Positions 1 through 64,000 of a stretch of 64,000 nucleotides of DNA are shown one piece after another. This DNA comes from Pseudomonas marginalis (GTDB lineage: Bacteria > Pseudomonadota > Gammaproteobacteria > Pseudomonadales > Pseudomonadaceae), in NCBI RefSeq assembly GCF_001645105.1, contig NZ_LKEG01000049.1, forward strand, positions 1 to 64,000, read 5' to 3'. The translations under genes were made by a program, and so were the position numbers. The notes beneath the pieces are model-generated. The model worked only from the letters and a program-made list of their open reading frames with translations, was not told the DNA's origin and searched no databases. Within the stretch, counting starts at the first letter, position 1, and each line of letters starts with the position of its first letter.

Positions 1-170
1 AACGCGCTAGAACATCGGCCCACATCTTTCGGTACCCCTGAATGAAATTTCAGGGGATTTTACTAAAGACCTTGAAAGGGATGACCCTAAGTACGCGATA
101 GAAAACGCTTTTGTAGTGAGCGGGGGTGTTGTGGTGGAGTGGGGGTGTTGTGGTGAGCAGGGTTGTTGTG
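1..170. other. Left-edge intergenic stretch, no gene recognised
   Basis: I see no convincing coding region here. A hairpin at 35-56 (CCCCTGAA, loop, TTCAGGGG) is followed by ATTTTACT and could be a weak terminator for a gene left of the window. Between 120 and 180 there are imperfect GTTGTGGTGAGC repeats leading into the REP element. Possible reading frames across this stretch run through the REP palindrome and look spurious. Confidence 0.4.
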
Positions 171-295
171 GTGAGCGGGCTTGCCCCGCGCTGGGTGGCG
201 AAGCCGCCCCAACAAAGACACCGCCGAGCGCCTGATAAACCAAGTCGCCTGGTTTGGGGCGGCTTCGCCACCCAGCGCGGGGCAAGCCCGCTCAC
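171..295. repeat. REP doublet with 41-bp perfect inverted arms
   Basis: Positions 171-211 and 255-295 are exact reverse complements of each other (41 bp), separated by a 43-bp spacer. The core contains GCGGGCTTGCCCCGC and GGTGGCGAAGCCGCC. A close relative lies at 54418-54538. It behaves like a REP doublet (REPIN), the small non-autonomous palindromic elements common between Pseudomonas genes. Which RAYT transposase would mobilise it cannot be seen here. Confidence 0.85.
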
Positions 296-309
296 TACAA
301 AAAAGCACG

Positions 310-348
310 CACAAAAAAAGCAGACACAAAAAAAGCAGACACAAAAAA
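310..348. repeat. 15-bp A-rich tandem repeat, 2.6 copies
   Basis: The unit CACAAAAAAAGCAGA occurs at 310-324 and 325-339, and a partial third copy starts at 340. It sits between the REP doublet and the terminator of the tRNA gene. It looks like slippage-generated sequence. Confidence 0.75.
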
Positions 349-375
349 GGCCACTCTTTCGAGTAGCCTTTTTTG
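343..375 (-). terminator. Rho-independent terminator of tRNA-fMet
   Basis: On the minus strand an AAAAGGC(T)ACTC / GAGTGGCCTTTT stem with a GAAA loop ends in a T-run, immediately downstream of the tRNA 3' end at 381. Confidence 0.85.
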
Positions 376-380
376 ATGTT

Positions 381-457
<77 letters not shown>

Positions 458-470
458 TCTGTGTGTCGGC

Positions 471-498
471 ATTCTACAGAGGAACGCGTGTGTGTCAA
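471..498 (-). promoter_or_regulatory. Sigma70 promoter of tRNA-fMet
   Basis: On the minus strand the -35 box TTGACA (493-498) and -10 box TAGAAT (471-476) are separated by 16 bp. This predicts initiation near 464, a few bases upstream of the tRNA 5' end at 457. The near-consensus boxes fit a strongly expressed stable RNA. Confidence 0.85.
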
Positions 499-674
499 CC
501 TGTGAATTGAAGAAAAGCGCTTGTGGTTCAAGTGGTTAGCTCTCCAAGCTGACGCCGGATGAGGCTCTGGGCCAGTAGGGCCGAGGGTTTCAGCTCTATT
601 GGGATGCGAAATTCGATTGAGAAAATAAATTCATCTTGGAATTTTCCTACCGCTCAAGCGGAAGATTCAAACTA

Positions 675-690
675 CTGGTGCTATATACAG
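675..690. promoter_or_regulatory. SOS box (LexA operator) of dinB
   Basis: CTGGTGCTATATACAG matches the LexA pattern CTGT-N8-ACAG with one mismatch in the left half. It lies 45 bp upstream of the dinB start codon, where an operator would overlap the promoter. LexA control of dinB is established in Proteobacteria; here it is inferred from the site. Confidence 0.75.
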
Positions 691-735
691 GTGTGAATGC
701 GATACTGGCGCCCCGTAGGTTCACACCCCGTTTAT

Positions 736-1794
736 ATGACGCAGCGCAAAATCATCCACGTCGACTGTGATTGCTTCTACGCCGCCATCGAGATGCGCGA
801 TGACCCGAGCCTGGCGCAAAAGCCGTTGGCGGTGGGCGGCTCGGCGGACCGGCGCGGGGTGATCGCTACCTGTAACTACGAGGCACGCGCCTACGGGGTG
901 CGCTCAGCGATGTCGTCACGCCATGCCTTGAAGTTGTGTCCGGACCTGACCATCGTCAAGCCGCGCATGGATGCGTATAAGGAAGCGTCGAAGGAAATCC
1001 AGACGATCTTTCGCGATTACACCGACCTGATCGAACCGCTGTCGCTGGATGAAGCCTACCTGGACGTGTCCGACAGCCCGCATTTTGGCGGCAGCGCCAC
1101 GCGTATCGCCCAGGACATTCGCCGCCGCGTCTCCAACCAATTGCATATCACCGTGTCCGCAGGCGTGGCGCCGAACAAGTTCCTGGCCAAGATCGCCAGT
1201 GACTGGAAGAAACCCAACGGGTTGTTCGTGATCACCCCGGACCAGGTCGAAGACTTTGTCTCGCAGTTGCGAGTGAGCAAGTTGCACGGTGTGGGCAAGG
1301 TCACCGCCGACAAGCTCGCGCGCCTGGGCATAGAAGACTGCTTGCAGTTGCGTGAATGGAACAAGCTGGCGCTGGTGCGCGAATTCGGCAGTTTTGGCGA
1401 GCGGCTGTGGAGCCTGGCCCGTGGGATCGATGATCGTGTGGTGCAGAACGACAGTCGCCGGCAGTCGATCAGTGTAGAAAATACCTACGACGTGGACCTG
1501 CCGGACCTCTCAAGCTGCCTGGCCAAACTCCCCGAATTGATGGAAACCCTGGCCGGACGCATGGCGCGCATCGACAGCAGTTACCGTGCGGGCAAGCCGT
1601 TCGTTAAGGTGAAGTTTCATGACTTTACCCAGACGACGCTGGAACAGGCGGGGGCCGGGCGGGACCTGGAGAGTTATCAGCAACTGCTGACCCAGGCGTT
1701 CAATCGTGGCGGGAAGCCGGTGCGGTTGTTGGGGATTGGTGTGCGGTTGCTGGACCTGAGCAATGGCAACGAGCAGCTCGAGTTCTCTTGGTAG
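736..1794 (+). CDS. dinB: DNA polymerase IV (Y family)
   Basis: The 352-residue product is an error-prone translesion polymerase that extends past damaged or mismatched primer ends. Catalytic carboxylates are visible: D10 in HVDCDCF, and D105-E106 in SLDEAYLDVS. The steric-gate region CDCFYAAIEM follows the first. A helix-hairpin-helix segment (LHGVGKVTADKLARLG) lies in the thumb and a little-finger domain follows. The C-terminus QLEFSW resembles a beta-clamp binding peptide. The start at 736 gives the family N-terminus MTQRKIIHVD; an upstream in-frame ATG at 697 would only add an unconserved extension. An SOS box precedes it, so damage induction is expected. Confidence 0.96.
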   Translation: MTQRKIIHVDCDCFYAAIEMRDDPSLAQKPLAVGGSADRRGVIATCNYEARAYGVRSAMSSRHALKLCPDLTIVKPRMDAYKEASKEIQTIFRDYTDLIEPLSLDEAYLDVSDSPHFGGSATRIAQDIRRRVSNQLHITVSAGVAPNKFLAKIASDWKKPNGLFVITPDQVEDFVSQLRVSKLHGVGKVTADKLARLGIEDCLQLREWNKLALVREFGSFGERLWSLARGIDDRVVQNDSRRQSISVENTYDVDLPDLSSCLAKLPELMETLAGRMARIDSSYRAGKPFVKVKFHDFTQTTLEQAGAGRDLESYQQLLTQAFNRGGKPVRLLGIGVRLLDLSNGNEQLEFSW

Positions 1795-1807
1795 GAACCC
1801 GGAACCA

Positions 1808-1840
1808 AAATGTGGGAGGGGGCAAGCCTCTCCCACATTT
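1808..1840. repeat. Short REP-type hairpin between convergent genes
   Basis: AAATGTGGGAG and CTCCCACATTT form an 11-bp perfect stem. It lies just after dinB and before the end of the convergent lipoprotein gene, so it may also act as a bidirectional transcription barrier. It carries the GTGGGAGGGGGC core of the most common REP class in this window. Confidence 0.7.
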
Positions 1841-1862
1841 GATCTGCAACACTTCGAGCGTC

Positions 1863-2816
1863 TCAGCGTGCTCCAGGGTCTGCGACTAGCCGCCCCGCAT
1901 CCTTGGTCAGTGCCTGCAGGAATTCCTGCTGCAACTCGGGATCATTGCGGGTCAGTTCGATCAGGCTTTGTTCCAGCTCGCTGGCTTCCTCTTCCAGGCC
2001 CAGCTCCGACAGGCGCTTGACGCGGTGCACCCACTGGCTGACTTCGTCGTCTTCCAGGTCGTCGTAGATCAGGCCATGGGCTTCCAGCAACTTGCCGCGC
2101 AGGGTGTTGCTGATCGCCAGGGTCGAGTCCGAATGCACATCGTCCTGGCCATCTTCCACGCTGATCTTCAGGGTCGTGACGCGGTTCAAGTCCTGCTCGG
2201 CAAACGGGCTGTCCAACAGGTTCAGGCGCAGCACGCCGTTGCGGTCGGTGGTCAGCTCATGCACTTGCTTGCCGGCAGTGACCTGCACCGGGCGTTCACT
2301 CCAGGGCAGGCTCGAATACTCCACACGCTTGTCGCGCTGGACTTCATCGATGCCCGCCAGGTTCTGTTGCGCACGGCCGTGGGATTGCACGTTCATGAAC
2401 GGGTTGAGACCGTCCACACCGTAGGTCAGCCAGTCGTGGGTCATGCTGGTCGGCAGGTTGCCGAGGGCGAAGATGTTCACCACGTTGGCGCCCGCGCCCG
2501 CCACCAAAGCGACCGCGCCCAAGGGCATCTCATAGAGTTTGCGCCAGGGTTGGTAAGGGGTGTAGCGATCGTAGCGACGGGTGACTTCGAACTCGGTGAC
2601 CTCGAAGGTCTTTTGCTCGTGAATGCGTACCCGGCGTTGCGGCAGCTCCAGCACTTTGGGTTCGCCTACATCGATCTGCAGGCTGTGGTCGAGTAACTTA
2701 CGCTCGACCCGCTCCTCGTGCTCACTGCGTTGCGACATCTGGTTGGCGCAGCCGCTGACCAGCAGGGCGCCGCACAAGGCGGCGCCCCCCAGGGCTCTGG
2801 TGTTTCGCTTGAACAT
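1863..2816 (-). CDS. Uncharacterised lipoprotein
   Basis: This 317-residue protein has a lipoprotein signal peptide: basic start MFKRNTR, hydrophobic stretch, and lipobox LVSGC with the lipidated Cys near residue 23. The mature part is charged, with one hydrophobic segment around residues 100-120 (GAVALVAGAGANVVNIFALG). The C-terminus is acidic and probably helical (EEEASELEQSLIEL). I do not recognise a characterised family. It starts 20 bp downstream of proS on the same strand, so the two may be cotranscribed. An envelope location, anchored by lipid, is the only function-related inference I would make. Confidence 0.8.
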   Translation of the reverse strand: MFKRNTRALGGAALCGALLVSGCANQMSQRSEHEERVERKLLDHSLQIDVGEPKVLELPQRRVRIHEQKTFEVTEFEVTRRYDRYTPYQPWRKLYEMPLGAVALVAGAGANVVNIFALGNLPTSMTHDWLTYGVDGLNPFMNVQSHGRAQQNLAGIDEVQRDKRVEYSSLPWSERPVQVTAGKQVHELTTDRNGVLRLNLLDSPFAEQDLNRVTTLKISVEDGQDDVHSDSTLAISNTLRGKLLEAHGLIYDDLEDDEVSQWVHRVKRLSELGLEEEASELEQSLIELTRNDPELQQEFLQALTKDAGRLVADPGAR

Positions 2817-2836
2817 GACTTCTCTTGATCTGGTTT

Positions 2837-4552
2837 TCAGCGACGAATACGCGCCTGAAGGAAAGACAGCACGTCAGCCACCGGCAACGGTTGGGCTTCG
2901 GCTTCGGTCCGGCTCTTGTATTCCAGATTGCCATCGGCCAGGCCGCGGTCACTGACCACGATCCGGTGTGGGATGCCAATCAGTTCCATGTCGGCGAACT
3001 TGATGCCCGGGCTGGTTTTCTTGTCCCGGTCATCCAGCAACACTTCAAAACCGGCGGCCGTCAGTTCGGCATACAGTTTGTCGGTGGCTTCGCGCACTTG
3101 CTCGGTTTCATAACGCAGCGGTACCAGGGCAACCTGGAACGGCGCCAGGGCGTCACTCCAGATGATGCCTTTCTCGTCGTTGTTCTGCTCGATGGCTGCG
3201 GCCACCACGCGCGATACGCCAATGCCGTAGCAACCCATTTCCAGGGTGATCGGCTTGCCGTTCTCGCCCAGCACTTCGCACTTCATCGCCTTGCTGTACT
3301 TGTTGCCCAGCTGGAAGATGTGCCCGACTTCGATGCCGCGCTTGATTTCCAGGGTGCCCTTGCCATCCGGGCTTGGGTCGCCGGCCACCACGTTACGCAG
3401 GTCGGCCACGGTTGGCACCGGCAGGTCACGTTCCCAGTTCACGCCGAAGTAGTGCTTGTCGTCGATGTTGGCGCCGATCCCGAAGTCGCTCATCAGCTCG
3501 ACCGAGCGGTCGATGATGATCGGCAGCGGCAGGTTCAACGGGCCGAGGGAGCCGGCACCGGCGCCAATGGCGTCGCGCAGTTCGGCGTCGGAGGCCATGA
3601 CCAGCGGGCTGGCCACGCCAGGTTGCTGGGCGGCCTTGATTTCGTTGAGCTCGTGGTCGCCACGAATCACCAGGGCGATCAGCTTGCCTTCTTCTTCGGC
3701 GTGCACGATCAGGGTCTTGATGGTCTTTTCAATCGGCAGATTGAATTTCTCCACCAGGGCCGCGATGGTCTTGGTCTCTGGCGTATCCACCAGGCGCAGC
3801 TCTTCGGCCGGCGCTGGACGGGAGGTTTCCCGTGGCACGGCTTCGGCTTTCTCGATGTTCGCGGCGTAGTCGGAACCGTTACTGAATACGATATCGTCTT
3901 CGCCGGACTCGGCCAGCACGTGGAATTCGTGGGAGCCGGCACCGCCGATGGAGCCGTTGTCCGCTTCAACCGGGCGGAATTTCAGGCCCAGGCGCGTAAA
4001 CACGTTGCAGTAGGCCTGGTGCATGCGGTCGTAGGTGACCTGCAGGGACGCCTGGTCAGCGTGGAACGAATAGGCGTCCTTCATGATGAATTCGCGGCCG
4101 CGCATCAAACCGAAGCGTGGGCGGATTTCGTCACGGAATTTGGTCTGGATCTGATACAGGTTCAGCGGCAGCTGCTTGTAGCTGCTCAGCTCGTTGCGCA
4201 TCAGGTCGGTGATCACTTCTTCGTGGGTCGGGCCGGCGCAGAAGTCGCGGCCATGACGGTCCTTGAAGCGAAGCAGTTCAGGGCCGTACTCTTCCCAGCG
4301 CCCGGATTCCTGCCACAGCTCAGCCGGTTGGGTGCTCGGCATCAACACTTCCAGAGAGCCGGCGGCGTTCATCTCTTCACGCACGATGGCTTCGACCTTG
4401 CGCATCACCTTCAAGCCCATGGGCAGCCAGGTGTACAGGCCGGAGGCCAGTTTGCGGATCATACCGGCGCGCAGCATCAGCTGATGGCTGATCACGACCG
4501 CGTCGGAAGGCGTTTCTTTCTGTGTGGCGAGCAAATATTGACTGGTACGCAT
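2837..4552 (-). CDS. proS: Prolyl-tRNA synthetase
   Basis: The enzyme charges tRNA-Pro with proline in the cytosol. The product is 571 residues, the usual length for the bacterial type that carries an editing insertion. Visible landmarks are the N-terminal [18 protein letters not shown], class II motif regions ([34 protein letters not shown]), an INS editing domain between roughly residues 230 and 390 (ATVEKF-type, [14 protein letters not shown]), and motif 3 near GCYGIGVSR. The C-terminal anticodon-binding domain contains [20 protein letters not shown]. The start at 4552 matches the family N-terminus; an upstream in-frame start at 4627 adds 25 unconserved residues. Confidence 0.97.
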
Positions 4553-4644
4553 GGTAGGCCGTTGTCGGTTGCTTGGACTTGAAATGACTTGGGATTGTAC
4601 GGGCGCAAGCTGCCGCCGTACAGGCATCAGAATACAGGGCTGTT

Positions 4645-4740
4645 TGTAGTGAGGGCGCTTGCTCCCGTTCGACAGCGCAGCTGGAGCCGGCTTTTATAGG
4701 GGCGCTTCGCACTCCAGCGGGAGCAAGCTCCCTCACTACA
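4645..4740. repeat. REP doublet
   Basis: TGTAGTGAGGG(C)GCTTGCTCCCG at the left (from 4645) is mirrored by CGGGAGCAAGCTCCCTCACTACA ending at 4740. The spacer carries further GGAGC/GCTCC-type complementarity. It fills the gap between ampG and proS, both on the minus strand. Confidence 0.75.
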
Positions 4741-4752
4741 CAAGCATGTGTG

Positions 4753-6285
4753 TCAGTCGTCTACCGGTGGATTCAACCGAATCCGCCGATTCTCCTGATA
4801 CCAATGCAGCGCAATCAGCAACAACGTCGGCACACCCAACATGCAGGTGATCAGGAAGAAATTGTGATACCCGAACTTTTCGACCATCACCCCCGAATAC
4901 CCACCGATCAGGCGCGGCAGCAGCAGCATGATCGAGCTGAGCAGGGCGTATTGGGTGGCGGAGAACTTCAGGTTGGTCAGGCTTGAAAGGTAGGCGACGA
5001 ACGCCGAGGTCGCCAGCCCCGAGCTGAAGTTGTCCAGCGAGATGGTGAAGATCAGCATCTGCAGGTCCGGGCCCATGTCCGCCAGCATCACGAACAGCAG
5101 GTTGGTACCGGCCGACGCGATACCGCCGATAAACAGGATCGGCAGGATGCCGAAGCGCACGATCAGTAGGCCGCCCATGCCGGCACCCACCAACGTCATG
5201 ATCAGGCCGAAAATCTTGCTGACCCCGGCGATCTGGTCCTTGGTGAAGCCCTGGTCGATGTAGAACACGTTGGCCATCACGCCCATCACCGTGTCGGACA
5301 TGCGATAGGTGGCGATCAGCCCCAGCAGCAGTAATGCTTGCCAGCGGTAGCGCAGGATGAAGTCATTGACCGGCGTCAGCACAGGGGCCAGGCCGCGTCG
5401 ACCCATGGCCGAGAGGCACAGGGCGGTCAGGGTGATATAGAGGATGGCGCGCAGGAAGGCACGGTCTTCCATCAGCAAGTCCCACAGGCTCATGCCGTGG
5501 AACAGCACGCTTGCGAAATCCGTGTTGAACAGTTGGGTGAACATCGCCGGCACCGACACCAGCAACACGATCAGCACAAACACCGAGACCAATTGATGCA
5601 CGAAGCTGTAGCGCCCGGCCTGCAACTGGGTGCGCAGTGGCACATTGGGTTCGCGCATGAACAGGGTGGTCAGCAGCGCAGGAATCATCAACACGCCGAA
5701 CAGCACATAGGTGCCGGTCCAGGCTGAGTGTTTATAGTTGAAGCCGGTGGAACCGAAGCCTTCGGCAAAGAACAGTGCACCCGCCGTGGCCAGCAGCGCG
5801 GCGATGCGATAACCGGACATGTAGCTGGCGGCCAGGGCAGCCTGGCGGCTGTCGTCGGCGATTTCCAGGCGGTAGGCGTCGACGGCGATGTCCTGGGTCG
5901 CCGACGCGAAGGCCACGACGACGGCGATAGCGATCAGCCAGGACAAGTGTTTCTGCGGGTCGCAAAAGCCCATGCCGATCAATCCGAGGATCACCAGCGA
6001 TTGGGCCAACACCAGCCAGGAGCGGCGGCGTCCGAGTTTGCCGAGCAACGGCAGGCGCCATTGGTCGAGCAGCGGCGACCAGACCCATTTAAAGGCATAC
6101 GCCAGACCGATCAGGCTCGCGTAACCGATGGTTTCGCGGGCCACACCGGCCTCACGCAACCACACTGAAAGCGTCGAGAACACCAACATGTAAGGCAAGC
6201 CGGCGGCAAAGCCGAGCAACAACAGGACTAACGTCGAGGGGCTGGCATAGGCGGCGAGCGCGGCGCGCCAGGTTTTACGGGGCAT
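4753..6285 (-). CDS. ampG: AmpG-type muropeptide permease (MFS)
   Basis: AmpG-type carriers import anhydro-muropeptides from the periplasm for cell-wall recycling and so feed the AmpR signal for beta-lactamase induction. The 510-residue protein has the MFS layout with about 12-14 hydrophobic segments. Family signatures include GFAAGLPYMLVFSTLSVWLREAG near the N-terminus, AYAFKWVWSPLLDQ, LGRRRSWL, the TQDIAVDAYRLE segment, and a second half with YIDQGFTKDQIAGVSKIFG. Its C-terminal part is longer than the E. coli protein in the middle loop. Upstream on the same strand is the alkyltransferase-like gene, 43 bp away. Substrate assignment is from family resemblance. Confidence 0.88.
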   Translation of the reverse strand: MPRKTWRAALAAYASPSTLVLLLLGFAAGLPYMLVFSTLSVWLREAGVARETIGYASLIGLAYAFKWVWSPLLDQWRLPLLGKLGRRRSWLVLAQSLVILGLIGMGFCDPQKHLSWLIAIAVVVAFASATQDIAVDAYRLEIADDSRQAALAASYMSGYRIAALLATAGALFFAEGFGSTGFNYKHSAWTGTYVLFGVLMIPALLTTLFMREPNVPLRTQLQAGRYSFVHQLVSVFVLIVLLVSVPAMFTQLFNTDFASVLFHGMSLWDLLMEDRAFLRAILYITLTALCLSAMGRRGLAPVLTPVNDFILRYRWQALLLLGLIATYRMSDTVMGVMANVFYIDQGFTKDQIAGVSKIFGLIMTLVGAGMGGLLIVRFGILPILFIGGIASAGTNLLFVMLADMGPDLQMLIFTISLDNFSSGLATSAFVAYLSSLTNLKFSATQYALLSSIMLLLPRLIGGYSGVMVEKFGYHNFFLITCMLGVPTLLLIALHWYQENRRIRLNPPVDD

Positions 6286-6328
6286 GGGCTGGAGTCTGCC
6301 TCAGGTTTGCGGAAACAAAGCGCGCACT

Positions 6329-6712
6329 CTAACCGCTGTGCTCTACCGGGCGCCAGCCATGGCGCTGAATATCCACGCGATTGTTGCGGACAGTGACACC
6401 TTCATCGCGTAAACGCGCGCGCTGTTCGTCACCTGACGCACTGCCCGCCGGCAGACTTATCCGACCACCGGCACCCAATACACGGTGCCAAGGCAGCTTG
6501 GTGTCTTCGGGAAGCTGGCTCAAGGTGCGGCCCACCCAGCGCGCCGCGCGTCCGAGCCCGGCCAGGTGTGCCAGCTCGCCGTAACTGACCACGCAACCTT
6601 CAGGCACTTGCGCCAGGGTCAGGTACAGCGCGGTGCGGCGCATCTCGGCGGGGCTTTGCGGGGGCTCGGCAGATTTATTCACTGTGAGTCTATCCGTTGA
6701 AATCGTCGTCAT
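6329..6712 (-). CDS. Alkyltransferase-like (ATL) DNA-binding protein, MGMT family
   Basis: The protein resembles the DNA-binding domain of O6-alkylguanine-DNA alkyltransferase: VPEGCVVSYGELAHLAG, ARWVGRTLSQLP, PWHRVLGAGGRISLPAG. In true alkyltransferases the active site is PCHRV; here the cysteine is replaced by tryptophan (PWHRV), the hallmark of ATL proteins. These bind O6-alkylguanine without repairing it and pass the lesion to nucleotide excision repair. At 127 residues it lacks the N-terminal MGMT domain. The start is uncertain: ATG at 6712 has no clear ribosome-binding site, and GTG at 6682 or the later Met before RRTALYLTL are alternatives. It is possibly cotranscribed with ampG. Confidence 0.85.
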   Translation of the reverse strand: MTTISTDRLTVNKSAEPPQSPAEMRRTALYLTLAQVPEGCVVSYGELAHLAGLGRAARWVGRTLSQLPEDTKLPWHRVLGAGGRISLPAGSASGDEQRARLRDEGVTVRNNRVDIQRHGWRPVEHSG

Positions 6713-6844
6713 TTGTGTAAGAAACGTCTGTAAACATGGCGATGGGCATTGAACTCAACCCCGATCCTTGAGTCAGTCCTTGCTAAGACGTTATCTAACA
6801 CGATAATGCCCTCTTTTCGCCAAGCCCGAGCCTCGAATCCGCTT

Positions 6845-7852
6845 ATGTTGTCCAGAACCCTGCTGTGCCTCGCTGTTGTCAGCGCCTCAACGCCCTTGCT
6901 CGCAGATACCGTGTGGTTAAAGAACGGTGACCGCCTGACCGGCAAGATCAAGGTCTTCGACGGCGGTAAGTTGCTGATCCAGACCGACTACGCGGGCGCC
7001 ATCCCGGTGGACTGGAAGCAGGTCAAGACCCTGCAAAGCGACCAGGAGTTGCTGGTCAAGCAGGATGCCTACACGGGCGAGAAGGCCAAATCATTGCAAG
7101 CGGCGGATGATGGCAAAGTGGTGCTGGCCAATGGCGAGGCGCCCAAGACCGTCGACCTTGCCAGTATCCAGCAGATCATCAAGCCCAAGCCGGTGATCGA
7201 AGACTTGGTATGGAAGGGCAATGTCGACATGGCGCTGGACTACAAGCGCGCCGAGAAGGACACCAACGACTACGATGTCGACTTCAAGACCACCGCGCGG
7301 CATGGCCAATGGCGCCATACCGGGCAGGGCGAGTACAACCGCGAATTCCAGGACGACGTGACCACCACCGACAACTGGGCGTTGGAATACGACCTCGACC
7401 GCTTCCTGACCGAACATTGGTTCTGGCAAGGTCGCTTGACCTACAAGCGTGACAAGGTTGAAGACCTCGCCCGCCAGCGTACGGTCGGTACCGGCCCGGG
7501 CTACCAGTTCTGGGACGATGAGCTGGGGGCATTCTCCCTGGGTTCGCTGGTTAACCGCACCGATTACGAATATTCCGACGGCGGCAAGGACAACTTCTAT
7601 TCCCTGGCCATGAAGTGGAACTACAACCGCTATCTGGTAGGCAAGACCGTTGAGTTCTTCACCAGCGGCGAACTCGGCAAACCCATCGGTGGTCCGGCGG
7701 AGTATTCCCTGGATGCGGAAATGGGCCTGCGCTACAAAGTCACCGAATGGGCCTCGCTCAACCTCAAGGCTGAACGCGATGTCATCAGTGGCGACTCGGA
7801 AAGCAGCCTGAGCAAGACCCGTTACACCGCAGGCTTCGGTGTGGCCTGGTAA
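6845..7852 (+). CDS. DUF481 outer-membrane beta-barrel protein (YdiY-like)
   Basis: With the start at 6845 the product is 335 residues. It begins with a clear signal peptide (MLSRTLLCLAVVSASTPLLA, cleavage before DTVWL). The mature N-terminus has the DTVWLKNGDRLTGKIKVFDGGKLL module typical of this family. The rest alternates short amphipathic strands rich in Tyr/Trp (WFWQGRLTYKRD, NFYSLAMKWNYNRYLVG) and ends in an aromatic residue (GFGVAW), as barrel proteins do. Upstream Met codons at 6749 and 6806 would place residues before the signal peptide and are less likely. It diverges from the ATL gene. Function is unknown. Confidence 0.85.
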   Translation: MLSRTLLCLAVVSASTPLLADTVWLKNGDRLTGKIKVFDGGKLLIQTDYAGAIPVDWKQVKTLQSDQELLVKQDAYTGEKAKSLQAADDGKVVLANGEAPKTVDLASIQQIIKPKPVIEDLVWKGNVDMALDYKRAEKDTNDYDVDFKTTARHGQWRHTGQGEYNREFQDDVTTTDNWALEYDLDRFLTEHWFWQGRLTYKRDKVEDLARQRTVGTGPGYQFWDDELGAFSLGSLVNRTDYEYSDGGKDNFYSLAMKWNYNRYLVGKTVEFFTSGELGKPIGGPAEYSLDAEMGLRYKVTEWASLNLKAERDVISGDSESSLSKTRYTAGFGVAW

Positions 7853-7969
7853 CAGCCTTCGACACATCCCGGCAGGAGAGCCTCTGGCAACTGGTGCGTA
7901 GATTGATTACCTTGTGTTGAGATCCATTCCCATATGCCATGGGCGGCGGAATACCCGAGGAGTCAAACG

Positions 7970-8701
7970 TTGAGCGCACAGGTTGCCAAGAACGCCCGAG
8001 AGCTGTTGCTCAAGGAATACCGTGGGGCCCTCTCCACATTGTCCAAGGCCATGCCCGGTTTCCCTTTCGGGTCGGTCGTGCCGTATTGCCTGGACGAGCA
8101 GGGCCGCCCGCTGATCCTGATCAGCCGGATTGCCCAGCACACCCATAACCTGCAAAAAGACCCCAAGTGCTCATTGCTGGTGGGTGAACGTGAGGCGGAT
8201 GACGTGCAGGCGGTCGGGCGCCTGACCTACCTGGCCGAAGCCGAAAAACTGGAAGAGGGCGCCGCGATTGAAGCTGCGGCCGAACGCTACTATCGGTACT
8301 TCCCCGATTCGGCCAACTACCACAAGGCCCACGACTTCGACTTCTGGGTACTCAAGCCGGTGCGCCACCGCTACATCGGCGGCTTTGGCGCGATTCACTG
8401 GGTTGACCAACTGACCCTGGTCAACCCGTTCGCCGGCCAGGCTGAGCGCGGCATGATCGAACACATGAACAGCGATCACACCAAGGCCATTGCCCACTAC
8501 GTTGAACTGGCAGGCCTGCCTGCCACCGAACCTGCGCAGTTGGCGGGCATCGACAGCGAAGGCATGCATTTGCGTATTGGCCAGTCGTTGCATTGGTTGC
8601 CGTTTGCAGCGCCTTGCAACACGCCGACACAAGTCCGCGAAGCACTGGTTTCATTGGCTCACGCCGAGGTCTGGCCGAAAAAAGAGGCCGCTGACGCTTG
8701 A
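7970..8701 (+). CDS. HugZ-family haem utilisation protein (PNPOx fold plus DUF2470)
   Basis: A 243-residue protein with an N-terminal pyridoxamine-phosphate-oxidase-like split barrel (FPFGSVVPYCLDEQGRPLILIS, RIAQHTHNLQKDPKCSLLVGE) and a C-terminal DUF2470 domain starting near MIEHMNSDHTKAIAHYVEL. HugZ/HutZ relatives bind or degrade haem, so this may help recover iron from haem; the window also has a dedicated haem oxygenase at 34442-35050. I chose the TTG start at 7970 because GAGGAG lies 7 bp upstream; the ATG at 7934 has no such site. Substrate is inferred from the family only. Confidence 0.82.
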   Translation: MSAQVAKNARELLLKEYRGALSTLSKAMPGFPFGSVVPYCLDEQGRPLILISRIAQHTHNLQKDPKCSLLVGEREADDVQAVGRLTYLAEAEKLEEGAAIEAAAERYYRYFPDSANYHKAHDFDFWVLKPVRHRYIGGFGAIHWVDQLTLVNPFAGQAERGMIEHMNSDHTKAIAHYVELAGLPATEPAQLAGIDSEGMHLRIGQSLHWLPFAAPCNTPTQVREALVSLAHAEVWPKKEAADA

Positions 8702-8767
8702 ATTCACGAAATGGCGACGTCATCTAAGGTGGACTGGCAAGGCATTCTTGCGTTGAGGAACCATTTG

Positions 8768-9244
8768 ATGCGCCCTTTTTTATTGCTCTTTCTGCTGTTC
8801 CCGGTGTTGGAGCTGTTCGTATTTGTTCAAGTCAGCGGTGCGATCGGGTTTTTCCCGGCCCTGTTGCTGATCATTCTCGGCTCGATGCTCGGCGTCTTGG
8901 TGCTGCGCGTCGCCGGCCTGGCCACGGCGCTACGTGCCCGTGAAAGCCTCAACCGTGGCGAACTGCCCGCGCAGACCATGCTTGAAGGCCTGATGATGGC
9001 CCTGGCCGGTGGCCTGTTGATCCTGCCAGGCTTTATCAGCGATGTGGTAGGCCTGGTGATGTTGCTGCCGGTCACCCGTAAGCTGCTGGCCGGCAAGATG
9101 CGCCAGCGGGCTGAAGAGGCTGCGATTCGCCAGCGTGCCTTCGCCGAAGACCTGCAACCCCGTGGTGGCCCGGCTCCGCGCCAGCCCCTGGGGCGTGAAG
9201 GCGATGTGATCGAAGGTGAGTTCGAACACCGCGACAGCAAATAA
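8768..9244 (+). CDS. fxsA: FxsA family membrane protein
   Basis: FxsA was named for suppressing F-plasmid exclusion of phage T7 when overproduced; its normal job is unclear. The 158-residue product has hydrophobic segments at about residues 3-45 (FLLLFLLFPVLELFVFVQVSG, FFPALLLIILGSMLGVLVLRV) and 75-105 (GLMMALAGGLLILPGFISDVVGLVMLLP), then a charged tail rich in Arg/Glu. The start at 8768 gives the conserved MRPFLLLFLL; TGAGGA lies upstream. It is followed by a terminator and then groESL, a gene order common in Pseudomonas. Confidence 0.9.
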   Translation: MRPFLLLFLLFPVLELFVFVQVSGAIGFFPALLLIILGSMLGVLVLRVAGLATALRARESLNRGELPAQTMLEGLMMALAGGLLILPGFISDVVGLVMLLPVTRKLLAGKMRQRAEEAAIRQRAFAEDLQPRGGPAPRQPLGREGDVIEGEFEHRDSK

Positions 9245-9256
9245 CCGCTTCATTGG

Positions 9257-9285
9257 CACGGCACCTTCGGGTGCCGTGTTGCTTT
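9257..9285 (+). terminator. Terminator after fxsA
   Basis: CACGGCACC-TTCG-GGTGCCGTG is a 9-bp stem with a stable tetraloop, followed by TTGCTTTC. It separates fxsA from the groESL promoter region. Confidence 0.7.
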
Positions 9286-9323
9286 CAGCCGTCGGCACAG
9301 GTAAAAAATTTCCGCCGCGGCCC

Positions 9324-9350
9324 CTTGTAATAAGCTTATGCGCCCTTATG
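9324..9350 (+). promoter_or_regulatory. Candidate sigma32 heat-shock promoter of groESL
   Basis: CTTGTAA at 9324-9330 and CCCTTATG at 9343-9350, 12 bp apart, approximate the heat-shock pattern CTTGAAA-N13-CCCCAT. It lies about 140 bp before groES. A sigma70 reading (TTGTAA-N16-TATGTA) fits the same bases, so the two may overlap. No CIRCE inverted repeat was seen. Confidence 0.5.
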
Positions 9351-9491
9351 TAACGGTCACCGCAAGGTTTCTGGTGGCGACACCAGACAGACTTCCGCGT
9401 CTTGCTTGGCGAGGCGCGACCGGCACAGCCGGAAGACAACCCGCCGGTACACACACCGGCCGATGAAAAACACAATTAGGAGAGATCGACA

Positions 9492-9788
9492 ATGAGCAAG
9501 CTTCGTCCTCTGCACGACCGCGTCGTAATCCGTCGCAGCGAAGAAGAAAAGAAAACCGCCGGCGGGATCGTTCTGCCAGGTTCGGCTGCTGAAAAAGCCA
9601 ACCACGGTGTGATCGTCGCTGCTGGCCCAGGCAAGACCCTGGAAAACGGTGATGTACGTGCGCTGGCCGTTAAAGTCGGTGACAAGGTTGTATTCGGCCC
9701 TTACTCCGGCAGCAACACTGTGAAAGTCGACGGCGAAGACCTGCTGGTTATGGCTGAGAACGAGATTCTCGCCGTTCTGGAAGACTGA
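9492..9788 (+). CDS. groES: Co-chaperonin GroES
   Basis: The 98-residue protein forms the heptameric lid of the GroEL folding chamber. It shows the standard N-terminus [13 protein letters not shown], the mobile loop [16 protein letters not shown] that contacts GroEL, and the C-terminal strand [19 protein letters not shown] lies 9 bp upstream of the ATG. groEL follows after 50 bp, so this is the usual groESL operon. Confidence 0.98.
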
Positions 9789-9826
9789 TTTCCCCGCTCA
9801 TTTTCCCGTTACTACAAAGTATTTAA

Positions 9827-11485
<1,659 letters not shown>

Positions 11486-11510
11486 GCCAGCCTTACCCCC
11501 GCTCTGAATA

Positions 11511-11546
11511 AGCCCCGCCTGCAGTGATGCAGGCGGGGCTTTTTTG
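11511..11546 (+). terminator. Rho-independent terminator of groESL
   Basis: AGCCCCGCCTGCA, loop GTGA, TGCAGGCGGGGCT, then TTTTTT. The 13-bp GC-rich stem starts 26 bp after the groEL stop codon. Confidence 0.93.
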
Positions 11547-11587
11547 TACCTGTATGGGCATCGGCAGTGGTTGAACAGGTTGCCCGT

Positions 11588-12325
11588 CTACGTGTGGAGT
11601 TCCCGCACCTGCGGCACCTCAACCCTCGAGGGCCGGTAGAGCAACAGGCAGTACAGGCCCAGGCAGATTAACCAACAGAAAATCGCCGTCCATACATTGT
11701 GGGAGAAGAAGTGGGCGCCTTGCAGCATGCGGCTCACTGAAAAAGCGCTGCCCAGGCCGATGGCAAAGATGAATGCCTTGCGCGCCAGGCGTGGCCGGCG
11801 ATCGCGTAGCGCAAAGAACCAGGCAAACAAGGCAAACCCGGTTGCCGCATGACCGCCGGGCCAGCAGCGCCCAGGTTTATCCGTGGGCGGGCGCGAGCTC
11901 AGCAGTGCGCTGTAGGTTTCCTGGCCGCCGAATTCCTTGAGGCTCCAGGGGCACTGCACGGCGGTGATGGTTTTCAACGGCGAGACGAAGGCCGTCGCCA
12001 GGCCGAGGGACAGGACCAGGCAGACGAGTTCGCGGCGATAAGGCTTGAGCCGTTGCAGGATGAAGGTGCCGACAAGCCCTAGAATCGCCAGGACCGAAAA
12101 CAGGATGACCAATTGCTTGGCACGGTCATGCAGGATGTCTTCAAGGAAGAAACTGTAACGCCCGATGAAGCCGCCATCCGCCGCATTGTAGAAACGCTTG
12201 GCGAGGTCCATGTCCAGCGATGTCAGCTCCAGCAACAGCATCAGGAGCGCGCCACCGGCGGGTATGCCCAGGCACAGCCAAAGATTGAGTGGCTTGGAAG
12301 CCGGCGCCGCGAGTGTGGACTGCAT
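11588..12325 (-). CDS. PAP2-superfamily membrane phosphatase
   Basis: A 245-residue integral membrane protein with about six hydrophobic segments and the PAP2 (type 2 phosphatidic acid phosphatase) landmarks. Motif 1 is the region KTITAVQCPW, motif 2 is CWPGGHAATGFALFAW, and motif 3 is SRMLQGAHFFSHNVWTA. In the third motif the usual Asp after the catalytic His is replaced by His (HFFSH). Relatives dephosphorylate lipid phosphates such as lipid A, undecaprenyl diphosphate or phosphatidylglycerophosphate on the periplasmic face. It lies 50 bp downstream of the LtaS-like gene on the same strand, so the two probably work together. The substrate is not determinable here. Confidence 0.85.
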   Translation of the reverse strand: MQSTLAAPASKPLNLWLCLGIPAGGALLMLLLELTSLDMDLAKRFYNAADGGFIGRYSFFLEDILHDRAKQLVILFSVLAILGLVGTFILQRLKPYRRELVCLVLSLGLATAFVSPLKTITAVQCPWSLKEFGGQETYSALLSSRPPTDKPGRCWPGGHAATGFALFAWFFALRDRRPRLARKAFIFAIGLGSAFSVSRMLQGAHFFSHNVWTAIFCWLICLGLYCLLLYRPSRVEVPQVRELHT

Positions 12326-12375
12326 GACGAACCCTGCTTGAAGAATCCCGTACCGAACGGCACGGGACGTGTTCG

Positions 12376-14325
12376 TTAACGCTTGCTAAGTACCGGAGCC
12401 TCGTCCTTGGGGGCTCGCCATCCAAGTAATTGCTGCTTGAACCCGTAACTGGCGGCTTGGTAGTAGGTGATCGCCCGTTGGATCAACGCGTCATCGCTGC
12501 CGACCCGCAGCTCCTGGCTCTCGCCCAGGGCTTGATCGTGGCGACGCAGACCCAGGCGTGGGCTGAGGATCGCCAGGTCAGTGCCGTCAAACAAACCCAG
12601 GTGTTGATAGTTACCGACCACTACGCGCGGTGGCAGCGGGTTGTCCTGCAACAGGTTGCGGCCGAAGAAGGTTGATTCGTAGCTCAGGTTGATCAGGCCC
12701 AGCAAGGTTGGCGCCAGGTCGATCTGGCTGGCCAGTTGCGCGGTTTCCCGAGCATCGATCAGCTTGGGCGCATAGATGAACAGTGGAATCTGGTAGTTGG
12801 TGATAGGCAAGTCTTCCTTGCCCGCGCTGCCGGCCGTGTGGTCGGCGACGAACACGAAAATCGTGTTATCGAACCACGGCTTCTGGCGTGCTGCCTCCAG
12901 GAACTCGCCGATGGCATGGTCGGTGTATTTCACCGCGCCATCACGGCCGTTGCCGGATTTGATATCGATGCGCCCGTCCGGGTAGGTGTAGGGGCGATGG
13001 TTGGACGTGGTCATCAGTTGCAACAAAAACGGCTGCTGTTTGGCGTAGTCGGCATCGGCCAGCTTGAGGGTCTGTTTATACAGATCCTCGTCGGCCATGC
13101 CCCAGGCGTTTTTAAACGAGATCTCCGATTCAGGCACGCTGCTCTGATCGACGACCCGATAACCGTTGCCGCTGAAGAACGCGTTCATATTGTCGAAGTA
13201 ACCACGCCCGCCGTAGACGAACACACTGTCATAGCCAATGGCGCTGAGGTGTTGGCCGAGGCTGGCGAAGCCGCTTTCCCGGCCGATGCGCTTGACGATC
13301 GAGCGCCCAGGCGTGGGGGGAATTGCCAGGGTGATCGCTTCCAGACCGCGATCGGTGCGGGTGCCGGTGGCGTAGAAGTTATTGAAATACAGGCTCTGTT
13401 TGCGCAGCGCATCCAGGTTAGGCGTAAGGTTGCGGCCATCGCCATTACTGCCCAGGTACTTGGCGCTGAAGCTTTCGATGGTCACCAGCACGATGTTGGG
13501 TTTACGTAGCGTGCCTGGGTTGGTGATGGCGCGGCGGATATCCAGCGGATCCTGGCCGATGAAGCGCGCGTTGGGTTCGCTGAGTTCAGCGCGCAGTTGT
13601 CGTGCCACGATGTCCGTCGGCAGGGTTTTGTAGAACTGCGGGTAATCCAGCTCGTTATTACGGAAGGCGGCAAAGAACTGATACGGGCCATTGCTCGCCA
13701 ACTCGTTCTTGTAGGCATTGCCGCCCTGCGTGCGCGGGCTGTCCTGGCTGATCAGTTGCAGGCTCAGGCCGGTGACGACCAGCAAGGCCAGGGCGTTCAG
13801 CAGACGACCACGCATCGCCGGCAGCGGGGCACTCATCGCTGCGTTGAATGGCTTGCGCAGGGCCAGGCTCAGCACAATGGCCAGCATCGCCAGCAGGCTG
13901 AGCAGTTTGCCGATCGGGTAGGACTCCAACAGGTTGTTCAACACCTCATCGGAATACACCAGGTAATCGACGGCGATAAAGTTGAAGCGCACGCCGAATT
14001 CATCCCAGAACAACCATTCGGCAACCGAAGTAAACAACATGGCGAACAGGCTGACAGTCAGCACTGCCTGCAGGAACCAACGGTGCCCACGGCGGCGCCA
14101 CAGGGCGGGTGGGCATAGCAGCAGGTACAGCCCCAGTGGCAGGGCGGCGTAGGCTAGAAAACCCAAGTCGTAGAGCACACCCACACCAAACACCGGCAGT
14201 AAGTTGCCTCCGACCTCGTCCAGGTGAGTGATGAGCAGTACGCTGCGTGTGAGCAAGAAAATAACCAGCCAGGCACCGGTTACCAACAGCAAATAGCGCA
14301 TTGGCGCAGTTTTGAACAAACCCAT
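12376..14325 (-). CDS. LtaS/sulfatase-family membrane phosphotransferase
   Basis: The 649-residue protein has an N-terminal block of about five transmembrane helices (to roughly residue 200) and a periplasmic alkaline-phosphatase-fold domain. That domain opens with KPNIVLVTIESFSAKYLGSNG, where the Thr in VTIES is the nucleophile position of LtaS-type enzymes. It continues with FNNFYATGTRTDRGLEAITL and ends with FVFVADHTAGSAG (metal-binding D-H). Such proteins transfer phosphoglycerol, phosphoethanolamine or similar groups to envelope glycans or lipids. The start at 14325 has AAGGAA 7 bp upstream; upstream Met codons add an unconserved leader. It lies next to and divergent from colR, and PP_0900-like ColR-activated genes occupy this place in P. 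putida as I recall. Confidence 0.85.
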   Translation of the reverse strand: MGLFKTAPMRYLLLVTGAWLVIFLLTRSVLLITHLDEVGGNLLPVFGVGVLYDLGFLAYAALPLGLYLLLCPPALWRRRGHRWFLQAVLTVSLFAMLFTSVAEWLFWDEFGVRFNFIAVDYLVYSDEVLNNLLESYPIGKLLSLLAMLAIVLSLALRKPFNAAMSAPLPAMRGRLLNALALLVVTGLSLQLISQDSPRTQGGNAYKNELASNGPYQFFAAFRNNELDYPQFYKTLPTDIVARQLRAELSEPNARFIGQDPLDIRRAITNPGTLRKPNIVLVTIESFSAKYLGSNGDGRNLTPNLDALRKQSLYFNNFYATGTRTDRGLEAITLAIPPTPGRSIVKRIGRESGFASLGQHLSAIGYDSVFVYGGRGYFDNMNAFFSGNGYRVVDQSSVPESEISFKNAWGMADEDLYKQTLKLADADYAKQQPFLLQLMTTSNHRPYTYPDGRIDIKSGNGRDGAVKYTDHAIGEFLEAARQKPWFDNTIFVFVADHTAGSAGKEDLPITNYQIPLFIYAPKLIDARETAQLASQIDLAPTLLGLINLSYESTFFGRNLLQDNPLPPRVVVGNYQHLGLFDGTDLAILSPRLGLRRHDQALGESQELRVGSDDALIQRAITYYQAASYGFKQQLLGWRAPKDEAPVLSKR

Positions 14326-14392
14326 GTCTATGTTCCTTATATCAATGGGGGCGATCTTCGCCCTGACACTGTAGTCAGTTTGTGAAGCTATA

Positions 14393-14400
14393 GTGAAAAA
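14393..14400 (-). promoter_or_regulatory. TTTTTCAC motif upstream of the LtaS-like gene, candidate ColR site
   Basis: On the minus strand the sequence TTTTTCAC lies about 70 bp upstream of the start at 14325. It matches the conserved right half of the ColR-binding pattern as I recall it (ending YTTTTCAC); the left half matches only partly. A second copy lies upstream of warA. Confidence 0.4.
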
Positions 14401-14525
14401 CTCGTTCGACAATACAATCAGTTGAAAAGCTTTATCGACAGGCCTTTCAGCTCTATCCCTGAGCCCCACTTGGCCTTAAGCTGCGCGAGCCAACACGGCC
14501 GTTACCGCGTACGGAGACACTGCCC

Positions 14526-15209
14526 ATGCGAATTTTATTGGTTGAAGACAACCGCGATATCCTCGCCAACCTGGCGGATTACCTGGGGTTGAAGGGCTAT
14601 ACCGTGGACTGTGCGCAGGACGGTTTGTCAGGCCTGCACCTGGCCGCCACCGAGCATTACGACCTGATCGTGCTCGACATCATGCTGCCCGGCATCGACG
14701 GCTACACCCTGTGCAAGCGCCTGCGTGAAGACGCCCGCCGTGACACGCCGGTGATCATGCTCACCGCCCGCGACCAACTCGACGACCGGCTGCAGGGCTT
14801 CAAGTCCGGTGCCGATGACTACCTGCTCAAGCCGTTTGCCCTGTCGGAACTGGCCGCGCGTATCGAAGCCGTGCTGCGCCGTGCCCAGGGCGGCGGTCGC
14901 CGCGCCCTGCAGGTGGGTGACCTGAGCTACGACCTCGACACCCTGGAAGTCACCCGCGAGGGGCGCCTGCTCAAGCTCAACCCGGTCGGCCTGAAACTGC
15001 TGGCGGTACTGATGCAGAAAAGCCCGCACGTGCTGCGCCGCGAAATTCTCGAAGAAGCCCTGTGGGGCGATGACTGCCCGGACAGCGACAGCCTGCGCAG
15101 CCACGTTCATCAATTGCGCCAAGTGATCGATAAGCCGTTCGCCAAACCGTTGCTGCAAACAGTGCACGGCGTGGGTTATCGCCTGGCCGAGGGTCGTGAT
15201 GGAGTTTAA
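14526..15209 (+). CDS. colR: Response regulator ColR (OmpR family)
   Basis: A 227-residue regulator with a receiver domain (acidic pocket E7-D8, phosphoacceptor D51 in LIVLDIMLPG, T in MLTA, K in LLKPF) and an OmpR-type winged-helix DNA-binding domain (LSYDLDTLEVTREGR ... LRSHVHQLRQVIDK). In Pseudomonas ColR with ColS preserves membrane integrity and responds to excess Zn, Fe, Mn or Cd; it activates envelope-modifying genes. The same neighbours are present here: warA and inaA downstream, the LtaS-like gene divergent upstream. Its coding end overlaps colS by 11 bases. Confidence 0.93.
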   Translation: MRILLVEDNRDILANLADYLGLKGYTVDCAQDGLSGLHLAATEHYDLIVLDIMLPGIDGYTLCKRLREDARRDTPVIMLTARDQLDDRLQGFKSGADDYLLKPFALSELAARIEAVLRRAQGGGRRALQVGDLSYDLDTLEVTREGRLLKLNPVGLKLLAVLMQKSPHVLRREILEEALWGDDCPDSDSLRSHVHQLRQVIDKPFAKPLLQTVHGVGYRLAEGRDGV

Positions 15210-16479
15210 GCAAAGCCTTTCCCAACGGATCATCATCGCCTTTGCCTTGATGAGTGCGTTGGTGGCGGGCGCCTTTGCCATGGGCATCGTGGCGACTGTG
15301 CACTTGGTCGAAGAAAAGTTGATCTCGGCGGGCCTGGGCGGTGACTTGCAGCGTCTGCTGCTGATGGACACGGTCGAGGACTGGCGGCACCGGCCCGAGC
15401 CGGACCAACTGTTTTACTTCAGCGGTGGGCCTGGCGACTTTGAGTTGCCCAAGGATTTGCGGCACCTTGAGCCCGGGTTCCATGAAGTATTCCGCGAGAC
15501 GCTGTCGTACCACGCCATGGTCGAAGTCATTGACGGCAGGCGCTACGTGCTGCTGCAGGATCAAAGCGATTTCGAAGAACGCGAGCGGGTGCTGTTTGCG
15601 GTCGTGCTGGTGGGCTTCGTCCTCAGCCTGGCGCTGGCAGTGTTCCTGGGTTGGGTGCTGGCGCGCAAAGTGATGGCACCGGTCGTGCGTCTGGCCCGCC
15701 AGGTACGTCACCGTGACCAGTTGCTGGGCCTGGCACCGCCCCTGGCGCCGGACTACGCGGCGGATGAAGTGGGTGAGCTGGCCGTGGCCTTTGATGCCAC
15801 GCTGGGAAGGCTGCGTCAGGCGCTGTCCCGCGAGCAGATGTTTACCAGCGATGTAAGCCACGAATTGCGCACGCCGTTGATGGTATTGGCCAGCTCCTGC
15901 GAACTGTTGCTGGAAAACCCGGCCATCGATCAGCGTGGGCGTAACCAGGTACAGCGTATCGCCCGGGCGTGTGAAGAGATGCGTGAGCTGGTGCAAACCT
16001 TCCTGATGCTTGCCCGCGCCGAACACGACAATGCGTCGATGTCGCCACAGGTGACGTTGCCGCAGGTCGCCGATGACTTACTCGGCATCTGGCGTGAACA
16101 AATCGAGCGTAAAGGCCTGGAACTGATCTACCAGCCGGGTAACCCCCTGGACACGCGCTACAACACCACCTTCCTGCATGCGGTAATGGGCAACCTGTTA
16201 CGCAACGCCTTGCACTACACCGAACACGGCTTTATCCGCCTCACGTTGGAGCCGAGCGGTTTTGTGGTGGAAGACTCCGGAGTGGGCATTCCGGAAGACA
16301 AGCGCGAAGCGATGTTCGAGCCCTTCGTGCGCGGCAACGAGAAACGCGGTGAAGGCTTGGGCTTGGGCTTGTCGCTGGTCCAGCGGATCTGCGAAAACCA
16401 GGGCTGGAGCGTCAGCCTCAGCACCATGGAGCCCAACGGCTGCCGCTTTCATGTGCAATTGAGTCAGGTCAACGCCTGA
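15199..16479 (+). CDS. colS: Sensor histidine kinase ColS
   Basis: The 426-residue kinase has two membrane helices (about 11-33 and 131-153) around a periplasmic sensor of roughly 96 residues. A HAMP region follows, then an H-box SHELRTPL with H221, and an ATPase domain with N, G1 (VVEDSGVGIPEDK) and G2 (GEGLGLGLSLV) boxes. Metal-binding residues reported for P. putida ColS are present at the same numbers: H35, E38, D57, E96, H105 and the E126-x-x-E129 pair. That supports a metal-sensing role. ATG at 15199 is preferred, with GAGGG just upstream; a GTG at 15196 is in frame. It is cotranscribed with colR. Confidence 0.93.
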   Translation: MEFKQSLSQRIIIAFALMSALVAGAFAMGIVATVHLVEEKLISAGLGGDLQRLLLMDTVEDWRHRPEPDQLFYFSGGPGDFELPKDLRHLEPGFHEVFRETLSYHAMVEVIDGRRYVLLQDQSDFEERERVLFAVVLVGFVLSLALAVFLGWVLARKVMAPVVRLARQVRHRDQLLGLAPPLAPDYAADEVGELAVAFDATLGRLRQALSREQMFTSDVSHELRTPLMVLASSCELLLENPAIDQRGRNQVQRIARACEEMRELVQTFLMLARAEHDNASMSPQVTLPQVADDLLGIWREQIERKGLELIYQPGNPLDTRYNTTFLHAVMGNLLRNALHYTEHGFIRLTLEPSGFVVEDSGVGIPEDKREAMFEPFVRGNEKRGEGLGLGLSLVQRICENQGWSVSLSTMEPNGCRFHVQLSQVNA

Positions 16480-16593
16480 CTCCACCCCTCCTGCCGCAAT
16501 CCTGCCAGAGATCCCCGCTATTCGGCGAAGATGGCCCCATGCCATTGCTTGTGTCTGTAAAGTCTTGAAATGTATGGGATTGGACAGGACAAG

Positions 16594-16601
16594 TTTTTCA
16601 C
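16594..16601 (+). promoter_or_regulatory. TTTTTCAC motif upstream of warA, candidate ColR site
   Basis: TTTTTCAC sits 67 bp before the warA start, in the 189-bp gap after colS. It is the same octamer as on the other side of colR (14393-14400, minus strand), oriented toward its own downstream gene in both cases. Confidence 0.4.
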
Positions 16602-16668
16602 AACTGGTTGACCTGTTGATCACAGTTCACTGCTTAAGGTTGTAGGCATCAGTAACTGGAGATCAGTG

Positions 16669-17349
16669 ATGTCTACCCCGATCAAACTCGAATTTTCCGA
16701 AAAGTACGACGACGAGCACGCGCAGAATTATTTGCTCAAGCATCAGGACAATCTGGCTCGCCGGCTGTCCCACAAACGCGACGAGCAATTAGCGCGCGGT
16801 GCGCTGGCCATGGCCGGTGAGCCGGGGTTGGTGCTGGACCTGCCATGCGGGGCCGGGCGGTTCTGGCCGTTGCTGGCGGAGAAGCCCAACCGTGTGATTA
16901 TCGGTGCCGACAATTCAGAGTCGATGTTGAAGGTCGCCACAATCGCCCAACCGGCGGACGTGGTGAAACGGGTACGCCCCTTGCAGACATCTGCCTTTGA
17001 TATCGATTTGCCAGATAACTCGGTCGACAGCATCTTCTGCATGCGCCTGATGCACCATATTGGTGATCCGGCTCACAGGCTAGCGATACTGCGGGAATTT
17101 CAGCGTGTTACCCGCGACAGCGTCATCATTTCGCTTTGGGTGGATGGCAATTTCAAGGCCTGGAAACGCAAGCGCGCCGAAGTAAAACGTCGCAACAAGG
17201 GTGAGCAGGAAGGTTACCAAAACCGGTTTGTGTTACCGGCTGCTACTGTTGAAGCAGAATTTGAGGAAGCGGGTTTCCGTGTCCAGGAGTCCCTGGACTT
17301 CATACCGCTCTACGCCATGTGGCGAGTCTATGTATTGCGCAAGAGGTAA
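16669..17349 (+). CDS. warA: SAM-dependent methyltransferase, WarA-like
   Basis: This 226-residue class I methyltransferase has the SAM-binding motif LVLDLPCGAGRFWPLL, an acidic residue after strand 2 (IIGADNSESM), and the post-motif FDIDLPDNSVDSIFCMRLMHHI. In P. aeruginosa the gene after colRS was named warA (PA4379) and linked to LPS O-antigen control together with a kinase-like partner. Start: GGAG lies 9 bp before the ATG at 16669; a GTG directly before it is also in frame. inaA follows after 4 bp, forming an operon. Confidence 0.85.
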   Translation: MSTPIKLEFSEKYDDEHAQNYLLKHQDNLARRLSHKRDEQLARGALAMAGEPGLVLDLPCGAGRFWPLLAEKPNRVIIGADNSESMLKVATIAQPADVVKRVRPLQTSAFDIDLPDNSVDSIFCMRLMHHIGDPAHRLAILREFQRVTRDSVIISLWVDGNFKAWKRKRAEVKRRNKGEQEGYQNRFVLPAATVEAEFEEAGFRVQESLDFIPLYAMWRVYVLRKR

Positions 17350-17353
17350 CAGG

Positions 17354-18073
17354 ATGGCAGTTGAGTGCGTAGCGGGCAGTCACGTAGCTCCCGAAGAGCG
17401 ATTCGATTATTTCTGGCGCCAGCAGGGCGAGTGGGTCGAGGAGCCTAACCGTCGGCGTGGCGGTGAAAGTGGCGTGCAACGGGTCATGGGCCCCAATGGA
17501 CGCTTGCTCTACAGCAAACGCCAGACTGGGCATATCTACCGCAGCTGGTTGCACCCGTTCGGCCGCCCCACGGTGTTGCGTGAGCGCGATGCCATCAAGG
17601 GCCTGCGCCTGTTGGATGTGCGAGTGCCGGAGATGGTGTTTTGCGAGGCGCGCCGCGACCCCGAGCACCAATGGAAGGCGTTATTGGTTACCGCCTCTCT
17701 CGACGGTTTCGACGAAATCGAAAACTGGTACGCCGCCGGTGGCCGCGAACAGTACGGCGAGTTGGTTCACGAGCGTCTGCTCAAGGAATTGGCCGGGACC
17801 CTGGCGCGTATGCACAAGGGCCGCTGGCAGCATGGCTGCCTGTACATCAAGCATATTTTCGTGCGGGTGACGGGCGAAGGTGACTCGGCCAACGTGGAAG
17901 TGGCGCTGCTGGATTTCGAGAAATGCCGCCAGCGTTTGACCGCTTATCGGGCGGCCTCCCATGACATGCTGCAATTGCGCCGCCATTCGTCGTGGAACGA
18001 TACCGACTGGAAGAAACTCAGCTATTTTTATGAGACGGCGTTTGGCAGCGCTATCAAGGGTTTAACCAGATGA
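17354..18073 (+). CDS. inaA: InaA/WaaP-like lipopolysaccharide kinase family protein
   Basis: The 239-residue protein has the fold signatures of the Kdo/WaaP kinase family: a VMGPNGRLLYSKRQTGHIYRS N-lobe with a Lys, and a catalytic-loop-like segment LARMHKGRWQHGCLYIKHIFV. A metal-binding segment VALLDFEKCRQRL with the usual Asp follows. WaaP proteins phosphorylate inner-core heptose of LPS; inaA was first described as weak-acid-inducible in E. coli. It follows warA by 4 bp and overlaps the next small gene by 4 bp, so the three are translationally coupled. The actual substrate is unknown. Confidence 0.87.
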   Translation: MAVECVAGSHVAPEERFDYFWRQQGEWVEEPNRRRGGESGVQRVMGPNGRLLYSKRQTGHIYRSWLHPFGRPTVLRERDAIKGLRLLDVRVPEMVFCEARRDPEHQWKALLVTASLDGFDEIENWYAAGGREQYGELVHERLLKELAGTLARMHKGRWQHGCLYIKHIFVRVTGEGDSANVEVALLDFEKCRQRLTAYRAASHDMLQLRRHSSWNDTDWKKLSYFYETAFGSAIKGLTR

Positions 18074-18297
18074 AGCTAGAAATAGCACGAGGTTTGTTCC
18101 TGGTCGGGGCGCTGGGCGTTGCAGCCTTGGCGCTGGCGGCGTGGGAACAGCCCCGCACACAGGTGCTCAGTGCAACGCAGGGTGGCGGGCAATGCCTGTT
18201 GCCGCGCGTCGCCAAGACCAGTGTGGCGGTCAAGCCTGATCATGAGTTGTTGCTGTTCATGTTTGGAATGTCTCAAGGGATGAGGCCGCAGAGTTGA
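18070..18297 (+). CDS. Small membrane or exported protein after inaA
   Basis: A 75-residue product whose ATG overlaps the inaA stop (ATGA). It has one hydrophobic helix near the N-terminus (LFLVGALGVAALALAAW) with a preceding Lys/Arg, so it is either secreted or single-pass. The rest has one Cys (GGGQCLLPR) and ends in a Met-rich stretch (LFMFGMSQGM). I do not recognise a family. The coupling to inaA and the terminator right after it make it the last gene of the warA-inaA operon, and suggest an envelope role under ColRS. Confidence 0.75.
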   Translation: MKLEIARGLFLVGALGVAALALAAWEQPRTQVLSATQGGGQCLLPRVAKTSVAVKPDHELLLFMFGMSQGMRPQS

Positions 18298-18314
18298 AAC
18301 GATTCAAACCCCCG

Positions 18315-18348
18315 AAAAAGGGCCTTGCGATGCGAGGCCCTTTTTTTT
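18315..18348. terminator. Bidirectional terminator between convergent operons
   Basis: AAAAAGGGCCT, loop, AGGCCC and then eight T on the plus strand; the A-run gives a T-run on the minus strand. It ends both the inaA operon (plus) and the mexVW-like operon (minus). Confidence 0.9.
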
Positions 18349-18357
18349 GCCTGCAGG

Positions 18358-21300
18358 TCAGGCCTTATCCGGTTTGGCCAGCAAGGTATACACGCAAGGC
18401 AGGACAAACAATGTAAACAGCGTGCCGATCGACATCCCTGTCGCAATCACCATACCGATATCAAACCGGCTGACCGCGCCCGCACCCGTGGCGAAAATCA
18501 GCGGCACCATGCCGAACACCATCGCCGCGGTGGTCATCAACACCGGTCGCAGGCGAATCGCTGCCGCTTCTTCCACCGCCTGGCGTGGCGTCAGGCCCTT
18601 GTCTTTGCGCAGTTGGTTGGCGAACTCCACGATCAGGATCCCGTGCTTACTGATCAAACCGATCAGCGTCACCAAACCGACCTGGGTGTAGATGTTCATG
18701 CTCGACCAACCCAGGAACAGCGGAATCAGCGCCCCGCAGATCGACAACGGCACCGTCACCAGAATCACCAACGGGTCACGGAAACTCTCGAACTGCGCCG
18801 CCAGCACCAGGAAGATAATCGCCAGGGCCAGGCCAAAGGTGACCCACAGCGCCGTGCCTTCCTGGATAAATTGCCGGGACGCGCCGCTGTAGTCGAACGC
18901 ATATCCGGGCGGGGTTTCTTCAAGGGCTATCTGGCGCACGGTGTCGATGGCCTCGCCCATGCTGACGATGGGAAACCCCGAGATCAGCGCCGAGTTGAGT
19001 TGCTGGAACTGGTTCAGCTGCCGGGGGCGGGCGCGGTCCGTCAACGTGATCAGGGTCGAGAGTGGCAGCAACTCGCCCTGGGCGTTTTTCACGTAGTAGT
19101 TGTTCAGCCAGTCGGGGTTGTCGCGGTAGGCACGCTCGACCTGGGCAATCACTTTGTAGCTGCGTCCATCCAGGGTGAACCGGTTGATTTCCGCCTCCGC
19201 GAGCAACGTCGCCAGGGTGCCGCCGAGGTCCTGCATCGACACGCCCATCTGCGCCGCCTTGGCACGGTCGATATCCACCACCACTTCGGGTTTGTCGAAT
19301 GCCAGGTCGATATCGACAAAGGCAAACTTGCCCGACGCCATCGCGCGCTTTTTCACCCGGTTGGCCACATCGAGCAACGACTCATAGTCGTTGGCCGTGT
19401 TGATCACAAAGCCGAACGGCAAGCCTTCGCCCGTGCCCGGCAAAGAGGGCAGGTTGAAGCCGAACACTTGCAGGCCGGGAATCTGCTCGAGGCGCTTTTG
19501 TACCTCGGGCAGGATTTGCATCTGGGTGCGGTCGCGCTCGTTCCACGGCTTGAGCAGAAAACCGCCGATGCCCGATTGCACACCGTTGAAGCCGTTGATC
19601 TGGAACGACGAGTAGTACTCCGGGAACTCCTTGAAGATTTTGATGAACTCGTCTGTGTAGGTGTTGAGGTAGTCCAGGTTAGTCGGCTGCGGCGCGCTGG
19701 CCATCATGAAGATAATGCCTTGGTCTTCGTCAGGCGCCAGTTGCGACTGGGTGAACTTGAGGAACACCGGGATCAGGCACAGCACGATCAACGCAAACAC
19801 GATCACCACCGGCCGCGTGTTCAACGTGCCGTGCAGCATGCTCTGGTAGCGGCGCTTGAGGCTGTCGAAGATCCGGTCGAGGCGGTGAGCCAGGCCCGAA
19901 GGGTTTTCATCGTGACGCAACAACAGCGCGCACATCATCGGCGACAGCGTCAGGGCGACGATGCCGGAAATGATCACTGCACCGGCGAGGGTGAGGGCGA
20001 ATTCCTTGAACAGCGCACCCGTGAGCCCTTCGAGAAAGCCAATCGGCGCATACACCGCCGCCAGGGTGACGGTCATCGACACCACCGGCAGCGCGATTTC
20101 CCGTGCACCTTCCAGCGCTGCATCCAGAGGCGTCTTGCCGTCTTCGATATGCCGGTGGATGTTTTCCACCACCACGATGGCATCGTCCACCACCAGGCCG
20201 ATGGCCAGGACCATCGCCAGCAGGGTCAGCAGGTTGATCGAATAGCCCATCAACTGCATGAAAAACAGCACGCCGATCATCGACAGCGGGATCGTGATGA
20301 CCGGGATCACCACCGACCGCAGGGCACCGAGGAACAGGAACACCACCACAATCACGATCAGTACCGCTTCAAACAGCGTCTTGACGACTTCGTTGATGGA
20401 CGCCTGGATAAACAGCGTGGCGTCGTAGGCGATTTCGGCCTTGAGGGTGGGCGGCAGCTGGGATTCCAGCTCCGGCATGATCTTGCGCACTTCCTTGATC
20501 ACATCCAACGGGTTGGCGCTGGGCGTGGCCTTGATACCGATGTACACCGACGGCGTGCCGCCAAATGAGCTGATGGCGTTGTAGTTTTCCGCGCCCATTT
20601 CAACCCGGGCCACGTCCCGCAGCAGCACACGGCTGTCGCCGTCGGTTTTCACCGTGATCGCGCCAAATGCGTCGGCGGACTTGAGGTCGGTGTTCGCGTT
20701 GATACTGGTGACCACGAACTCGCCCTTCACCTCGCCGGCGGCGGACAGGAAGTTGTAGCGGCGCACGGCGTCGGTGATGTCGCTGGCGCTGAGGCCGAAA
20801 CCGGCGAGTTTCACCGGGTCGAGCCAGATGCGCATGGCGAATACCTGGTTGCCGAGGATCTCCGCTTCGGCCATGCCGGGCAGGGTGGCGAGCTTGGGCT
20901 GGATCACCCGAGACAGGTAGTCGGTGATCTGCGGATTGCTCAGTTGCCCGCTGGAGAAGCTGATGTACATCAGCGCCGAGGCGTCGGCGGCTTCTTTGCT
21001 CAGCACCGGGTCCTCGGCATCCTGGGGCAGCTTGTTCTTGACCTCGTTGGCCTTGGCCAGCAATTCGGTAAACAGGCGGTCGCTGTTGGCGCCGATGCGC
21101 GCGTAGATCGAGATCACCGAGAAGTTCTGGCGACTCACCGAGGTCATGTAGTCGATGCCTTCGGCGCTGGCCAGGCTTTGTTGCAGGGGTTGGGTGATAT
21201 AGCCCTGGATGGTCTCGGCGTTCGCACCGGGGTAGGCGGTGGTCACCGTGATCAGGGCGTTCTCCATGCTTGGATACTGGCGCAGCGGCAGCTTGCTGTA

Positions 21301-21384
21301 AGCCTGGAAACCCAGCAGCACGATCAGCAGGCTGACCACCATGGCCAGCACGGGCCGGCGAATAAAGACGTCGGTGAACTTCAT
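18358..21384 (-). CDS. mexW: RND efflux transporter, MexW-like
   Basis: A 1008-residue hydrophobe/amphiphile exporter of the inner membrane. It starts with the family N-terminus FIRRPVLAMVVSLLIVLLG. The proton-relay Asp pair is in LAIGLVVDDAIVVVENIHRH, and the Lys helix is LISKHGILIVEFANQLR. Two large periplasmic domains follow TM1 and TM7 (RQNFSVISIYARIGANSD; LNQFQQLNSALISGFPIVSMGEA). In P. aeruginosa MexVW sits next to the inaA region and uses OprM as outer channel; no channel gene is present here. It lies 3 bp after the periplasmic adaptor gene. A closely similar pair lies directly upstream. Confidence 0.88.
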   Translation of the reverse strand: MKFTDVFIRRPVLAMVVSLLIVLLGFQAYSKLPLRQYPSMENALITVTTAYPGANAETIQGYITQPLQQSLASAEGIDYMTSVSRQNFSVISIYARIGANSDRLFTELLAKANEVKNKLPQDAEDPVLSKEAADASALMYISFSSGQLSNPQITDYLSRVIQPKLATLPGMAEAEILGNQVFAMRIWLDPVKLAGFGLSASDITDAVRRYNFLSAAGEVKGEFVVTSINANTDLKSADAFGAITVKTDGDSRVLLRDVARVEMGAENYNAISSFGGTPSVYIGIKATPSANPLDVIKEVRKIMPELESQLPPTLKAEIAYDATLFIQASINEVVKTLFEAVLIVIVVVFLFLGALRSVVIPVITIPLSMIGVLFFMQLMGYSINLLTLLAMVLAIGLVVDDAIVVVENIHRHIEDGKTPLDAALEGAREIALPVVSMTVTLAAVYAPIGFLEGLTGALFKEFALTLAGAVIISGIVALTLSPMMCALLLRHDENPSGLAHRLDRIFDSLKRRYQSMLHGTLNTRPVVIVFALIVLCLIPVFLKFTQSQLAPDEDQGIIFMMASAPQPTNLDYLNTYTDEFIKIFKEFPEYYSSFQINGFNGVQSGIGGFLLKPWNERDRTQMQILPEVQKRLEQIPGLQVFGFNLPSLPGTGEGLPFGFVINTANDYESLLDVANRVKKRAMASGKFAFVDIDLAFDKPEVVVDIDRAKAAQMGVSMQDLGGTLATLLAEAEINRFTLDGRSYKVIAQVERAYRDNPDWLNNYYVKNAQGELLPLSTLITLTDRARPRQLNQFQQLNSALISGFPIVSMGEAIDTVRQIALEETPPGYAFDYSGASRQFIQEGTALWVTFGLALAIIFLVLAAQFESFRDPLVILVTVPLSICGALIPLFLGWSSMNIYTQVGLVTLIGLISKHGILIVEFANQLRKDKGLTPRQAVEEAAAIRLRPVLMTTAAMVFGMVPLIFATGAGAVSRFDIGMVIATGMSIGTLFTLFVLPCVYTLLAKPDKA

Positions 21385-21387
21385 GGC

Positions 21388-22518
21388 TCAGTGCCCTGCC
21401 GGCAGGTTTTTGTCCGGGCTGATGGCAATAGGCGTGCCGTTGTCCAGCTTCAGCTGGCCGGCGCTGACCACCTGCTCGCCGGCTTTCAGGCCCTTGCTCA
21501 CCAGCACCAGGCCGCCGCGCCGCTCACCGGTCTCGACGAACCGCCGTTCGGCGATCAGCAGCGGCTTGCCATCGGCATCCTTTTCCACCTCGCCGCCCTC
21601 GGTTTTTTTCTCGGCCACGGCGTACACCGAGTTGCCGTAGAGGGTGTAGGTAATCGCGCTTTCCGGCACCACGATCTGCGCGGCGGGATTGGGCAGCAGC
21701 ACGTCCAGGCTGGTGAACATGCCGGGCAGCAGCTTGCCCTCCGGGTTGGCCAGGGTGGCGCGCACCAGCACATTGCGCGTGCTGTTCTCGACCTTGGGGT
21801 TGATCGCACTGACGCTGCCGGGGAATGGTTCGCCCGGGTAAGCCGAGACGCTGACCTGCACGGCCTGCCCAAGGGCGACTTTGGGCACGGCGTGCTCGGG
21901 GATATAGAAGTCGACGTAGAGGCTGCTGATGTCCTGCAAAGTGGCGATCACCGTGCCGCTGGCCAGGTAGTCGCCTACGTCCACTTGGCGAATGCCGATG
22001 GTGCCGCTGAATGGCGCGACGATGTGCTTTTTCGCCAACGACGCCTTGAGCTGATTGACCGTGGCCTTGTTCTTTTGCAGTTGCGCGGAGAGGCGGTCGA
22101 ACTCGCCTTTGGAGATGGCTTGGCTGCCGACCAGTTGACTGCCGCGACCGTAGTCCAGCTGGGCCAGGCCGAGGTCGGCCTGGGCGGTTTCCAGCAGGGC
22201 GCTTTCCACTGCGCTGTCGAGTTGCACCAGCGGCTGTCCGGCCTTGACCTTCTGCCCGGACGCGAACTGCACATCCTTGACTGTGCCGGCAACCTCCAGG
22301 CTCAGGTTGACCCCTTGCAAGGCTTTGAGCGTGCCCACCGAGGGCAGGCGCAGTTGCCAGGGCTGCTCGGTCGCCGTGGCGACGGCCACACTCACCGGCG
22401 GCTTGGGTTTGGAGAAGACCTGGATTTGCTGATAGATGGAAAAGGCTTTATAGCCCGCCAGCAGCAGGACAATTAACAGGACAACACCCAACATGATCAG
22501 CAGGCGACGGCGCAGCAT
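21388..22518 (-). CDS. mexV: RND periplasmic adaptor (MFP), MexV-like
   Basis: The 376-residue adaptor links the RND pump to an outer-membrane channel. It has an uncleaved-looking N-terminal anchor (LLIMLGVVLLIVLLLAGYKAF) rather than a lipobox. Lipoyl-like halves (VSLEVAGTVKDVQFASGQKVKAGQPLVQLD and HIVAPFSGTIGIRQVDVGDYL), a coiled-coil hairpin between them, and beta-barrel and membrane-proximal domains follow. ATG at 22518 has AAGGAA 7 bp upstream. It is cotranscribed with the RND gene 3 bp downstream. Confidence 0.88.
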   Translation of the reverse strand: MLRRRLLIMLGVVLLIVLLLAGYKAFSIYQQIQVFSKPKPPVSVAVATATEQPWQLRLPSVGTLKALQGVNLSLEVAGTVKDVQFASGQKVKAGQPLVQLDSAVESALLETAQADLGLAQLDYGRGSQLVGSQAISKGEFDRLSAQLQKNKATVNQLKASLAKKHIVAPFSGTIGIRQVDVGDYLASGTVIATLQDISSLYVDFYIPEHAVPKVALGQAVQVSVSAYPGEPFPGSVSAINPKVENSTRNVLVRATLANPEGKLLPGMFTSLDVLLPNPAAQIVVPESAITYTLYGNSVYAVAEKKTEGGEVEKDADGKPLLIAERRFVETGERRGGLVLVSKGLKAGEQVVSAGQLKLDNGTPIAISPDKNLPAGH

Positions 22519-22567
22519 ATTCCGGTTCCTTGGAAAAACTGGGGCAGACGAAGACAGGCACATCCGG

Positions 22568-22592
22568 AACATACTCCGAGTGTCGGAGGTAT
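22568..22592. promoter_or_regulatory. Dyad upstream of the MexV-like gene, candidate operator
   Basis: ACTCCGAGTGTCGGAGGT contains CTCCGA-GTG-TCGGAG, a 6-bp perfect dyad around 3 bp, about 55 bp before the mexV start. On the minus strand a TATGTT hexamer borders it. The shape fits a repressor or MerR-type operator, but no regulator gene is adjacent. Confidence 0.4.
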
Positions 22593-22658
22593 TCCAGCGG
22601 GTAAGTTTTACCGTCGGTGGCAGGCTGGAACTCACCGATTGTCAGTTATAAAAGGTGA

Positions 22659-22680
22659 GAAAGGGCTGTCAGCCCTTTCC
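22659..22680 (-). terminator. Possible terminator of the upstream RND pair
   Basis: GAAAGGGCT-GTC-AGCCCTTTC is a 9-bp stem just after the RND stop at 22687 (minus strand). The following minus-strand bases TCACCTTTTAT give only a weak T-run. Confidence 0.55.
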
Positions 22681-22686
22681 AGTGAA

Positions 22687-25600
22687 TCAGTGCGGGGATG
22701 TGCTGCCAACCGTTCGAGCCGCTGGGTCGGCTTTGGTCAATGCCGCGTACACCGATGGCAGGACGAACAAGGTAAATAATGTCCCGATCGACATGCCGGT
22801 GGCGATCACCAGGCCAATATCAAATCGGCTGACGGCGCCTGCGCCGCTGGACAAAATCAGCGGGATCACCCCCAGCACGGTCGCCAGGGTGGTCATCAGA
22901 ATAGGTCGCAGACGGATTGCTGCTGCCTCCTCGACGGCGGCGCGCGGTGACAGGCCCCGTTCCTTGCGCAGTTGGTTAGCAAATTCGACGATGAGGATTC
23001 CGTGCTTACTGATCAGGCCTATTAACGTGACCAAACCGATTTGCGTATAGATGTTCAGGGTGGACCAACCCAGGAACAGCGCGATCAACGCCCCGGCTAT
23101 CGACAGTGGCACCGTCACCAGTATCACCAAGGAATCGCGCAGGCTTTCGAACTGTGCGGCCAATACCAGGCCGATGATCGCCAGCGCCAGGCCGAAGGTG
23201 CCCCACAGCGCGTTCCCCTCCTGAACAAACTGGCGGGTAGCATTGCTGTAATCGAAGGTGTAACCCGGTGGCGCCTCTTCTTGGGCGATTGCTTGCAGGG
23301 TTTCGAGCGCATGACTCATGCCGACAATCGGAAATCCTGAAACGATGACTGAATTGAGCTGTTGGAACTGATTCAACTGCCGTGGTCGCACCTGTTGGCT
23401 GGATACTTTGATTAATGTCGAAAGGGGAAGCAATTGACCGTCGGCGTTTTTGACTGCGTAGTGGCTCAGCCATTGCGGATTGTCTCGGTAGGTGCGCTCG
23501 ACCTGGGCAATCACCTTGTAGAGGTGGCCATCAATGCTGAATCGGTTGATTTCCGTTTCAGCCAGCAGGGTCGCCAGGGTCAGGCTCAGCTCTTCCATGG
23601 ATACCCCCATTTGCGCGGCTTTGGTCCGGTCGATGTCGATCACCACTTCGGGGCGGTCGAACGCCAGGTCGATATCCACGTAGGCAAATTTTCCTGAGTC
23701 TATTGCACGTTGCTTGATGCGTTCGGCCACGCTCATCATCGACTCATAGTCTTGCTGGGAACTGAGCACGAAGCCGAAGGGCAGGCCCTCACCCCCTCCT
23801 GGCAGGGACGGCAGGTTAAACGCGAAGACCTGCAGGCCGGGGATACGGTCCAGTTTTTCGCGCAGGGGGGCAAGTACCTGCATCTGTGTGCGGTCACGCT
23901 CTTTCCAGGGTTTGAGTAGAAACCCACCGACACCTGAATGAACACCGTCCAGGCCGTTGATCTGGAACGAAGCCTGGTATTCGGGCAGCGTCTTGAACGG
24001 CTCGATAAATGCCTGGGTATACGTATTCAGGTAGGCCAGGTTGGTCGGTTGCGGCGCACTGGAAAGGATGAATATCAGGCCCTTGTCCTCATCGGGTGCC
24101 AGTTCCGAAAGGGTGAACATGAGCATTACGGGAATCAGGCCGAGTACGACCAGGGCAAACACCAAGACCACCGACTGCGCTTTCATGATCTGATGCAGGC
24201 GTTGCTGATAGCTTTTTCTCAACGCATTAAAGAAGCGGTCCAGGATCAGGAACAGGCCCTTGGGCTGTTCTTCGGGGCGTAGCAGCACCGCGCACATCAT
24301 CGGCGACAGGGTCAGCGCGACGATACCGGAAATCACCACGGCACCGGCGAGCGTCAGGGCGAACTCCTTGAACAAGGCGCCCGTAAGGCCTTGCAGGAAA
24401 CCGATAGGGGTATACACCGCAGCCAGTGTGATGGTCATGGACAGCACCGGCACACATATCTCTCTCGCACCCCGGATAGCCGCTTCAAGAGGGGATTTAC
24501 CCCTTTCGATGTGCCGGTGAATGTTTTCCATCACCACGATGGCGTCATCGACGACCAGGCCGATCGCCAGAACCATGGCCAGCAGGGTCAGAACGTTGAT
24601 GGAGTACCCCATCACTTGCATGAAAAACAGCGTGCCAATCAGTGACAGCGGAATAGTGACGACTGGAATTAGCGCTGAGCGCAGCGAACCCAGGAACAAA
24701 AAAACCACCAACACCACGATCACGATGGCCTCCACCAGGCTGGACAGCACCTGGTCGATAGAGGCGTTGATGTACAGCGTCGAGTCGTAGGCGATGTCCA
24801 CGTCCAGGCCAGGTGGGATCTGCGATTGCAGCTGCGGCAGCAATTCGCGAACGTGCTTGGCCAACTCCAGGGGGTTGGCGTCGGGGGCCGGTTTGATGCT
24901 GATGTAGAGTGCAGGAATGCCATTGAACGTACTGAAACTGTCGTAGTTCTGTGAACCCAATTCCACGCGTGCCACGTCACCCAGGCGCACCTGGCTGTCG
25001 CCCTTGGTTTTCAGGGGGATCGCATTAAACCCCTCTACCGAATGGAGTTCGGTGTTGGTCTGGATGCTGGTGACGACATATTCACCCGTTACATCACCTG
25101 CGGTGGGCTGCACGTTGTAGCGCTTGATCGCCTGCGTCACCTCACTGGCGCTCAAACCAAAACCAGCGAGTTTTATAGGGTCCAGCCACAGGCGCATGGC
25201 AAAGCTCTGGTTGCCGATGATCTGCGCTTCGGCCATGCCCGGCAGGGTCACCAGCCGAGGTTGAATCACACGACTCAGGTAGTCAGTGATCTGGGCGTTG
25301 TTCATGGTTTCGCTGGAAAAGCTCAGGTACATCAACGCGGTATTGTCAGCTGCGACCTTGCTCAGTATCGGGTCGTCAATCTCGCGCGGTAACTGGTTCC
25401 TGACTTCATTGGTCTTGGCCAGCAGCTCCGTGAACAAGCGGTCGCTGTCGGCGCCGACTCGCCCGTAGATCGAGATGATCGAGATGTTCTGGCGACTGGA
25501 AGACTTCATGTAATCGATGCCTTGCGCGCTGGCCAGGCTCTTCTGCAACGGTTGGGTGATGTAGCTTTGAACACTCTCGGCACTTGAGCCTGGAGAGACC

Positions 25601-25746
25601 GTGGTCACCGTGATCAGCGCACTTTCCATCTGTGGGAACTGGCGCAACGGCAATTTTCCGTACGCCTGCCAGCCCAGCAACACAATTAACAGACTCACCA
25701 CCAGCGCAAGTACGGGGCGGCGAATGAACAGGTCGGTGATCGTCAT
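22687..25746 (-). CDS. Second RND efflux transporter, paralogue of the MexW-like pump
   Basis: A 1019-residue RND pump with the same landmarks as its neighbour: FIRRPVLALVVSLLIVLLG, LAIGLVVDDAIVVMENIHRH and LISKHGILIVEFANQLR. By eye the two are about 70 percent identical over the first 200 residues and differ most in the periplasmic porter loops. The C-terminus is about ten residues longer (AARTVGSTSPH). Its ATG overlaps the stop of its own adaptor gene (ATGA). Tandem duplication of the whole adaptor-pump pair is the simplest explanation. Substrates are unknown and no channel gene is present. Confidence 0.88.
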   Translation of the reverse strand: MTITDLFIRRPVLALVVSLLIVLLGWQAYGKLPLRQFPQMESALITVTTVSPGSSAESVQSYITQPLQKSLASAQGIDYMKSSSRQNISIISIYGRVGADSDRLFTELLAKTNEVRNQLPREIDDPILSKVAADNTALMYLSFSSETMNNAQITDYLSRVIQPRLVTLPGMAEAQIIGNQSFAMRLWLDPIKLAGFGLSASEVTQAIKRYNVQPTAGDVTGEYVVTSIQTNTELHSVEGFNAIPLKTKGDSQVRLGDVARVELGSQNYDSFSTFNGIPALYISIKPAPDANPLELAKHVRELLPQLQSQIPPGLDVDIAYDSTLYINASIDQVLSSLVEAIVIVVLVVFLFLGSLRSALIPVVTIPLSLIGTLFFMQVMGYSINVLTLLAMVLAIGLVVDDAIVVMENIHRHIERGKSPLEAAIRGAREICVPVLSMTITLAAVYTPIGFLQGLTGALFKEFALTLAGAVVISGIVALTLSPMMCAVLLRPEEQPKGLFLILDRFFNALRKSYQQRLHQIMKAQSVVLVFALVVLGLIPVMLMFTLSELAPDEDKGLIFILSSAPQPTNLAYLNTYTQAFIEPFKTLPEYQASFQINGLDGVHSGVGGFLLKPWKERDRTQMQVLAPLREKLDRIPGLQVFAFNLPSLPGGGEGLPFGFVLSSQQDYESMMSVAERIKQRAIDSGKFAYVDIDLAFDRPEVVIDIDRTKAAQMGVSMEELSLTLATLLAETEINRFSIDGHLYKVIAQVERTYRDNPQWLSHYAVKNADGQLLPLSTLIKVSSQQVRPRQLNQFQQLNSVIVSGFPIVGMSHALETLQAIAQEEAPPGYTFDYSNATRQFVQEGNALWGTFGLALAIIGLVLAAQFESLRDSLVILVTVPLSIAGALIALFLGWSTLNIYTQIGLVTLIGLISKHGILIVEFANQLRKERGLSPRAAVEEAAAIRLRPILMTTLATVLGVIPLILSSGAGAVSRFDIGLVIATGMSIGTLFTLFVLPSVYAALTKADPAARTVGSTSPH

Positions 25747-26900
25747 TCTTGGTTTTCCCGATAGGTCGCCTGGGGCAGGTCATCCGGTTGATTCCTGTCG
25801 ATGCTGATATGCACCGGCGTACCGTGCACCAGCTTGTTCTGACCAGCAGTGACGACTTGTTCACCCTTGTGCAGGCCCTTGTCGACCACGACAAGGCCAT
25901 CGCGTCGCTCGCTGCTTTGGATCAAGCGCCGCTCGGCGATCAGCACCGGCGTGCCGTCTTCCTGCAGCCCATGCTCCTGGGTGTCATCGGGGGGGGGCAC
26001 AACGTACACGTATTGCCCGTAGGGGCTGAACGTGATCGCGCTTTCCGCAACCACCGTGTGCAATTGCGGGTCGGCCAGCTGTATCCGCAGGTCAGCGAAC
26101 ATGCCTGGCAGCACATTTTTGGGCGGGTCTGCCAGGGTCGCCCGCACCAATACATTTCGCGTGCTGTCATCAACAATCGGGTTGATGGCGCTGACGCTGG
26201 CGAGGCTGAAAACACCGGGGCGCGCAGAGACTTCAACCTGAACCGACTGGCCGATCGTGATCAATTGGGCGGCTTGCTCGGGGACATGGAAATCAACGTA
26301 AAGACTGCTGGTGTCCTGCAGGCTGGCGATCACCGTACCGCTTTGCAGGAAGTCACCCAGATCCACTTGGCGAATACCGATGATGCCGCTGAAAGGGGCG
26401 ACGATAGATTTCTTTTTCAGTGCTTCGCTGCGTTGCGCAACGAGGGCATTGTGCCGCGTGAGCTCTGCACTCAGTCGATCGTACTCACCTCGGGAAATGG
26501 CGTTGATCGTCACCAGCTCCTTGCCGCGTTCGAAATTCTGCCGGGCCAAACGTTGGTCGGCCCGTGCCATGTCCAACTCGGCCTGTTCGGTCTGGTGCTC
26601 AAGTTGCAGCAACGGTTGGCCTGCATCGACCCTTTGCCCTGACTCGAAGTGCAGCTGGGTGACCACGCCGGGAACTTCGATACTTAAATTGATACCTTGC
26701 AATGCCTTGAACGTGCCAGCTGCCGGCAACTGGCGCTGCCAGCGCTTTTCGAATGCGTTGGAGACCGCGACGCTCACGGGCGGCTTTGGCGCATGCAGGA
26801 TTTGCAGCTGTTGGTAAACCCAAAACGCCTTGTAGCTGGCAAGCATCAGTACGACTAACAGGACGATACTGAGCATGGTAAGCATCCGACGGCCCGGCAT
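25743..26900 (-). CDS. Second RND periplasmic adaptor, paralogue of the MexV-like protein
   Basis: The 385-residue adaptor has an N-terminal anchor (LTMLSIVLLVVLMLASYKAFWVYQQLQ) like its neighbour. Paired lipoyl-like segments (GINLSIEVPGVVTQLHFESGQRVDAG and SIVAPFSGIIGIRQVDLGDFL) and a coiled-coil hairpin follow. AAGGAA lies 6 bp upstream of the ATG. It is the first gene of the second pair and overlaps the pump gene by 4 bp. Upstream lie two palindromes that could bind a regulator. Confidence 0.86.
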   Translation of the reverse strand: MPGRRMLTMLSIVLLVVLMLASYKAFWVYQQLQILHAPKPPVSVAVSNAFEKRWQRQLPAAGTFKALQGINLSIEVPGVVTQLHFESGQRVDAGQPLLQLEHQTEQAELDMARADQRLARQNFERGKELVTINAISRGEYDRLSAELTRHNALVAQRSEALKKKSIVAPFSGIIGIRQVDLGDFLQSGTVIASLQDTSSLYVDFHVPEQAAQLITIGQSVQVEVSARPGVFSLASVSAINPIVDDSTRNVLVRATLADPPKNVLPGMFADLRIQLADPQLHTVVAESAITFSPYGQYVYVVPPPDDTQEHGLQEDGTPVLIAERRLIQSSERRDGLVVVDKGLHKGEQVVTAGQNKLVHGTPVHISIDRNQPDDLPQATYRENQE

Positions 26901-27030
26901 AGCTGATTCCTTGTAGTGAGGCGAGTGAGGTGTTGCATGAAGGACGCGCAGGCAGGACCATCCGACGACACGCTGAGCGCCGAAGTTTTCACGAGAAAGG
27001 CGGGGGCAATAAGCAGTAAATTCGCGAGTT

Positions 27031-27046
27031 TCTGTAGGAATACAGA
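27031..27046. promoter_or_regulatory. Palindrome TCTGTA-GGAA-TACAGA, candidate operator
   Basis: A perfect 6-bp dyad with a 4-bp centre, 131 bp upstream of the second adaptor gene. It resembles a LexA site but the half-site spacing (CTGT-N6-ACAG) is two bases short, so another dimeric regulator is more likely. Confidence 0.4.
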
Positions 27047-27053
27047 TCTCTAA

Positions 27054-27070
27054 ATGAAAGGTGTTTTCAT
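27054..27070. promoter_or_regulatory. Palindrome ATGAAA-N5-TTTCAT, candidate operator
   Basis: A perfect 6-bp dyad with a 5-bp centre, lying 8 bp beyond the first palindrome, upstream of the second RND pair. Nothing comparable is seen upstream of the first pair. The 263-bp gap from 26901 to 27163 otherwise shows no gene. Confidence 0.4.
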
Positions 27071-27163
27071 ATTTGTTGTAGGAAAAATGCGGAGTGTTGC
27101 TGAGGGAGGGGCATGCGCCAGGGCGTCAGCCCAGGCGCTAAGGCGCTGAAGAGAGTCCCGGCG

Positions 27164-28264
27164 TTAGATCAGATGCAGATGGTTATCCCAGAGCCCCGCC
27201 GGCAGCTCCAACGGTTTTGCAAGCAGTGGGTTCTGGCGGCAGTCGTAGAACCGGCAACGCCCTTGTCCCGACGTCACGACAAACCCATCGTCTACGGCAC
27301 CGACACCGGCACAGTCGGGCAGCGGCCCATCAAGCCGCAGTTCGCCGCTGTCCATGTCCCAGATGAAGAAGCGGTTGCCACGCGGTGCGGTCAACGCCAC
27401 CAGGCGCAGCTCGCTGTGCACTGCAACGCTGGCGGTGTAGTGCCCCATGGCCTGCAGCTGTTCATCGGCCACCGGGAATGCCACGAAGGGCTGCCCTGGA
27501 CGCTTGATCGCCAACAACTCGGAGCGTTCCTGGGACGGCCCCATGAACTGCTGCCCGGTGAGAATGGTGCCGTCGCGGGCGATCCCCATATGGCGCACGC
27601 TGTTCATCTGCTGGCCGAGGGTTTCCTTGCTGATCAGCGTACCGTCACGCTGCATCAGCACCAGGCTCGGTTCCATGGCGTTGAGGTTCATCTCCACGCG
27701 GCTTTCGGCTTCAGTGCGAATGCCGCCGTTGGCCACCACCAGGGTTTCGCCGTCGGGCATCCACGACACCTGGTGCGGACCGATACCGTGGGTGGAGATT
27801 TCGCCAGTGTGCACCAGCCGTTCGCCTTCGAACCTGTACACGCCGAGCAGGCCACGGCCAGGGTCGGACGTATCGTTTTCGGTGGCGTACAGCCAGTCGC
27901 CGCTCTTGTGAATGACCGCGTGGCCATAGAAGTGGCGGTTGGCCTTCGAGGTGATGGTTTGCAGCAACGCGCCATCCCGCAGGTCGATCAGGTAACTCTC
28001 GGTGCCCGGGCGACGGGCGACAAACAGCGCAATCGGCAACGTCGGGTGGTTGATGATGTCGTGGCAGCGCTGGCCGACCTGGGTGGCAAACACCGGCTTG
28101 CCGTCCAGGCGATAGCCCACGGCGTAGTGCTTGCCGTCCGCATCATCCCGCGCCGAGAGCAGCAGCGGGCCCTTGTCTTTACTTTTGAACAGCGTCCAGC
28201 CACCCAACGTGAGTGCGCTGAGCAGCACGCTGCCAACGGCCAAAGCCTGTCGCCTGAGCATCAT
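27164..28264 (-). CDS. DUF1513 periplasmic protein
   Basis: A 366-residue protein with an N-terminal export signal containing a twin-Arg-like start (MMLRRQALAVGSVLLSALTLGG). The body looks like a beta-propeller of short repeats (GPHQVSWMPDGETLVVANGGI, GNRFFIWDMDSGEL), as in DUF1513 proteins. It is the last gene of an operon with the imelysin and di-haem genes; its ATG overlaps the imelysin stop by one base. Proteins of this cluster are associated with iron regulation in Pseudomonas. The biochemical role is unknown. Confidence 0.82.
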   Translation of the reverse strand: MMLRRQALAVGSVLLSALTLGGWTLFKSKDKGPLLLSARDDADGKHYAVGYRLDGKPVFATQVGQRCHDIINHPTLPIALFVARRPGTESYLIDLRDGALLQTITSKANRHFYGHAVIHKSGDWLYATENDTSDPGRGLLGVYRFEGERLVHTGEISTHGIGPHQVSWMPDGETLVVANGGIRTEAESRVEMNLNAMEPSLVLMQRDGTLISKETLGQQMNSVRHMGIARDGTILTGQQFMGPSQERSELLAIKRPGQPFVAFPVADEQLQAMGHYTASVAVHSELRLVALTAPRGNRFFIWDMDSGELRLDGPLPDCAGVGAVDDGFVVTSGQGRCRFYDCRQNPLLAKPLELPAGLWDNHLHLI

Positions 28265-29328
28265 CAGTCACCGTCGTTGGCATTGAAGCCCAGTTGGATG
28301 CCCAGCGCCTTGGCCAATTCGCCTTCGTGCAGGCGGTGGACGACGTTGAGGCTGTCATAGATATCGTTGAGCTGCTGGCGCCCGGCATCGTCGGCCAGCA
28401 GCTCGTTGAGGGTGCGCGGGTTGCTGTCGAACAGTTTCAGGGACGCGGCGTAGGCGGCGTCGATCTTGTCGGCCAACGGTTTCTGCTCGGACGGCAGCAG
28501 GCCGCGCAGGCCTTTGTTGTCGACGCCGACCCACACGGTCTGGGCCGCCGCGAGGCTGGCTTGCAGGCTTTGCAGGGACGACTGGCTACGCCACGCATCG
28601 GCCTGGAAAGGCTGCGGGATACCCTTGGTCTGGCGGCCCATCGGCGTGCCGAGCTTTTTCTTCAGGGTGTCCAGTGCGGTCACTTGGACGCGCAGCAGAT
28701 CGGCAATGGCTTCGTGGGAATCGGCGTAGCGCTGGTTCGGGAACTTGGTCATCTGCGCGAGCATGCCGTCGGTGCTGTTCCAGCTGGCCAGGATCTCTTC
28801 GGCGAGCGCCTTCTGGCGATCACCGATGGCCACCAGCAATGGGCAGTAACGGGCCTTTTGGGCGTCGTCGGCGATATCGGTCTTGGCGTCGTAGAGGATG
28901 TATTCGTAGGCCGACAGACCTTGCACCACCACGCTGGACTTGGCCAGGGCGGCACCGTCGATCTGCGGCTGGCTGGCGACCAGTTGCTCGACCTGGCGGC
29001 CGACCAGGTTTTTCTTGTCCGGCCAGAATTGCACCTGCCACGCACGGTTGCCTTCAGCCAGCGGGCCGATCAACAGCGGTTGCAGCTCGGCCCAGGCCTT
29101 TTGTGCGTGGAGGAAGTCGGCACGCGCGGTGTCCAGGCTCTCTTTACCCTGGCAGTAGGCCAGGGCGCTGACGGCCAGTTGACGGTCGGCTTCAACCCAG
29201 CGGCTGTAGGTGGGCAGAATCACTTGCTTGGCGATGGCCGCCGAGGTCACGGCTTGCGGGTCTTGCGGCGAGCAGGCACCGAGGGCGAGGGCGGCAAGGC
29301 TGGTGAACAACAACTTGGGACGGAACAT
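28264..29328 (-). CDS. Imelysin-family lipoprotein
   Basis: The 354-residue protein has a lipobox (LALGACSPQ, Cys near residue 19) and then an imelysin/EfeO-like helical domain. Visible are a GLSAYEYILYDAK segment (the GxHxxE region is altered) and repeated helices (SLQSLQASLAAAQTVWVGVDNKGL). Imelysin-like proteins such as IrpA, ICMP and EfeO are periplasmic or surface iron-related proteins; the family was first called a peptidase (M75) but many members lack activity. It lies between the di-haem oxidoreductase, 31 bp upstream, and DUF1513, which it overlaps. Confidence 0.85.
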   Translation of the reverse strand: MFRPKLLFTSLAALALGACSPQDPQAVTSAAIAKQVILPTYSRWVEADRQLAVSALAYCQGKESLDTARADFLHAQKAWAELQPLLIGPLAEGNRAWQVQFWPDKKNLVGRQVEQLVASQPQIDGAALAKSSVVVQGLSAYEYILYDAKTDIADDAQKARYCPLLVAIGDRQKALAEEILASWNSTDGMLAQMTKFPNQRYADSHEAIADLLRVQVTALDTLKKKLGTPMGRQTKGIPQPFQADAWRSQSSLQSLQASLAAAQTVWVGVDNKGLRGLLPSEQKPLADKIDAAYAASLKLFDSNPRTLNELLADDAGRQQLNDIYDSLNVVHRLHEGELAKALGIQLGFNANDGD

Positions 29329-29359
29329 GTCGAGCTCCCTTCTGTAATTGGGGCGAAGC

Positions 29360-30787
29360 TTATAAAGAATTCAGGAACGCCAGCAACGCAGCGCGCTGCT
29401 CGGCATTAAAAGACAACACATGCTGCTGCGCCGCTTGTGCTTCGCCGCCGTGCCACAGCACGGCTTCCAGCAGGTTGCGAGCGCGGCCGTCATGCAGGAA
29501 CTGGGTGTGGCCACTCACGGTTTGCGTCAAGCCGATACCCCACAACGGCGGCGTGCGCCAGTCGCGGCCGCCGGCCTTGAATTCGCTGCGGTTGTCGGCG
29601 AGGCCATCGCCCATGTCGTGCAACAACAGGTCGCTGTAGGGGCGGATCACTTGGTTGGCCAGCTCAGGTTCGGCGGCGTTGGCGGCCGTGGTGAACGCGG
29701 GCGTGTGGCAACCCTGGCAGCCAGCTTGATAGAACAGGTTTTTACCGGCCAGCACCTGTGGCGTGTTGACGCCTCGGCGCGCCGGTACGGCCAGGTTACG
29801 GGTATAGAACAGCACCAGGCGCAGGATATTGTCGCTGACCTCCGGCTCGCCGTCGGGGCCATTGCCGTTAGGGGCTTGTTTGCAGGCGACTTGGGCATCG
29901 GTGCAGTCATCGAACGGTCTCAGGGAAGTCGTGAGGCCCATATCACCAGAGAACGCGTGAACATTTTGTTGATTGAGGTTGGGTTGCCCGGCTTTCCAGC
30001 CAAAACGCCCGAGCACGGTTTTTTGCTGGGCGTCGTCCCAGACCCAATTGGCGCGGCCGACGATGGCTTCCTTGTCGGCGGTCTTCGGGTCGGTGTTGCG
30101 CAGGATATCGGCGTCGCTGATGGCTTCGAGCAGGCCCAGGCCGATCATCGGCGGGGCGATGCGCGCGGAGAAGCGTGTGTCCGGATGCATCGGGCCGTAG
30201 CCGAGTTGGGTGATTTGCAGGTCCGGCTTGCGTAACTCGACCACGGTGCCGTCCTTGAACGTCACGTTGACCGGTGTGTAGTCCATGCGCACCTTGCCTT
30301 CGGGCACTACGCCCGGCACCGCCATGTCCTGCAGTTGCCCGCCGTAGACCGGCTCGGGCACTACGCCGATCTGTTCGATGAGTTTGGCGTAGGGCGCAGC
30401 GTCCGGAATCGACAGGCGCACCAGCATTGACACCGCATTGGGTGCGTCGGGCAATGGCGGATGCCCACGGCCGTCCTTGATATGGCAGTTCTGGCAGGCG
30501 TTGGTGTTGAACAGCGGGCCCAGGCCATCACGCGCCGTGGTGGTGGACGGGGCGATCACCCACGGGCTGCGAAAGAAGCTGTTGCCGACGCTGAAGTCCA
30601 GGCGCCGCGTGGGCGACAGGTTCGCCGAGGGCAAGGAAAACGCGTTCTGGTCGCGCTTGTTCACCGTCGCAGCGCCGCCCGCCCGTGATTCACCCGGCTC
30701 GGCCTTGGTAAACCTGGGCGCGTCATCGCAGGCAGTCAGGCTCAAGGCCAGCAACCCCGCGGACAGGCGAAAAAGCGAACGGAACAT
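29360..30787 (-). CDS. Di-haem cytochrome c oxidoreductase lipoprotein (thiol-oxidoreductase-like)
   Basis: A 475-residue protein with a lipobox (LSLTACDD, Cys20) and two haem c binding sites: C98-QNCH in the N-terminal part and CQGCH near residue 345. The surrounding sequence (NTNACQNCHIKDGRGHP, YQAGCQGCHTP, FLHDGRARNLLEAVLWHGGEA) matches the di-haem oxidoreductase (DUF1111) family, related to MauG and peroxidases. It would act in the periplasm in electron transfer. The start at 30787 puts the signal peptide at the N-terminus and has AGGAA upstream; the Met at 30859 does not. It is the first gene of the three-gene operon. Confidence 0.85.
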   Translation of the reverse strand: MFRSLFRLSAGLLALSLTACDDAPRFTKAEPGESRAGGAATVNKRDQNAFSLPSANLSPTRRLDFSVGNSFFRSPWVIAPSTTTARDGLGPLFNTNACQNCHIKDGRGHPPLPDAPNAVSMLVRLSIPDAAPYAKLIEQIGVVPEPVYGGQLQDMAVPGVVPEGKVRMDYTPVNVTFKDGTVVELRKPDLQITQLGYGPMHPDTRFSARIAPPMIGLGLLEAISDADILRNTDPKTADKEAIVGRANWVWDDAQQKTVLGRFGWKAGQPNLNQQNVHAFSGDMGLTTSLRPFDDCTDAQVACKQAPNGNGPDGEPEVSDNILRLVLFYTRNLAVPARRGVNTPQVLAGKNLFYQAGCQGCHTPAFTTAANAAEPELANQVIRPYSDLLLHDMGDGLADNRSEFKAGGRDWRTPPLWGIGLTQTVSGHTQFLHDGRARNLLEAVLWHGGEAQAAQQHVLSFNAEQRAALLAFLNSL

Positions 30788-30845
30788 CGGGTTTCCTGAG
30801 TGAAGGCGCAAAATAGGGGCGCAAAGTCTAACAGGGCGGGGCGCA

Positions 30846-30864
30846 ATGAATAAGAGCAATTATC
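30846..30864. promoter_or_regulatory. Weak Fur-box-like sequence
   Basis: ATGAATAAGAGCAATTATC matches 11 of 19 positions of GATAATGATAATCATTATC. It lies 59 bp upstream of the di-haem gene and 63 bp upstream of the divergent nitroreductase gene. The imelysin/DUF1513 context supports iron control, but the match alone is modest. Confidence 0.4.
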
Positions 30865-30926
30865 GTTTGGTGGTATCCGATTCATTCCCGCTAGAATGAC
30901 CGCACATTTTTTTCTGGAGGTGGCCA

Positions 30927-31490
30927 ATGCAGGCTCTCGACGCTTTGCTCAACCGTGTTTCCGTGCCGCGCCTGCTGGAACCGGCACCGACCCAGGAGCA
31001 GCGCGACGTGCTGTTTGCCGCCGCCATGCGTGCACCCGACCACGGCCAGCTGCGCCCTTGGCGTTTCCTGACGGTTGAAGGGGCTGCCCGTGAGCAAATG
31101 GGTACGCTGCTGGCCGAGGCTGCGCGCCTGCAAGACGCGGACGCACCGCAAGCCGCCATCGACAAGGCCCAGAACGGCCCGCTGCGTGCGCCGCTGGTGG
31201 TGGTGGTGATTGCCCGTTTGCAGGAACACTTCAAGGTGCCCAAGTCCGAACAACGGCTGGCCGCCGCCTGCGCGGCCCACGGCATCCTGCTGGCCGCGTA
31301 TGCCCAGGGGATTGGTGCGGTGTGGCGCACCGGCGAACTGTCCTACTCGGCCCACGTCGCTAAAGGCCTGGGGCTGACGGAGGATGAGGAAGTGATTGGC
31401 TTCCTCTATTTGGGTACGCCGCAAAACCCGCCGCGCACGGCGGCTAAGGAAGACCTGACGCAGTTTGTCAGTGCCTGGACGGGTCTCTAA
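30927..31490 (+). CDS. Nitroreductase family protein, YdjA-like
   Basis: A 187-residue FMN-dependent nitroreductase of the short YdjA type. Seen are the N-terminal RVSVPRLLEPAPT and AAMRAPDHGQLRPWRFLTVEG (FMN phosphate contacts), the middle helix RLAAACAAHGILLAAYAQGIGAVWRTG, and the C-terminal EEVIGFLYLGTP. GGAGG lies 11 bp upstream. It diverges from the di-haem operon. The natural substrate is not known; relatives reduce nitroaromatics or act on unusual flavin-linked substrates. Confidence 0.88.
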   Translation: MQALDALLNRVSVPRLLEPAPTQEQRDVLFAAAMRAPDHGQLRPWRFLTVEGAAREQMGTLLAEAARLQDADAPQAAIDKAQNGPLRAPLVVVVIARLQEHFKVPKSEQRLAAACAAHGILLAAYAQGIGAVWRTGELSYSAHVAKGLGLTEDEEVIGFLYLGTPQNPPRTAAKEDLTQFVSAWTGL

Positions 31491-31505
31491 GCCTGCAGCG
31501 ATCTA

Positions 31506-31598
31506 AATGTGGGAGGGGGCTTGCCCCCTATAGCGGTGTGTCAGCTACAGATAAGTAGACTGATACTCTGCCATCGGGAGCAAGCCCCCTCCCACATT
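31506..31598. repeat. REP doublet (GTGGGAGGGGGC class)
   Basis: AATGTGGGAGGGGGCTTGCC at the left is mirrored by GCAAGCCCCCTCCCACATT ending at 31598, around a spacer of about 47 bp. It lies between convergent nitroreductase and chemoreceptor genes. Confidence 0.85.
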
Positions 31599-31614
31599 GC
31601 TCCTTTGGTGTTAT

Positions 31615-33753
31615 TTAAACCTTGAACTGATCCATGAGTTTCATCTGCTGGCTGGCCAAGGCATTGAGTTGGCTGCTGATGGCCGCCGACTCAGTCGCCT
31701 GCCCGGTCAGGGTTTCGGTCACGGTGCGGATCGCCGAGACATTGCGGTTGACCTCTTCGGCCACCGCGCTTTGTTGTTCGGCGGCGCTGGCGATCTGCAG
31801 GTTCATGTCGCTGATCACGGTGACAGCATCGCTGATCTTGCCCAGGGCCTGCACCGCTTGGTGGATCTGCCCCGCATTGCTCTGGGCCTGGCTTTGGCTC
31901 GAATGCATGGTGGCCACCACGCCACGGGTGCCGCTCTGGATGCGTTCGATCACCAGGCGGATTTCCTCCACCGAATCCTGGGTGCGCTTGGCCAGGTTGC
32001 GCACTTCGTCGGCCACCACCGCAAACCCACGGCCACTTTCCCCGGCGCGCGCCGCTTCGATGGCGGCGTTGAGGGCCAGCAGGTTGGTCTGCTCGGCAAT
32101 GCTGCGGATCACTTCCAGCACTGAGCCGATCTGCTCGCTGTTGACCGCCAGGGCTTCGACTTCCGTCACCGCCTTGCTGACTTCCTCGGCCAGGGTCGTG
32201 ATATCCCGTGTGCTCCGTTCAATGATTTGCATGCCTTCGCGTGCCGATTGATCGGCACCGCGTGCCGCGTTGGCAGCATTCGAGGCGCTGTTGGCGACGT
32301 CGTGGGCGGTGGCGCTCATTTCATTGGACGCGGTGGCCACCTGGTCGATTTCACGGAACTGCACCTGCATGCCTTCACTGGTCTGGCGCGCGATGGCGGA
32401 AGACTGGTCCGCCGTGCCCCGGGCTTCGGTGATGCTCTGCTTGATCTGGGCGATGGTCGGTTGCAGCTTGTCGAGGAAGCGGTTGAACCAGTTCACCAGT
32501 TCACCCAGTTCATCCTTTTTGGCATAGGCCAGGCGTTGGGTGAGGTCGCCTTCGCCGCTGGCGATGTCCTTGAGCATGGCCGCCACGCCGTTGATCGGGC
32601 GGGTCACGCCGGTGGCGGTCAGCCAGATCAGCAGCAGGCCCAGCAGGCCGGCGGCAGCGGCCACCAGCAGTGCCTTGAGGGTGCCGGCCGCCTGGGCTTT
32701 ATCGAGTACCCCTTGCAACGCGACGTTATCGGCCAGCATCACGGCTTTTGGCAGCTTGATCACCACGCCCCAGGATTTGGCGTCGGCGATCGGCTTGACC
32801 GGGTACACGGCGCGAATGGTGCCGTCTTGTTCGCGGATCATGCGGTTGTCACTGGCCAGCAGTTGCACGATTTCCTTGCCTTCGGCGCCGAGGGTGTCGA
32901 TCAGGTTCTTGCCGACCTTCGCCGGCTCGCCGCTGTAGGCGGCAATCAAACCGGTGCTGGAGAGAATCTCCAGGTGTGCTGCGCCGTTGAACAGGTCCTT
33001 CTGTGCAGCGTCGGCGGTTGCTTGCAGGGCGGTGAGGGCGATGTCGACACCGACGACGCCGATGAGTTTGCCCTCCACGATCAGCGGCGAGGCGATGGTG
33101 GTCATCAATACCTTTTTGCCGGCCACCGTGTCTTCATACGGGTCCAGCAGGCAGGTATTGCGGGTGTCCCGTGGGCAGGTGTACCAGATGTTGTAGGGCG
33201 TACCGTTGAGGGTGAGGGTGGTCTTGTTCAGGTCTTCTTCGACCATGATGGTGTTCACGCCTTCGCCGCCGGCACGGCTCCAGTAGCTGGAGAAGCGCCC
33301 TTTTTCGTTGGAGACGCGCGCCTTGTCATCGACGAATTCGCTGTCCTTGCCGTCGAGGCCGTTGGGTTCGAATGACAGCCAGAAACCCAGCACTTTGCTG
33401 TTGCGATCAAACGTGGTTTTCAAGCTCTGGTTGATTTCTTCGCGCAGCGCGCCGGCTTCCAGGCCACGCTTGCTGGCCATGATGCGCAAATCCTTGATTT
33501 GGTCGGCCAGTGCGGTCAGCGCCATCAGGCTGTCACCGAAGGTTTTCTGCAACTGCACCGCCTGTTCGGCCGCCCTGGCTTGCAGCAGTTGTTCGACGCT
33601 GGCAGTGAGCATGCGCGAGCTTGAGTCGCTGACCAACCGATCATTCTGGGTGGTGTTGTAGATATTGATGCTGACGACCAGCGCGATCACCCCCAACAGG
33701 CAAAGACCGGACAGCAGCACAATTTTCAAGCGGATGGAGAGGGTGTTGAACAT
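31615..33753 (-). CDS. Methyl-accepting chemotaxis protein with dCache sensor
   Basis: The 712-residue receptor has TM1 ([20 protein letters not shown], residues 11-30) and a periplasmic sensor of about 330 residues with double-Cache features ([52 protein letters not shown]). TM2 is near residue 370-395, then come HAMP ([21 protein letters not shown]) and a methyl-accepting signalling hairpin whose tip reads [16 protein letters not shown]. The sensor lacks the full amino-acid motif of PctA-type dCache domains, so the ligand is uncertain. No CheR-tethering pentapeptide is visible at the C-terminus (MKLMDQFKV). Start chosen at 33753; 33777 is an alternative. Confidence 0.9.
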
Positions 33754-33863
33754 AGGTTCACTCACGAATGGACTCATGGGTATGCAAGCACCAGAGCCAC
33801 GTCCATTCAGCGCTATGTCTGAAACATCGGCGTCATAAATCAATACATGAGAGGCAGGCGATG

Positions 33864-33893
33864 AACGGCGCGCAAGCGCCTGTACGCGCCGTT
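33864..33893. other. Hairpin at the ybaN 3' end
   Basis: AACGGCGCG and CGCGCCGTT form a 9-bp stem that touches the stop codon of the ybaN gene. There is no T-run, so it may stabilise the 3' end rather than terminate. Confidence 0.4.
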
Positions 33894-34293
33894 ATACGGG
33901 CTGTGCGAGCCGTTCGGGGCGTGACCAGATCCACAGGTTGCCCAGGCTCATCCCGGCAATCGCCAGGTAGATCGGCCAGCCGTGGTCGAGCATCACCAGC
34001 ATCAGCGTGGCGCAGAGCAGCATGCTCACGGTGGCGCTGACCTTGGCCCGCCGGGCGATGATCTTGCCGTTGCGCCAGTTGGACAGGATCGGCCCGAACA
34101 GCCGATGGTTTTCCAGCCAGGCGCTGAGGCGCGGCGAGCTTTTGGTGGCGGCCCAGGCGGCCAGCAGGATGAATTCGGTGGTGGGCAAACCCGGTATGAC
34201 AATCGCCACCAACCCGATGCCCAGGCTGACGTAGGCCAGCAGGCCGAAGAGGATCCGGGCGATTTTCGAGGTGGATGGGGTTTTGCGGGTCAT
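33892..34293 (-). CDS. ybaN: YbaN/DUF454 inner-membrane protein
   Basis: A 133-residue membrane protein with the DUF454 pattern: a first helix ILFGLLAYVSLGIGLVAIVIPGLPTTEFILLAAWAATKSSPR, a conserved linker WLENHRLFGPILSNWRNGKIIARRAK, and two closely spaced C-terminal helices. The PGLPTTEF segment and the linker are the family signature. No function is established. The gene stands alone between the chemoreceptor and a REP element. Confidence 0.88.
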   Translation of the reverse strand: MTRKTPSTSKIARILFGLLAYVSLGIGLVAIVIPGLPTTEFILLAAWAATKSSPRLSAWLENHRLFGPILSNWRNGKIIARRAKVSATVSMLLCATLMLVMLDHGWPIYLAIAGMSLGNLWIWSRPERLAQPV

Positions 34294-34324
34294 GGTTTAT
34301 TTGTAACGTCGCGAAGTGAGCGCC

Positions 34325-34420
34325 AACTGTGGGAGGGGGCTTGCCCCCGATGGCAGTAGTTCAGTCACTGTAGAGGGTGACTGGTACTCAGCTATCGGGG
34401 GCAAGCCCCCTCCCACAGTT
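34325..34420. repeat. REP doublet (GTGGGAGGGGGC class)
   Basis: A 26-bp arm at 34325-34350 is the exact reverse complement of 34395-34420 (AACTGTGGGAGGGGGCTTGC core), with a 44-bp spacer. It lies between ybaN and the haem oxygenase gene. Confidence 0.9.
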
Positions 34421-34441
34421 GATGGCATTTCAATCTGGAGG

Positions 34442-35050
34442 TCAGGCCAATTCAGGGGCGCTAGCGTACGCCTGTTCCAGCAATACGGTGAAGCGTACAA
34501 ACGCGTCGATCGCGCCTTTTTCCACAGCAGCTTCTTCTTCGGCGGTGAATGGCAGGGCGTCGAGGGTGCGCGTGAAGCTTTTCCAGCCTTCGGCACGACC
34601 ACCGGCCGGCTCACCCAGGTGGCGGGCACCGAAGGTTTCACTCAGGCCCAGGCCCACGGCGCGCTTGATCAGGAACGCGGCGCCCAGCTTGGAACCTTCT
34701 GACACAAACAGCCAGCCCAGGGCTTCGGCCTTGCTCGGGTTTTTCACGGCGCCGGCGACCGGTGCAGGCACGTCGGTGTCCAGGTCGCCCAGGTCCAGCT
34801 TGGCGGCTTCGGCGCGGCAGCGCTCGGCCAGGTCCGGCACGATATTGATCAGTTCGGCATCGTTGTACAGGGCCACCAGTTCCGATTGGAACAGGTATTG
34901 CGCCACCACGAAACGGGCGAAGTTGGCTTGGGTTTCAAACGGGGCATGAGCCTTCACCAGTGCGTCGAGCTTGGTGTGTGGCGCGTGGGTGATCTGGTTC
35001 AGGCGCTGGGAGCGCAGGCTTGGGCGTTCAGCGGTAGGGGAAGCGGTCAT
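34442..35050 (-). CDS. hemO: Haem oxygenase, HemO/PigA type
   Basis: The 202-residue enzyme opens haem to biliverdin, CO and Fe, releasing iron from imported haem. It matches the Pseudomonas HemO/PigA type: LRSQRLNQITHAPHTKL with the proximal His at H25, NFARFVVAQYLFQSEL, and the distal helix EALGWLFVSEGSKLGAAFLIKRA. The Asn in RLN and the Lys after AFL, which in PigA favour beta/delta cleavage, are present; regiospecificity still needs measurement. ATG at 35050 has AAGGA upstream. It follows the haem-type receptor gene by 137 bp, across a terminator, so it may be partly independent. Confidence 0.92.
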   Translation of the reverse strand: MTASPTAERPSLRSQRLNQITHAPHTKLDALVKAHAPFETQANFARFVVAQYLFQSELVALYNDAELINIVPDLAERCRAEAAKLDLGDLDTDVPAPVAGAVKNPSKAEALGWLFVSEGSKLGAAFLIKRAVGLGLSETFGARHLGEPAGGRAEGWKSFTRTLDALPFTAEEEAAVEKGAIDAFVRFTVLLEQAYASAPELA

Positions 35051-35133
35051 GAAAAAAGTCCTTGAGAAGGGAAGCGCCTGGGTGCCCGAAAGAGAGCTGT
35101 TATCAACTAGACGAACAAGAAGACGCGGCACAG

Positions 35134-35177
35134 TAAAAAATCCTCACCCCGGCGCTGAATAATTACGCCGGGGCGAG
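35134..35177 (-). terminator. Terminator after the TonB receptor gene
   Basis: On the minus strand CCCCGGCG / CGCCGGGG (8-bp core stem, loop of 11) is followed by AGGATTTTTTA, directly after the receptor stop at 35188. Its position implies attenuated read-through into hemO. Confidence 0.8.
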
Positions 35178-35187
35178 GCGGGTTTCA

Positions 35188-37758
35188 TCAGATGTCCCAG
35201 ATCACGTTGATCGCAAAGTTGCGACCTGGCTGGGTCAGGCGGTCGAGGTTGGCCGGGGAGGTCACACCGGCTTCGCCGACGCCGTCGTAGCTGCGCACGT
35301 CGTCCCAGTTCCAGTACTTCTTGTCGGTCAGGTTGTAGAGGCCGCCGTTGACGGTCACGTCGTGGGTGACCTTGTAGAAACCGGTCAGGTCGACGATGCC
35401 GAAGCCTGGGGTCTTGAACGGGGCACTGGTGGTGTTGCCGTCGGGCGAGAAGAACGTATTTTTGTCGACGCGGTTCTGTTTCTTGACCAGGGTCCAACTG
35501 ACCAGGGCGCCATATTGCTCCTGGTCATAACCCAGGCCGAACACGCCCTTGAGTGGGTTGACACTGTTGAGCGGCTGGCCGGTTTCGTCGTTACGGCCGT
35601 AGGCGTAGGCCACGGCGCCCTGTGTATACAGACCCTGTGGCGCGCCGAAGGCGTCCAGGTTCATGCGGCCCTTGGCTTCAATGCCCTTGATGGTGGCGCG
35701 TTTGATGTTGAAGGGTTGGAAGATCGTGCCGGTCGGACTTACCGAGGTGTTGTCCTCGTCGATGAAGTCCTTGTACTTGTTGTAGAACACCGCGACATCG
35801 AAGTTGCCCGCGTCGAAGTTGCCGCGAATCCCGGTCTCGATGCCTTTGCTGGTTTCCGGCTTAAGGTCCGGGTTGGGCTCGACCACGTAACCTTGCTGGA
35901 GGTTTTCAAAGCGACCGTACAACGCCTTGGCCGACGGCGTGCGGAAGCCTTCGGCGTATTGGCCGAACCAGGTGTAGTGATCGGTCAGCGCGTAGGTCAG
36001 GCCGAATTTCGGCGAGACCCGGTGCCAGGTCTTGGTGCTGTCGTCGTGGGGATAAATGCGGGTCGGGTCGGTGGCGTTGAGGAAGTCCTCGGTCAGCTTG
36101 GGCTTGAGCTGGGTGTAGTCGTAGCGAACGCTGGGCAGGAAGGTCCAGTTGTTCCAGGCGATCTGGTCCTGGGCAAACAGCGAGTAGGTGTTGATGGTCG
36201 GGTCCGGGAAGTCGCTGGCCTTGCGCACGCTGTCACCGGCCGAGGGGCTGGGTGCGCCGATGGCCGTGCAACCACTGCCGACGGCCAGGCAGGTGGCGGC
36301 GCCTTCGCGCGAACCGGTGACTTTCTGCTGCTTGAGGGTGGTGCCGTACGTGACGTGGTGATCGGTTTCGCCGAGGCTGAACGCCTTGTCCAGCTGTGCG
36401 TCGAACACCCATTGCCGTTCTTGGTACAAGGTCTCGCGGGTACGCAATACGCGGCGACTTGGCTGGTAGATTTCGGCCGTCGTCTGGTCGGTCTTGGCAA
36501 TCTGGTAGTTGAGGCTGGTCTTGATGCGGTCGGCAATCGGCGACTCGAGGGCTATGCTGTTTTCCAGGCCGAAGCGTTCACGGGTAATGGTGTCGTTGCC
36601 GGTACGGGCACGGTACCAGTTCGAGACGAAGGGGCCGGCGTTGAACGGGCCGCCCACGGCGTTCTTGAGGTTGGTGTCGCGATCATCCTTGTACTTTTCA
36701 TACGTCAGGCCCAGGCGGTTGTCATCGCCGTAGTTCCAACCGAGCTTGGCCAGGATATTGGTCGTACGTGCGTCTTCCGGGTTGGCGCCGGTGCGGGCCA
36801 GGCCGGTGGCGTTGTTGCCGTCGTAGGACTCCATCTCGTGGCCATTGCGCTGGCTCAGGTGCAGCAAGCCGTCGACGTCCTGCACACGGCCGGCGACGGT
36901 GCCGGAGGTCAGCCAGCTTTCGTCGGCGGAGCTGTAGCCGGTCTTCAGGCGCGCGCCGACGTCCTGGCCGGGCTTGATGATGTCGTCCGGATCGAGGGTG
37001 AAGTAACTCACCGCGCCACCAATCGCGCTGCTGCCGTACAGGGCCGACGCCGGGCCGCGCAGGATCTCCACGCGCTTGACGATTTCCGGGTCGACGTAGT
37101 TGCGACGGGTCTTGGCGTAGGGGCCGTTGAAGAAGTTGTCCGGCACTTCCACGCCGTCCACCTGGGTGAGGATGCGGTCGCCGTCGATGCCGCGAATGTT
37201 GAAGCCGGCGTTACCGGCACGGGTGCCGGCGCCGCCGACTGAAACGCCAGGCTCGTAGCGCACCAGCTCGCGAATGGTGTTGACGTTCTGGCGGTCCAGC
37301 GCTTCGCGTTCATGCACGCTGACGGTGCTCGGCACGCTGCTCACATCCTGCTCGTTACGGGTGGCGCTGATGGTCACCTGTTGCAGGTTGAGGGCGCCGC
37401 CCGCTGCGCGCTTTTCCAGGACGATGCTGTTGCTGCCCAGTTTGCGGTAGCTCAGGTTGGTCCCCACCAACAGCCGGTCCAGGGCTTTTTCCGGCGACAA
37501 CGGGCCGCTTACGCCAGGTGACGATACACCCTGGCCCAGTTCCGCCGGCAGGCCGACTTGCCAGCCGGTCACGGCGGTAAAGGCGTTCAGTGCCGAAACC
37601 AGCGGCTGCTGCTCGATGCTGAAGGTGTAATTGCCGTGGCTGCGCGGTGCAGGTTCGGCGGCGGTGGCGGTCATCACTGGCGCGGCGGCCAGCAGGATGG
37701 CTGCCGTCAGCAAGGACAGGACGGGCGAAGAGGACCGGCGGTTGAAACAAGAGGACAT
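35188..37758 (-). CDS. TonB-dependent haem/haemoprotein receptor with signalling domain (HxuA-like)
   Basis: The 856-residue outer-membrane receptor starts with a signal peptide (to about residue 34, ATAAEPAP). An STN signalling domain (about 42-112, YTFSIEQQPLVSALNAF ... NSIVLEK) talks to a FecR-type regulator. A plug domain follows (NVNTIRELVRYEPGVSVGG ... VEILRGPASALYGSSAIGG), then a 22-strand barrel ending in FAINVIWDI. The FRAP/NPNL signature of haem receptors appears as FRTPSAKALY and NPDLKPETS, but no His lies between them. It fits the HxuA/haemoglobin receptor family. Upstream on the same strand are fecI- and fecR-type genes and downstream hemO, so haem is the likely cargo. A Fur-like box precedes it. 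Confidence 0.88.
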   Translation of the reverse strand: MSSCFNRRSSSPVLSLLTAAILLAAAPVMTATAAEPAPRSHGNYTFSIEQQPLVSALNAFTAVTGWQVGLPAELGQGVSSPGVSGPLSPEKALDRLLVGTNLSYRKLGSNSIVLEKRAAGGALNLQQVTISATRNEQDVSSVPSTVSVHEREALDRQNVNTIRELVRYEPGVSVGGAGTRAGNAGFNIRGIDGDRILTQVDGVEVPDNFFNGPYAKTRRNYVDPEIVKRVEILRGPASALYGSSAIGGAVSYFTLDPDDIIKPGQDVGARLKTGYSSADESWLTSGTVAGRVQDVDGLLHLSQRNGHEMESYDGNNATGLARTGANPEDARTTNILAKLGWNYGDDNRLGLTYEKYKDDRDTNLKNAVGGPFNAGPFVSNWYRARTGNDTITRERFGLENSIALESPIADRIKTSLNYQIAKTDQTTAEIYQPSRRVLRTRETLYQERQWVFDAQLDKAFSLGETDHHVTYGTTLKQQKVTGSREGAATCLAVGSGCTAIGAPSPSAGDSVRKASDFPDPTINTYSLFAQDQIAWNNWTFLPSVRYDYTQLKPKLTEDFLNATDPTRIYPHDDSTKTWHRVSPKFGLTYALTDHYTWFGQYAEGFRTPSAKALYGRFENLQQGYVVEPNPDLKPETSKGIETGIRGNFDAGNFDVAVFYNKYKDFIDEDNTSVSPTGTIFQPFNIKRATIKGIEAKGRMNLDAFGAPQGLYTQGAVAYAYGRNDETGQPLNSVNPLKGVFGLGYDQEQYGALVSWTLVKKQNRVDKNTFFSPDGNTTSAPFKTPGFGIVDLTGFYKVTHDVTVNGGLYNLTDKKYWNWDDVRSYDGVGEAGVTSPANLDRLTQPGRNFAINVIWDI

Positions 37759-37858
37759 CGAGAGCGCTCCGGGGTACGAGTCTTATAGTTGCGAACTGAG
37801 ACAAATAGGAATCAGTTGCATTGGCTAAGACGAGACGTACCACCGACAGCTATCGAGT

Positions 37859-37877
37859 AAAAATAATTCTCATTTAG
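37859..37877. promoter_or_regulatory. Fur-box-like sequence before the receptor gene
   Basis: Read on the minus strand, CTAAATGAGAATTATTTTT matches about 12 of 19 Fur consensus positions, including the central AATGAGAATTATT. It overlaps the end of the fecR-type gene and lies 101 bp before the receptor start. On the same strand TAAAT opens the site, as in promoters of some iron-starvation sigma factors. Confidence 0.5.
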
Positions 37878-38842
37878 TTCAAGATCACCAGCGCCGGGTA
37901 TTCCGACAGCTTGGCCGAGGTGATGTGCGCAAGCGAACGCACCACGTCCAGGGGCTGGTCGAGGCGGTAATTGCCGGTGACGGCGACGCTGGCGAGTTGG
38001 TCGTTGGTGTTGACGATCCAGCCGGGGTAATAGCGACGCAGCTCGGCGAGCACTTCGCTCATCGGGCAGTTTTCGAAGATCAGCCGGCCTTGCACCCAGG
38101 CCAAGTCCTTGTTGGCGTCCAGTTTGGCGGGTTGGCCAAAGCCCTTGGGCCCGATGCGGATACTTTCACCGGCGCTCAGGCGCACACGGGCATCGTCGAA
38201 GGTATTGCTCAGGTCCACATCGCCGCGCTGCACTTGCACCTGCGCTTCGCCATTGAGGTAGCGCACGGCGAAGGCGGTATCCCGCACGCTGGCGCGTACG
38301 GGGCCGGCGTCGATCTCCAGGGGCAGGCCATGGCTGGGCACGACGTCGAAAAACGCTTCGCCCTGGTACAGGCGGGCGATGCGCTGGTGGTCCTTGATGC
38401 GGCTGGAAAACGCCGAGTTGGTGTTGAGCAGCACTTTGGAGCCATCGTCCAATTGCAGGCGCTGGCGTTCGCCCACCACGGTGAGGTGGTCGGCTTGCAG
38501 GCGTATCGGCAGGTTGCTGAAGCTGAACAGGCCGATCAACAACACGGCGGCAGTGGCCAGCGGTTTCCAATGCGGCTTGACCCGGCGCCAGGCGCTGGGT
38601 TTGCGCGGCGCGGCCAGTGCGACAGCAGCGCTGTGGACCGGCGCGCCACCCCAGGCGGCTTGGGCCTTGCCGAACGCGTGGACATGCGCGGGGTCGCTGG
38701 CCAGCCAGGCTTCGAATTCAGCCTGCTGCCCGGGCAGCGGGCACTGCAGGGCGATCAGCCAGTCGAGGGCTTGGTCCATAGCCGTGTCTTGCAACACCTC
38801 ATGAGCCAGCTCATGGGGGCGCAGTTTATTCGGGTCCGTCAC
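37874..38842 (-). CDS. FecR/HxuR-type anti-sigma / sigma regulator
   Basis: A 322-residue single-pass inner-membrane protein. The N-terminal cytoplasmic part (about 1-90) has the DUF4880 pattern QALDWLIALQCPLPGQQAEFEAWLASDPAHVHAF. One membrane helix follows (LATAAVLLIGLFSFSNL), then the periplasmic FecR domain (QRLQLDDGSKVLLNTNSAFS, QGEAFFDVVPS) and a C-terminal domain that receives the receptor's STN signal. GTG start at 38842 with GAGGA 5-6 bp upstream. It lies between the sigma factor gene (74 bp) and the receptor (115 bp). Confidence 0.9.
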   Translation of the reverse strand: MTDPNKLRPHELAHEVLQDTAMDQALDWLIALQCPLPGQQAEFEAWLASDPAHVHAFGKAQAAWGGAPVHSAAVALAAPRKPSAWRRVKPHWKPLATAAVLLIGLFSFSNLPIRLQADHLTVVGERQRLQLDDGSKVLLNTNSAFSSRIKDHQRIARLYQGEAFFDVVPSHGLPLEIDAGPVRASVRDTAFAVRYLNGEAQVQVQRGDVDLSNTFDDARVRLSAGESIRIGPKGFGQPAKLDANKDLAWVQGRLIFENCPMSEVLAELRRYYPGWIVNTNDQLASVAVTGNYRLDQPLDVVRSLAHITSAKLSEYPALVILN

Positions 38843-38916
38843 GGTGTTCCTCGGGTCTTCGCCACGTTCTATTCAACTTTCCTACAGCTTGGGTCGACGT
38901 TTCTGTCGGGAGAAGC

Positions 38917-39435
38917 TTAAGGCCGATCCAGCCGTTCGGCCACACCTACACAGATGGCCATGATCAATTTCAGTTCCTTTTGCACGGTGCTCAAGGACAC
39001 TTCCAACTGATCGGCGATCTCCTGGTAACTGCAACCGTGCAAGCGGCTGAGGATGAAAATCTGCTGTTGGCGAGCGCTCAACTGGCCGAGGCTGACGCTC
39101 AGGGCTTCAAGCATCTGCTCGGCCTGAGTGGCGTCTTCGGGGGTGCTGATGGGCGCGGCGACGCTTTGCAGGACGTCCAGCGGAACATCTTCCTGCAGCG
39201 TACGGGCCTGGATCCTACGCGCGCGCAGATGATCCAGCGCGAGGTTGCGCGCAGTTTGATAGACGAAGGGCTCAAGGTGATCGATCGGCCGCTCACTGAG
39301 GGCCCGGGTGACGCGCAGGTAGGTTTCCTGCAACAGGTCCTCGGCGGTGCTGTGGTTATTCACCATCCGCTGCAAGGTGCGAAGCAGAATCACCCGTTGG
39401 GTGATAAAGACGTGGTTGAAGCGAGATTGGCTCAC
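38917..39435 (-). CDS. FecI-type ECF sigma factor
   Basis: The 172-residue sigma factor has region 2 (HSTAEDLLQETYLRVTRAL, HLEPFVYQTARNLALDHLRARRIQ) and region 4 (LGQLSARQQQIFILSRLHGCSYQEIADQLEVSLSTVQKEL), the layout of iron-starvation ECF factors such as FecI, HxuI and PvdS. It should direct transcription of the receptor gene when haem signals through the receptor and FecR-type partner. GTG start at 39435. A good Fur box lies 28 bp upstream, so iron should repress it. Confidence 0.92.
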   Translation of the reverse strand: MSQSRFNHVFITQRVILLRTLQRMVNNHSTAEDLLQETYLRVTRALSERPIDHLEPFVYQTARNLALDHLRARRIQARTLQEDVPLDVLQSVAAPISTPEDATQAEQMLEALSVSLGQLSARQQQIFILSRLHGCSYQEIADQLEVSLSTVQKELKLIMAICVGVAERLDRP

Positions 39436-39462
39436 AGTGATACCAGACCGGTTTGCAGTTAA

Positions 39463-39477
39463 TGATAATGCTTATCA
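39463..39477. promoter_or_regulatory. Fur box of the FecI-type sigma gene
   Basis: TGATAATGCTTATCA matches the 7-1-7 Fur pattern TGATAAT-n-ATTATCA with a single mismatch, 28 bp upstream of the sigma gene start. Confidence 0.8.
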
Positions 39478-39525
39478 TCAACTCAAATGGCAAGTGGCTA
39501 TTGCTGTGAGCCTGTATCGATCAAA

Positions 39526-39553
39526 TGTGGGAGGAGGCAAGCCCCCTCCCACA
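39526..39553. repeat. Single REP hairpin
   Basis: TGTGGGAGGAGGC and GCCCCCTCCCACA form a single imperfect palindrome, between the gap stop and the Fur box region. Confidence 0.75.
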
Positions 39554-39573
39554 CAAGCCCTGCACAACTCAAA

Positions 39574-40575
39574 TTATTCCGCGTTGCACAGCGCCAGGCA
39601 GTTATCCAGCATACGGTTCGAGAAGCCCCACTCGTTGTCATACCAGGCCAGCACTTTCAGCAATTTGCCGCTGACTTTGGTGTGATTGGCATCGAAGATC
39701 GAGGACAGCGGGTTGTGGTTGAAGTCACTGGAAACCAGCGGCAGGGTGTTGTAGCCGAGGATCTTCGAGTGTTGGCTGGCTTCTTTCAGCAGCGCGTTGA
39801 CTTCTTCGGCAGTGGCTTCTTTCTTCAACTGCACAGTGAGGTCCACCAGCGACACGTTGATCACCGGTACCCGCACGGCCATGCCGGTCAGCTTGCCCGC
39901 CAGTTCCGGCAGCACCAGGCCGACCGCTTCGGCGGCGCCGGTCTTGCTCGGGATCATGTTCTGGGTGGCCGAACGCGCACGGTACGGGTCGGTGTGGTAG
40001 ACGTCGGTGAGGTTCTGGTCGTTGGTGTAGGCGTGAATCGTGGTCATCAAGCCGCTTTCGATGCCCAACTCGCGGTGCAGCACCTGGGCGACCGGCGCCA
40101 GGCAGTTGGTGGTGCACGAGGCGTTGGAGATGATCTGGTGCGATTGACGCAAAATGTCATGGTTGACGCCGTAGACCACCGTGGCGTCCGCGCCCTTGGC
40201 CGGTGCCGAGATGATCACCTTGCGTGCGCCGGCGGTAATATGGGCGGCAGCCTTGTCACGGTCGGTGAACAGGCCGGTGCATTCAAACACCACGTCGATC
40301 TTGTGCGCGGCCCACGGCAGGTCGGCCGGGTTGCGGATGGCACTCACGGCAATCCGGTCACCATTGACGGTCAGGCTTTCCTGATCGTGGGCGACCTCTG
40401 CTTCGAAAGTGCCATGTACGGTGTCGTATTTGAGGAGATGGGCATTGATCGAACTGTCGCCCAGATCATTGATGGCGACGATCTGCAAATCCTGGCGGTA
40501 GCCTTGGGTATACAGTGCGCGCAGGACATTACGGCCGATACGGCCAAAACCATTGATTGCGATACGAAGAGTCAT
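39574..40575 (-). CDS. gap: Glyceraldehyde-3-phosphate dehydrogenase, type I
   Basis: The 333-residue enzyme oxidises glyceraldehyde-3-phosphate with NAD(P) and phosphate. The Rossmann start is [18 protein letters not shown], the catalytic Cys is C154 in SNASCTTNC, and the general-base His lies in the following TIHAYTNDQ region. The C-terminal [12 protein letters not shown] is intact. It diverges from edd with two HexR-type operators in the 221-bp gap; HexR represses these genes until 2-keto-3-deoxy-6-phosphogluconate appears. In Pseudomonas this copy serves glycolytic flow from Entner-Doudoroff. Confidence 0.96.
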
Positions 40576-40599
40576 TGGAAAGTGCCTGTCGTCGATTTG

Positions 40600-40614
40600 T
40601 TGTAAGAATTACAA
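40600..40614. promoter_or_regulatory. HexR operator, gap side
   Basis: TTGTAAGAATTACAA is a perfect TTGT-N7-ACAA palindrome located 25 bp upstream of the gap start. HexR of Pseudomonas binds TTGT-N7-8-ACAA in front of gap, edd and zwf. Confidence 0.88.
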
Positions 40615-40661
40615 GATTATTCGCATAAAAATAGAAAACAAGCCTTTTTAGTGGCAATATT

Positions 40662-40676
40662 TTGTTCAATCTACAA
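40662..40676. promoter_or_regulatory. HexR operator, edd side
   Basis: TTGTTCAATCTACAA is TTGT-N7-ACAA, 120 bp upstream of the edd start. With the gap-side site it gives one operator for each divergent promoter. Confidence 0.85.
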
Positions 40677-40796
40677 CGAGTGACCTGAATCAACTGGTCC
40701 GATGATCCAAACGACTCCCTGCCATCCCATGCGCTGCGGGCGTTTGATCAGCATAGACACTCAGGTCGCCACATCCGTTAGCCTGGAGTTCTACAC

Positions 40797-42623
40797 ATGC
40801 ATCCCCGCGTCCTTGAGGTCACCGAACGGCTTATCGCCCGCAGCCGCGCCACCCGCGAGGCTTACCTTGCGCTCATTCGCGGCGCAGCCAGCGACGGTCC
40901 GATGCGCGGCAAGCTGCAATGCGCCAACTTCGCCCATGGCGTGGCCGGTTGCGGCACCGAAGACAAAAACAGCCTGCGCATGATGAATGCCGCCAACGTG
41001 GCAATTGTTTCTTCATATAACGACATGCTCTCGGCGCACCAGCCGTACGAACATTTCCCGGAACAGATCAAGAGAGCCCTGCGCGAAGTCGGCTCGGTCG
41101 GCCAGTTCGCCGGCGGCACCCCGGCGATGTGCGACGGCGTGACCCAGGGCGAGCCTGGCATGGAGCTGAGCCTGCTCAGCCGCGAAGTGATTGCCATGTC
41201 CACGGCGGTAGCGCTGTCCCACAACATGTTCGACGCCGCGCTGATGCTGGGCATCTGCGACAAGATCGTCCCCGGCCTGATGATGGGGGCGCTGCGCTAC
41301 GGCCACCTGCCGATGATCTTCGTACCGGGCGGGCCAATGCCGTCGGGTATTTCCAACAAACAGAAGGCCGACGTGCGCCAGCGCTACGCCGAAGGCAAGG
41401 CCACCCGTGAAGAGCTGCTGGAATCGGAGATGAAGTCCTACCACAGCCCCGGCACCTGCACCTTCTACGGCACTGCCAACACCAACCAGCTGTTGATGGA
41501 AGTGATGGGCCTGCACTTGCCGGGCGCCTCGTTCGTCAACCCGTACACACCGCTGCGTGATGCGCTGACCCGCGAAGCCGCACACCAGGTCACGCGCCTG
41601 ACCAAGGCCAACGGCAACTTCACGCCGATCGGCGAGATCGTCGACGAGAAATCCATCGTCAACTCGATCATCGCGCTCAATGCCACCGGCGGGTCCACCA
41701 ACCACACCCTGCACATGCCGGCCATCGCGATGTCGGCGGGCATCATCCTTACCTGGGACGACATGGCCGACCTCTCCGAGGTGGTGCCGACCCTGTCCCA
41801 CGTGTATCCAAACGGCAAGGCCGACATCAACCACTTCCAGGCGGCGGGCGGCATGTCGTTCCTGATCCGCGAATTGCTCGAAGCCGGCCTGCTCCATGAA
41901 GACGTCAACACCGTGGCCGGCAAGGGCCTGAGCCGTTACACCCAGGAACCGTTCCTGGTCGACGGCGAGCTGATCTGGCGCGACGGCCCCATCGAAAGCC
42001 TCGACGAAACCATCCTGCGCCCCGTGGCCCGTGCGTTCTCGCCCGAAGGCGGCTTGCGCGTGATGGAGGGCAACCTTGGCCGTGGCGTGATGAAAGTCTC
42101 GGCCGTGGCACCGGAGCACCAGATCGTCGAAGCCCCGGCCGTGGTGTTCCAGGACCAGCAGGACCTGGCCGACGCCTTCAAGGCCGGGCAACTGGAAAAA
42201 GACTTTGTCGCGGTCATGCGCTTCCAGGGCCCACGGTCCAACGGCATGCCCGAATTGCACAAGATGACGCCGTTCCTCGGCGTGCTGCAGGACCGCGGCT
42301 TCAAGGTCGCGCTGGTAACAGACGGGCGGATGTCTGGCGCGTCGGGTAAGATCCCCGCCGCGATTCACGTCAACCCCGAAGCCCAGAGCGGCGGGCCACT
42401 GGCGCGGGTGCGCGATGGCGATATCATTCGCGTGGATGGCGTGAAGGGCACCTTGGAGCTTAAGGTGGACGCCGAAGAGTTTGCAGCGCGCGCGCCTGCC
42501 ACGGGCCTGTTGGGCAATAACGTGGGGGCCGGTCGCGAGCTGTTTGCATTTATGCGCATGGCCGCAAGCTCCGCAGAGCAGGGCGCCAGCGCCTTTACCT
42601 CTGCCTTGGAGACGCTTAAGTGA
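40797..42623 (+). CDS. edd: 6-phosphogluconate dehydratase
   Basis: The 608-residue iron-sulfur dehydratase turns 6-phosphogluconate into 2-keto-3-deoxy-6-phosphogluconate, the first committed step of the Entner-Doudoroff pathway. IlvD/Edd-family segments are visible: [110 protein letters not shown] and [20 protein letters not shown]. These carry the cluster-binding cysteines. The length equals the usual 608. It overlaps glk by 4 bp (GTGA), so edd-glk-gltR-gtrS is read as one operon. Confidence 0.97.
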
Positions 42624-43576
42624 AGTTAGCGCTGGTCGGTGACATCGGGGGCACCAATGCCCGTTTTGCGTTGTGGCGGGATCAGGAACTGCATTCGATC
42701 CGTGTGCATGCCACGGCGGATCACACGAGTCCTGAAGAGGCGATCAAGGTCTACCTCAACGAGGAAGGCCTGGAAATCGGGGACATCGGCGCGGTGTGCC
42801 TGTCAGTCGCCGGGCCAGTGAGCGGGGATGAATTTAAATTCACCAACAATCACTGGCGCCTGAGCAAGACTGCCTTCTGCAAAACCCTGCAAGTGGATGA
42901 ACTGCTGCTGGTCAATGACTTCTCGGCCATGGCCCTGGGCATGACCCGTCTCAAGCCCGACGAATTCCGCGTGGTCTGCGCAGGCACGCCGGAGCCGTTG
43001 CGCCCGGCGGTGGTGATCGGCCCGGGCACCGGCCTGGGTGTCGGTACGTTGCTGGACCTCGGCGCTGGCCGCTTTGCGGCGTTGCCGGGGGAGGGCGGGC
43101 ATGTCGATTTGCCGCTCAGCAGCCCACGGGAAACCCAGTTGTGGCAGCACATCTACAGCGAGATCGGCCACGTCAGTGCGGAAGCCGCGTTGAGCGGTGC
43201 CGGGTTGCCGCGTCTGTACCGGGCGATTTGTGCGGTTGATGGCCACGCACCGGTCCTGGAAACGCCCGAGGCCATCACGGCCGCCGGCCTGGCCGGTGAC
43301 CCGGTGGCGATGGAAGTATTGGACCAGTTCAGCATCTGGCTGGGCCGCGTCGCAGGCAACAATGTGCTGACCACCGGTGGACGCGCAGGTGTGTATATCG
43401 TGGGCGGGGTGATACCGAGGTTTGCCGACTTCTTTATCCACAGTGGCTTTGCCAAGAGCTTCAGTGACAAAGGCTGCATGAGCGACTACTTCAAGGGCAT
43501 TCCGGTGTGGTTGGTGACGGCGCCGTATTCCGGGTTGACCGGGGCGGGTGTGGCGCTCGAACAGGCTTTTGCATAG
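42620..43576 (+). CDS. glk: Glucokinase
   Basis: The 318-residue kinase phosphorylates glucose to glucose-6-phosphate. Features are the N-terminal phosphate loop [17 protein letters not shown], the sugar-binding segment [29 protein letters not shown], and the EGGHVDLPL region of the E. coli type group. The GTG start overlaps the edd stop. It supplies the phosphorylative branch of glucose uptake feeding Edd. Confidence 0.95.
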
Positions 43577-43591
43577 GCAGTGATGGCCCTG

Positions 43592-43662
43592 TCGGGGGCA
43601 AGCCCCGTCCCACATTTTGATGTGTGAATACATTCAAAGTGTGGGAGGGGGCTTGCCCTCGA
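43592..43662. repeat. REP doublet between glk and gltR
   Basis: TCGGGGGCAAGCCCCGTCCCACA-type left arm (43592-43614) and TGTGGGAGGGGGCTTGCCCTCGA-type right arm (43640-43662), inverted with a few mismatches. It interrupts the operon and could cause partial termination or separate decay of the upstream message. Confidence 0.8.
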
Positions 43663-43703
43663 TGAGGCCATCAAGTACACCTCATAACAACAAGGAGGAC
43701 CCC

Positions 43704-44438
43704 GTGAGTGTAATCAGTAAATCGATTCTCCTCGTCGACGACGACCAGGAAATCCGCGAATTGCTGCAGACCTACCTCAGTCGCGCCGGCTTCCAGGTGC
43801 GTGGCGTGCCGGATGGCGCGGGGTTCCGCCAGGCGATGAACGAGGCGCCCTGCGACCTGGTCATCCTTGATGTGATGTTGCCAGACGAAGACGGTTTCAG
43901 CCTCTGCCGCTGGATCCGCCAGCACCCGCGCCAGGCGCAGGTGCCGATCATCATGCTCACCGCCAGTTCCGACGAGGCCGACCGCGTGATCGGCCTGGAG
44001 CTGGGCGCCGATGACTACATCGGCAAGCCTTTCAGCCCCCGCGAGCTGCAGGCGCGGATCAAGGCCTTGTTGCGCCGTTGCCAGTTCGGCCAGGAGCGCA
44101 GCAGTGGCGGCGATGTGCTGGTGTTTGATGAGTGGCGCCTGGATATGATCAGCCACCGCCTGTTCCACGTGGATGGCGAAGAGGTGATCCTCTCCGGCGC
44201 CGACTTTGCCCTGCTCAAATTATTTCTCGACCACCCGCAACAGATCCTCGACCGCGACACCATCGGCAACGCCACCCGTGGCCGCGACCTGATGCCGCTG
44301 GACCGTATCGTCGACATGGCCGTCAGCCGCCTGCGCCAACGCCTGCGCGATACCGAAAAACCGCCGAGGCTGATCCGTACGGTGCGCGGCAGTGGGTATC
44401 AACTGGCAGCCAGCGTGGTTGCCGGCAATGCCCACTGA
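43704..44438 (+). CDS. gltR: Response regulator GltR (OmpR family)
   Basis: The 244-residue regulator has receiver residues D13-D14, the phosphoacceptor D56 in LVILDVMLPDEDG and Lys in IGKPF, then an OmpR-type winged helix (LDRIVDMAVSRLRQRLRDTEKPPRLIRTVRGSGYQLA). In P. aeruginosa GltR with GtrS controls glucose transport genes (oprB, glucose ABC transporter) in response to 2-ketogluconate and 6-phosphogluconate. GTG start at 43704 with AAGGAGG 6 bp upstream; earlier in-frame starts lie in the REP element. Confidence 0.93.
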   Translation: MSVISKSILLVDDDQEIRELLQTYLSRAGFQVRGVPDGAGFRQAMNEAPCDLVILDVMLPDEDGFSLCRWIRQHPRQAQVPIIMLTASSDEADRVIGLELGADDYIGKPFSPRELQARIKALLRRCQFGQERSSGGDVLVFDEWRLDMISHRLFHVDGEEVILSGADFALLKLFLDHPQQILDRDTIGNATRGRDLMPLDRIVDMAVSRLRQRLRDTEKPPRLIRTVRGSGYQLAASVVAGNAH

Positions 44439-45897
44439 ACCATTGACCGAGCGCCGTCGGCGCTTCCCGGTGCCGCGCTCGCTGTTGGGGCGCATGCTGC
44501 TGCTGACGCTGCTGGCCGTGTTGTTTGCCCAGGCGCTGTCCAGTGTGATCTGGGTGTCGCAGTTGCGTGCCACCCAGCTCGAAGGGCTGGTCACCAGCGC
44601 CCGCAGCCTGGCGCATTCGATGACCGCCAGCGTGAGTTACTTCCGTTCGTTGCCGGTGGCGTATCGGCCGTTGGTGCTGGACCAATTGCGCAGCATGGGC
44701 GGCACGCGTTTTGTGGTGACCCTCAATGATCGTCCGCTGGACATGGCCATCCTGCCGCAGACCCCGCGTAAACAGGCGGTGCTCGAGGCGGTGGACGAGG
44801 TGTTGAAACAAACCCTCGGCGCCGATGTGCACATGTCGGTGGAGTTCGTCAGCGCCGAAGACCTGCGTATCTTCAACGCCGGCCTGAAACTCGATGAACT
44901 GCCGCGCTCCTGGGCGCACTACGCCCTGACCCTGGAACCGGTGAACCCGCCGGTGCTGGTCACCCAGATCCAACTCGCCCAGGGCGAATGGCTGTACATC
45001 GCCTCGCTGTTGCCCGAGCCCTACACCAGCCTTGAAGAACAAGGCCTGCCGTCCCAGCAAGTGTGGTTTATCGTGCTGACCAGCGGTTTCCTGCTGCTGT
45101 TTATCGGGTTGCTGGTGCACTGGCAGAGCCGGCCGCTCAAGCGCCTGGCGCGGGCGGCGCGGGACATGTCCCTGGGGGCCGATGTTGAGCCGGTGGCCGA
45201 AGGCGGCGGCAGCGAAGTGGTGGAAGTAGGGCGTGCGTTCAATGCGATGCGCGAGCGCATCAGCCGCTACCTGACCGAACGCAGCCAATTGTTCAGTGCG
45301 ATCTCCCACGACTTGCGCACGCCGATCACCCGCCTGCGCCTGCGCGTGGAATTGCTTGAAGACGAAAACCTGCAAGCCAAGTTTGGCCGCGACCTGGATG
45401 AGTTGGAGTTGCTGGTGAAGGGCGCGCTGCAATGTGTGAAAGACACCGATATCCACGAAAACATCGAGCCGGTCGACCTCAACCACGTGCTCGACTGCCT
45501 GGTGGAGCCGTATCTGGCGCCTAACGGAAATGGCCGCGTGACTCAACATGGCCGCGCCCTGACCACTTATCCGGGCAAGCCGCTGGCGCTCAAGCGTTGC
45601 ATCGGCAACTTGATCGACAACGCCTTGAAGTACGGGCAGAACGCGCATTTGCACATCGAGGACGATGGCGCGGAGTTCATCCTGCACGTGGATGACGAAG
45701 GCCCCGGCGTGCCGGAGCAGCGGTTGGAGCAGGTGTTCGAACCGCACTTCCGCCTGGCCGGGCAGCAGCAGGGTTACGGCTTGGGCTTGGGGATTGCGCG
45801 CAATATTGCGCATAGCCATGGCGGCGAAGTGAGTTTGCAGAATCTGCGCGAGGGTGGGTTGCGGGTCACCCTGCAACTACCGCGCGGCTTAGACTGA
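44428..45897 (+). CDS. gtrS: Sensor histidine kinase GtrS
   Basis: A 489-residue kinase with TM1 (MLLLTLLAVLFAQALSSVIWV, about 23-43), a periplasmic sensor of about 165 residues, TM2 (VWFIVLTSGFLLLFIGLLVHW, 212-232), HAMP, an H-box AISHDLRTP with H294, and ATPase boxes (VDDEGPGVPEQ, GYGLGLGIARN). In P. aeruginosa GtrS binds 2-ketogluconate and 6-phosphogluconate. It overlaps gltR by 11 bp. The ATG at 44428 is chosen because upstream alternatives lie deep inside gltR. Confidence 0.92.
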   Translation: MPTEPLTERRRRFPVPRSLLGRMLLLTLLAVLFAQALSSVIWVSQLRATQLEGLVTSARSLAHSMTASVSYFRSLPVAYRPLVLDQLRSMGGTRFVVTLNDRPLDMAILPQTPRKQAVLEAVDEVLKQTLGADVHMSVEFVSAEDLRIFNAGLKLDELPRSWAHYALTLEPVNPPVLVTQIQLAQGEWLYIASLLPEPYTSLEEQGLPSQQVWFIVLTSGFLLLFIGLLVHWQSRPLKRLARAARDMSLGADVEPVAEGGGSEVVEVGRAFNAMRERISRYLTERSQLFSAISHDLRTPITRLRLRVELLEDENLQAKFGRDLDELELLVKGALQCVKDTDIHENIEPVDLNHVLDCLVEPYLAPNGNGRVTQHGRALTTYPGKPLALKRCIGNLIDNALKYGQNAHLHIEDDGAEFILHVDDEGPGVPEQRLEQVFEPHFRLAGQQQGYGLGLGIARNIAHSHGGEVSLQNLREGGLRVTLQLPRGLD

Positions 45898-45913
45898 ACA
45901 CAAGCGGTCAACG

Positions 45914-46003
45914 TGTGGGAGGGGGCTTGCCCCCGATGACAGTGTGTCAGTCAGCTTAGTCTGTATCTGACCCACCGCAATCGGGGGCAAGCCCCCTCCC
46001 ACA
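45914..46003. repeat. REP doublet (GTGGGAGGGGGC class)
   Basis: 23-bp arms at 45914-45936 and 45981-46003 are exact reverse complements (TGTGGGAGGGGGCTTGCCCC core). It lies between the convergent gtrS and AraC-family genes. Confidence 0.9.
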
Positions 46004-46020
46004 TTTTGATCTTCATTGGT

Positions 46021-46950
46021 TCAGATGCTCTGGCGCAACCGCGCCAGGTCACGCAATGGCGGCGCACCAAAAAGCCGGCTGTACTCGCGGCTGAACTGCG
46101 ACGGGCTTTCATACCCCACGCGATACCCCGCCGCCGACGCTTCCAACCCTTCGGCAATCATCAATCGCCGGGCCTCCTGCAAGCGCAGTTGCTTCTGATA
46201 TTGCAGCGGACTCATGGCGGTGATTGCTTTGAAGCGGTGGTGCAAGGTCGAGACGCTCAGGTTCACTTCCTTGGCCAGGTCATCGATGCGCAGCGGTTGT
46301 TCGTAGTTGCCATTCAACCACTTGATCGCCTGGCTGACGCGATGGCTCTGACTGTTGGCCACGGCAATTTCATACAGCCGATAACCCTGCGGGCCCCGCA
46401 GCAGGCGATAGAGAATTTCCCGGTTGATCAATGGCGCGAGCATCGCGATATCTTTGGGCGTATCGAGCAGGCGCGCCAGGCGCAGCACGGCGTCGAGCAA
46501 TTGGGTGTCGATACGGTCCACGTACATGCCACGGGAGGTTGGACGCGTCGGCACGCCCATCGGGCCGGCTTCGGCAATCAAGGCGGTGAGCTGGGCCGGG
46601 TCGATGTTGATGCGTACTGACAGGTTCGGGTCTTGCGGGGTGGCATCAATGATCCGCCCGGCCACCGGCATGGCCACCGAAAAGACTAAATAGTTGAGCG
46701 GGTCGTAGGCGAAGATTTCGTCAGCCAGGCGCACTTCCTTGCTGCCGCTGGCCAGAATGCACAGGGCCGGCTCGACCAGCACCGGCATGAAGTCGCGCGG
46801 CGTGTTGTGGCGGTTCAGGTACAGCGTCGTGATGGCCGTGCCGTAGGAGCCTTCTTCCCAGGTATGCCGGTGCACGATACTGGCCAGCTCGGCGCGCTGT
46901 TTTTCCATCTCGGCATCGAGGGGGATGGATTTGGATTCGGGCGACGGCAT
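46021..46950 (-). CDS. AraC-family transcriptional regulator
   Basis: The 309-residue regulator has an N-terminal AraC_N-type sensing domain (TLYLNRHNTPRDFMPVLVEPALCILASGSKEV ...) and a C-terminal AraC DNA-binding domain. Its first HTH is LRIDDLAKEVNLSVSTLHHRFKAITAMSPLQYQKQLRLQEARRLM and its second includes ASAAGYRVGYESPSQFSREYSRLFGAPP. This subfamily often sits next to oxidoreductase genes and controls them; here a small monooxygenase gene is divergent. An 11-bp inverted repeat in the gap could be its target. The inducer is unknown. Confidence 0.9.
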   Translation of the reverse strand: MPSPESKSIPLDAEMEKQRAELASIVHRHTWEEGSYGTAITTLYLNRHNTPRDFMPVLVEPALCILASGSKEVRLADEIFAYDPLNYLVFSVAMPVAGRIIDATPQDPNLSVRINIDPAQLTALIAEAGPMGVPTRPTSRGMYVDRIDTQLLDAVLRLARLLDTPKDIAMLAPLINREILYRLLRGPQGYRLYEIAVANSQSHRVSQAIKWLNGNYEQPLRIDDLAKEVNLSVSTLHHRFKAITAMSPLQYQKQLRLQEARRLMIAEGLEASAAGYRVGYESPSQFSREYSRLFGAPPLRDLARLRQSI

Positions 46951-47023
46951 GGGGCGTCCTCTACAGGCTGCGGTGATGGGGGCAAGCTTAGCGGCGACGG
47001 TTCAAACAGTGTTACGTCGATTC

Positions 47024-47034
47024 TGCACAATCCT
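47024..47034. promoter_or_regulatory. Long-range inverted repeat, left half
   Basis: TGCACAATCCT is the exact reverse complement of AGGATTGTGCA at 47153-47163. It lies 74 bp before the AraC-type gene in a 328-bp gap that holds no gene. Confidence 0.55.
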
Positions 47035-47152
47035 TGCCTGATCCTGCGCCATATCGTGAATCAGGCAAGCAGCTGGCCTGTCATCTCCCTGAAACACGGC
47101 GTTTGCCCGTGGAATAAAGCCCTGGGCCGAACGTCCTCTCTACGCTTCTCGC

Positions 47153-47163
47153 AGGATTGTGCA
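47153..47163. promoter_or_regulatory. Long-range inverted repeat, right half
   Basis: AGGATTGTGCA, centre-to-centre 129 bp from its mirror copy. It lies 116 bp before the monooxygenase gene. The arrangement would suit an AraC-family protein bound at both divergent promoters. Confidence 0.55.
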
Positions 47164-47278
47164 ATAAGCCGGCAGGAATCGACTAACCGCGTGCTCACCC
47201 GCGCCGTTATCTTTGATCCTGTGGCAACACACCCTCACAGTGCTTGCCGAGCATCACTTCTCAACGGGAGAGTCGAAC

Positions 47279-47620
47279 ATGTCCACCCCCATTCCCGCGA
47301 GCCATATGGCCTTTATCCGCGCCCGCACCGGGTGCAGCACCGAACTCGGTGCACGCTTGAGCAGTTTGATCGAACCCGGCCGCCAGGCTCAGGGTTGCCT
47401 GCAATTCTCGTTGCAGCATTCCCAGGTCGACCCTGATGTCTGGCTGATCTCCGGTTTCTGGAGCAGCGAGCAGGCGATGAGCGCCTACTTCGACTCTCCG
47501 GCCCTGATGATCTTTACCGAGCTGTTGAACGACATGGTCGTGCGCAGCATGGACTTCCAGACCTTCACCGATGCATCCGCCGCGAATGCCTACGGCGAGT
47601 ACCTGCAACTCGCCGGCTGA
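47279..47620 (+). CDS. Small antibiotic-biosynthesis-monooxygenase (ABM) domain protein
   Basis: The 113-residue protein has a single ABM-like ferredoxin fold: MAFIRARTGCSTELGARLSSLIEP, then GCLQFSLQHSQVDPDVWLISGFWSSEQAMSAYFDSPALMIFTELL. Such proteins are cofactor-free monooxygenases or haem/quinone-related enzymes; YgiN is a relative. GGGAG lies upstream of the ATG at 47279. It is divergent from the AraC regulator and probably its target. The substrate is not known. Confidence 0.82.
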   Translation: MSTPIPASHMAFIRARTGCSTELGARLSSLIEPGRQAQGCLQFSLQHSQVDPDVWLISGFWSSEQAMSAYFDSPALMIFTELLNDMVVRSMDFQTFTDASAANAYGEYLQLAG

Positions 47621-47664
47621 TCAGGTTTAGAATGGCCGACTTTCCATTGGCCAGGACCTGCAAC

Positions 47665-47910
47665 ATGGCACGTAAACAATTTGCCCACCACGAAGCCGTA
47701 TCCGCCGTAGTACCGGGTGAAGGTGGCTACAGCGCCGCCGTCGCCGTCAAGGCACTGGATGGCATGGGCGCACCGAAGTTTCACAAGATCCTTGATGGAC
47801 AGACGTTCAAGACCGCTTCTGACGCCGACGATGCAGCGACGGTGCAATTGGAGCGATTGGTCGATGTGGACGAAGACGGTCAACTGACCTGGGCAGCCGC
47901 CGCAAACTAA
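47665..47910 (+). CDS. Small conserved hypothetical protein
   Basis: An 81-residue soluble product (MARKQFAHHEAVSAVVPGEGG ...) with AGGA upstream of the ATG, 44 bp after the monooxygenase gene. It is Ala- and Asp-rich in its second half (ASDADDAATVQLERLVDVDEDG) with no signal, helix span or known motif. I do not recognise a family. It could be cotranscribed with the monooxygenase gene. Confidence 0.65.
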   Translation: MARKQFAHHEAVSAVVPGEGGYSAAVAVKALDGMGAPKFHKILDGQTFKTASDADDAATVQLERLVDVDEDGQLTWAAAAN

Positions 47911-47917
47911 ACCACAC

Positions 47918-48004
47918 GTGGGAGGGGGCTTGCTCCCGATAGCGGTGTATCAGCTAAAGGTTTGCTGATTGACCCCCTGCTATCGGGAGCAAGCCCCCTC
48001 CCAC
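47918..48004. repeat. REP doublet (GTGGGAGGGGGC class)
   Basis: 25-bp arms at 47918-47942 and 47980-48004 are exact reverse complements with the GCTTGCTCCC variant core. It lies between the convergent small gene and flavin reductase gene. Confidence 0.9.
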
Positions 48005-48024
48005 AGTGTTGACGGCATTTTCAG

Positions 48025-48657
48025 TCAGGGTTTGGTGGCACCTGGCCGGTACATCTTGAACAGCGCCTCCGGCCCCAACTGGAAGTAATCCGCCGGGCCA
48101 CCACCGCGCAAAATCGGCTCGGCGGCGGCGGTGTCGTAGACCCCATCCTTGAGCAGCCACTTGGCGATGTGCACCGCGACCACCTCGCCCAGCACCAGCC
48201 AACTCGGCACCAACGCTTTGTCCGCACGTTGCAACTGGATGATCTGCGTCACCTTGCACTCGAAAGACACCGGGCTCTCGCCCACCCGTGGCACGCCAAC
48301 GATCTTGGAAGCCACCGGCGTCAGGCCGGACAACTCGAACTCGTTGACCTCGGGGGAAACGGCGGCGCAACTCTGGTTCATCTGCTCGGCCAGCGGGCGG
48401 GTCGCCAGGTTCCACACAAACTCGCCGGTCTGTTCGATGTTGTTCAGGCTGTCTTTGCGCCCGACACTGGAAAACCCGATGATCGGCGGAATGTAGTTGA
48501 ACGCATTGAAGAAGCTGTAGGGCGCCAGGTTCAGGCGGCCTTCACTGTCGTGTGACGAAATCCAGCCGATCGGCCGTGGCCCGACGATGGCATTGAACGG
48601 GTCATGGGGCAGGCCGTGGCCGTTGGCGGGTTCGTAGAAGTGGATATCGTCGGACAT
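48025..48657 (-). CDS. Flavin reductase-like domain protein
   Basis: The 210-residue protein has the FMN-binding split-barrel fold of the flavin reductase-like family: FNAIVGPRPIGWISSHDSEGRLNLAPYSFFNAFNYIPPIIGFSSVG, then EFVWNLATRPLAEQMN and FECKVTQIIQL. Such proteins bind FMN and reduce flavins or act as oxidoreductases on small aromatics. ATG at 48657 has AGGAA upstream; the Met codons up to 48765 add an unconserved stretch. No partner monooxygenase is adjacent. Confidence 0.87.
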   Translation of the reverse strand: MSDDIHFYEPANGHGLPHDPFNAIVGPRPIGWISSHDSEGRLNLAPYSFFNAFNYIPPIIGFSSVGRKDSLNNIEQTGEFVWNLATRPLAEQMNQSCAAVSPEVNEFELSGLTPVASKIVGVPRVGESPVSFECKVTQIIQLQRADKALVPSWLVLGEVVAVHIAKWLLKDGVYDTAAAEPILRGGGPADYFQLGPEALFKMYRPGATKP

Positions 48658-48833
48658 GGCCGGGTTCCTGCTGTTGGCTTCGTTGAGGTGGCCATACTGC
48701 AACCCAAGGCGGCTAATTTCCATCGGCGATATGGAATTTTCATTCCTCGCCCACCTATTTTTCACAGTTCCCCGTTCAGTCTGCGCCCAAGGTCGACACC
48801 CCCATAAGACTGAACCTTGGAGCCTTCTACCGC

Positions 48834-49589
48834 ATGAACAAACTTCCTCAGATCACCCTCGCGTTCTGGGTCATGAAAATCTGCGCAACCACCCTAGGCG
48901 AAACCGCCGGGGATTTGCTGTCGATGACGCTGAATGTCGGTTATGCCATCAGCTCAATGATCCTGATCAGCGTGTTCCTGGTCACCTTGGTGACGCAACT
49001 CTGGTCCAAAACCTACAACCCCGTGCTCTACTGGATCGTGATCCTGTCCACCAGCACCGCCGGCACTACGATGTCGGACTTCATGGACCGCACCCTCGGC
49101 CTGGGCTACGCCACGGGGTCGATGATCCTGATTGTGATCCTGATGATCATCTTTGCCGTGTGGCACCTCAGTGGTGACTCGCTGAACGTGAACAAGGTGC
49201 AGACCTTCCGAGGTGAGTTGTTCTACTGGATGGCGATCCTGTTCTCCAACACCTTGGGCACGGCCTTGGGCGATTTCCTCGCGGACGATTCGGGGCTTGG
49301 TTTTGGCGGTGGCGCCTTGTTGATCGGCTCGACCATCGCCGCGGTGGTGGCGCTCAAGTACTTCACCCGGATCTCGTCGGTGCTGTTGTTCTGGGTGGCG
49401 TTTGTGTTGACGCGGCCATTCGGCGCAACACTGGGGGACTTTCTCACCAAGCCCCATGAAAAGGGCGGATTGGACTTTGGCACGGTGGGGTCGTCGGCGG
49501 TGTTGGCGGGTGTGTTGCTGGTGATGATTGTGGCTGCATCGTATGCGCAGCGGCGGTATGGGCAGCGTGAGGTTGCGGAACTGTCCTGA
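48834..49589 (+). CDS. Multi-pass membrane protein of four similar units (COG4705-like)
   Basis: A 251-residue integral membrane protein of unknown function. Four units each begin with a W-containing helix, contain a small-residue turn with an acidic residue, and end in a Gly/Ser helix: TTLGETAGDLLSMTLNVGYAISS, GTTMSDFMDRTLGLGYATGS, GTALGDFLADDSGLGFGGGAL and GATLGDFLTKPHEKGGLDFG. Each unit has two helices, so about eight cross the membrane. The recurring Asp in the membrane suggests an ion- or small-solute carrier, but that is inference. GGAG lies 12 bp before the ATG, rather far. It diverges from the flavin reductase gene and is followed by a terminator. Confidence 0.82.
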   Translation: MNKLPQITLAFWVMKICATTLGETAGDLLSMTLNVGYAISSMILISVFLVTLVTQLWSKTYNPVLYWIVILSTSTAGTTMSDFMDRTLGLGYATGSMILIVILMIIFAVWHLSGDSLNVNKVQTFRGELFYWMAILFSNTLGTALGDFLADDSGLGFGGGALLIGSTIAAVVALKYFTRISSVLLFWVAFVLTRPFGATLGDFLTKPHEKGGLDFGTVGSSAVLAGVLLVMIVAASYAQRRYGQREVAELS

Positions 49590-49594
49590 TCTCA

Positions 49595-49634
49595 CAAAAA
49601 AGGGCTGTGTCATCTGCTGACACAGCCCTTTTTG
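49595..49634. terminator. Bidirectional terminator
   Basis: AAAAAAGGGCTGTGTCA, loop TCTGC, TGACACAGCCCTTTTT. The 17-bp-class stem with A- and T-runs serves both convergent genes, the membrane protein gene and kgtP. Confidence 0.93.
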
Positions 49635-49650
49635 CAGGACTGGCGAAGCG

Positions 49651-50970
49651 TTAGTCAGTGGTGATACGTGAATGCTTGCGCGTGTCCTTCATGGTCACGT
49701 AGACCACCAGCGACACCGCGATGCATGCGGTCACATACCAGTAGTAGCCGGTCTCCATGCCGATGCTCTTGAACCACAGCGCGATGTATTCAGCGGTACC
49801 GCCGAAGATCGACACCGTCAGCGCATATGGCAGGCCCACGCCCAGGGCGCGGATTTCGGTCGGGAACAGTTCGGCTTTCACCACGGCGTTGATCGAGGTG
49901 TAGCCGCTGACGATGATCAGCGCAGCCATGATCAGGAAGAACGCGCCCCACCAGGACTGGATGGTGTGCAGGGTGGTGAGGATCGGCACGGTGAACAGCG
50001 TGCCGAGGATACCGAAGGCGATCAGGATCGGCCGACGGCCTACCTTGTCCGACAGCCCACCGACGATCGGTTGCAGGCACATGAACAGGAACAGCGTCGC
50101 CGCCGAGATGGTGGTGGAGTCGGAAATGCTCATGCCGACGGTGTTCACCAGGTATTTCTGCATGTAGGTGGTGTAGGTGTAGAACGCCAGCGTACCGCCC
50201 ATGGTCAGGCCGACCACGGTCAGCAGTTCCTTGGGGTGGCGCATCAAGGTGCGCATGGCGCTTTCCTTGGCTTTTTCCTTTTTGGTGAACGACTCGGTTT
50301 CTTCCATGCCGCGACGCAGGTACAGCGCGACCACCGCACACAGGGCGCCAATGGCGAACGGGATACGCCAGCCCCAGGCATACAGTTGCTCGGTGGTCAG
50401 CACTTGTTGCAGCACGATCAGTACTGCCAGGGCGATGAGCTGGCCGGAGATCAGGGTCACGTACTGGAAGCTGGAGTAGAAACCGCGACGTTCCTTGGTC
50501 GCCATCTCGCTGAGGTAAGTGGCGGAGGTGCCGTATTCGCCGCCGACCGACAGGCCCTGCAGCAAACGGGCAAATACCAGCAGGATCGGCGCACCGATAC
50601 CGATGATTTCATAGCCAGGGCTCAGGGCAATCAGCAGCGAGCCGAAGCACATCAGGTAGACCGAGGCCATCAAGGCCTTTTTACGTCCGACTTTGTCGGC
50701 ATACAGGCCCATCAGCCAGCCACCGATCGGGCGCATCAGGAAGCCCACGGCGAAGATCGCGGCGGTGTTGAGCAGTTGGGCGGTGGTGTCGCCTTTCGGG
50801 AAGAAGGCTTTGGCGAAGTACAGCGAGAAAGCGGCGTAGACGTACCAGTCGTACCACTCGACCATGTTGCCGACCGATCCGCTGAAGATCGATTTGATCC
50901 GGCTGGACGTGGTGCGCTCTTTCGCCGGCGCAGCCGCCGACCCCAGAGGCAGGGAGTTGGAGTTATCCAT
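49651..50970 (-). CDS. kgtP: MFS metabolite:H+ symporter, KgtP-like (2-oxoglutarate)
   Basis: The 439-residue MHS-family permease has 12 hydrophobic segments and family motifs FSGSVGNMVEWYDWYVYAAFSLYFAK, FLMRPIGGWLMGLYADKVGRKKAL, and GLSVGGEYGTSATYLSEMATKERRGFYSS. The best-known relatives carry alpha-ketoglutarate, other dicarboxylates or shikimate. In P. aeruginosa the KgtP-like PA5530 is controlled by MifSR; here mifRS-like genes lie 286 bp upstream. ATG at 50970 has AAGGA 7 bp upstream. A sigma54 promoter lies 64 bp upstream. Substrate identity is inferred from context. Confidence 0.85.
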   Translation of the reverse strand: MDNSNSLPLGSAAAPAKERTTSSRIKSIFSGSVGNMVEWYDWYVYAAFSLYFAKAFFPKGDTTAQLLNTAAIFAVGFLMRPIGGWLMGLYADKVGRKKALMASVYLMCFGSLLIALSPGYEIIGIGAPILLVFARLLQGLSVGGEYGTSATYLSEMATKERRGFYSSFQYVTLISGQLIALAVLIVLQQVLTTEQLYAWGWRIPFAIGALCAVVALYLRRGMEETESFTKKEKAKESAMRTLMRHPKELLTVVGLTMGGTLAFYTYTTYMQKYLVNTVGMSISDSTTISAATLFLFMCLQPIVGGLSDKVGRRPILIAFGILGTLFTVPILTTLHTIQSWWGAFFLIMAALIIVSGYTSINAVVKAELFPTEIRALGVGLPYALTVSIFGGTAEYIALWFKSIGMETGYYWYVTACIAVSLVVYVTMKDTRKHSRITTD

Positions 50971-51033
50971 TGAAGGATCCTTCATCTAGTTGTTTTTATG
51001 GAGCGTGCTTGAGCACTGCCTGGCTGGGGCTAT

Positions 51034-51049
51034 AGCAGGAGCTGTGCCA
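51034..51049 (-). promoter_or_regulatory. Sigma54 promoter of kgtP
   Basis: Read on the minus strand, TGGCACAGCTCCTGCT has the GG-N10-GC spacing and TGGCAC core of -24/-12 promoters. The sequence ends 64 bp before the kgtP start. The adjacent regulator has the GAFTGA loop required to activate sigma54. Confidence 0.85.
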
Positions 51050-51091
51050 GGTGGGTGAAGGCCCGGAATAGAAGGGTTACAAGATTTTATT

Positions 51092-51138
51092 GAGCGGAAA
51101 GTTGCTGATGATTTTAAGGGGGTGAGCGGAAATCCGCT
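51092..51138. promoter_or_regulatory. Candidate upstream activator sites of kgtP
   Basis: GAGCGGAAA occurs at 51092-51100 and again at 51124-51132, 32 bp apart (three helical turns). The second copy is part of a perfect palindrome AGCGGA-AA-TCCGCT at 51125-51138. They lie 45 to 90 bp upstream of the sigma54 promoter, where NtrC-family activators bind. Confidence 0.55.
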
Positions 51139-51154
51139 TATGGCTGCTGTCCTC

Positions 51155-51226
51155 ATCGGGGGCAAGCCCCCTCCCACATTTTGATTTGTGAACACGCTCA
51201 AGTGTGGGAGGGGGCTTGCCCCCGAT
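51155..51226. repeat. REP doublet (GTGGGAGGGGGC class)
   Basis: 24-bp arms at 51155-51178 and 51203-51226 are exact reverse complements (ATCGGGGGCAAGCCCCCTCC core). It lies between the end of mifR and the kgtP control region. Confidence 0.9.
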
Positions 51227-51256
51227 AGCGGCCTGCCAGTCAACACAACGATTGGC

Positions 51257-52582
51257 CTAGAGAAACATCTCCCGCACCAACCCATGCCGCTGCATCTTTT
51301 CATTGAAGGTGCGCCGCGGCAGTTGCAACTCCGCCAGCACCGCCTTGATATCGCCTTTATGCCGGGTCAACGCGGCCTTCAAGCAATGAGCTTCGAACGC
51401 CTCCTGCTGCGCCGCCAGGGATTGCCCGGCCTCGACGCCTTCCGGTTCCGGGTCGCCAAGCCCCAGCACCTGGCGCTCGGCGACGTTAGCCAGCTCACGC
51501 ACATTGCCCGGCCAGTCGTGACTGAGCAGGCGTCCCAGTTGCGCGCCACTCAGCGGTTCGACGGTGCGGCCCAGGCGATCGGCGGCACTGTGGGTGAAGT
51601 GGTCGAACAGCAACGGGATATCCTCGCGGCGCTCACGCAAAGGCGGCAGGCGCAATTGCGCGACGTTCAAGCGGTAGGCCAAGTCTTCGCGAAAGCGCCC
51701 GGCGCGGGCCTCTTCCAGCAGGTCCGGCTTGGTGGCGGCGATGATGCGCAGGTCCACGTGAATACTGTGGTTGGAGCCCAGCCGCTCCAGCTTCTGCTCC
51801 TGCAGCACGCGCAGCAGTTTCACCTGCTGGGCCAGCGGCATGCTTTCGATTTCATCGAGGAACAGCGTGCCACCGTGGGCGTACTCCAGCTTGCCGATGC
51901 GCTTGCTCTGTGCGCCGGTGAACGCGCCGCTTTCGTGACCGAACAGTTCGGCCTCGAACAATTGCTCGGGAATCGCGGCGCAATTGAGTGCCACAAACGG
52001 CTTTTTCGCGCGCGGGCCAAAATCATGCAGGCAGCGGGCGACCAGCTCCTTGCCGCTGCCGGTCTCTCCACGGATCAGCACGTTGACCGGCAGGCTCGCC
52101 AGGTCCAGCACTTGGCGGCGCAAGGTTTGCAAACCCCGGGACACGCCCAGCAGCGTCGATTCCAACTGCGCCCGATGATCGGCCTGTTGATGCAGGCGTC
52201 GGTTTTCGAGAATCAAGCCACGCTTGTCCAAGGCACGGCGCAGGCTGTTGAGCAAGGCATCGGGGCTGAAGGGTTTTTCCAGGAAGTCGTAGGCACCGTC
52301 GCGCATGGCCTCAACGGCCATCGGCACATCGCCGTGGCCGGTGAGCAGGATGACCGGCAAATCCGCGTCGCGGCGCTGCACCTCGGCCAACAGTTCCAGG
52401 CCGCTGAGGCCGGGCATGCGCACGTCGCTCAGGATCACCCCAGGGAAGTCCTTGGGCAGTCGCGCCAGGCATTCGTCGGCGCGGCTGAACAATTGCACCT
52501 CAAACCCCGACAGGCTCAACCATTGCTCGACGGCTGTGCGAATACTGGCTTCGTCATCGACCACAATCACCGCGTTCAGCAT
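51257..52582 (-). CDS. mifR: Sigma54-dependent response regulator, MifR/DctD type
   Basis: The 441-residue NtrC-family regulator has a receiver (D9-D10, phosphoacceptor D53 in [10 protein letters not shown]), a central AAA+ domain with Walker A GETGSGKE, the sigma54-contact loop [11 protein letters not shown], Walker [12 protein letters not shown], and a C-terminal Fis-type HTH ([21 protein letters not shown]). It should activate kgtP from the -24/-12 promoter. Its start overlaps the sensor kinase gene by 7 bp. The name MifR is preferred because of the KgtP neighbour; DctD is the close alternative. Confidence 0.88.
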
Positions 52583-54342
52583 GGTTCGGGCGTCTCCAGC
52601 GCGATAGGCAAGGTCAGGGTGAATACCGCGCCGTCGCCCCGGTTGCCGGCGCTCAGGCGTCCGCCCAGTTCGTGCACGATAGCGTAGGACACCGCCAACC
52701 CCAAGCCGAGCCCGTCACCGACGGGCTTGGTGGTGAAGAACGGGTCGAACACACTGTTCAGGTGGTCGTCGGCAATCCCGCCGCCGGAGTCGCTGACGGT
52801 CAGCTGCCACAGCTGTTGATCGGCCTGCAGGCGGATTTCCAGGCGTTTGCGCGGCTTATCGGCCATGGCGTCCAAGGCGTTGCGCAGCAGGTTGATCAGC
52901 ACCTGCTCCAGGCGAATCGCATCGCCGCGGACCCAGGCGGGGCGGGTCAGGTCCAGCACTACGCCGATGGCTTCATCGCGCAGGCGTGCATCCAGAAGAT
53001 GCAGGGACTGGTCCACCACCGTGGCCAAGTCCAGGCGTTCACGCAGGCCACTCGGGCTTTTGCGCGCGAAGGTCTTGAGGTGACCGGTGAGCGCGGCCAT
53101 GCGCGTGAGCATGTCGTCCAGCGGGGTGAGCGCCTTGTAGGCGTCGTCGACGCGGCCGTGATCGAGCAGTAGGCGCAACGTTGCCAACTGCATGCGCTGG
53201 GCCGTCAGTGGCTGATTGATTTCGTGGGCGAGGGCGGCGGACATCTGCCCCAGCGCTGCCAACTTGGCCGATTGCACCAGGCCATCTTGGGCGGTACGCA
53301 GCGCCTGGGTGCGTTCTTCCACCAGTTGTTCAAGCTCCTCGCGACTGCGCTGGCGCAAACGGGCCAGGCGCCAGCGTTGGGTCAGGAACAGCACCAGGAA
53401 CACCAGCGCCAGCCAGGAACCGGCGGCGGCCAGCCCGGCGTTGCGTTGATCCTCGAAGGCGAACTGGGGCTTGCGCAGCAGGTGCAGGGTCCAGCCTTCG
53501 GCTTTCAGCGGCAAGGACTCCCAGATGTAGTTGGCGCTGCCCTCCGGGCCGTTAACGCGCATCAAATGGCTGTTTTCGCCAAAGCGCTGCAGTGACTGGG
53601 CATCCAGCGGCAGCAGTTGTTTTTTGTCGTATTGGCGGGTGGCCTTGAGTTCGGCAAGGTCGCTGGCCGACAGCGGCCGCAGGTTGCGATAACGCCAGCC
53701 GGGTTGATTGGCGATAAACACGATGCCACGCGCATCACTGACCAGCAGTAAGTCATTGCCTTGGGCCCACTCGCGCTCAAGCTCGGGGAACTCCAGCTTG
53801 ACCACCATGGCGCCGAGGAACTGCTCGTGTTCATCCAGCACCGCGCTGGAGAGGAAGTAACCGGGGATCCCGGTGGTTACGCCCACCGCATAAAAGCGCC
53901 CGGTGCCCTGGCTCAATGTCTGGCTGAAGTATGGTCGGAACGCGTAGTTATGCCCCACGTAACTGCTGGGCAGGTTCCAGTTGCTGGCGGCCACGGCCAG
54001 GCCGGTGCGGTCCATCAACTCCAGCGTGGAAGACTGCGCAGCCCCGTTGATGCGTTCGAGCTTGCGGTTGAGCAGGTCCTGGGTGGAGGGATCCAGCGGG
54101 CTCTTCAAGGCGTTGATCATCTCCGAGTCCAGCGCCAGCACGGCGGGCAGGGCGCGGTAGCGTTCGATCAGGGTGTGCAGCGAGTTGGCATACAACGCAA
54201 GCTGCTGATTGGCGCGGGCGGCATCGTCCACCAGGGCCTGGCGTTCGGCATGGCGCGTGGCCAAGGCGGCAGCCAGCACGGCACCGGCGATGATCAGCAG
54301 CGAGTAGAACGTCAGGCGCAGGGGGCGAGGGATCACGATCAT
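52576..54342 (-). CDS. mifS: Sensor histidine kinase, MifS/DctB type
   Basis: A 588-residue kinase with TM1 ([22 protein letters not shown], about 10-31), a large periplasmic double-PDC sensor (about 270 residues; [39 protein letters not shown]), TM2 ([21 protein letters not shown]), a short coiled coil, and an H-box [11 protein letters not shown]. The ATPase domain has [10 protein letters not shown] and [15 protein letters not shown]. DctB sensors bind C4-dicarboxylates; MifS is required for 2-oxoglutarate use. The start is taken at 54342 because earlier in-frame Met codons lie in the REP element and have no conserved residues; no strong ribosome-binding site is visible. Confidence 0.86.
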
Positions 54343-54417
54343 ACGGTGATGGGCAGGCGCAGAAAGGGGAGTGCACCATAGCATGCACGACGTTATCGTT
54401 GTGGCGAGCGGGGTTGT

Positions 54418-54538
54418 GTAGTGAGCGGGCTTGCCCCGCGCTGGGTGGCGAAGCCGCCTTAAAACCTGACACCGCGTTCTGTTTGGCAAAATGATGGGGC
54501 GGCTTCGCCACCCAGCGCGGGGCAAGCCCGCTCACTAC
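54418..54538. repeat. REP doublet with 41-bp arms, relative of the one at 171-295
   Basis: Positions 54418-54458 and 54498-54538 are exact reverse complements (41 bp), with a 39-bp spacer unrelated to the 171-295 spacer. Both share the GCGGGCTTGCCCCGCGCTGG core. Confidence 0.9.
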
Positions 54539-54555
54539 AGAGAAACCAGCAGGCA

Positions 54556-54591
54556 ATAAAAAGGCGACTAGGGCCAAGGCCGCAGTCGCCT
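54556..54591 (-). terminator. Terminator of fumA
   Basis: AGGCGACT and AGTCGCCT form an 8-bp stem around a partly self-complementary loop. The minus strand then reads TTTTTATT, just after the fumA stop at 54611. Confidence 0.8.
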
Positions 54592-54610
54592 ATCCTTGCA
54601 GGGGAAATGC

Positions 54611-56134
54611 TTACTGCACTTCTACCGCCAGGCTGTCACTGATCTTTTTCTGCCAGATGGCAGGACCGGTGATGTGGACGGATTCGCCCTTGCTGTCCAC
54701 CGCCACGGTGACCGGCATGTCTTTCACATCGAACTCGTAGATCGCTTCCATGCCCAGTTCGGCGAAGGCGACAACGCGCGACTTCTTGATGGCTTGCGCC
54801 ACCAGGTAAGCGGCACCACCGACGGCCATCAGGTACACGGCTTTGTGGTCCTTGATCGCTTCGATGGCGGTCGGACCGCGCTCGGATTTGCCGATCATGC
54901 CCAACAGGCCGGTCTGCTCGAGGATCTGACGGGTGAACTTGTCCATCCGCGTCGCGGTGGTCGGGCCCGCGGGGCCAACCACTTCTTCGCGCACCGGATC
55001 AACCGGGCCGACGTAGTAGATGAAGCGGCCCTTGAGGTCCACCGGCAGGCTTTCGCCCTTGTTCAGCATCTCGACCATGCGCTTGTGCGCGGCGTCGCGA
55101 CCGGTGAGCATCTTGCCGTTGAGCAACACGGTTTCGCCCGGCTTCCAGCTCTGCACTTCTTCCGGGGTGAGGGTGTCGAGGTTGACGCGGCGGGCCGAAG
55201 GGCCGGCTTCCCAGACGATTTCCGGGTAGGCGTCCAGCGGTGGCGCTTCCAGCGACGCCGGGCCCGAGCCGTCGAGCACAAAGTGCGCGTGACGGGTGGC
55301 GGCGCAGTTGGGGATCATGCACACCGGCAGCGAGGCGGCGTGGGTCGGGTAGTCCATGATCTTCACGTCGAGCACGGTGGTCAGGCCACCCAGGCCCTGG
55401 GCGCCGATGCCCAGTTGGTTGACCTTCTCGAACAGCTCCAGGCGCATCTCTTCGATACGGTTCTGCGGGCCGCGCTTTTTCAGCTCGTGGATGTCGATGG
55501 ACTCCATCAACACTTCCTTGGCCATCACCGCGGCTTTCTCGGCGGTGCCGCCGATGCCGATGCCGAGCATGCCCGGAGGGCACCAGCCGGCGCCCATGGT
55601 CGGAACGGTCTTGAGCACCCAGTCAACGATCGAGTCGGACGGGTTGAGCATGGCCATTTTCGACTTGTTTTCGGAACCGCCGCCCTTGGCCGCCACGTCC
55701 ACTTCCACGGTATTACCCGGGACGATGGAGTAGTGGATGACCGCTGGGGTGTTGTCCTTGGTGTTTTTACGCGCGCCTGCCGGGTCGGCGAGGATGGAGG
55801 CACGCAGGACGTTTTCCGGCAGGTTGTAGGCGCGACGCACGCCTTCGTTGATCATGTCGTCCAGGCCCATGGTGGCGCCATCCCAACGCACGTCCATGCC
55901 CACGCGCACGAACACGGTAACGATACCGGTGTCCTGGCAGATCGGGCGATGGCCGGTGGCGCACATGCGCGAGTTGATCAGGATCTGGGCGATGGAATCA
56001 CGCGCCGCTGGCGATTCTTCGCGCAGGTAGGCTTCGTGCATGGCCTGGATGAAATCAACGGGGTGGTAGTAGGAAATGAATTGCAGGGCGTCGGCAACGC
56101 TCTGAATCAGGTCGTCTTGCTTGATCACGGTCAT
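54611..56134 (-). CDS. fumA: Fumarate hydratase, class I (iron-sulfur)
   Basis: The 507-residue fumarase hydrates fumarate to L-malate in the TCA cycle with an oxygen-sensitive [4Fe-4S] cluster. The N-terminal part contains ATGHRPICQDTGIVTVFVRVG and GGGSENKSKMAMLNPSD, and a middle Cys lies in AGWCPPGMLGIGIGG. The C-terminal swapped domain contains GRDAAHKRMVEML and GPTTATRMD. It starts at 56134 (MTVIKQDDL) with AGAGGAG upstream; the earlier Met at 56161 adds nine residues. A conspicuous inverted repeat lies in its leader. Class I fumarase needs iron, so iron supply should affect it. Confidence 0.96.
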   Translation of the reverse strand: MTVIKQDDLIQSVADALQFISYYHPVDFIQAMHEAYLREESPAARDSIAQILINSRMCATGHRPICQDTGIVTVFVRVGMDVRWDGATMGLDDMINEGVRRAYNLPENVLRASILADPAGARKNTKDNTPAVIHYSIVPGNTVEVDVAAKGGGSENKSKMAMLNPSDSIVDWVLKTVPTMGAGWCPPGMLGIGIGGTAEKAAVMAKEVLMESIDIHELKKRGPQNRIEEMRLELFEKVNQLGIGAQGLGGLTTVLDVKIMDYPTHAASLPVCMIPNCAATRHAHFVLDGSGPASLEAPPLDAYPEIVWEAGPSARRVNLDTLTPEEVQSWKPGETVLLNGKMLTGRDAAHKRMVEMLNKGESLPVDLKGRFIYYVGPVDPVREEVVGPAGPTTATRMDKFTRQILEQTGLLGMIGKSERGPTAIEAIKDHKAVYLMAVGGAAYLVAQAIKKSRVVAFAELGMEAIYEFDVKDMPVTVAVDSKGESVHITGPAIWQKKISDSLAVEVQ

Positions 56135-56166
56135 GAGTCGCGCTCCTCTATAAGGGAACATTCAAT

Positions 56167-56209
56167 AAAGGTGAGCCCAGTGTTGCATCGGTCGGCTGAG
56201 CTCACCTTT
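56167..56209. other. Inverted repeat in the fumA leader
   Basis: AAAGGTGAGC (56167-56176) and GCTCACCTTT (56200-56209) form a perfect 10-bp stem around a 23-nt loop, 33 to 75 bp upstream of the fumA start. It could be a leader hairpin in the fumA message or an operator. Confidence 0.5.
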
Positions 56210-56350
56210 CCAAGGCACGCCAAAGTGGTGCAGGCGCGACGCTAAAAAGGCGCGGCAGTATAACCCGGCGCGGTGGCCGATACACCCGACTATGGTCAAA
56301 CTGTCGCAGGCATGATTCCCTGTGCGCGCCCTTTGTGATTGAGTCCTTAT

Positions 56351-57283
56351 ATGCCTGAACTGTACGTCGGCGAACGCCATTGGTCGGTAACGGCCGGCAG
56401 TAATCTGCTGGATGCCTTGAACCAGGCGGGTGTGGCCGTGCCTTACAGTTGCCGCGCCGGCAGTTGCCATGCATGCCTGGTGCGGTGCCAGGGCGAGGTC
56501 GAAGATAAGCAGCCCGAGGCCTTGAGCGCGGCGCAACGCCAGGATGGTTGGCGCTTGGCGTGCCAGTGCCAGGTCCGTGGGGATCTGCGTGTCGAAACGT
56601 TTGACCCGCTGCGTGACGGTTTGCCGGCCGAGGTGGTGGGGATCGAGTGGTTGAACTCGACGGTATTGCGCCTGCGCCTGCAACCGGCGCGCAGTCTGCG
56701 CTACCGGGCCGGGCAGCACCTGGTGCTGTGGGCGGGGTCGGTGGCGCGCCCGTATTCCCTGGCGAGCTTGCCCCAGGAGGATGCCTTTCTGGAGTTTCAT
56801 ATCGATTGCCGTCAACCGGGCGAATTCAGCGATGCGGCGCGGGCGCTGTCGGTGGGTGACCGATTGCGTTTGGGCGAATTGCGCGGTGGCGCACTGCAAT
56901 ATGATCCTGACTGGCAATCCCGGCCGTTGTGGCTGCTGGCATCCGGTACCGGGTTGGGGCCGTTGTGGGGCGTGTTGCGTGAAGCGCTGCGCCAGGATCA
57001 TCAGGGGGCCATCCGTGTGATTCACCTGGCCCATGATGCCGATGGCCATTATCTGGCCGAACCCTTGGCGGCGCTGGCCGCGCAGTACCCCAACCTGTCG
57101 GTGGAGCTATGGACGGCGGCCGAGTCGGCCCAGGCATTGGCGCAACTGCGGCTTGTTTCGCGGCAAACTCTGGCCTTACTCTGCGGGCACCCTGCCAGCG
57201 TGGAAGCGTTTTCCAAGCGTTTGTTCCTGGCGGGACTGCCGCGCAATCAACTGCTGGCCGATGTGTTCCTGCCCCGTGGTTGA
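56351..57283 (+). CDS. Ferredoxin-reductase-like protein: 2Fe-2S plus FAD/NAD domains
   Basis: The 310-residue protein fuses an N-terminal plant-type ferredoxin domain (cluster cysteines CRAGSCHAC and a later CQC) to a flavodoxin-reductase-like FAD domain (RARPYSLASLP-type, here VARPYSLASLPQED) and an NAD-binding domain (LWLLASGTGLGPLWGVL; LLCGHPASVEAF). This is the layout of reductase components of oxygenases. No oxygenase subunit is adjacent; the next gene is an enoyl-CoA hydratase. ATG at 56351 chosen over 56339 because the family start follows MPELYVG. Confidence 0.87.
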   Translation: MPELYVGERHWSVTAGSNLLDALNQAGVAVPYSCRAGSCHACLVRCQGEVEDKQPEALSAAQRQDGWRLACQCQVRGDLRVETFDPLRDGLPAEVVGIEWLNSTVLRLRLQPARSLRYRAGQHLVLWAGSVARPYSLASLPQEDAFLEFHIDCRQPGEFSDAARALSVGDRLRLGELRGGALQYDPDWQSRPLWLLASGTGLGPLWGVLREALRQDHQGAIRVIHLAHDADGHYLAEPLAALAAQYPNLSVELWTAAESAQALAQLRLVSRQTLALLCGHPASVEAFSKRLFLAGLPRNQLLADVFLPRG

Positions 57284-57313
57284 GCGCTGAACTCTACAGT
57301 CGCGAGATTGACC

Positions 57314-58063
57314 ATGACTGACGCCATCCAACAGCGGCGCGAACGTGGGCTGCTGACCCTGCAGCTCAATCGCCCCGACAAAAAGAACGCCCTGACCCGC
57401 GCCATGTACACACAACTGGCCGAGGCGTTGGAGCAGGCCGATGCGGACGGGGAGATTCGCTGCGTACTGATCCAGGGCAGCAGTGAGTGCTTCACTGCAG
57501 GCAACGACATTAGCGATTTTCTCGACCATCCGCCCAGCGATCTTGATGCCCCGCCGTTCCACTTCATGAAGAGCCTGCTCAACTGTCGAAAACCAGTGAT
57601 TGCTGCGGTGGCGGGTGCGGCGGTGGGCATCGGCACGACCCTGTTGCTGCATTGCGACCTGGTGTATGTCAGCCACGATGCGCGGTTGCGCATGCCGTTC
57701 GTCAATTTGGGACTGTGTCCCGAATTTGGCTCGAGTTTGATCCTGCCGCGCTTGTTGGGGCATGCCAAGGCGGCTGAGTTGCTATTGCTGGGTGAGGGGT
57801 TCACCGGTGAACAGGCGGCTGCCTGGGGCATTGCCACCGAGGCGTTGGGCAGTGGTGAGGCGGCGCTGGCCAAGGCGCGGGAAGTGGCCGAGCGTTTTGA
57901 AACCCTGGCGCCGGGGGCGGTGCAGGTGACCAAGCAGTTGATGAAAAGCGTGGACCGCGAACAGTTGCGGCAGGTGATCGAGGAGGAGGGGGCATTGTTT
58001 ACCCAGCGGTTGAGGTCGCCTGAGGCGATTGCGGCGTTGTCGGGGTTTATCAGCAGTCGCTGA
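57314..58063 (+). CDS. Enoyl-CoA hydratase/isomerase family protein
   Basis: The 249-residue crotonase-fold protein has the oxyanion-hole segments SECFTAGNDISDFLDHP and AAVAGAAVGIGTTLLLHCDLVYVS, and the NLGLCPEFGSSLILPRLLG segment with the Glu in the second catalytic position. The gene carries relatives of both hydratases and isomerases; which CoA ester is used cannot be told. ATG at 57314, 30 bp after the ferredoxin-reductase gene, so the two are probably one operon. Confidence 0.88.
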   Translation: MTDAIQQRRERGLLTLQLNRPDKKNALTRAMYTQLAEALEQADADGEIRCVLIQGSSECFTAGNDISDFLDHPPSDLDAPPFHFMKSLLNCRKPVIAAVAGAAVGIGTTLLLHCDLVYVSHDARLRMPFVNLGLCPEFGSSLILPRLLGHAKAAELLLLGEGFTGEQAAAWGIATEALGSGEAALAKAREVAERFETLAPGAVQVTKQLMKSVDREQLRQVIEEEGALFTQRLRSPEAIAALSGFISSR

Positions 58064-58081
58064 AGGTAAGTCGATTGGTCT

Positions 58082-58159
58082 GGCCTCATCGCGGGCAAGC
58101 CCGGCTCCCACAGTTGACCGCGTTCCAATGTGGGAGCCGGGCTTGCCCGCGATGAGGCC
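58082..58159. repeat. REP doublet (GTGGGAGCCGGGC class)
   Basis: 31-bp arms at 58082-58112 and 58129-58159 are exact reverse complements, with a short 16-bp spacer. This is a different REP sequence class from the others in the window. Confidence 0.9.
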
Positions 58160-58193
58160 CTGAGAGCCAGCAGGTCACTCTGATCTGAAATGC

Positions 58194-58233
58194 AAAAAGC
58201 CCCGCCATTCACAGGGCGGGGCTTTTGTTTTTC
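58194..58233. terminator. Bidirectional terminator between enoyl-CoA hydratase and pykA genes
   Basis: AAAAGCCCCGCC, loop ATTCACA, GGGCGGGGCTTTT with T-rich flanks on both strands. It lies just after the pykA stop at 58244. Confidence 0.9.
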
Positions 58234-58243
58234 AGCGTGTCAC

Positions 58244-59695
58244 TCAGACCATTGGGTCGCCAACGTGCAGAATCTTCATGCCGTTGGTACCGCCGATGGT
58301 GTGGTAGCTGTCGCCCTTGGTCAGGATGACCCAGTCGCCTTTCTCTACAACGCCACGCTTGATCAGCTCATCAATGGCAGCCTGGCTGACTTCGTGCGGC
58401 GGCAACGAGGCCGGGTCGAACGGGACGGTGTACACGCCACGGAACATGGCCGCGCGGGCCTGGGTTTCGCGGTGCGGGGAGAACGCGTAGATCGGCACCG
58501 ACGAACGGATGCGCGACATGATCAATGGCGTGTAGCCACTTTCGGTCAACGCAATGATCGCCTTCACACCTGGGAAGTGGTTGGCGGTGTACATGGCCGC
58601 CAGGGCGATACTCTGGTCGCAGCTTTCGAACTCTTTGCCGATACGGTGGCTGGAGGTCTTGCTGGTCGGGTGCTTTTCAGCGCCGATGCAGATACGCGCC
58701 ATGGCTTGCACGGCTTCCAGCGGATACGGGCCGGCGGCACTTTCAGCCGAGAGCATCACGGCGTCGGTGTAGTCGAGCACGGCGTTGGCCACGTCGGACA
58801 CTTCGGCGCGGGTCGGCATCGGGTTCTGGATCATCGACTCCATCATCTGGGTCGCCACGATCACCGCTTTGTTGTGGCGGCGTGCGTGCAGGATGATCTT
58901 CTTCTGGATACCGATCAGCTCGGCATCACCGATTTCCACGCCGAGGTCGCCACGGGCAACCATCACCGCGTCGGAAGCCTTGATCAGGCCGTCGAGGGTT
59001 TCGTCGTCGGCCACGGCTTCGGCGCGTTCGATCTTCGCGACCAGCCAGGCGGTGCCGCCGGCTTCGTCGCGCAGTTTACGGGCGTATTCCATGTCGGCGG
59101 CGTCGCGCGGGAAGGACACGGCGAGGTAGTCCACTTCCATTTCGGCGGCGAGCTTGATGTCAGCCTTGTCTTTTTCCGTCAATGCCGGCGCCGTCAGGCC
59201 GCCGCCACGACGGTTGATGCCTTTGTGGTCGGACAGTGGGCCGCCGATGGTCACGGTGCAGATCAGCTCGGTGCCGGTGGCGGTGTCGACGCGCATGACC
59301 ACGCGGCCATCGTCCAGCAGCAACTCGTCACCGACGCCGCAGTCCTTGACCAGGTCCGGGTAGTCGATACCCACGACGTGCTGGTTGCCCTCGGTCAGCG
59401 GGTGGCTGGTGGAAAAGGTGAAGGTGTCACCGATTTTCAGCTCGATCCGCTTGTTGGCGAATTTGGCGATACGGATCTTCGGGCCTTGCAGGTCACCCAG
59501 CAGGGCCACGAAGCGGCCGTGCTTGGCAGCCAGTTCACGCACCAGCTTGGCGCGAGCCTTGTGCTCGTCCGGGGTGCCGTGGGAGAAGTTCAGACGGGCA
59601 ACGTCCAAACCAGCCAGAATCAGCTGTTCGAGGACTTCCGGCGAGTTGCTGGCCGGGCCAAGGGTGGCGACGATTTTGGTACGACGGACGGACAT
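58244..59695 (-). CDS. pykA: Pyruvate kinase II
   Basis: The 483-residue enzyme makes pyruvate and ATP from phosphoenolpyruvate at the end of the glycolytic route. The N-terminus RRTKIVATLGPASNSPEVL, the active-site segment VMVARGDLGVEIG, the KxMxxSM-type region ATQMMESMIQNPMPTRAEVSDVANAVLD, and a C-terminal allosteric domain (YHTIGGTNGMKI) are intact. Together with edd, glk and gap in this window it covers several Entner-Doudoroff steps, though it lies in its own unit. Confidence 0.97.
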   Translation of the reverse strand: MSVRRTKIVATLGPASNSPEVLEQLILAGLDVARLNFSHGTPDEHKARAKLVRELAAKHGRFVALLGDLQGPKIRIAKFANKRIELKIGDTFTFSTSHPLTEGNQHVVGIDYPDLVKDCGVGDELLLDDGRVVMRVDTATGTELICTVTIGGPLSDHKGINRRGGGLTAPALTEKDKADIKLAAEMEVDYLAVSFPRDAADMEYARKLRDEAGGTAWLVAKIERAEAVADDETLDGLIKASDAVMVARGDLGVEIGDAELIGIQKKIILHARRHNKAVIVATQMMESMIQNPMPTRAEVSDVANAVLDYTDAVMLSAESAAGPYPLEAVQAMARICIGAEKHPTSKTSSHRIGKEFESCDQSIALAAMYTANHFPGVKAIIALTESGYTPLIMSRIRSSVPIYAFSPHRETQARAAMFRGVYTVPFDPASLPPHEVSQAAIDELIKRGVVEKGDWVILTKGDSYHTIGGTNGMKILHVGDPMV

Positions 59696-59868
59696 GCACA
59701 GACTCCTGAGTTCAAGCGCTGAGGAAGGCTACTATGCTCTTTCGTTGTAGTCATTGTTCGTTTGCACTACTTATCGATGATTGACTTGTTTTCGCTGCGG
59801 TGGAATACGAACATCCTTGAAGATTTTCGACGAGGGGTCGATACACTGCACAAGACAGGAGAACCCTC

Positions 59869-60243
59869 ATGCGAATTTTGCTCATTGCTGCCCTGGCCGT
59901 CAGTGTTGTCGGCTGCACCCGTTGGTCGATGGACCACCATTTGAACAACGCCTACCGCGCCTACAAGGTCGGTGATTGTGAGCGTGTCACCCTGGAGTTG
60001 TCCCAGGTCGACCGCGAAAGTCGCACCCGACGTTATGTGCAGCCAGAGGTTTCGATGTTGCGCGGGCAATGCCTGGAGCGGCAAAAGCTGTTCGTCGATG
60101 CGGTGCAGACCTACCAATTCATCATCAATCAGTACCCCTCGAGTGAGTACGCCTATCGTGCGCGTGCGCGGCTCGACACCCTGCAACAACTGGGGCATTA
60201 CCCTGGCGCAAGCGTCGCTCGGCCGCGTCCAGCTTCGTTATGA
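59869..60243 (+). CDS. Small lipoprotein with TPR-like helices
   Basis: A 124-residue protein with a lipoprotein signal (MRILLIAALAVSVVGC, lipidated Cys at 16). The rest looks like a short tetratricopeptide-like solenoid: LNNAYRAYKVGDCERVTLELSQVD, then CLERQKLFVDAVQTYQFIINQYPSSEYAYRARARLDTLQQLG. Such proteins often scaffold envelope complexes. AGGAGA lies upstream of the ATG. It diverges from pykA. The function is not known. Confidence 0.82.
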   Translation: MRILLIAALAVSVVGCTRWSMDHHLNNAYRAYKVGDCERVTLELSQVDRESRTRRYVQPEVSMLRGQCLERQKLFVDAVQTYQFIINQYPSSEYAYRARARLDTLQQLGHYPGASVARPRPASL

Positions 60244-60469
60244 TGATATTCGTCATTTCATAACTGGCCCGTTGCCAGTCTTGGGCTATCCTTTAGATGT
60301 TCGTTTGTACAAGTTTCAAGCGCAAACGGATGTGGGGCCCGGACTCGGCCGCTGTTTAGCGGCAAAATATTGCCTGTTATCACACCGAGATCCAGGGAGA
60401 GCGGGCGTTTTGGCCTGTTCCGAATCACTGGCACGGCCGCAGTAATGGCCATTGGATGGCGATCTCACC

Positions 60470-60829
60470 ATGTTTACCGACCGACGGATCGAGCGGCATC
60501 AGCTACCTTATTTTCTGCAAGTGTTTAACCGCCTCACCGATAAGCCCATCGGTTTTCTAGGCAATGTCTCGGAAGACGGACTGATGTTAATCAGCCAATT
60601 GCCCATGATGGTCGACGTGGATTTCGAGCTGCGCCTGAAAATTCCCGGTGCTGACGGCACCTTCCATCCGATTGATCTCACGGCAACCTGTTTGTGGAGC
60701 CACGAAGATATCAACCCGCAGCATTATGATTCCGGATTCAGCGTGCTCAAGGCCTCCGAGGAATATGGGCAGTTGATCAGCGTCTTATTGCACTACTTCA
60801 GTTTTGATCCCTTACAGGCGTCGGCCTGA
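60470..60829 (+). CDS. Stand-alone PilZ domain protein
   Basis: The 119-residue protein is a single PilZ domain. The two c-di-GMP binding motifs are present: R5-x3-R9 (DRRIERHQ) and N32-x-S-x-x-G37 (GNVSEDG). A beta-barrel segment follows (DVDFELRLKIPGADGTFHPIDLTATCLWSHEDINPQHYDSGFSVL). It should bind c-di-GMP and act on some partner that cannot be seen here. The ATG at 60470 gives this layout; an ATG at 60452 is an alternative. The 226-bp gap from 60244 shows no gene. Confidence 0.85.
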   Translation: MFTDRRIERHQLPYFLQVFNRLTDKPIGFLGNVSEDGLMLISQLPMMVDVDFELRLKIPGADGTFHPIDLTATCLWSHEDINPQHYDSGFSVLKASEEYGQLISVLLHYFSFDPLQASA

Positions 60830-60906
60830 ATCACAGCGCCTGGTCGACCCGTTCCGGGGTAGTGCAGCCCCTGTTGTGGCCGTGCGCTGTTTAAAGGGGG
60901 CTTTTG

Positions 60907-62238
60907 TCAGAAAGCCCCGGCTTTCTTCCAGCCCAGGTAACGTGTCACCAGGGCCGGTCCCAGTTCAGACGGCAAGGTGTCCAATACGGATAACCCTTGG
61001 GCGCCGAGGCGGTCGTGCAGCTCATCGCGGGTATTGAGGTAGTCGATGGTGCCGCTGTAGGCCAAGGCTTCGGACAAGGTTTGCACGGGAGCCTGGCGCA
61101 ATTGATCGAGCACTTCCTCGCGTAAACTGGCCACCATCACCCTATGCTGTCGGCTGATGCGCTTGACGGCCGTCAGCAGCGCCTCATCGTCCTCATCCCG
61201 CAGGTTAGTCACCACGACCACCAATGCACGGCGCTTTTGCCGAGCCAGCAGTTGGCTGGCCGCAGCCTGATAATCGGCAGTCCGTCGAGTGGTGTCCAGG
61301 TCGTATACCGCGTTGAGCAACAGGTTCAACTGGCTACTGCCCTTCACTGGCGCGAGGTAGCGCGGCTGGTCACTGGCAAAGGTGCACAGTCCCACCGCAT
61401 CACCCTCACGCAAGGCGACGTAGCTGAGCAACAGGCAGGCATTGAGGGCATGGTCAAAATGCGACAGCTCGTCATCCTGGCTGCGCATGCGTCGGCCACA
61501 ATCAAGCATGAACACGATCTGTTGGTCGCGTTCATCCTGGTATTCACGGGCGATGGGGGTGCGCTGCCGCGCGGTGGCCTTCCAGTCGATTTGCCGCAGG
61601 CTGTCGCCGTCGCGAAACTCGCGCAACTGATGAAAGTCCAGCCCCAACCCTCGGCGTTGACGTTGACGCACACCCAGTTGGCTCAGCCAGTTGTCCACGC
61701 CCAGCAGCTGTGCGCCGTAGAGTCGGGCGAAATCCGGGTAGACGCGGGTGGCATCGCTCACCTCGATAAAGCGCCGCGCTGACCACAGCCCCATTGGGCT
61801 GGGCAGCAGAATTTCACAGCGGCTGAAACTGAAGTGTCCCCGCCGCAGTGGGCGCAGACGATAACCCAGCTCACTGCGTTCACCGGGGCGCAGGGTTATG
61901 GACTGGGGCATGTTTTCCACGGTCAACCCGTCGGGGACATGATCGAATACCTGCACTGTCAGCGGCTGTGGGAAGTCATGCTCCAAGGCCAGGCGTACCT
62001 CGCCCCACCGTCCAAGTGCCAGGCTTGTGGGCATCTGTCGGTGTACGCGGGGAGATGGGCGACGACGCAGGCGCATCGCATCCAGCATGGCCAGCAGCAA
62101 CAGCGCCAGGAGCAATCCCCACGTCACGGAGTGCAAGGTGTCGGGCACTTTGAACTGCAATGCTGCTGCAGTGCCCAGCAGGATGCCCAGGCCCAGCAAT
62201 ACGCCGAGCCAGTTCAACAGCAGACGGGTCGGTTTCAT
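60907..62238 (-). CDS. DUF58 domain membrane protein
   Basis: The 443-residue protein has two N-terminal helices (LNWLGVLLGLGILLGTAAALQF; VTWGLLLALLLLAMLDAM) and a cytoplasmic beta-rich part. A DUF58 core carries LREFRDGDSLRQIDWKATARQRTPIAREYQDERDQQIVFMLDCGRRM, where DCGRRM resembles a VWA metal site. DUF58 proteins travel with MoxR AAA+ ATPases and are thought to help assemble or metallate complexes at the membrane. It follows the moxR gene by 7 bp in one operon. Confidence 0.87.
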   Translation of the reverse strand: MKPTRLLLNWLGVLLGLGILLGTAAALQFKVPDTLHSVTWGLLLALLLLAMLDAMRLRRRPSPRVHRQMPTSLALGRWGEVRLALEHDFPQPLTVQVFDHVPDGLTVENMPQSITLRPGERSELGYRLRPLRRGHFSFSRCEILLPSPMGLWSARRFIEVSDATRVYPDFARLYGAQLLGVDNWLSQLGVRQRQRRGLGLDFHQLREFRDGDSLRQIDWKATARQRTPIAREYQDERDQQIVFMLDCGRRMRSQDDELSHFDHALNACLLLSYVALREGDAVGLCTFASDQPRYLAPVKGSSQLNLLLNAVYDLDTTRRTADYQAAASQLLARQKRRALVVVVTNLRDEDDEALLTAVKRISRQHRVMVASLREEVLDQLRQAPVQTLSEALAYSGTIDYLNTRDELHDRLGAQGLSVLDTLPSELGPALVTRYLGWKKAGAF

Positions 62239-62245
62239 GGGCGAG

Positions 62246-63237
<992 letters not shown>

Positions 63238-63241
<4 letters not shown>

Positions 63242-64000
63242 AGGGCATTCCTGAGGGTTTGCAGGCATGCCACCTGCCGGCTGAAATCGGCGCTGGAGAG
63301 CCGTTTTGCCGGGAGTGGGCCAAGGGCCTGGCCGATCACGTGAGAAGGTTGACGCGTCAGGTGTTCAAGCACCCGCCACTGTTCTGCGTTGTCGAGGTGT
63401 TCAAAACCTGGGTGACGGCGCCGTGCGGTGCGCAAGATATCGCGCTGTAGGGCATGCAGCAGCGTGCCATGGCCGCTACGGCGCAACAGGAAGTCGGCGC
63501 TGGCTTTCAGGTGTTCCTGCAATTGGCGACGGGCGTTGGAGGCGGGTGGTTGGACCGGGCCATGACGCATACCGGCCCGCCAAAGTGCCAGGGCAACCAG
63601 GGCAATGAGTGCCACCAGGGCTTGGGGGAAATACCGTAGCAATAAGGTGAACAGGTCGTCGAAGTCACTGTTGAACAGCAAGGTCACGGCGGTGCCCTGG
63701 TTCAGGTACCACAGCAGCCAGGCATTATCGTGCTTGCCTATGTTCGGGGTTTTCCACAGGTCGCTGTCGGTGATGACCGTGACGCTGCCTTCCCCGAGGT
63801 GGAGTTGCATCAGGTGAGTCGACTTTGCGCTATTGGCGGAAAATTGCGCCAGATGCTTGGGGTCGGTGAGGTTGAAGTCCGTGTCGAAACTGAAATACAC
63901 CGGTGAGGTTTCATTGTCGACATAGAGCTTGGTCAGGTCCGGGGCTTTCTTTTTAGGCGGCTTTTCACGGGTGGGGGCGAGCTCGTCAGGCTCGTCACTC
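63238..64000 (-). CDS. DUF4350 membrane protein, partial (runs off the right edge)
   Basis: The 3' part of a gene whose start is outside the window; the frame stays open to position 64000 (about 253 residues seen). The visible part has a periplasmic stretch (WKTPNIGKHDNAWLLWYL), one transmembrane helix (FPQALVALIALVALALWRAG), and a cytoplasmic tail ending in ADFSRQVACLQTLRNAL. This matches DUF4350 proteins, the usual first partner of MoxR-DUF58 operons. It overlaps moxR by 4 bp. The N-terminal signal and first helix must lie to the right. Confidence 0.82.

Follow-up and report, generated by a model that had tools for sequence, protein, structure and literature searches.

A probable fuller form of the ColRS locus in Pseudomonas marginalis, with two putative ColR-activated operons for surface lipid modification

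Introduction

The colRS genes of Pseudomonas marginalis are flanked, within the 64,000-nucleotide stretch of DNA analysed here (the window), by outward-facing genes whose products would alter surface lipids. The question that this locus raises is whether both flanks are controlled by ColR and, if so, whether their products act together. A preliminary description had proposed a single metal-triggered pathway in which a PAP2 phosphatase clears a lipid by-product of an LtaS-like enzyme. According to the available parts of the published reports, ColS of P. putida responds to Zn, Fe, Mn, and Cd, for which its residues E126 and E129 are needed (PMC4074579); ColR has been footprinted there upstream of the PAP2 gene PP0900 and the methyltransferase gene PP0903, both of which it activates (PMC2689224); and excess zinc induces both promoters in a ColRS-dependent manner (PMC2689224, PMC4074579). 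Zinc also strongly raises warA, warB, and dgkA expression, these genes being common to more than one Pseudomonas species (PMC7744410, again in the part available).

Results

Organization of the locus

The gene order and couplings given in the preliminary description were confirmed from the ORF coordinates and Pfam matches, and the locus comprises the following features.

11588..12325, minus strand: PAP2-superfamily membrane phosphatase, possibly LpxE-like (PF01569, 1.5e-21)
12376..14325, minus strand: LtaS/OpgB-like membrane phosphotransferase, 649 residues, sulfatase fold (PF00884, 1.3e-50)
14371..14408, minus strand: putative ColR-box array of the LtaS-PAP2 unit (AC half-sites 14405-04, 14394-93, 14383-82, 14372-71)
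14526..15209, plus strand: ColR, OmpR-family response regulator (Pfam Response_reg and Trans_reg_C)
15199..16479, plus strand: ColS sensor kinase (Pfam HAMP, HisKA, HATPase; FEERE at residues 125-129)
16586..16623, plus strand: putative ColR-box array of the methyltransferase operon (AC half-sites 16589, 16600, 16611, 16622)
16669..17349, plus strand: SAM methyltransferase (WarA/Orf222; PP0903 counterpart by place; Methyltransf_25, 7.2e-15)
17354..18073, plus strand: InaA/WaaP-family lipopolysaccharide kinase (WarB/WapQ; PP0904 counterpart by place; PF06293, 3.9e-56)
18070..18297, plus strand: 75-residue protein, a single membrane helix at its N terminus; by its position the final gene of the right-hand unit

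The gap between the PAP2 and LtaS-like genes is 50 bp, the start of colS overlaps the end of colR, and the start of the 75-residue ORF overlaps the kinase stop codon (ATGA). The best matches of ColR in the genus are 96-100% identical (150 places listed). ColS has the expected features, namely, a periplasmic ExxE motif (residues 126-129, within FEERE) in a HAMP-HisKA kinase whose gene overlaps that of an OmpR-family regulator. The retained motif, together with the metal response established in P. putida (PMC4074579, in the part available), supports the metal trigger proposed earlier. The LtaS-like gene starts at the ATG at 14325, from which homologues align; a longer GTG start at 14469 would take in the ColR box. 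colR and the divergent LtaS-like gene are separated by 200 bp. A plasmid comparison returned only two Rhodococcus records with 3% coverage, which are not relevant.

Putative ColR-box arrays precede both outward units

Putative ColR-like boxes stand ahead of the downstream methyltransferase operon and of the divergent unit upstream of colR. Each promoter carries four AC half-sites, one per 11 bp, and each array ends 45 bp ahead of the start codon (ATG 14325 or ATG 16669). The octamer TTTTTCAC, first noted at 14393-14400 (minus strand) and 16594-16601 (plus strand), is present at both positions and is one repeat within each array. The octamer alone proves little, because it has seven copies in the window against 1.6 expected and 1 of 100 shuffles gets to seven; five of the seven copies sit elsewhere, and we did not use it by itself as evidence. 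The shorter pattern ASNNNTTTTTSAC occurs three times in the window (0.21 expected from shuffles) and 50 times in the genome versus 68 for its reversed control. The published 16-bp consensus is matched in full by neither window site and was found genome-wide 11 times versus 9 for the control. With no enrichment over reversed controls, neither of these was kept as a genome-wide filter. The three-half-site pattern, by comparison, gave five genome matches and none in the control, and two of the five are the window promoters. The others lie within an ORF (L271) or between converging ORFs (L268 and L272); the ORF lists showed no promoter-like place at any of them, and they were discarded as further ColR promoters. 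In this genome, the 11-bp register is thus a sharper search pattern than the published consensus (5 versus 0, as against 11 versus 9), and the three-repeat pattern will miss known targets that have two half-sites only. ColR sites of P. putida are described, in the part of the report available, as two direct repeats, and four of the seven published sites have no third downstream half-site (PMC2689224). Read in the 11-bp register, the PP0900 site as published has three AC half-sites and that of PP0903 has four. The methyltransferase site scored 10.8 with a 16-bp matrix at the conserved register (best in 220 nt, 11.8; shuffle p 0.013), below the median of 16.0 in relatives.

Relatives keep the putative array at the same position and in the same register. 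The strict three-half-site array was present at 84 of 104 colRS-linked LtaS promoters, 34 of 41 promoters with PAP2 only, and 124 of 138 methyltransferase promoters, compared with 0 of 20,000 reversed random windows; the linked LtaS count is lowered by a few loci with a paralogous ColR or ColS match (L152, L217, and L226 look so). A 16-bp site scoring at least 13, counted after excluding entries with N or with an upstream stretch shorter than 200 nt, lay upstream of 97/100 linked LtaS, 41/41 PAP2-only, and 102/138 methyltransferase genes, and such sites appeared in 5/500, 5/205, and 10/690 of the respective shuffles. The comparison genes scored 2/125 (inaA), 0/84 (groEL), 0/153 (colS), and 1/77 (PAP2 behind LtaS). 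Among the 93 distinct LtaS promoters whose site reached at least 13, AC stood at the four successive positions of the register in 89, 93, 93, and 88 cases. Counter-cases are the 36 of 138 methyltransferase and 3 of 100 LtaS loci scoring below 13 and the 20 of 104 linked LtaS genes without the strict array. The relatives in all of these counts are not independent, and three genomes occur twice (L112/L193, L098/L196, and L151/L215).

One could envision that the left array, which lies inside the 200-bp region shared with colR, is an autoregulatory site of colR, the LtaS-like and PAP2 genes being bystanders. We followed the array in a genus sample of 81 colR loci, the window and 80 genomes (G002 to G106) with a ColR place listed; the sample was counted by hand from the 150 ColR places listed for 199 genomes and, therefore, leans to close ColR relatives. 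Among these matches, a box was found within 320 nt of colR at 68 of 69 loci with LtaS or PAP2 and at 1 of 12 with neither. The array is mostly gone once both genes are lost and colR is kept; the exceptions are L103, which has a strong box (19.5), and L120 and L137, which have weak remnants. The array also points to LtaS or PAP2 at an even distance, and it precedes three of five LtaS-PAP2 pairs that have no ColR or ColS in the examined stretch and have upstream sequence present (L238 and L258 being the two without it), as compared with 0 of 32 unlinked LtaS genes that have no PAP2 partner. Moreover, the P. putida colR promoter gave no clear response to ColR, zinc, or iron in the parts of the reports available (PMC2689224, PMC4074579). 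We regard autoregulation as very unlikely. The conserved array and the ColR binding and activation of the P. putida PAP2 and methyltransferase orthologues (PMC2689224, in the part available) instead uphold the earlier proposal that both outward units are ColR targets. It is highly probable that both are members of the ColR regulon, and for the LtaS-like gene we infer ColR control.

The LtaS-like protein

The LtaS-like protein aligned with PDB 3lxq at 3.1e-68 and with solved LtaS and LTA primase chains at 2e-10 to 8e-20. E284, T324, R374, D495, and H496 are present in 141 of 141 aligned homologues and H443 in 140; we take these, by the LtaS assignment, to include the catalytic Thr and the metal ligands. 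The protein resembles the LtaS family in its sulfatase fold, intact catalytic Thr, and conserved metal ligands. It shares these features and its membrane anchoring with Gram-positive LtaS and E. coli OpgB, but it differs in falling far below the curated cut-offs: 71.8 bits versus 970 for the LtaS model NF053595, and 41.8 and 76.2 bits versus 574 and 572 for the OpgB and phosphoglycerol transferase I models. The closest NCBIfam model is PRK12363 (phosphoglycerol transferase I; 76 bits versus 572), and no EptA/MCR-type Pfam or NCBIfam model matched at E <= 0.001. LtaS binds glycerol phosphate through Trp and Arg. In one pairwise alignment, these positions correspond here to D378 and M380, a further difference, and the two residues are conserved in 141/141 and 140/141 aligned homologues, respectively.

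The PAP2 phosphatase

The PAP2 protein corresponds to P. putida PP0900 in family and in its position at the locus. Among NCBIfam models, it matched only two for lipid A phosphatases and one for the PAP2 neighbour of mcr-1, all below cut-off (94.9 bits versus 275 for the lipid A phosphatase model NF028538; 75.8 versus 475 for the mcr-1-neighbour model), and each of these models was matched by 27 of 27 members of the PAP2 set. The Lys, Pro, Pro, Gly, His, and His thought to be catalytic in Rhizobium LpxE, paired by motif spacing and, for the last His, by position, are all present as K118, P126, P156, G158, H159, and H205, invariant in 27 aligned PAP2 sequences. These residues are common to the PAP2 superfamily at large. 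A predicted model (pLDDT 86.6) has the PAP2 fold and superimposed better on the PGP phosphatase of B. subtilis (5jki; Z 14.4, 3.8 A over 187 residues) than on LpxE (6ebu; Z 11.8, 3.9 A over 156 residues). Foldseek with this model gave no match at E 0.001, and comparison with the sequences of solved structures gave spurious matches only. The PAP2 protein may be LpxE-like.

One possible hypothesis for this unit, put forward in the preliminary description, is that the pair constitutes one reaction and its clean-up, PAP2 removing a lipid by-product of the LtaS-like enzyme. Both genes lie side by side on one strand behind a single array. Among colR-like loci outside the genus, they go together (19 both, 2 LtaS only, 12 PAP2 only, 52 neither; Fisher 4.8e-9, relatedness ignored). 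In a family sample, whose counts depend on E-value cut-offs, 28 of 39 close LtaS homologues lie beside colR and 26 of these 28 have PAP2, and 57 of 98 colR-like loci have neither gene. In contrast, the genus sample showed no association among the matches listed (both 19, LtaS only 9, PAP2 only 41, neither 12; Fisher p 0.43), PAP2 often being present without LtaS. Transfer from a phospholipid by enzymes of the LtaS, OpgB, or EptA type leaves diacylglycerol, a kinase substrate. Because this expected by-product has no phosphate ester, a phosphatase cannot remove it; DgkA, which is able to act on diacylglycerol, is a ColR target in P. putida. In addition, the P. putida PAP2 gene adjoins colR directly and is ColR-activated (PMC2689224, in the part available). 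We regard the clean-up hypothesis as improbable.

The right-hand unit

The kinase reached 172.4 bits with the NCBIfam InaA model (cut-off 235). The 75-residue protein, for which Pfam and NCBIfam gave no match and a low-confidence model has helices at 2-25 and 58-68, is encoded at 81 of 81 colR loci of the genus sample, among the matches listed. In another genus, its gene is flanked immediately by groEL and an RND gene at 6 of 24 loci, with no ColRS (L282, L285, L295, L296, L300, and L301), and at loci lacking the methyltransferase and kinase (L076, L122, and L129) no box above 5.4 precedes it. These two observations weaken the case for the protein as part of the module core and as a ColS feedback peptide.

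Discussion

We think it probable that the window holds a fuller form of the ColRS locus, in which two ColR-activated outward operons modify surface lipids. Excess metal would be sensed by ColS, leading to phosphorylation of ColR, which would bind the half-site arrays spaced at 11 bp. Four half-sites per promoter would give room for two dimers, an arrangement that we infer, and the third would lie roughly at the position of the −35 element; against this, a third half-site is found at just three of the seven sites published for P. putida. ColR would then activate the LtaS-like and PAP2 genes leftward and those for the methyltransferase, the LPS kinase, and the small protein rightward, the left array not targeting colR itself. 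The enzymes would alter phosphate-bearing surface lipids, and all genes of the locus might act in one pathway. Their substrates and order of reaction can be proposed only tentatively, the odds being somewhat against this chemistry: PAP2 would most likely be an LpxE-like lipid A phosphatase, the LtaS-like enzyme would move a phospholipid head group (phosphoglycerol, possibly phosphoethanolamine) onto lipid A or a different acceptor in the periplasm, and DgkA would recycle the leftover diacylglycerol.

Alternatively, the two enzymes might have only their regulator in common. PAP2 would then dephosphorylate phosphatidic acid or undecaprenyl pyrophosphate as a counterweight to DgkA, in the service of lipid homeostasis, and the LtaS-like enzyme would decorate an acceptor other than LPS, such as osmoregulated periplasmic glucans. 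A PAP2/DgkA balance was proposed by Kivistik et al. (in the part available), the best solved fold is that of the PGP phosphatase, and PRK12363 is closest to the LtaS-like protein, albeit far below its cut-off. On the other hand, the sub-threshold family matches of PAP2 are confined to the lipid A phosphatase and mcr-1-neighbour models, and Stewart and Ronald assigned a colRS-adjacent gene as lpxE (PMC8306577, in the part available). We consider this alternative rather unlikely.

Known systems, as described in the available parts of the reports, resemble the locus in different respects. The PP0900-colR-colS-PP0903-0905 region of P. putida has the divergent PAP2 gene and the downstream methyltransferase/InaA/hypothetical-protein operon, with ColR boxes footprinted at both, but no LtaS-like gene separates PAP2 from colR (PMC2689224). 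Pseudomonas sp. WCS365 has a colRS-adjacent warA/warB operon (methyltransferase and LPS kinase) and a ColR-dependent PAP2 gene, pap2_2; deletion of warB or pap2_2 led to a loss of root competitiveness, and that part of the report names no LtaS-like gene (PMC8805031). The ColRS-orthologous raxRH system of Xanthomonas adjoins eptA-lpxE-arnT, in which a PAP2/LpxE gene likewise accompanies a gene for a head-group transferase; the transferase is EptA rather than LtaS/OpgB-like, and arnT was not seen at the window locus (PMC8306577). Cassettes of mcr-1-hpap2 and mcr-3-dgkA likewise pair a head-group transferase gene with one for PAP2 or a diacylglycerol kinase, but they are mobile and encode the PEtN transferase family (PMC7559476).

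The regulatory half of our reading is well supported yet largely known from these relatives. What is new is that an LtaS-like gene heads a putative ColR-box operon in some Betaproteobacteria and in a portion of the genus Pseudomonas. A search by titles and abstract openings, mostly outside subscription journals, found no paper on this gene or the four-repeat array and no experiment on the gene. The locus suggests that the colRS region of P. putida from which the ColR regulon was defined is a version lacking this gene. It also points to the LtaS-like protein, not encountered in the literature examined, as a conserved candidate for an enzyme that remodels the surface when metal is in excess. A more specific idea, which we hold to be quite doubtful, is that the two enzymes exchange head groups under metal stress, PAP2 stripping a phosphate from lipid A and the LtaS-like enzyme then adding phosphoglycerol or another phospholipid head group in its place, with paired ColR dimers on the four-repeat array in control. 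In Helicobacter, EptA acts after LpxE. If such an exchange were true, an LtaS-type enzyme would fill the role of EptA in a Gram-negative envelope.

Organization of the ColRS locus and its two outward promoters

The window comes from a 6.6-Mb Pseudomonas genome, and the gene order claimed in the preliminary description was borne out, with every reading frame found intact: PAP2 and an LtaS-like phosphotransferase are encoded on the minus strand, followed by colR-colS and then, on the plus strand, by a methyltransferase, an InaA/WaaP-type kinase and a 75-residue protein. Close named relatives of the LtaS-like protein, at 94% identity, are found in P. marginalis and P. extremorientalis. The octamer proposed as a ColR signal lies in front of both outward units, at 14393-14400 (minus strand) and 16594-16601 (plus strand), but it could not serve as evidence by itself, with seven copies against 1.6 expected and five of them elsewhere. 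Neither a longer two-half-site pattern (50 genome matches, 68 in the control) nor the published ColR consensus (11 matches, 9 in the control) was enriched. In both promoters, four AC half-sites follow one another at exact 11-bp intervals, and the octamer ends in the second of them.

AC half-sites read from the sequence of the two promoters
14405, 14394, 14383, 14372, minus strand: LtaS-like gene promoter
16589, 16600, 16611, 16622, plus strand: methyltransferase gene promoter

Each array ends 45 bp upstream of the start codon. Genome-wide, a three-half-site pattern matched at five places and its reversed control nowhere, and two of the five were the two promoters of the locus. By the 16-bp matrix, the LtaS promoter site was clear (14.3, a score that none of 2,000 shuffles attained) and the one in the methyltransferase promoter was weak (at best 11.8, p = 0.013). 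About 13 bp past the last half-site stands a conserved A that resembles part of a −10 element, and from this layout we infer an overlap between the third half-site and the −35 element.

Conservation of the array among relatives

We examined the colR neighbourhoods of 80 other genomes of the genus, 36 further LtaS-like loci and 80 named LtaS-like loci, using a matrix built from the P. putida sites footprinted in PMC2689224, seven in all, and a cut-off of at least 13. Sites at this cut-off precede 97 of 100 LtaS-like genes linked to colRS (shuffles, 5/500), all 41 PAP2 genes that lie beside colR without LtaS (shuffles, 5/205) and 102 of 138 methyltransferase genes (shuffles, 10/690); inaA, groEL and colS had them upstream in 2/125, 0/84 and 0/153 cases. 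Of the LtaS promoters that reached the cut-off, 93 are distinct, and AC fills register positions one to four in 89, 93, 93 and 88 of them; the corresponding counts are 41, 41, 39 and 22 among 41 PAP2-only promoters and 100, 101, 100 and 68 among 101 methyltransferase promoters, which indicates that the fourth half-site is less constant. The published P. putida PP0903 site has four register positions filled and the PP0900 site three, but only three of the seven published sites carry a half-site on the downstream side of the core; their authors describe the sites as two direct repeats (PMC2689224).

The array mostly accompanies the LtaS/PAP2 unit rather than colR

LtaS-like or PAP2 genes are kept at 69 of the 81 genus loci, and at 68 of the 69 a strong box lies no more than 320 nt upstream of colR. 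Where both genes are lost (12 loci), a strong box is found once (L103) and weak remnants twice (L120 and L137). Five LtaS-PAP2 pairs have upstream sequence and lie in fetched stretches without ColR or ColS; the array is present at three (L162, L167 and L176) and absent at two (L238 and L258). Two more such pairs begin at a contig end and are outside this count. LtaS genes that are both unlinked and without PAP2 numbered 32, and none of them had the array. On these counts, the array is mostly tied to the LtaS/PAP2 unit and not to colR, in agreement with the P. putida reporter data presented in PMC2689224 and PMC4074579, by which colR is not autoregulated.

At L176 (genome G004, contig C34), the pair and its array adjoin an ORF of transposase-like appearance, judged by eye, a neighbour which suggests that the two genes can be mobilized together. 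A second LtaS-like branch (L153-L169, L218-L224 and other unlinked loci), mostly 70-77% identical, is not linked to colRS and lacks both PAP2 and the array.

Possible chemistry of the LtaS-like protein and PAP2

The LtaS-like protein has a sulfatase fold with the expected catalytic residues; E284, T324, R374, D495 and H496 are kept in 141/141 sequences and H443 in 140. It scores far under the curated LtaS and OpgB cut-offs, has no EptA model match in Pfam or NCBIfam, and has the uncharacterised VP1736 as its best relative of solved structure. PAP2 retains the residues listed for LpxE, and the structure predicted for it has a PAP2 fold and is closest to a PGP phosphatase, with LpxE second. Its NCBIfam matches, all below cut-off, are only two lipid A phosphatase models and an mcr-1 neighbour. 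Stewart and Ronald (PMC8306577) named the colRS-adjacent gene lpxE and stated that in H. pylori LpxE acts ahead of EptA. Taken together, the LpxE-like features, this naming and this order lead us to prefer, as an unproven chemistry, that an LpxE-like dephosphorylation would be combined with head-group transfer.

The earlier proposal that PAP2 clears a by-product of the LtaS-like enzyme clashes with the chemistry expected of such an enzyme and with the genus colR loci (both genes, 19; LtaS only, 9; PAP2 only, 41; neither, 12), although the two genes do occur together at colR-like loci outside the genus (both, 19; LtaS only, 2; PAP2 only, 12; neither, 52).

The 75-residue protein

The 75-residue protein is present at 81/81 genus colR loci (methyltransferase, 74; kinase, 77) and in 79 of the 119 genomes of the family sample. 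In another genus it lies directly between groEL and an RND gene at 6 of the 24 loci examined, leaving no room for ColRS, and no ColR box precedes its gene at the three loci without methyltransferase and kinase (L076, L122 and L129). Its gene looks native to the groEL-RND interval and seems to have come under the ColR operon. The protein (18070-18297 in the window; L279-L302) is strongly conserved, MKLEIAR...WEQPR...PDHDLLLFMFG, and matches no Pfam or NCBIfam family.

Known and possible further ColR targets

In P. putida, ColR footprints on, and activates, PP0900 and PP0903 (PMC2689224), and ColRS responds to zinc, iron, manganese and cadmium, with an ExxE motif and redundant targets (PMC4074579). 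Zinc induction of warA, warB and dgkA (PMC7744410), and ColR-dependent warB and pap2_2 acting in root competition (PMC8805031), have also been reported. As far as our literature searches reach, three points are new: the place of the LtaS-like gene at the head of the left-hand operon with its ColR box, the register of four half-sites, and the test by gene loss.

A ColR-like site with a score of 14.1 (48750-48765, plus strand) lies upstream of a gene for a DUF347 membrane protein (48834-49589), with 68 bp between its end and the gene. The best site before this gene scores at least 13 in 18 of 30 genus loci, the window included (median 13.5), and several of the upstream regions carry half-sites in the 11-bp register. 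Judged from these sequences, the DUF347 gene is a possible further ColR target.

Distribution in the family and beyond

The 119 family genomes contain 98 colR-like loci, with LtaS and PAP2 at 26, LtaS alone at 2, PAP2 alone at 13 and neither at 57; of the 39 close LtaS homologues, 28 are encoded next to colR. The same arrangement is present in Stutzerimonas, Halopseudomonas and Azonexus records, a sample biased by its retrieval with an LtaS query. Five genomes (G209, G256, G285, G292 and G306) each have two ColR homologues, 75-85% identical to the query, and the PAP2 gene adjoins the less similar one; ColRS may therefore have been duplicated and then have divided its neighbours. The distribution is most simply read as an ancient module of LtaS, PAP2 and colRS that shed one left-hand gene or both on several occasions, with P. 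putida retaining PAP2.
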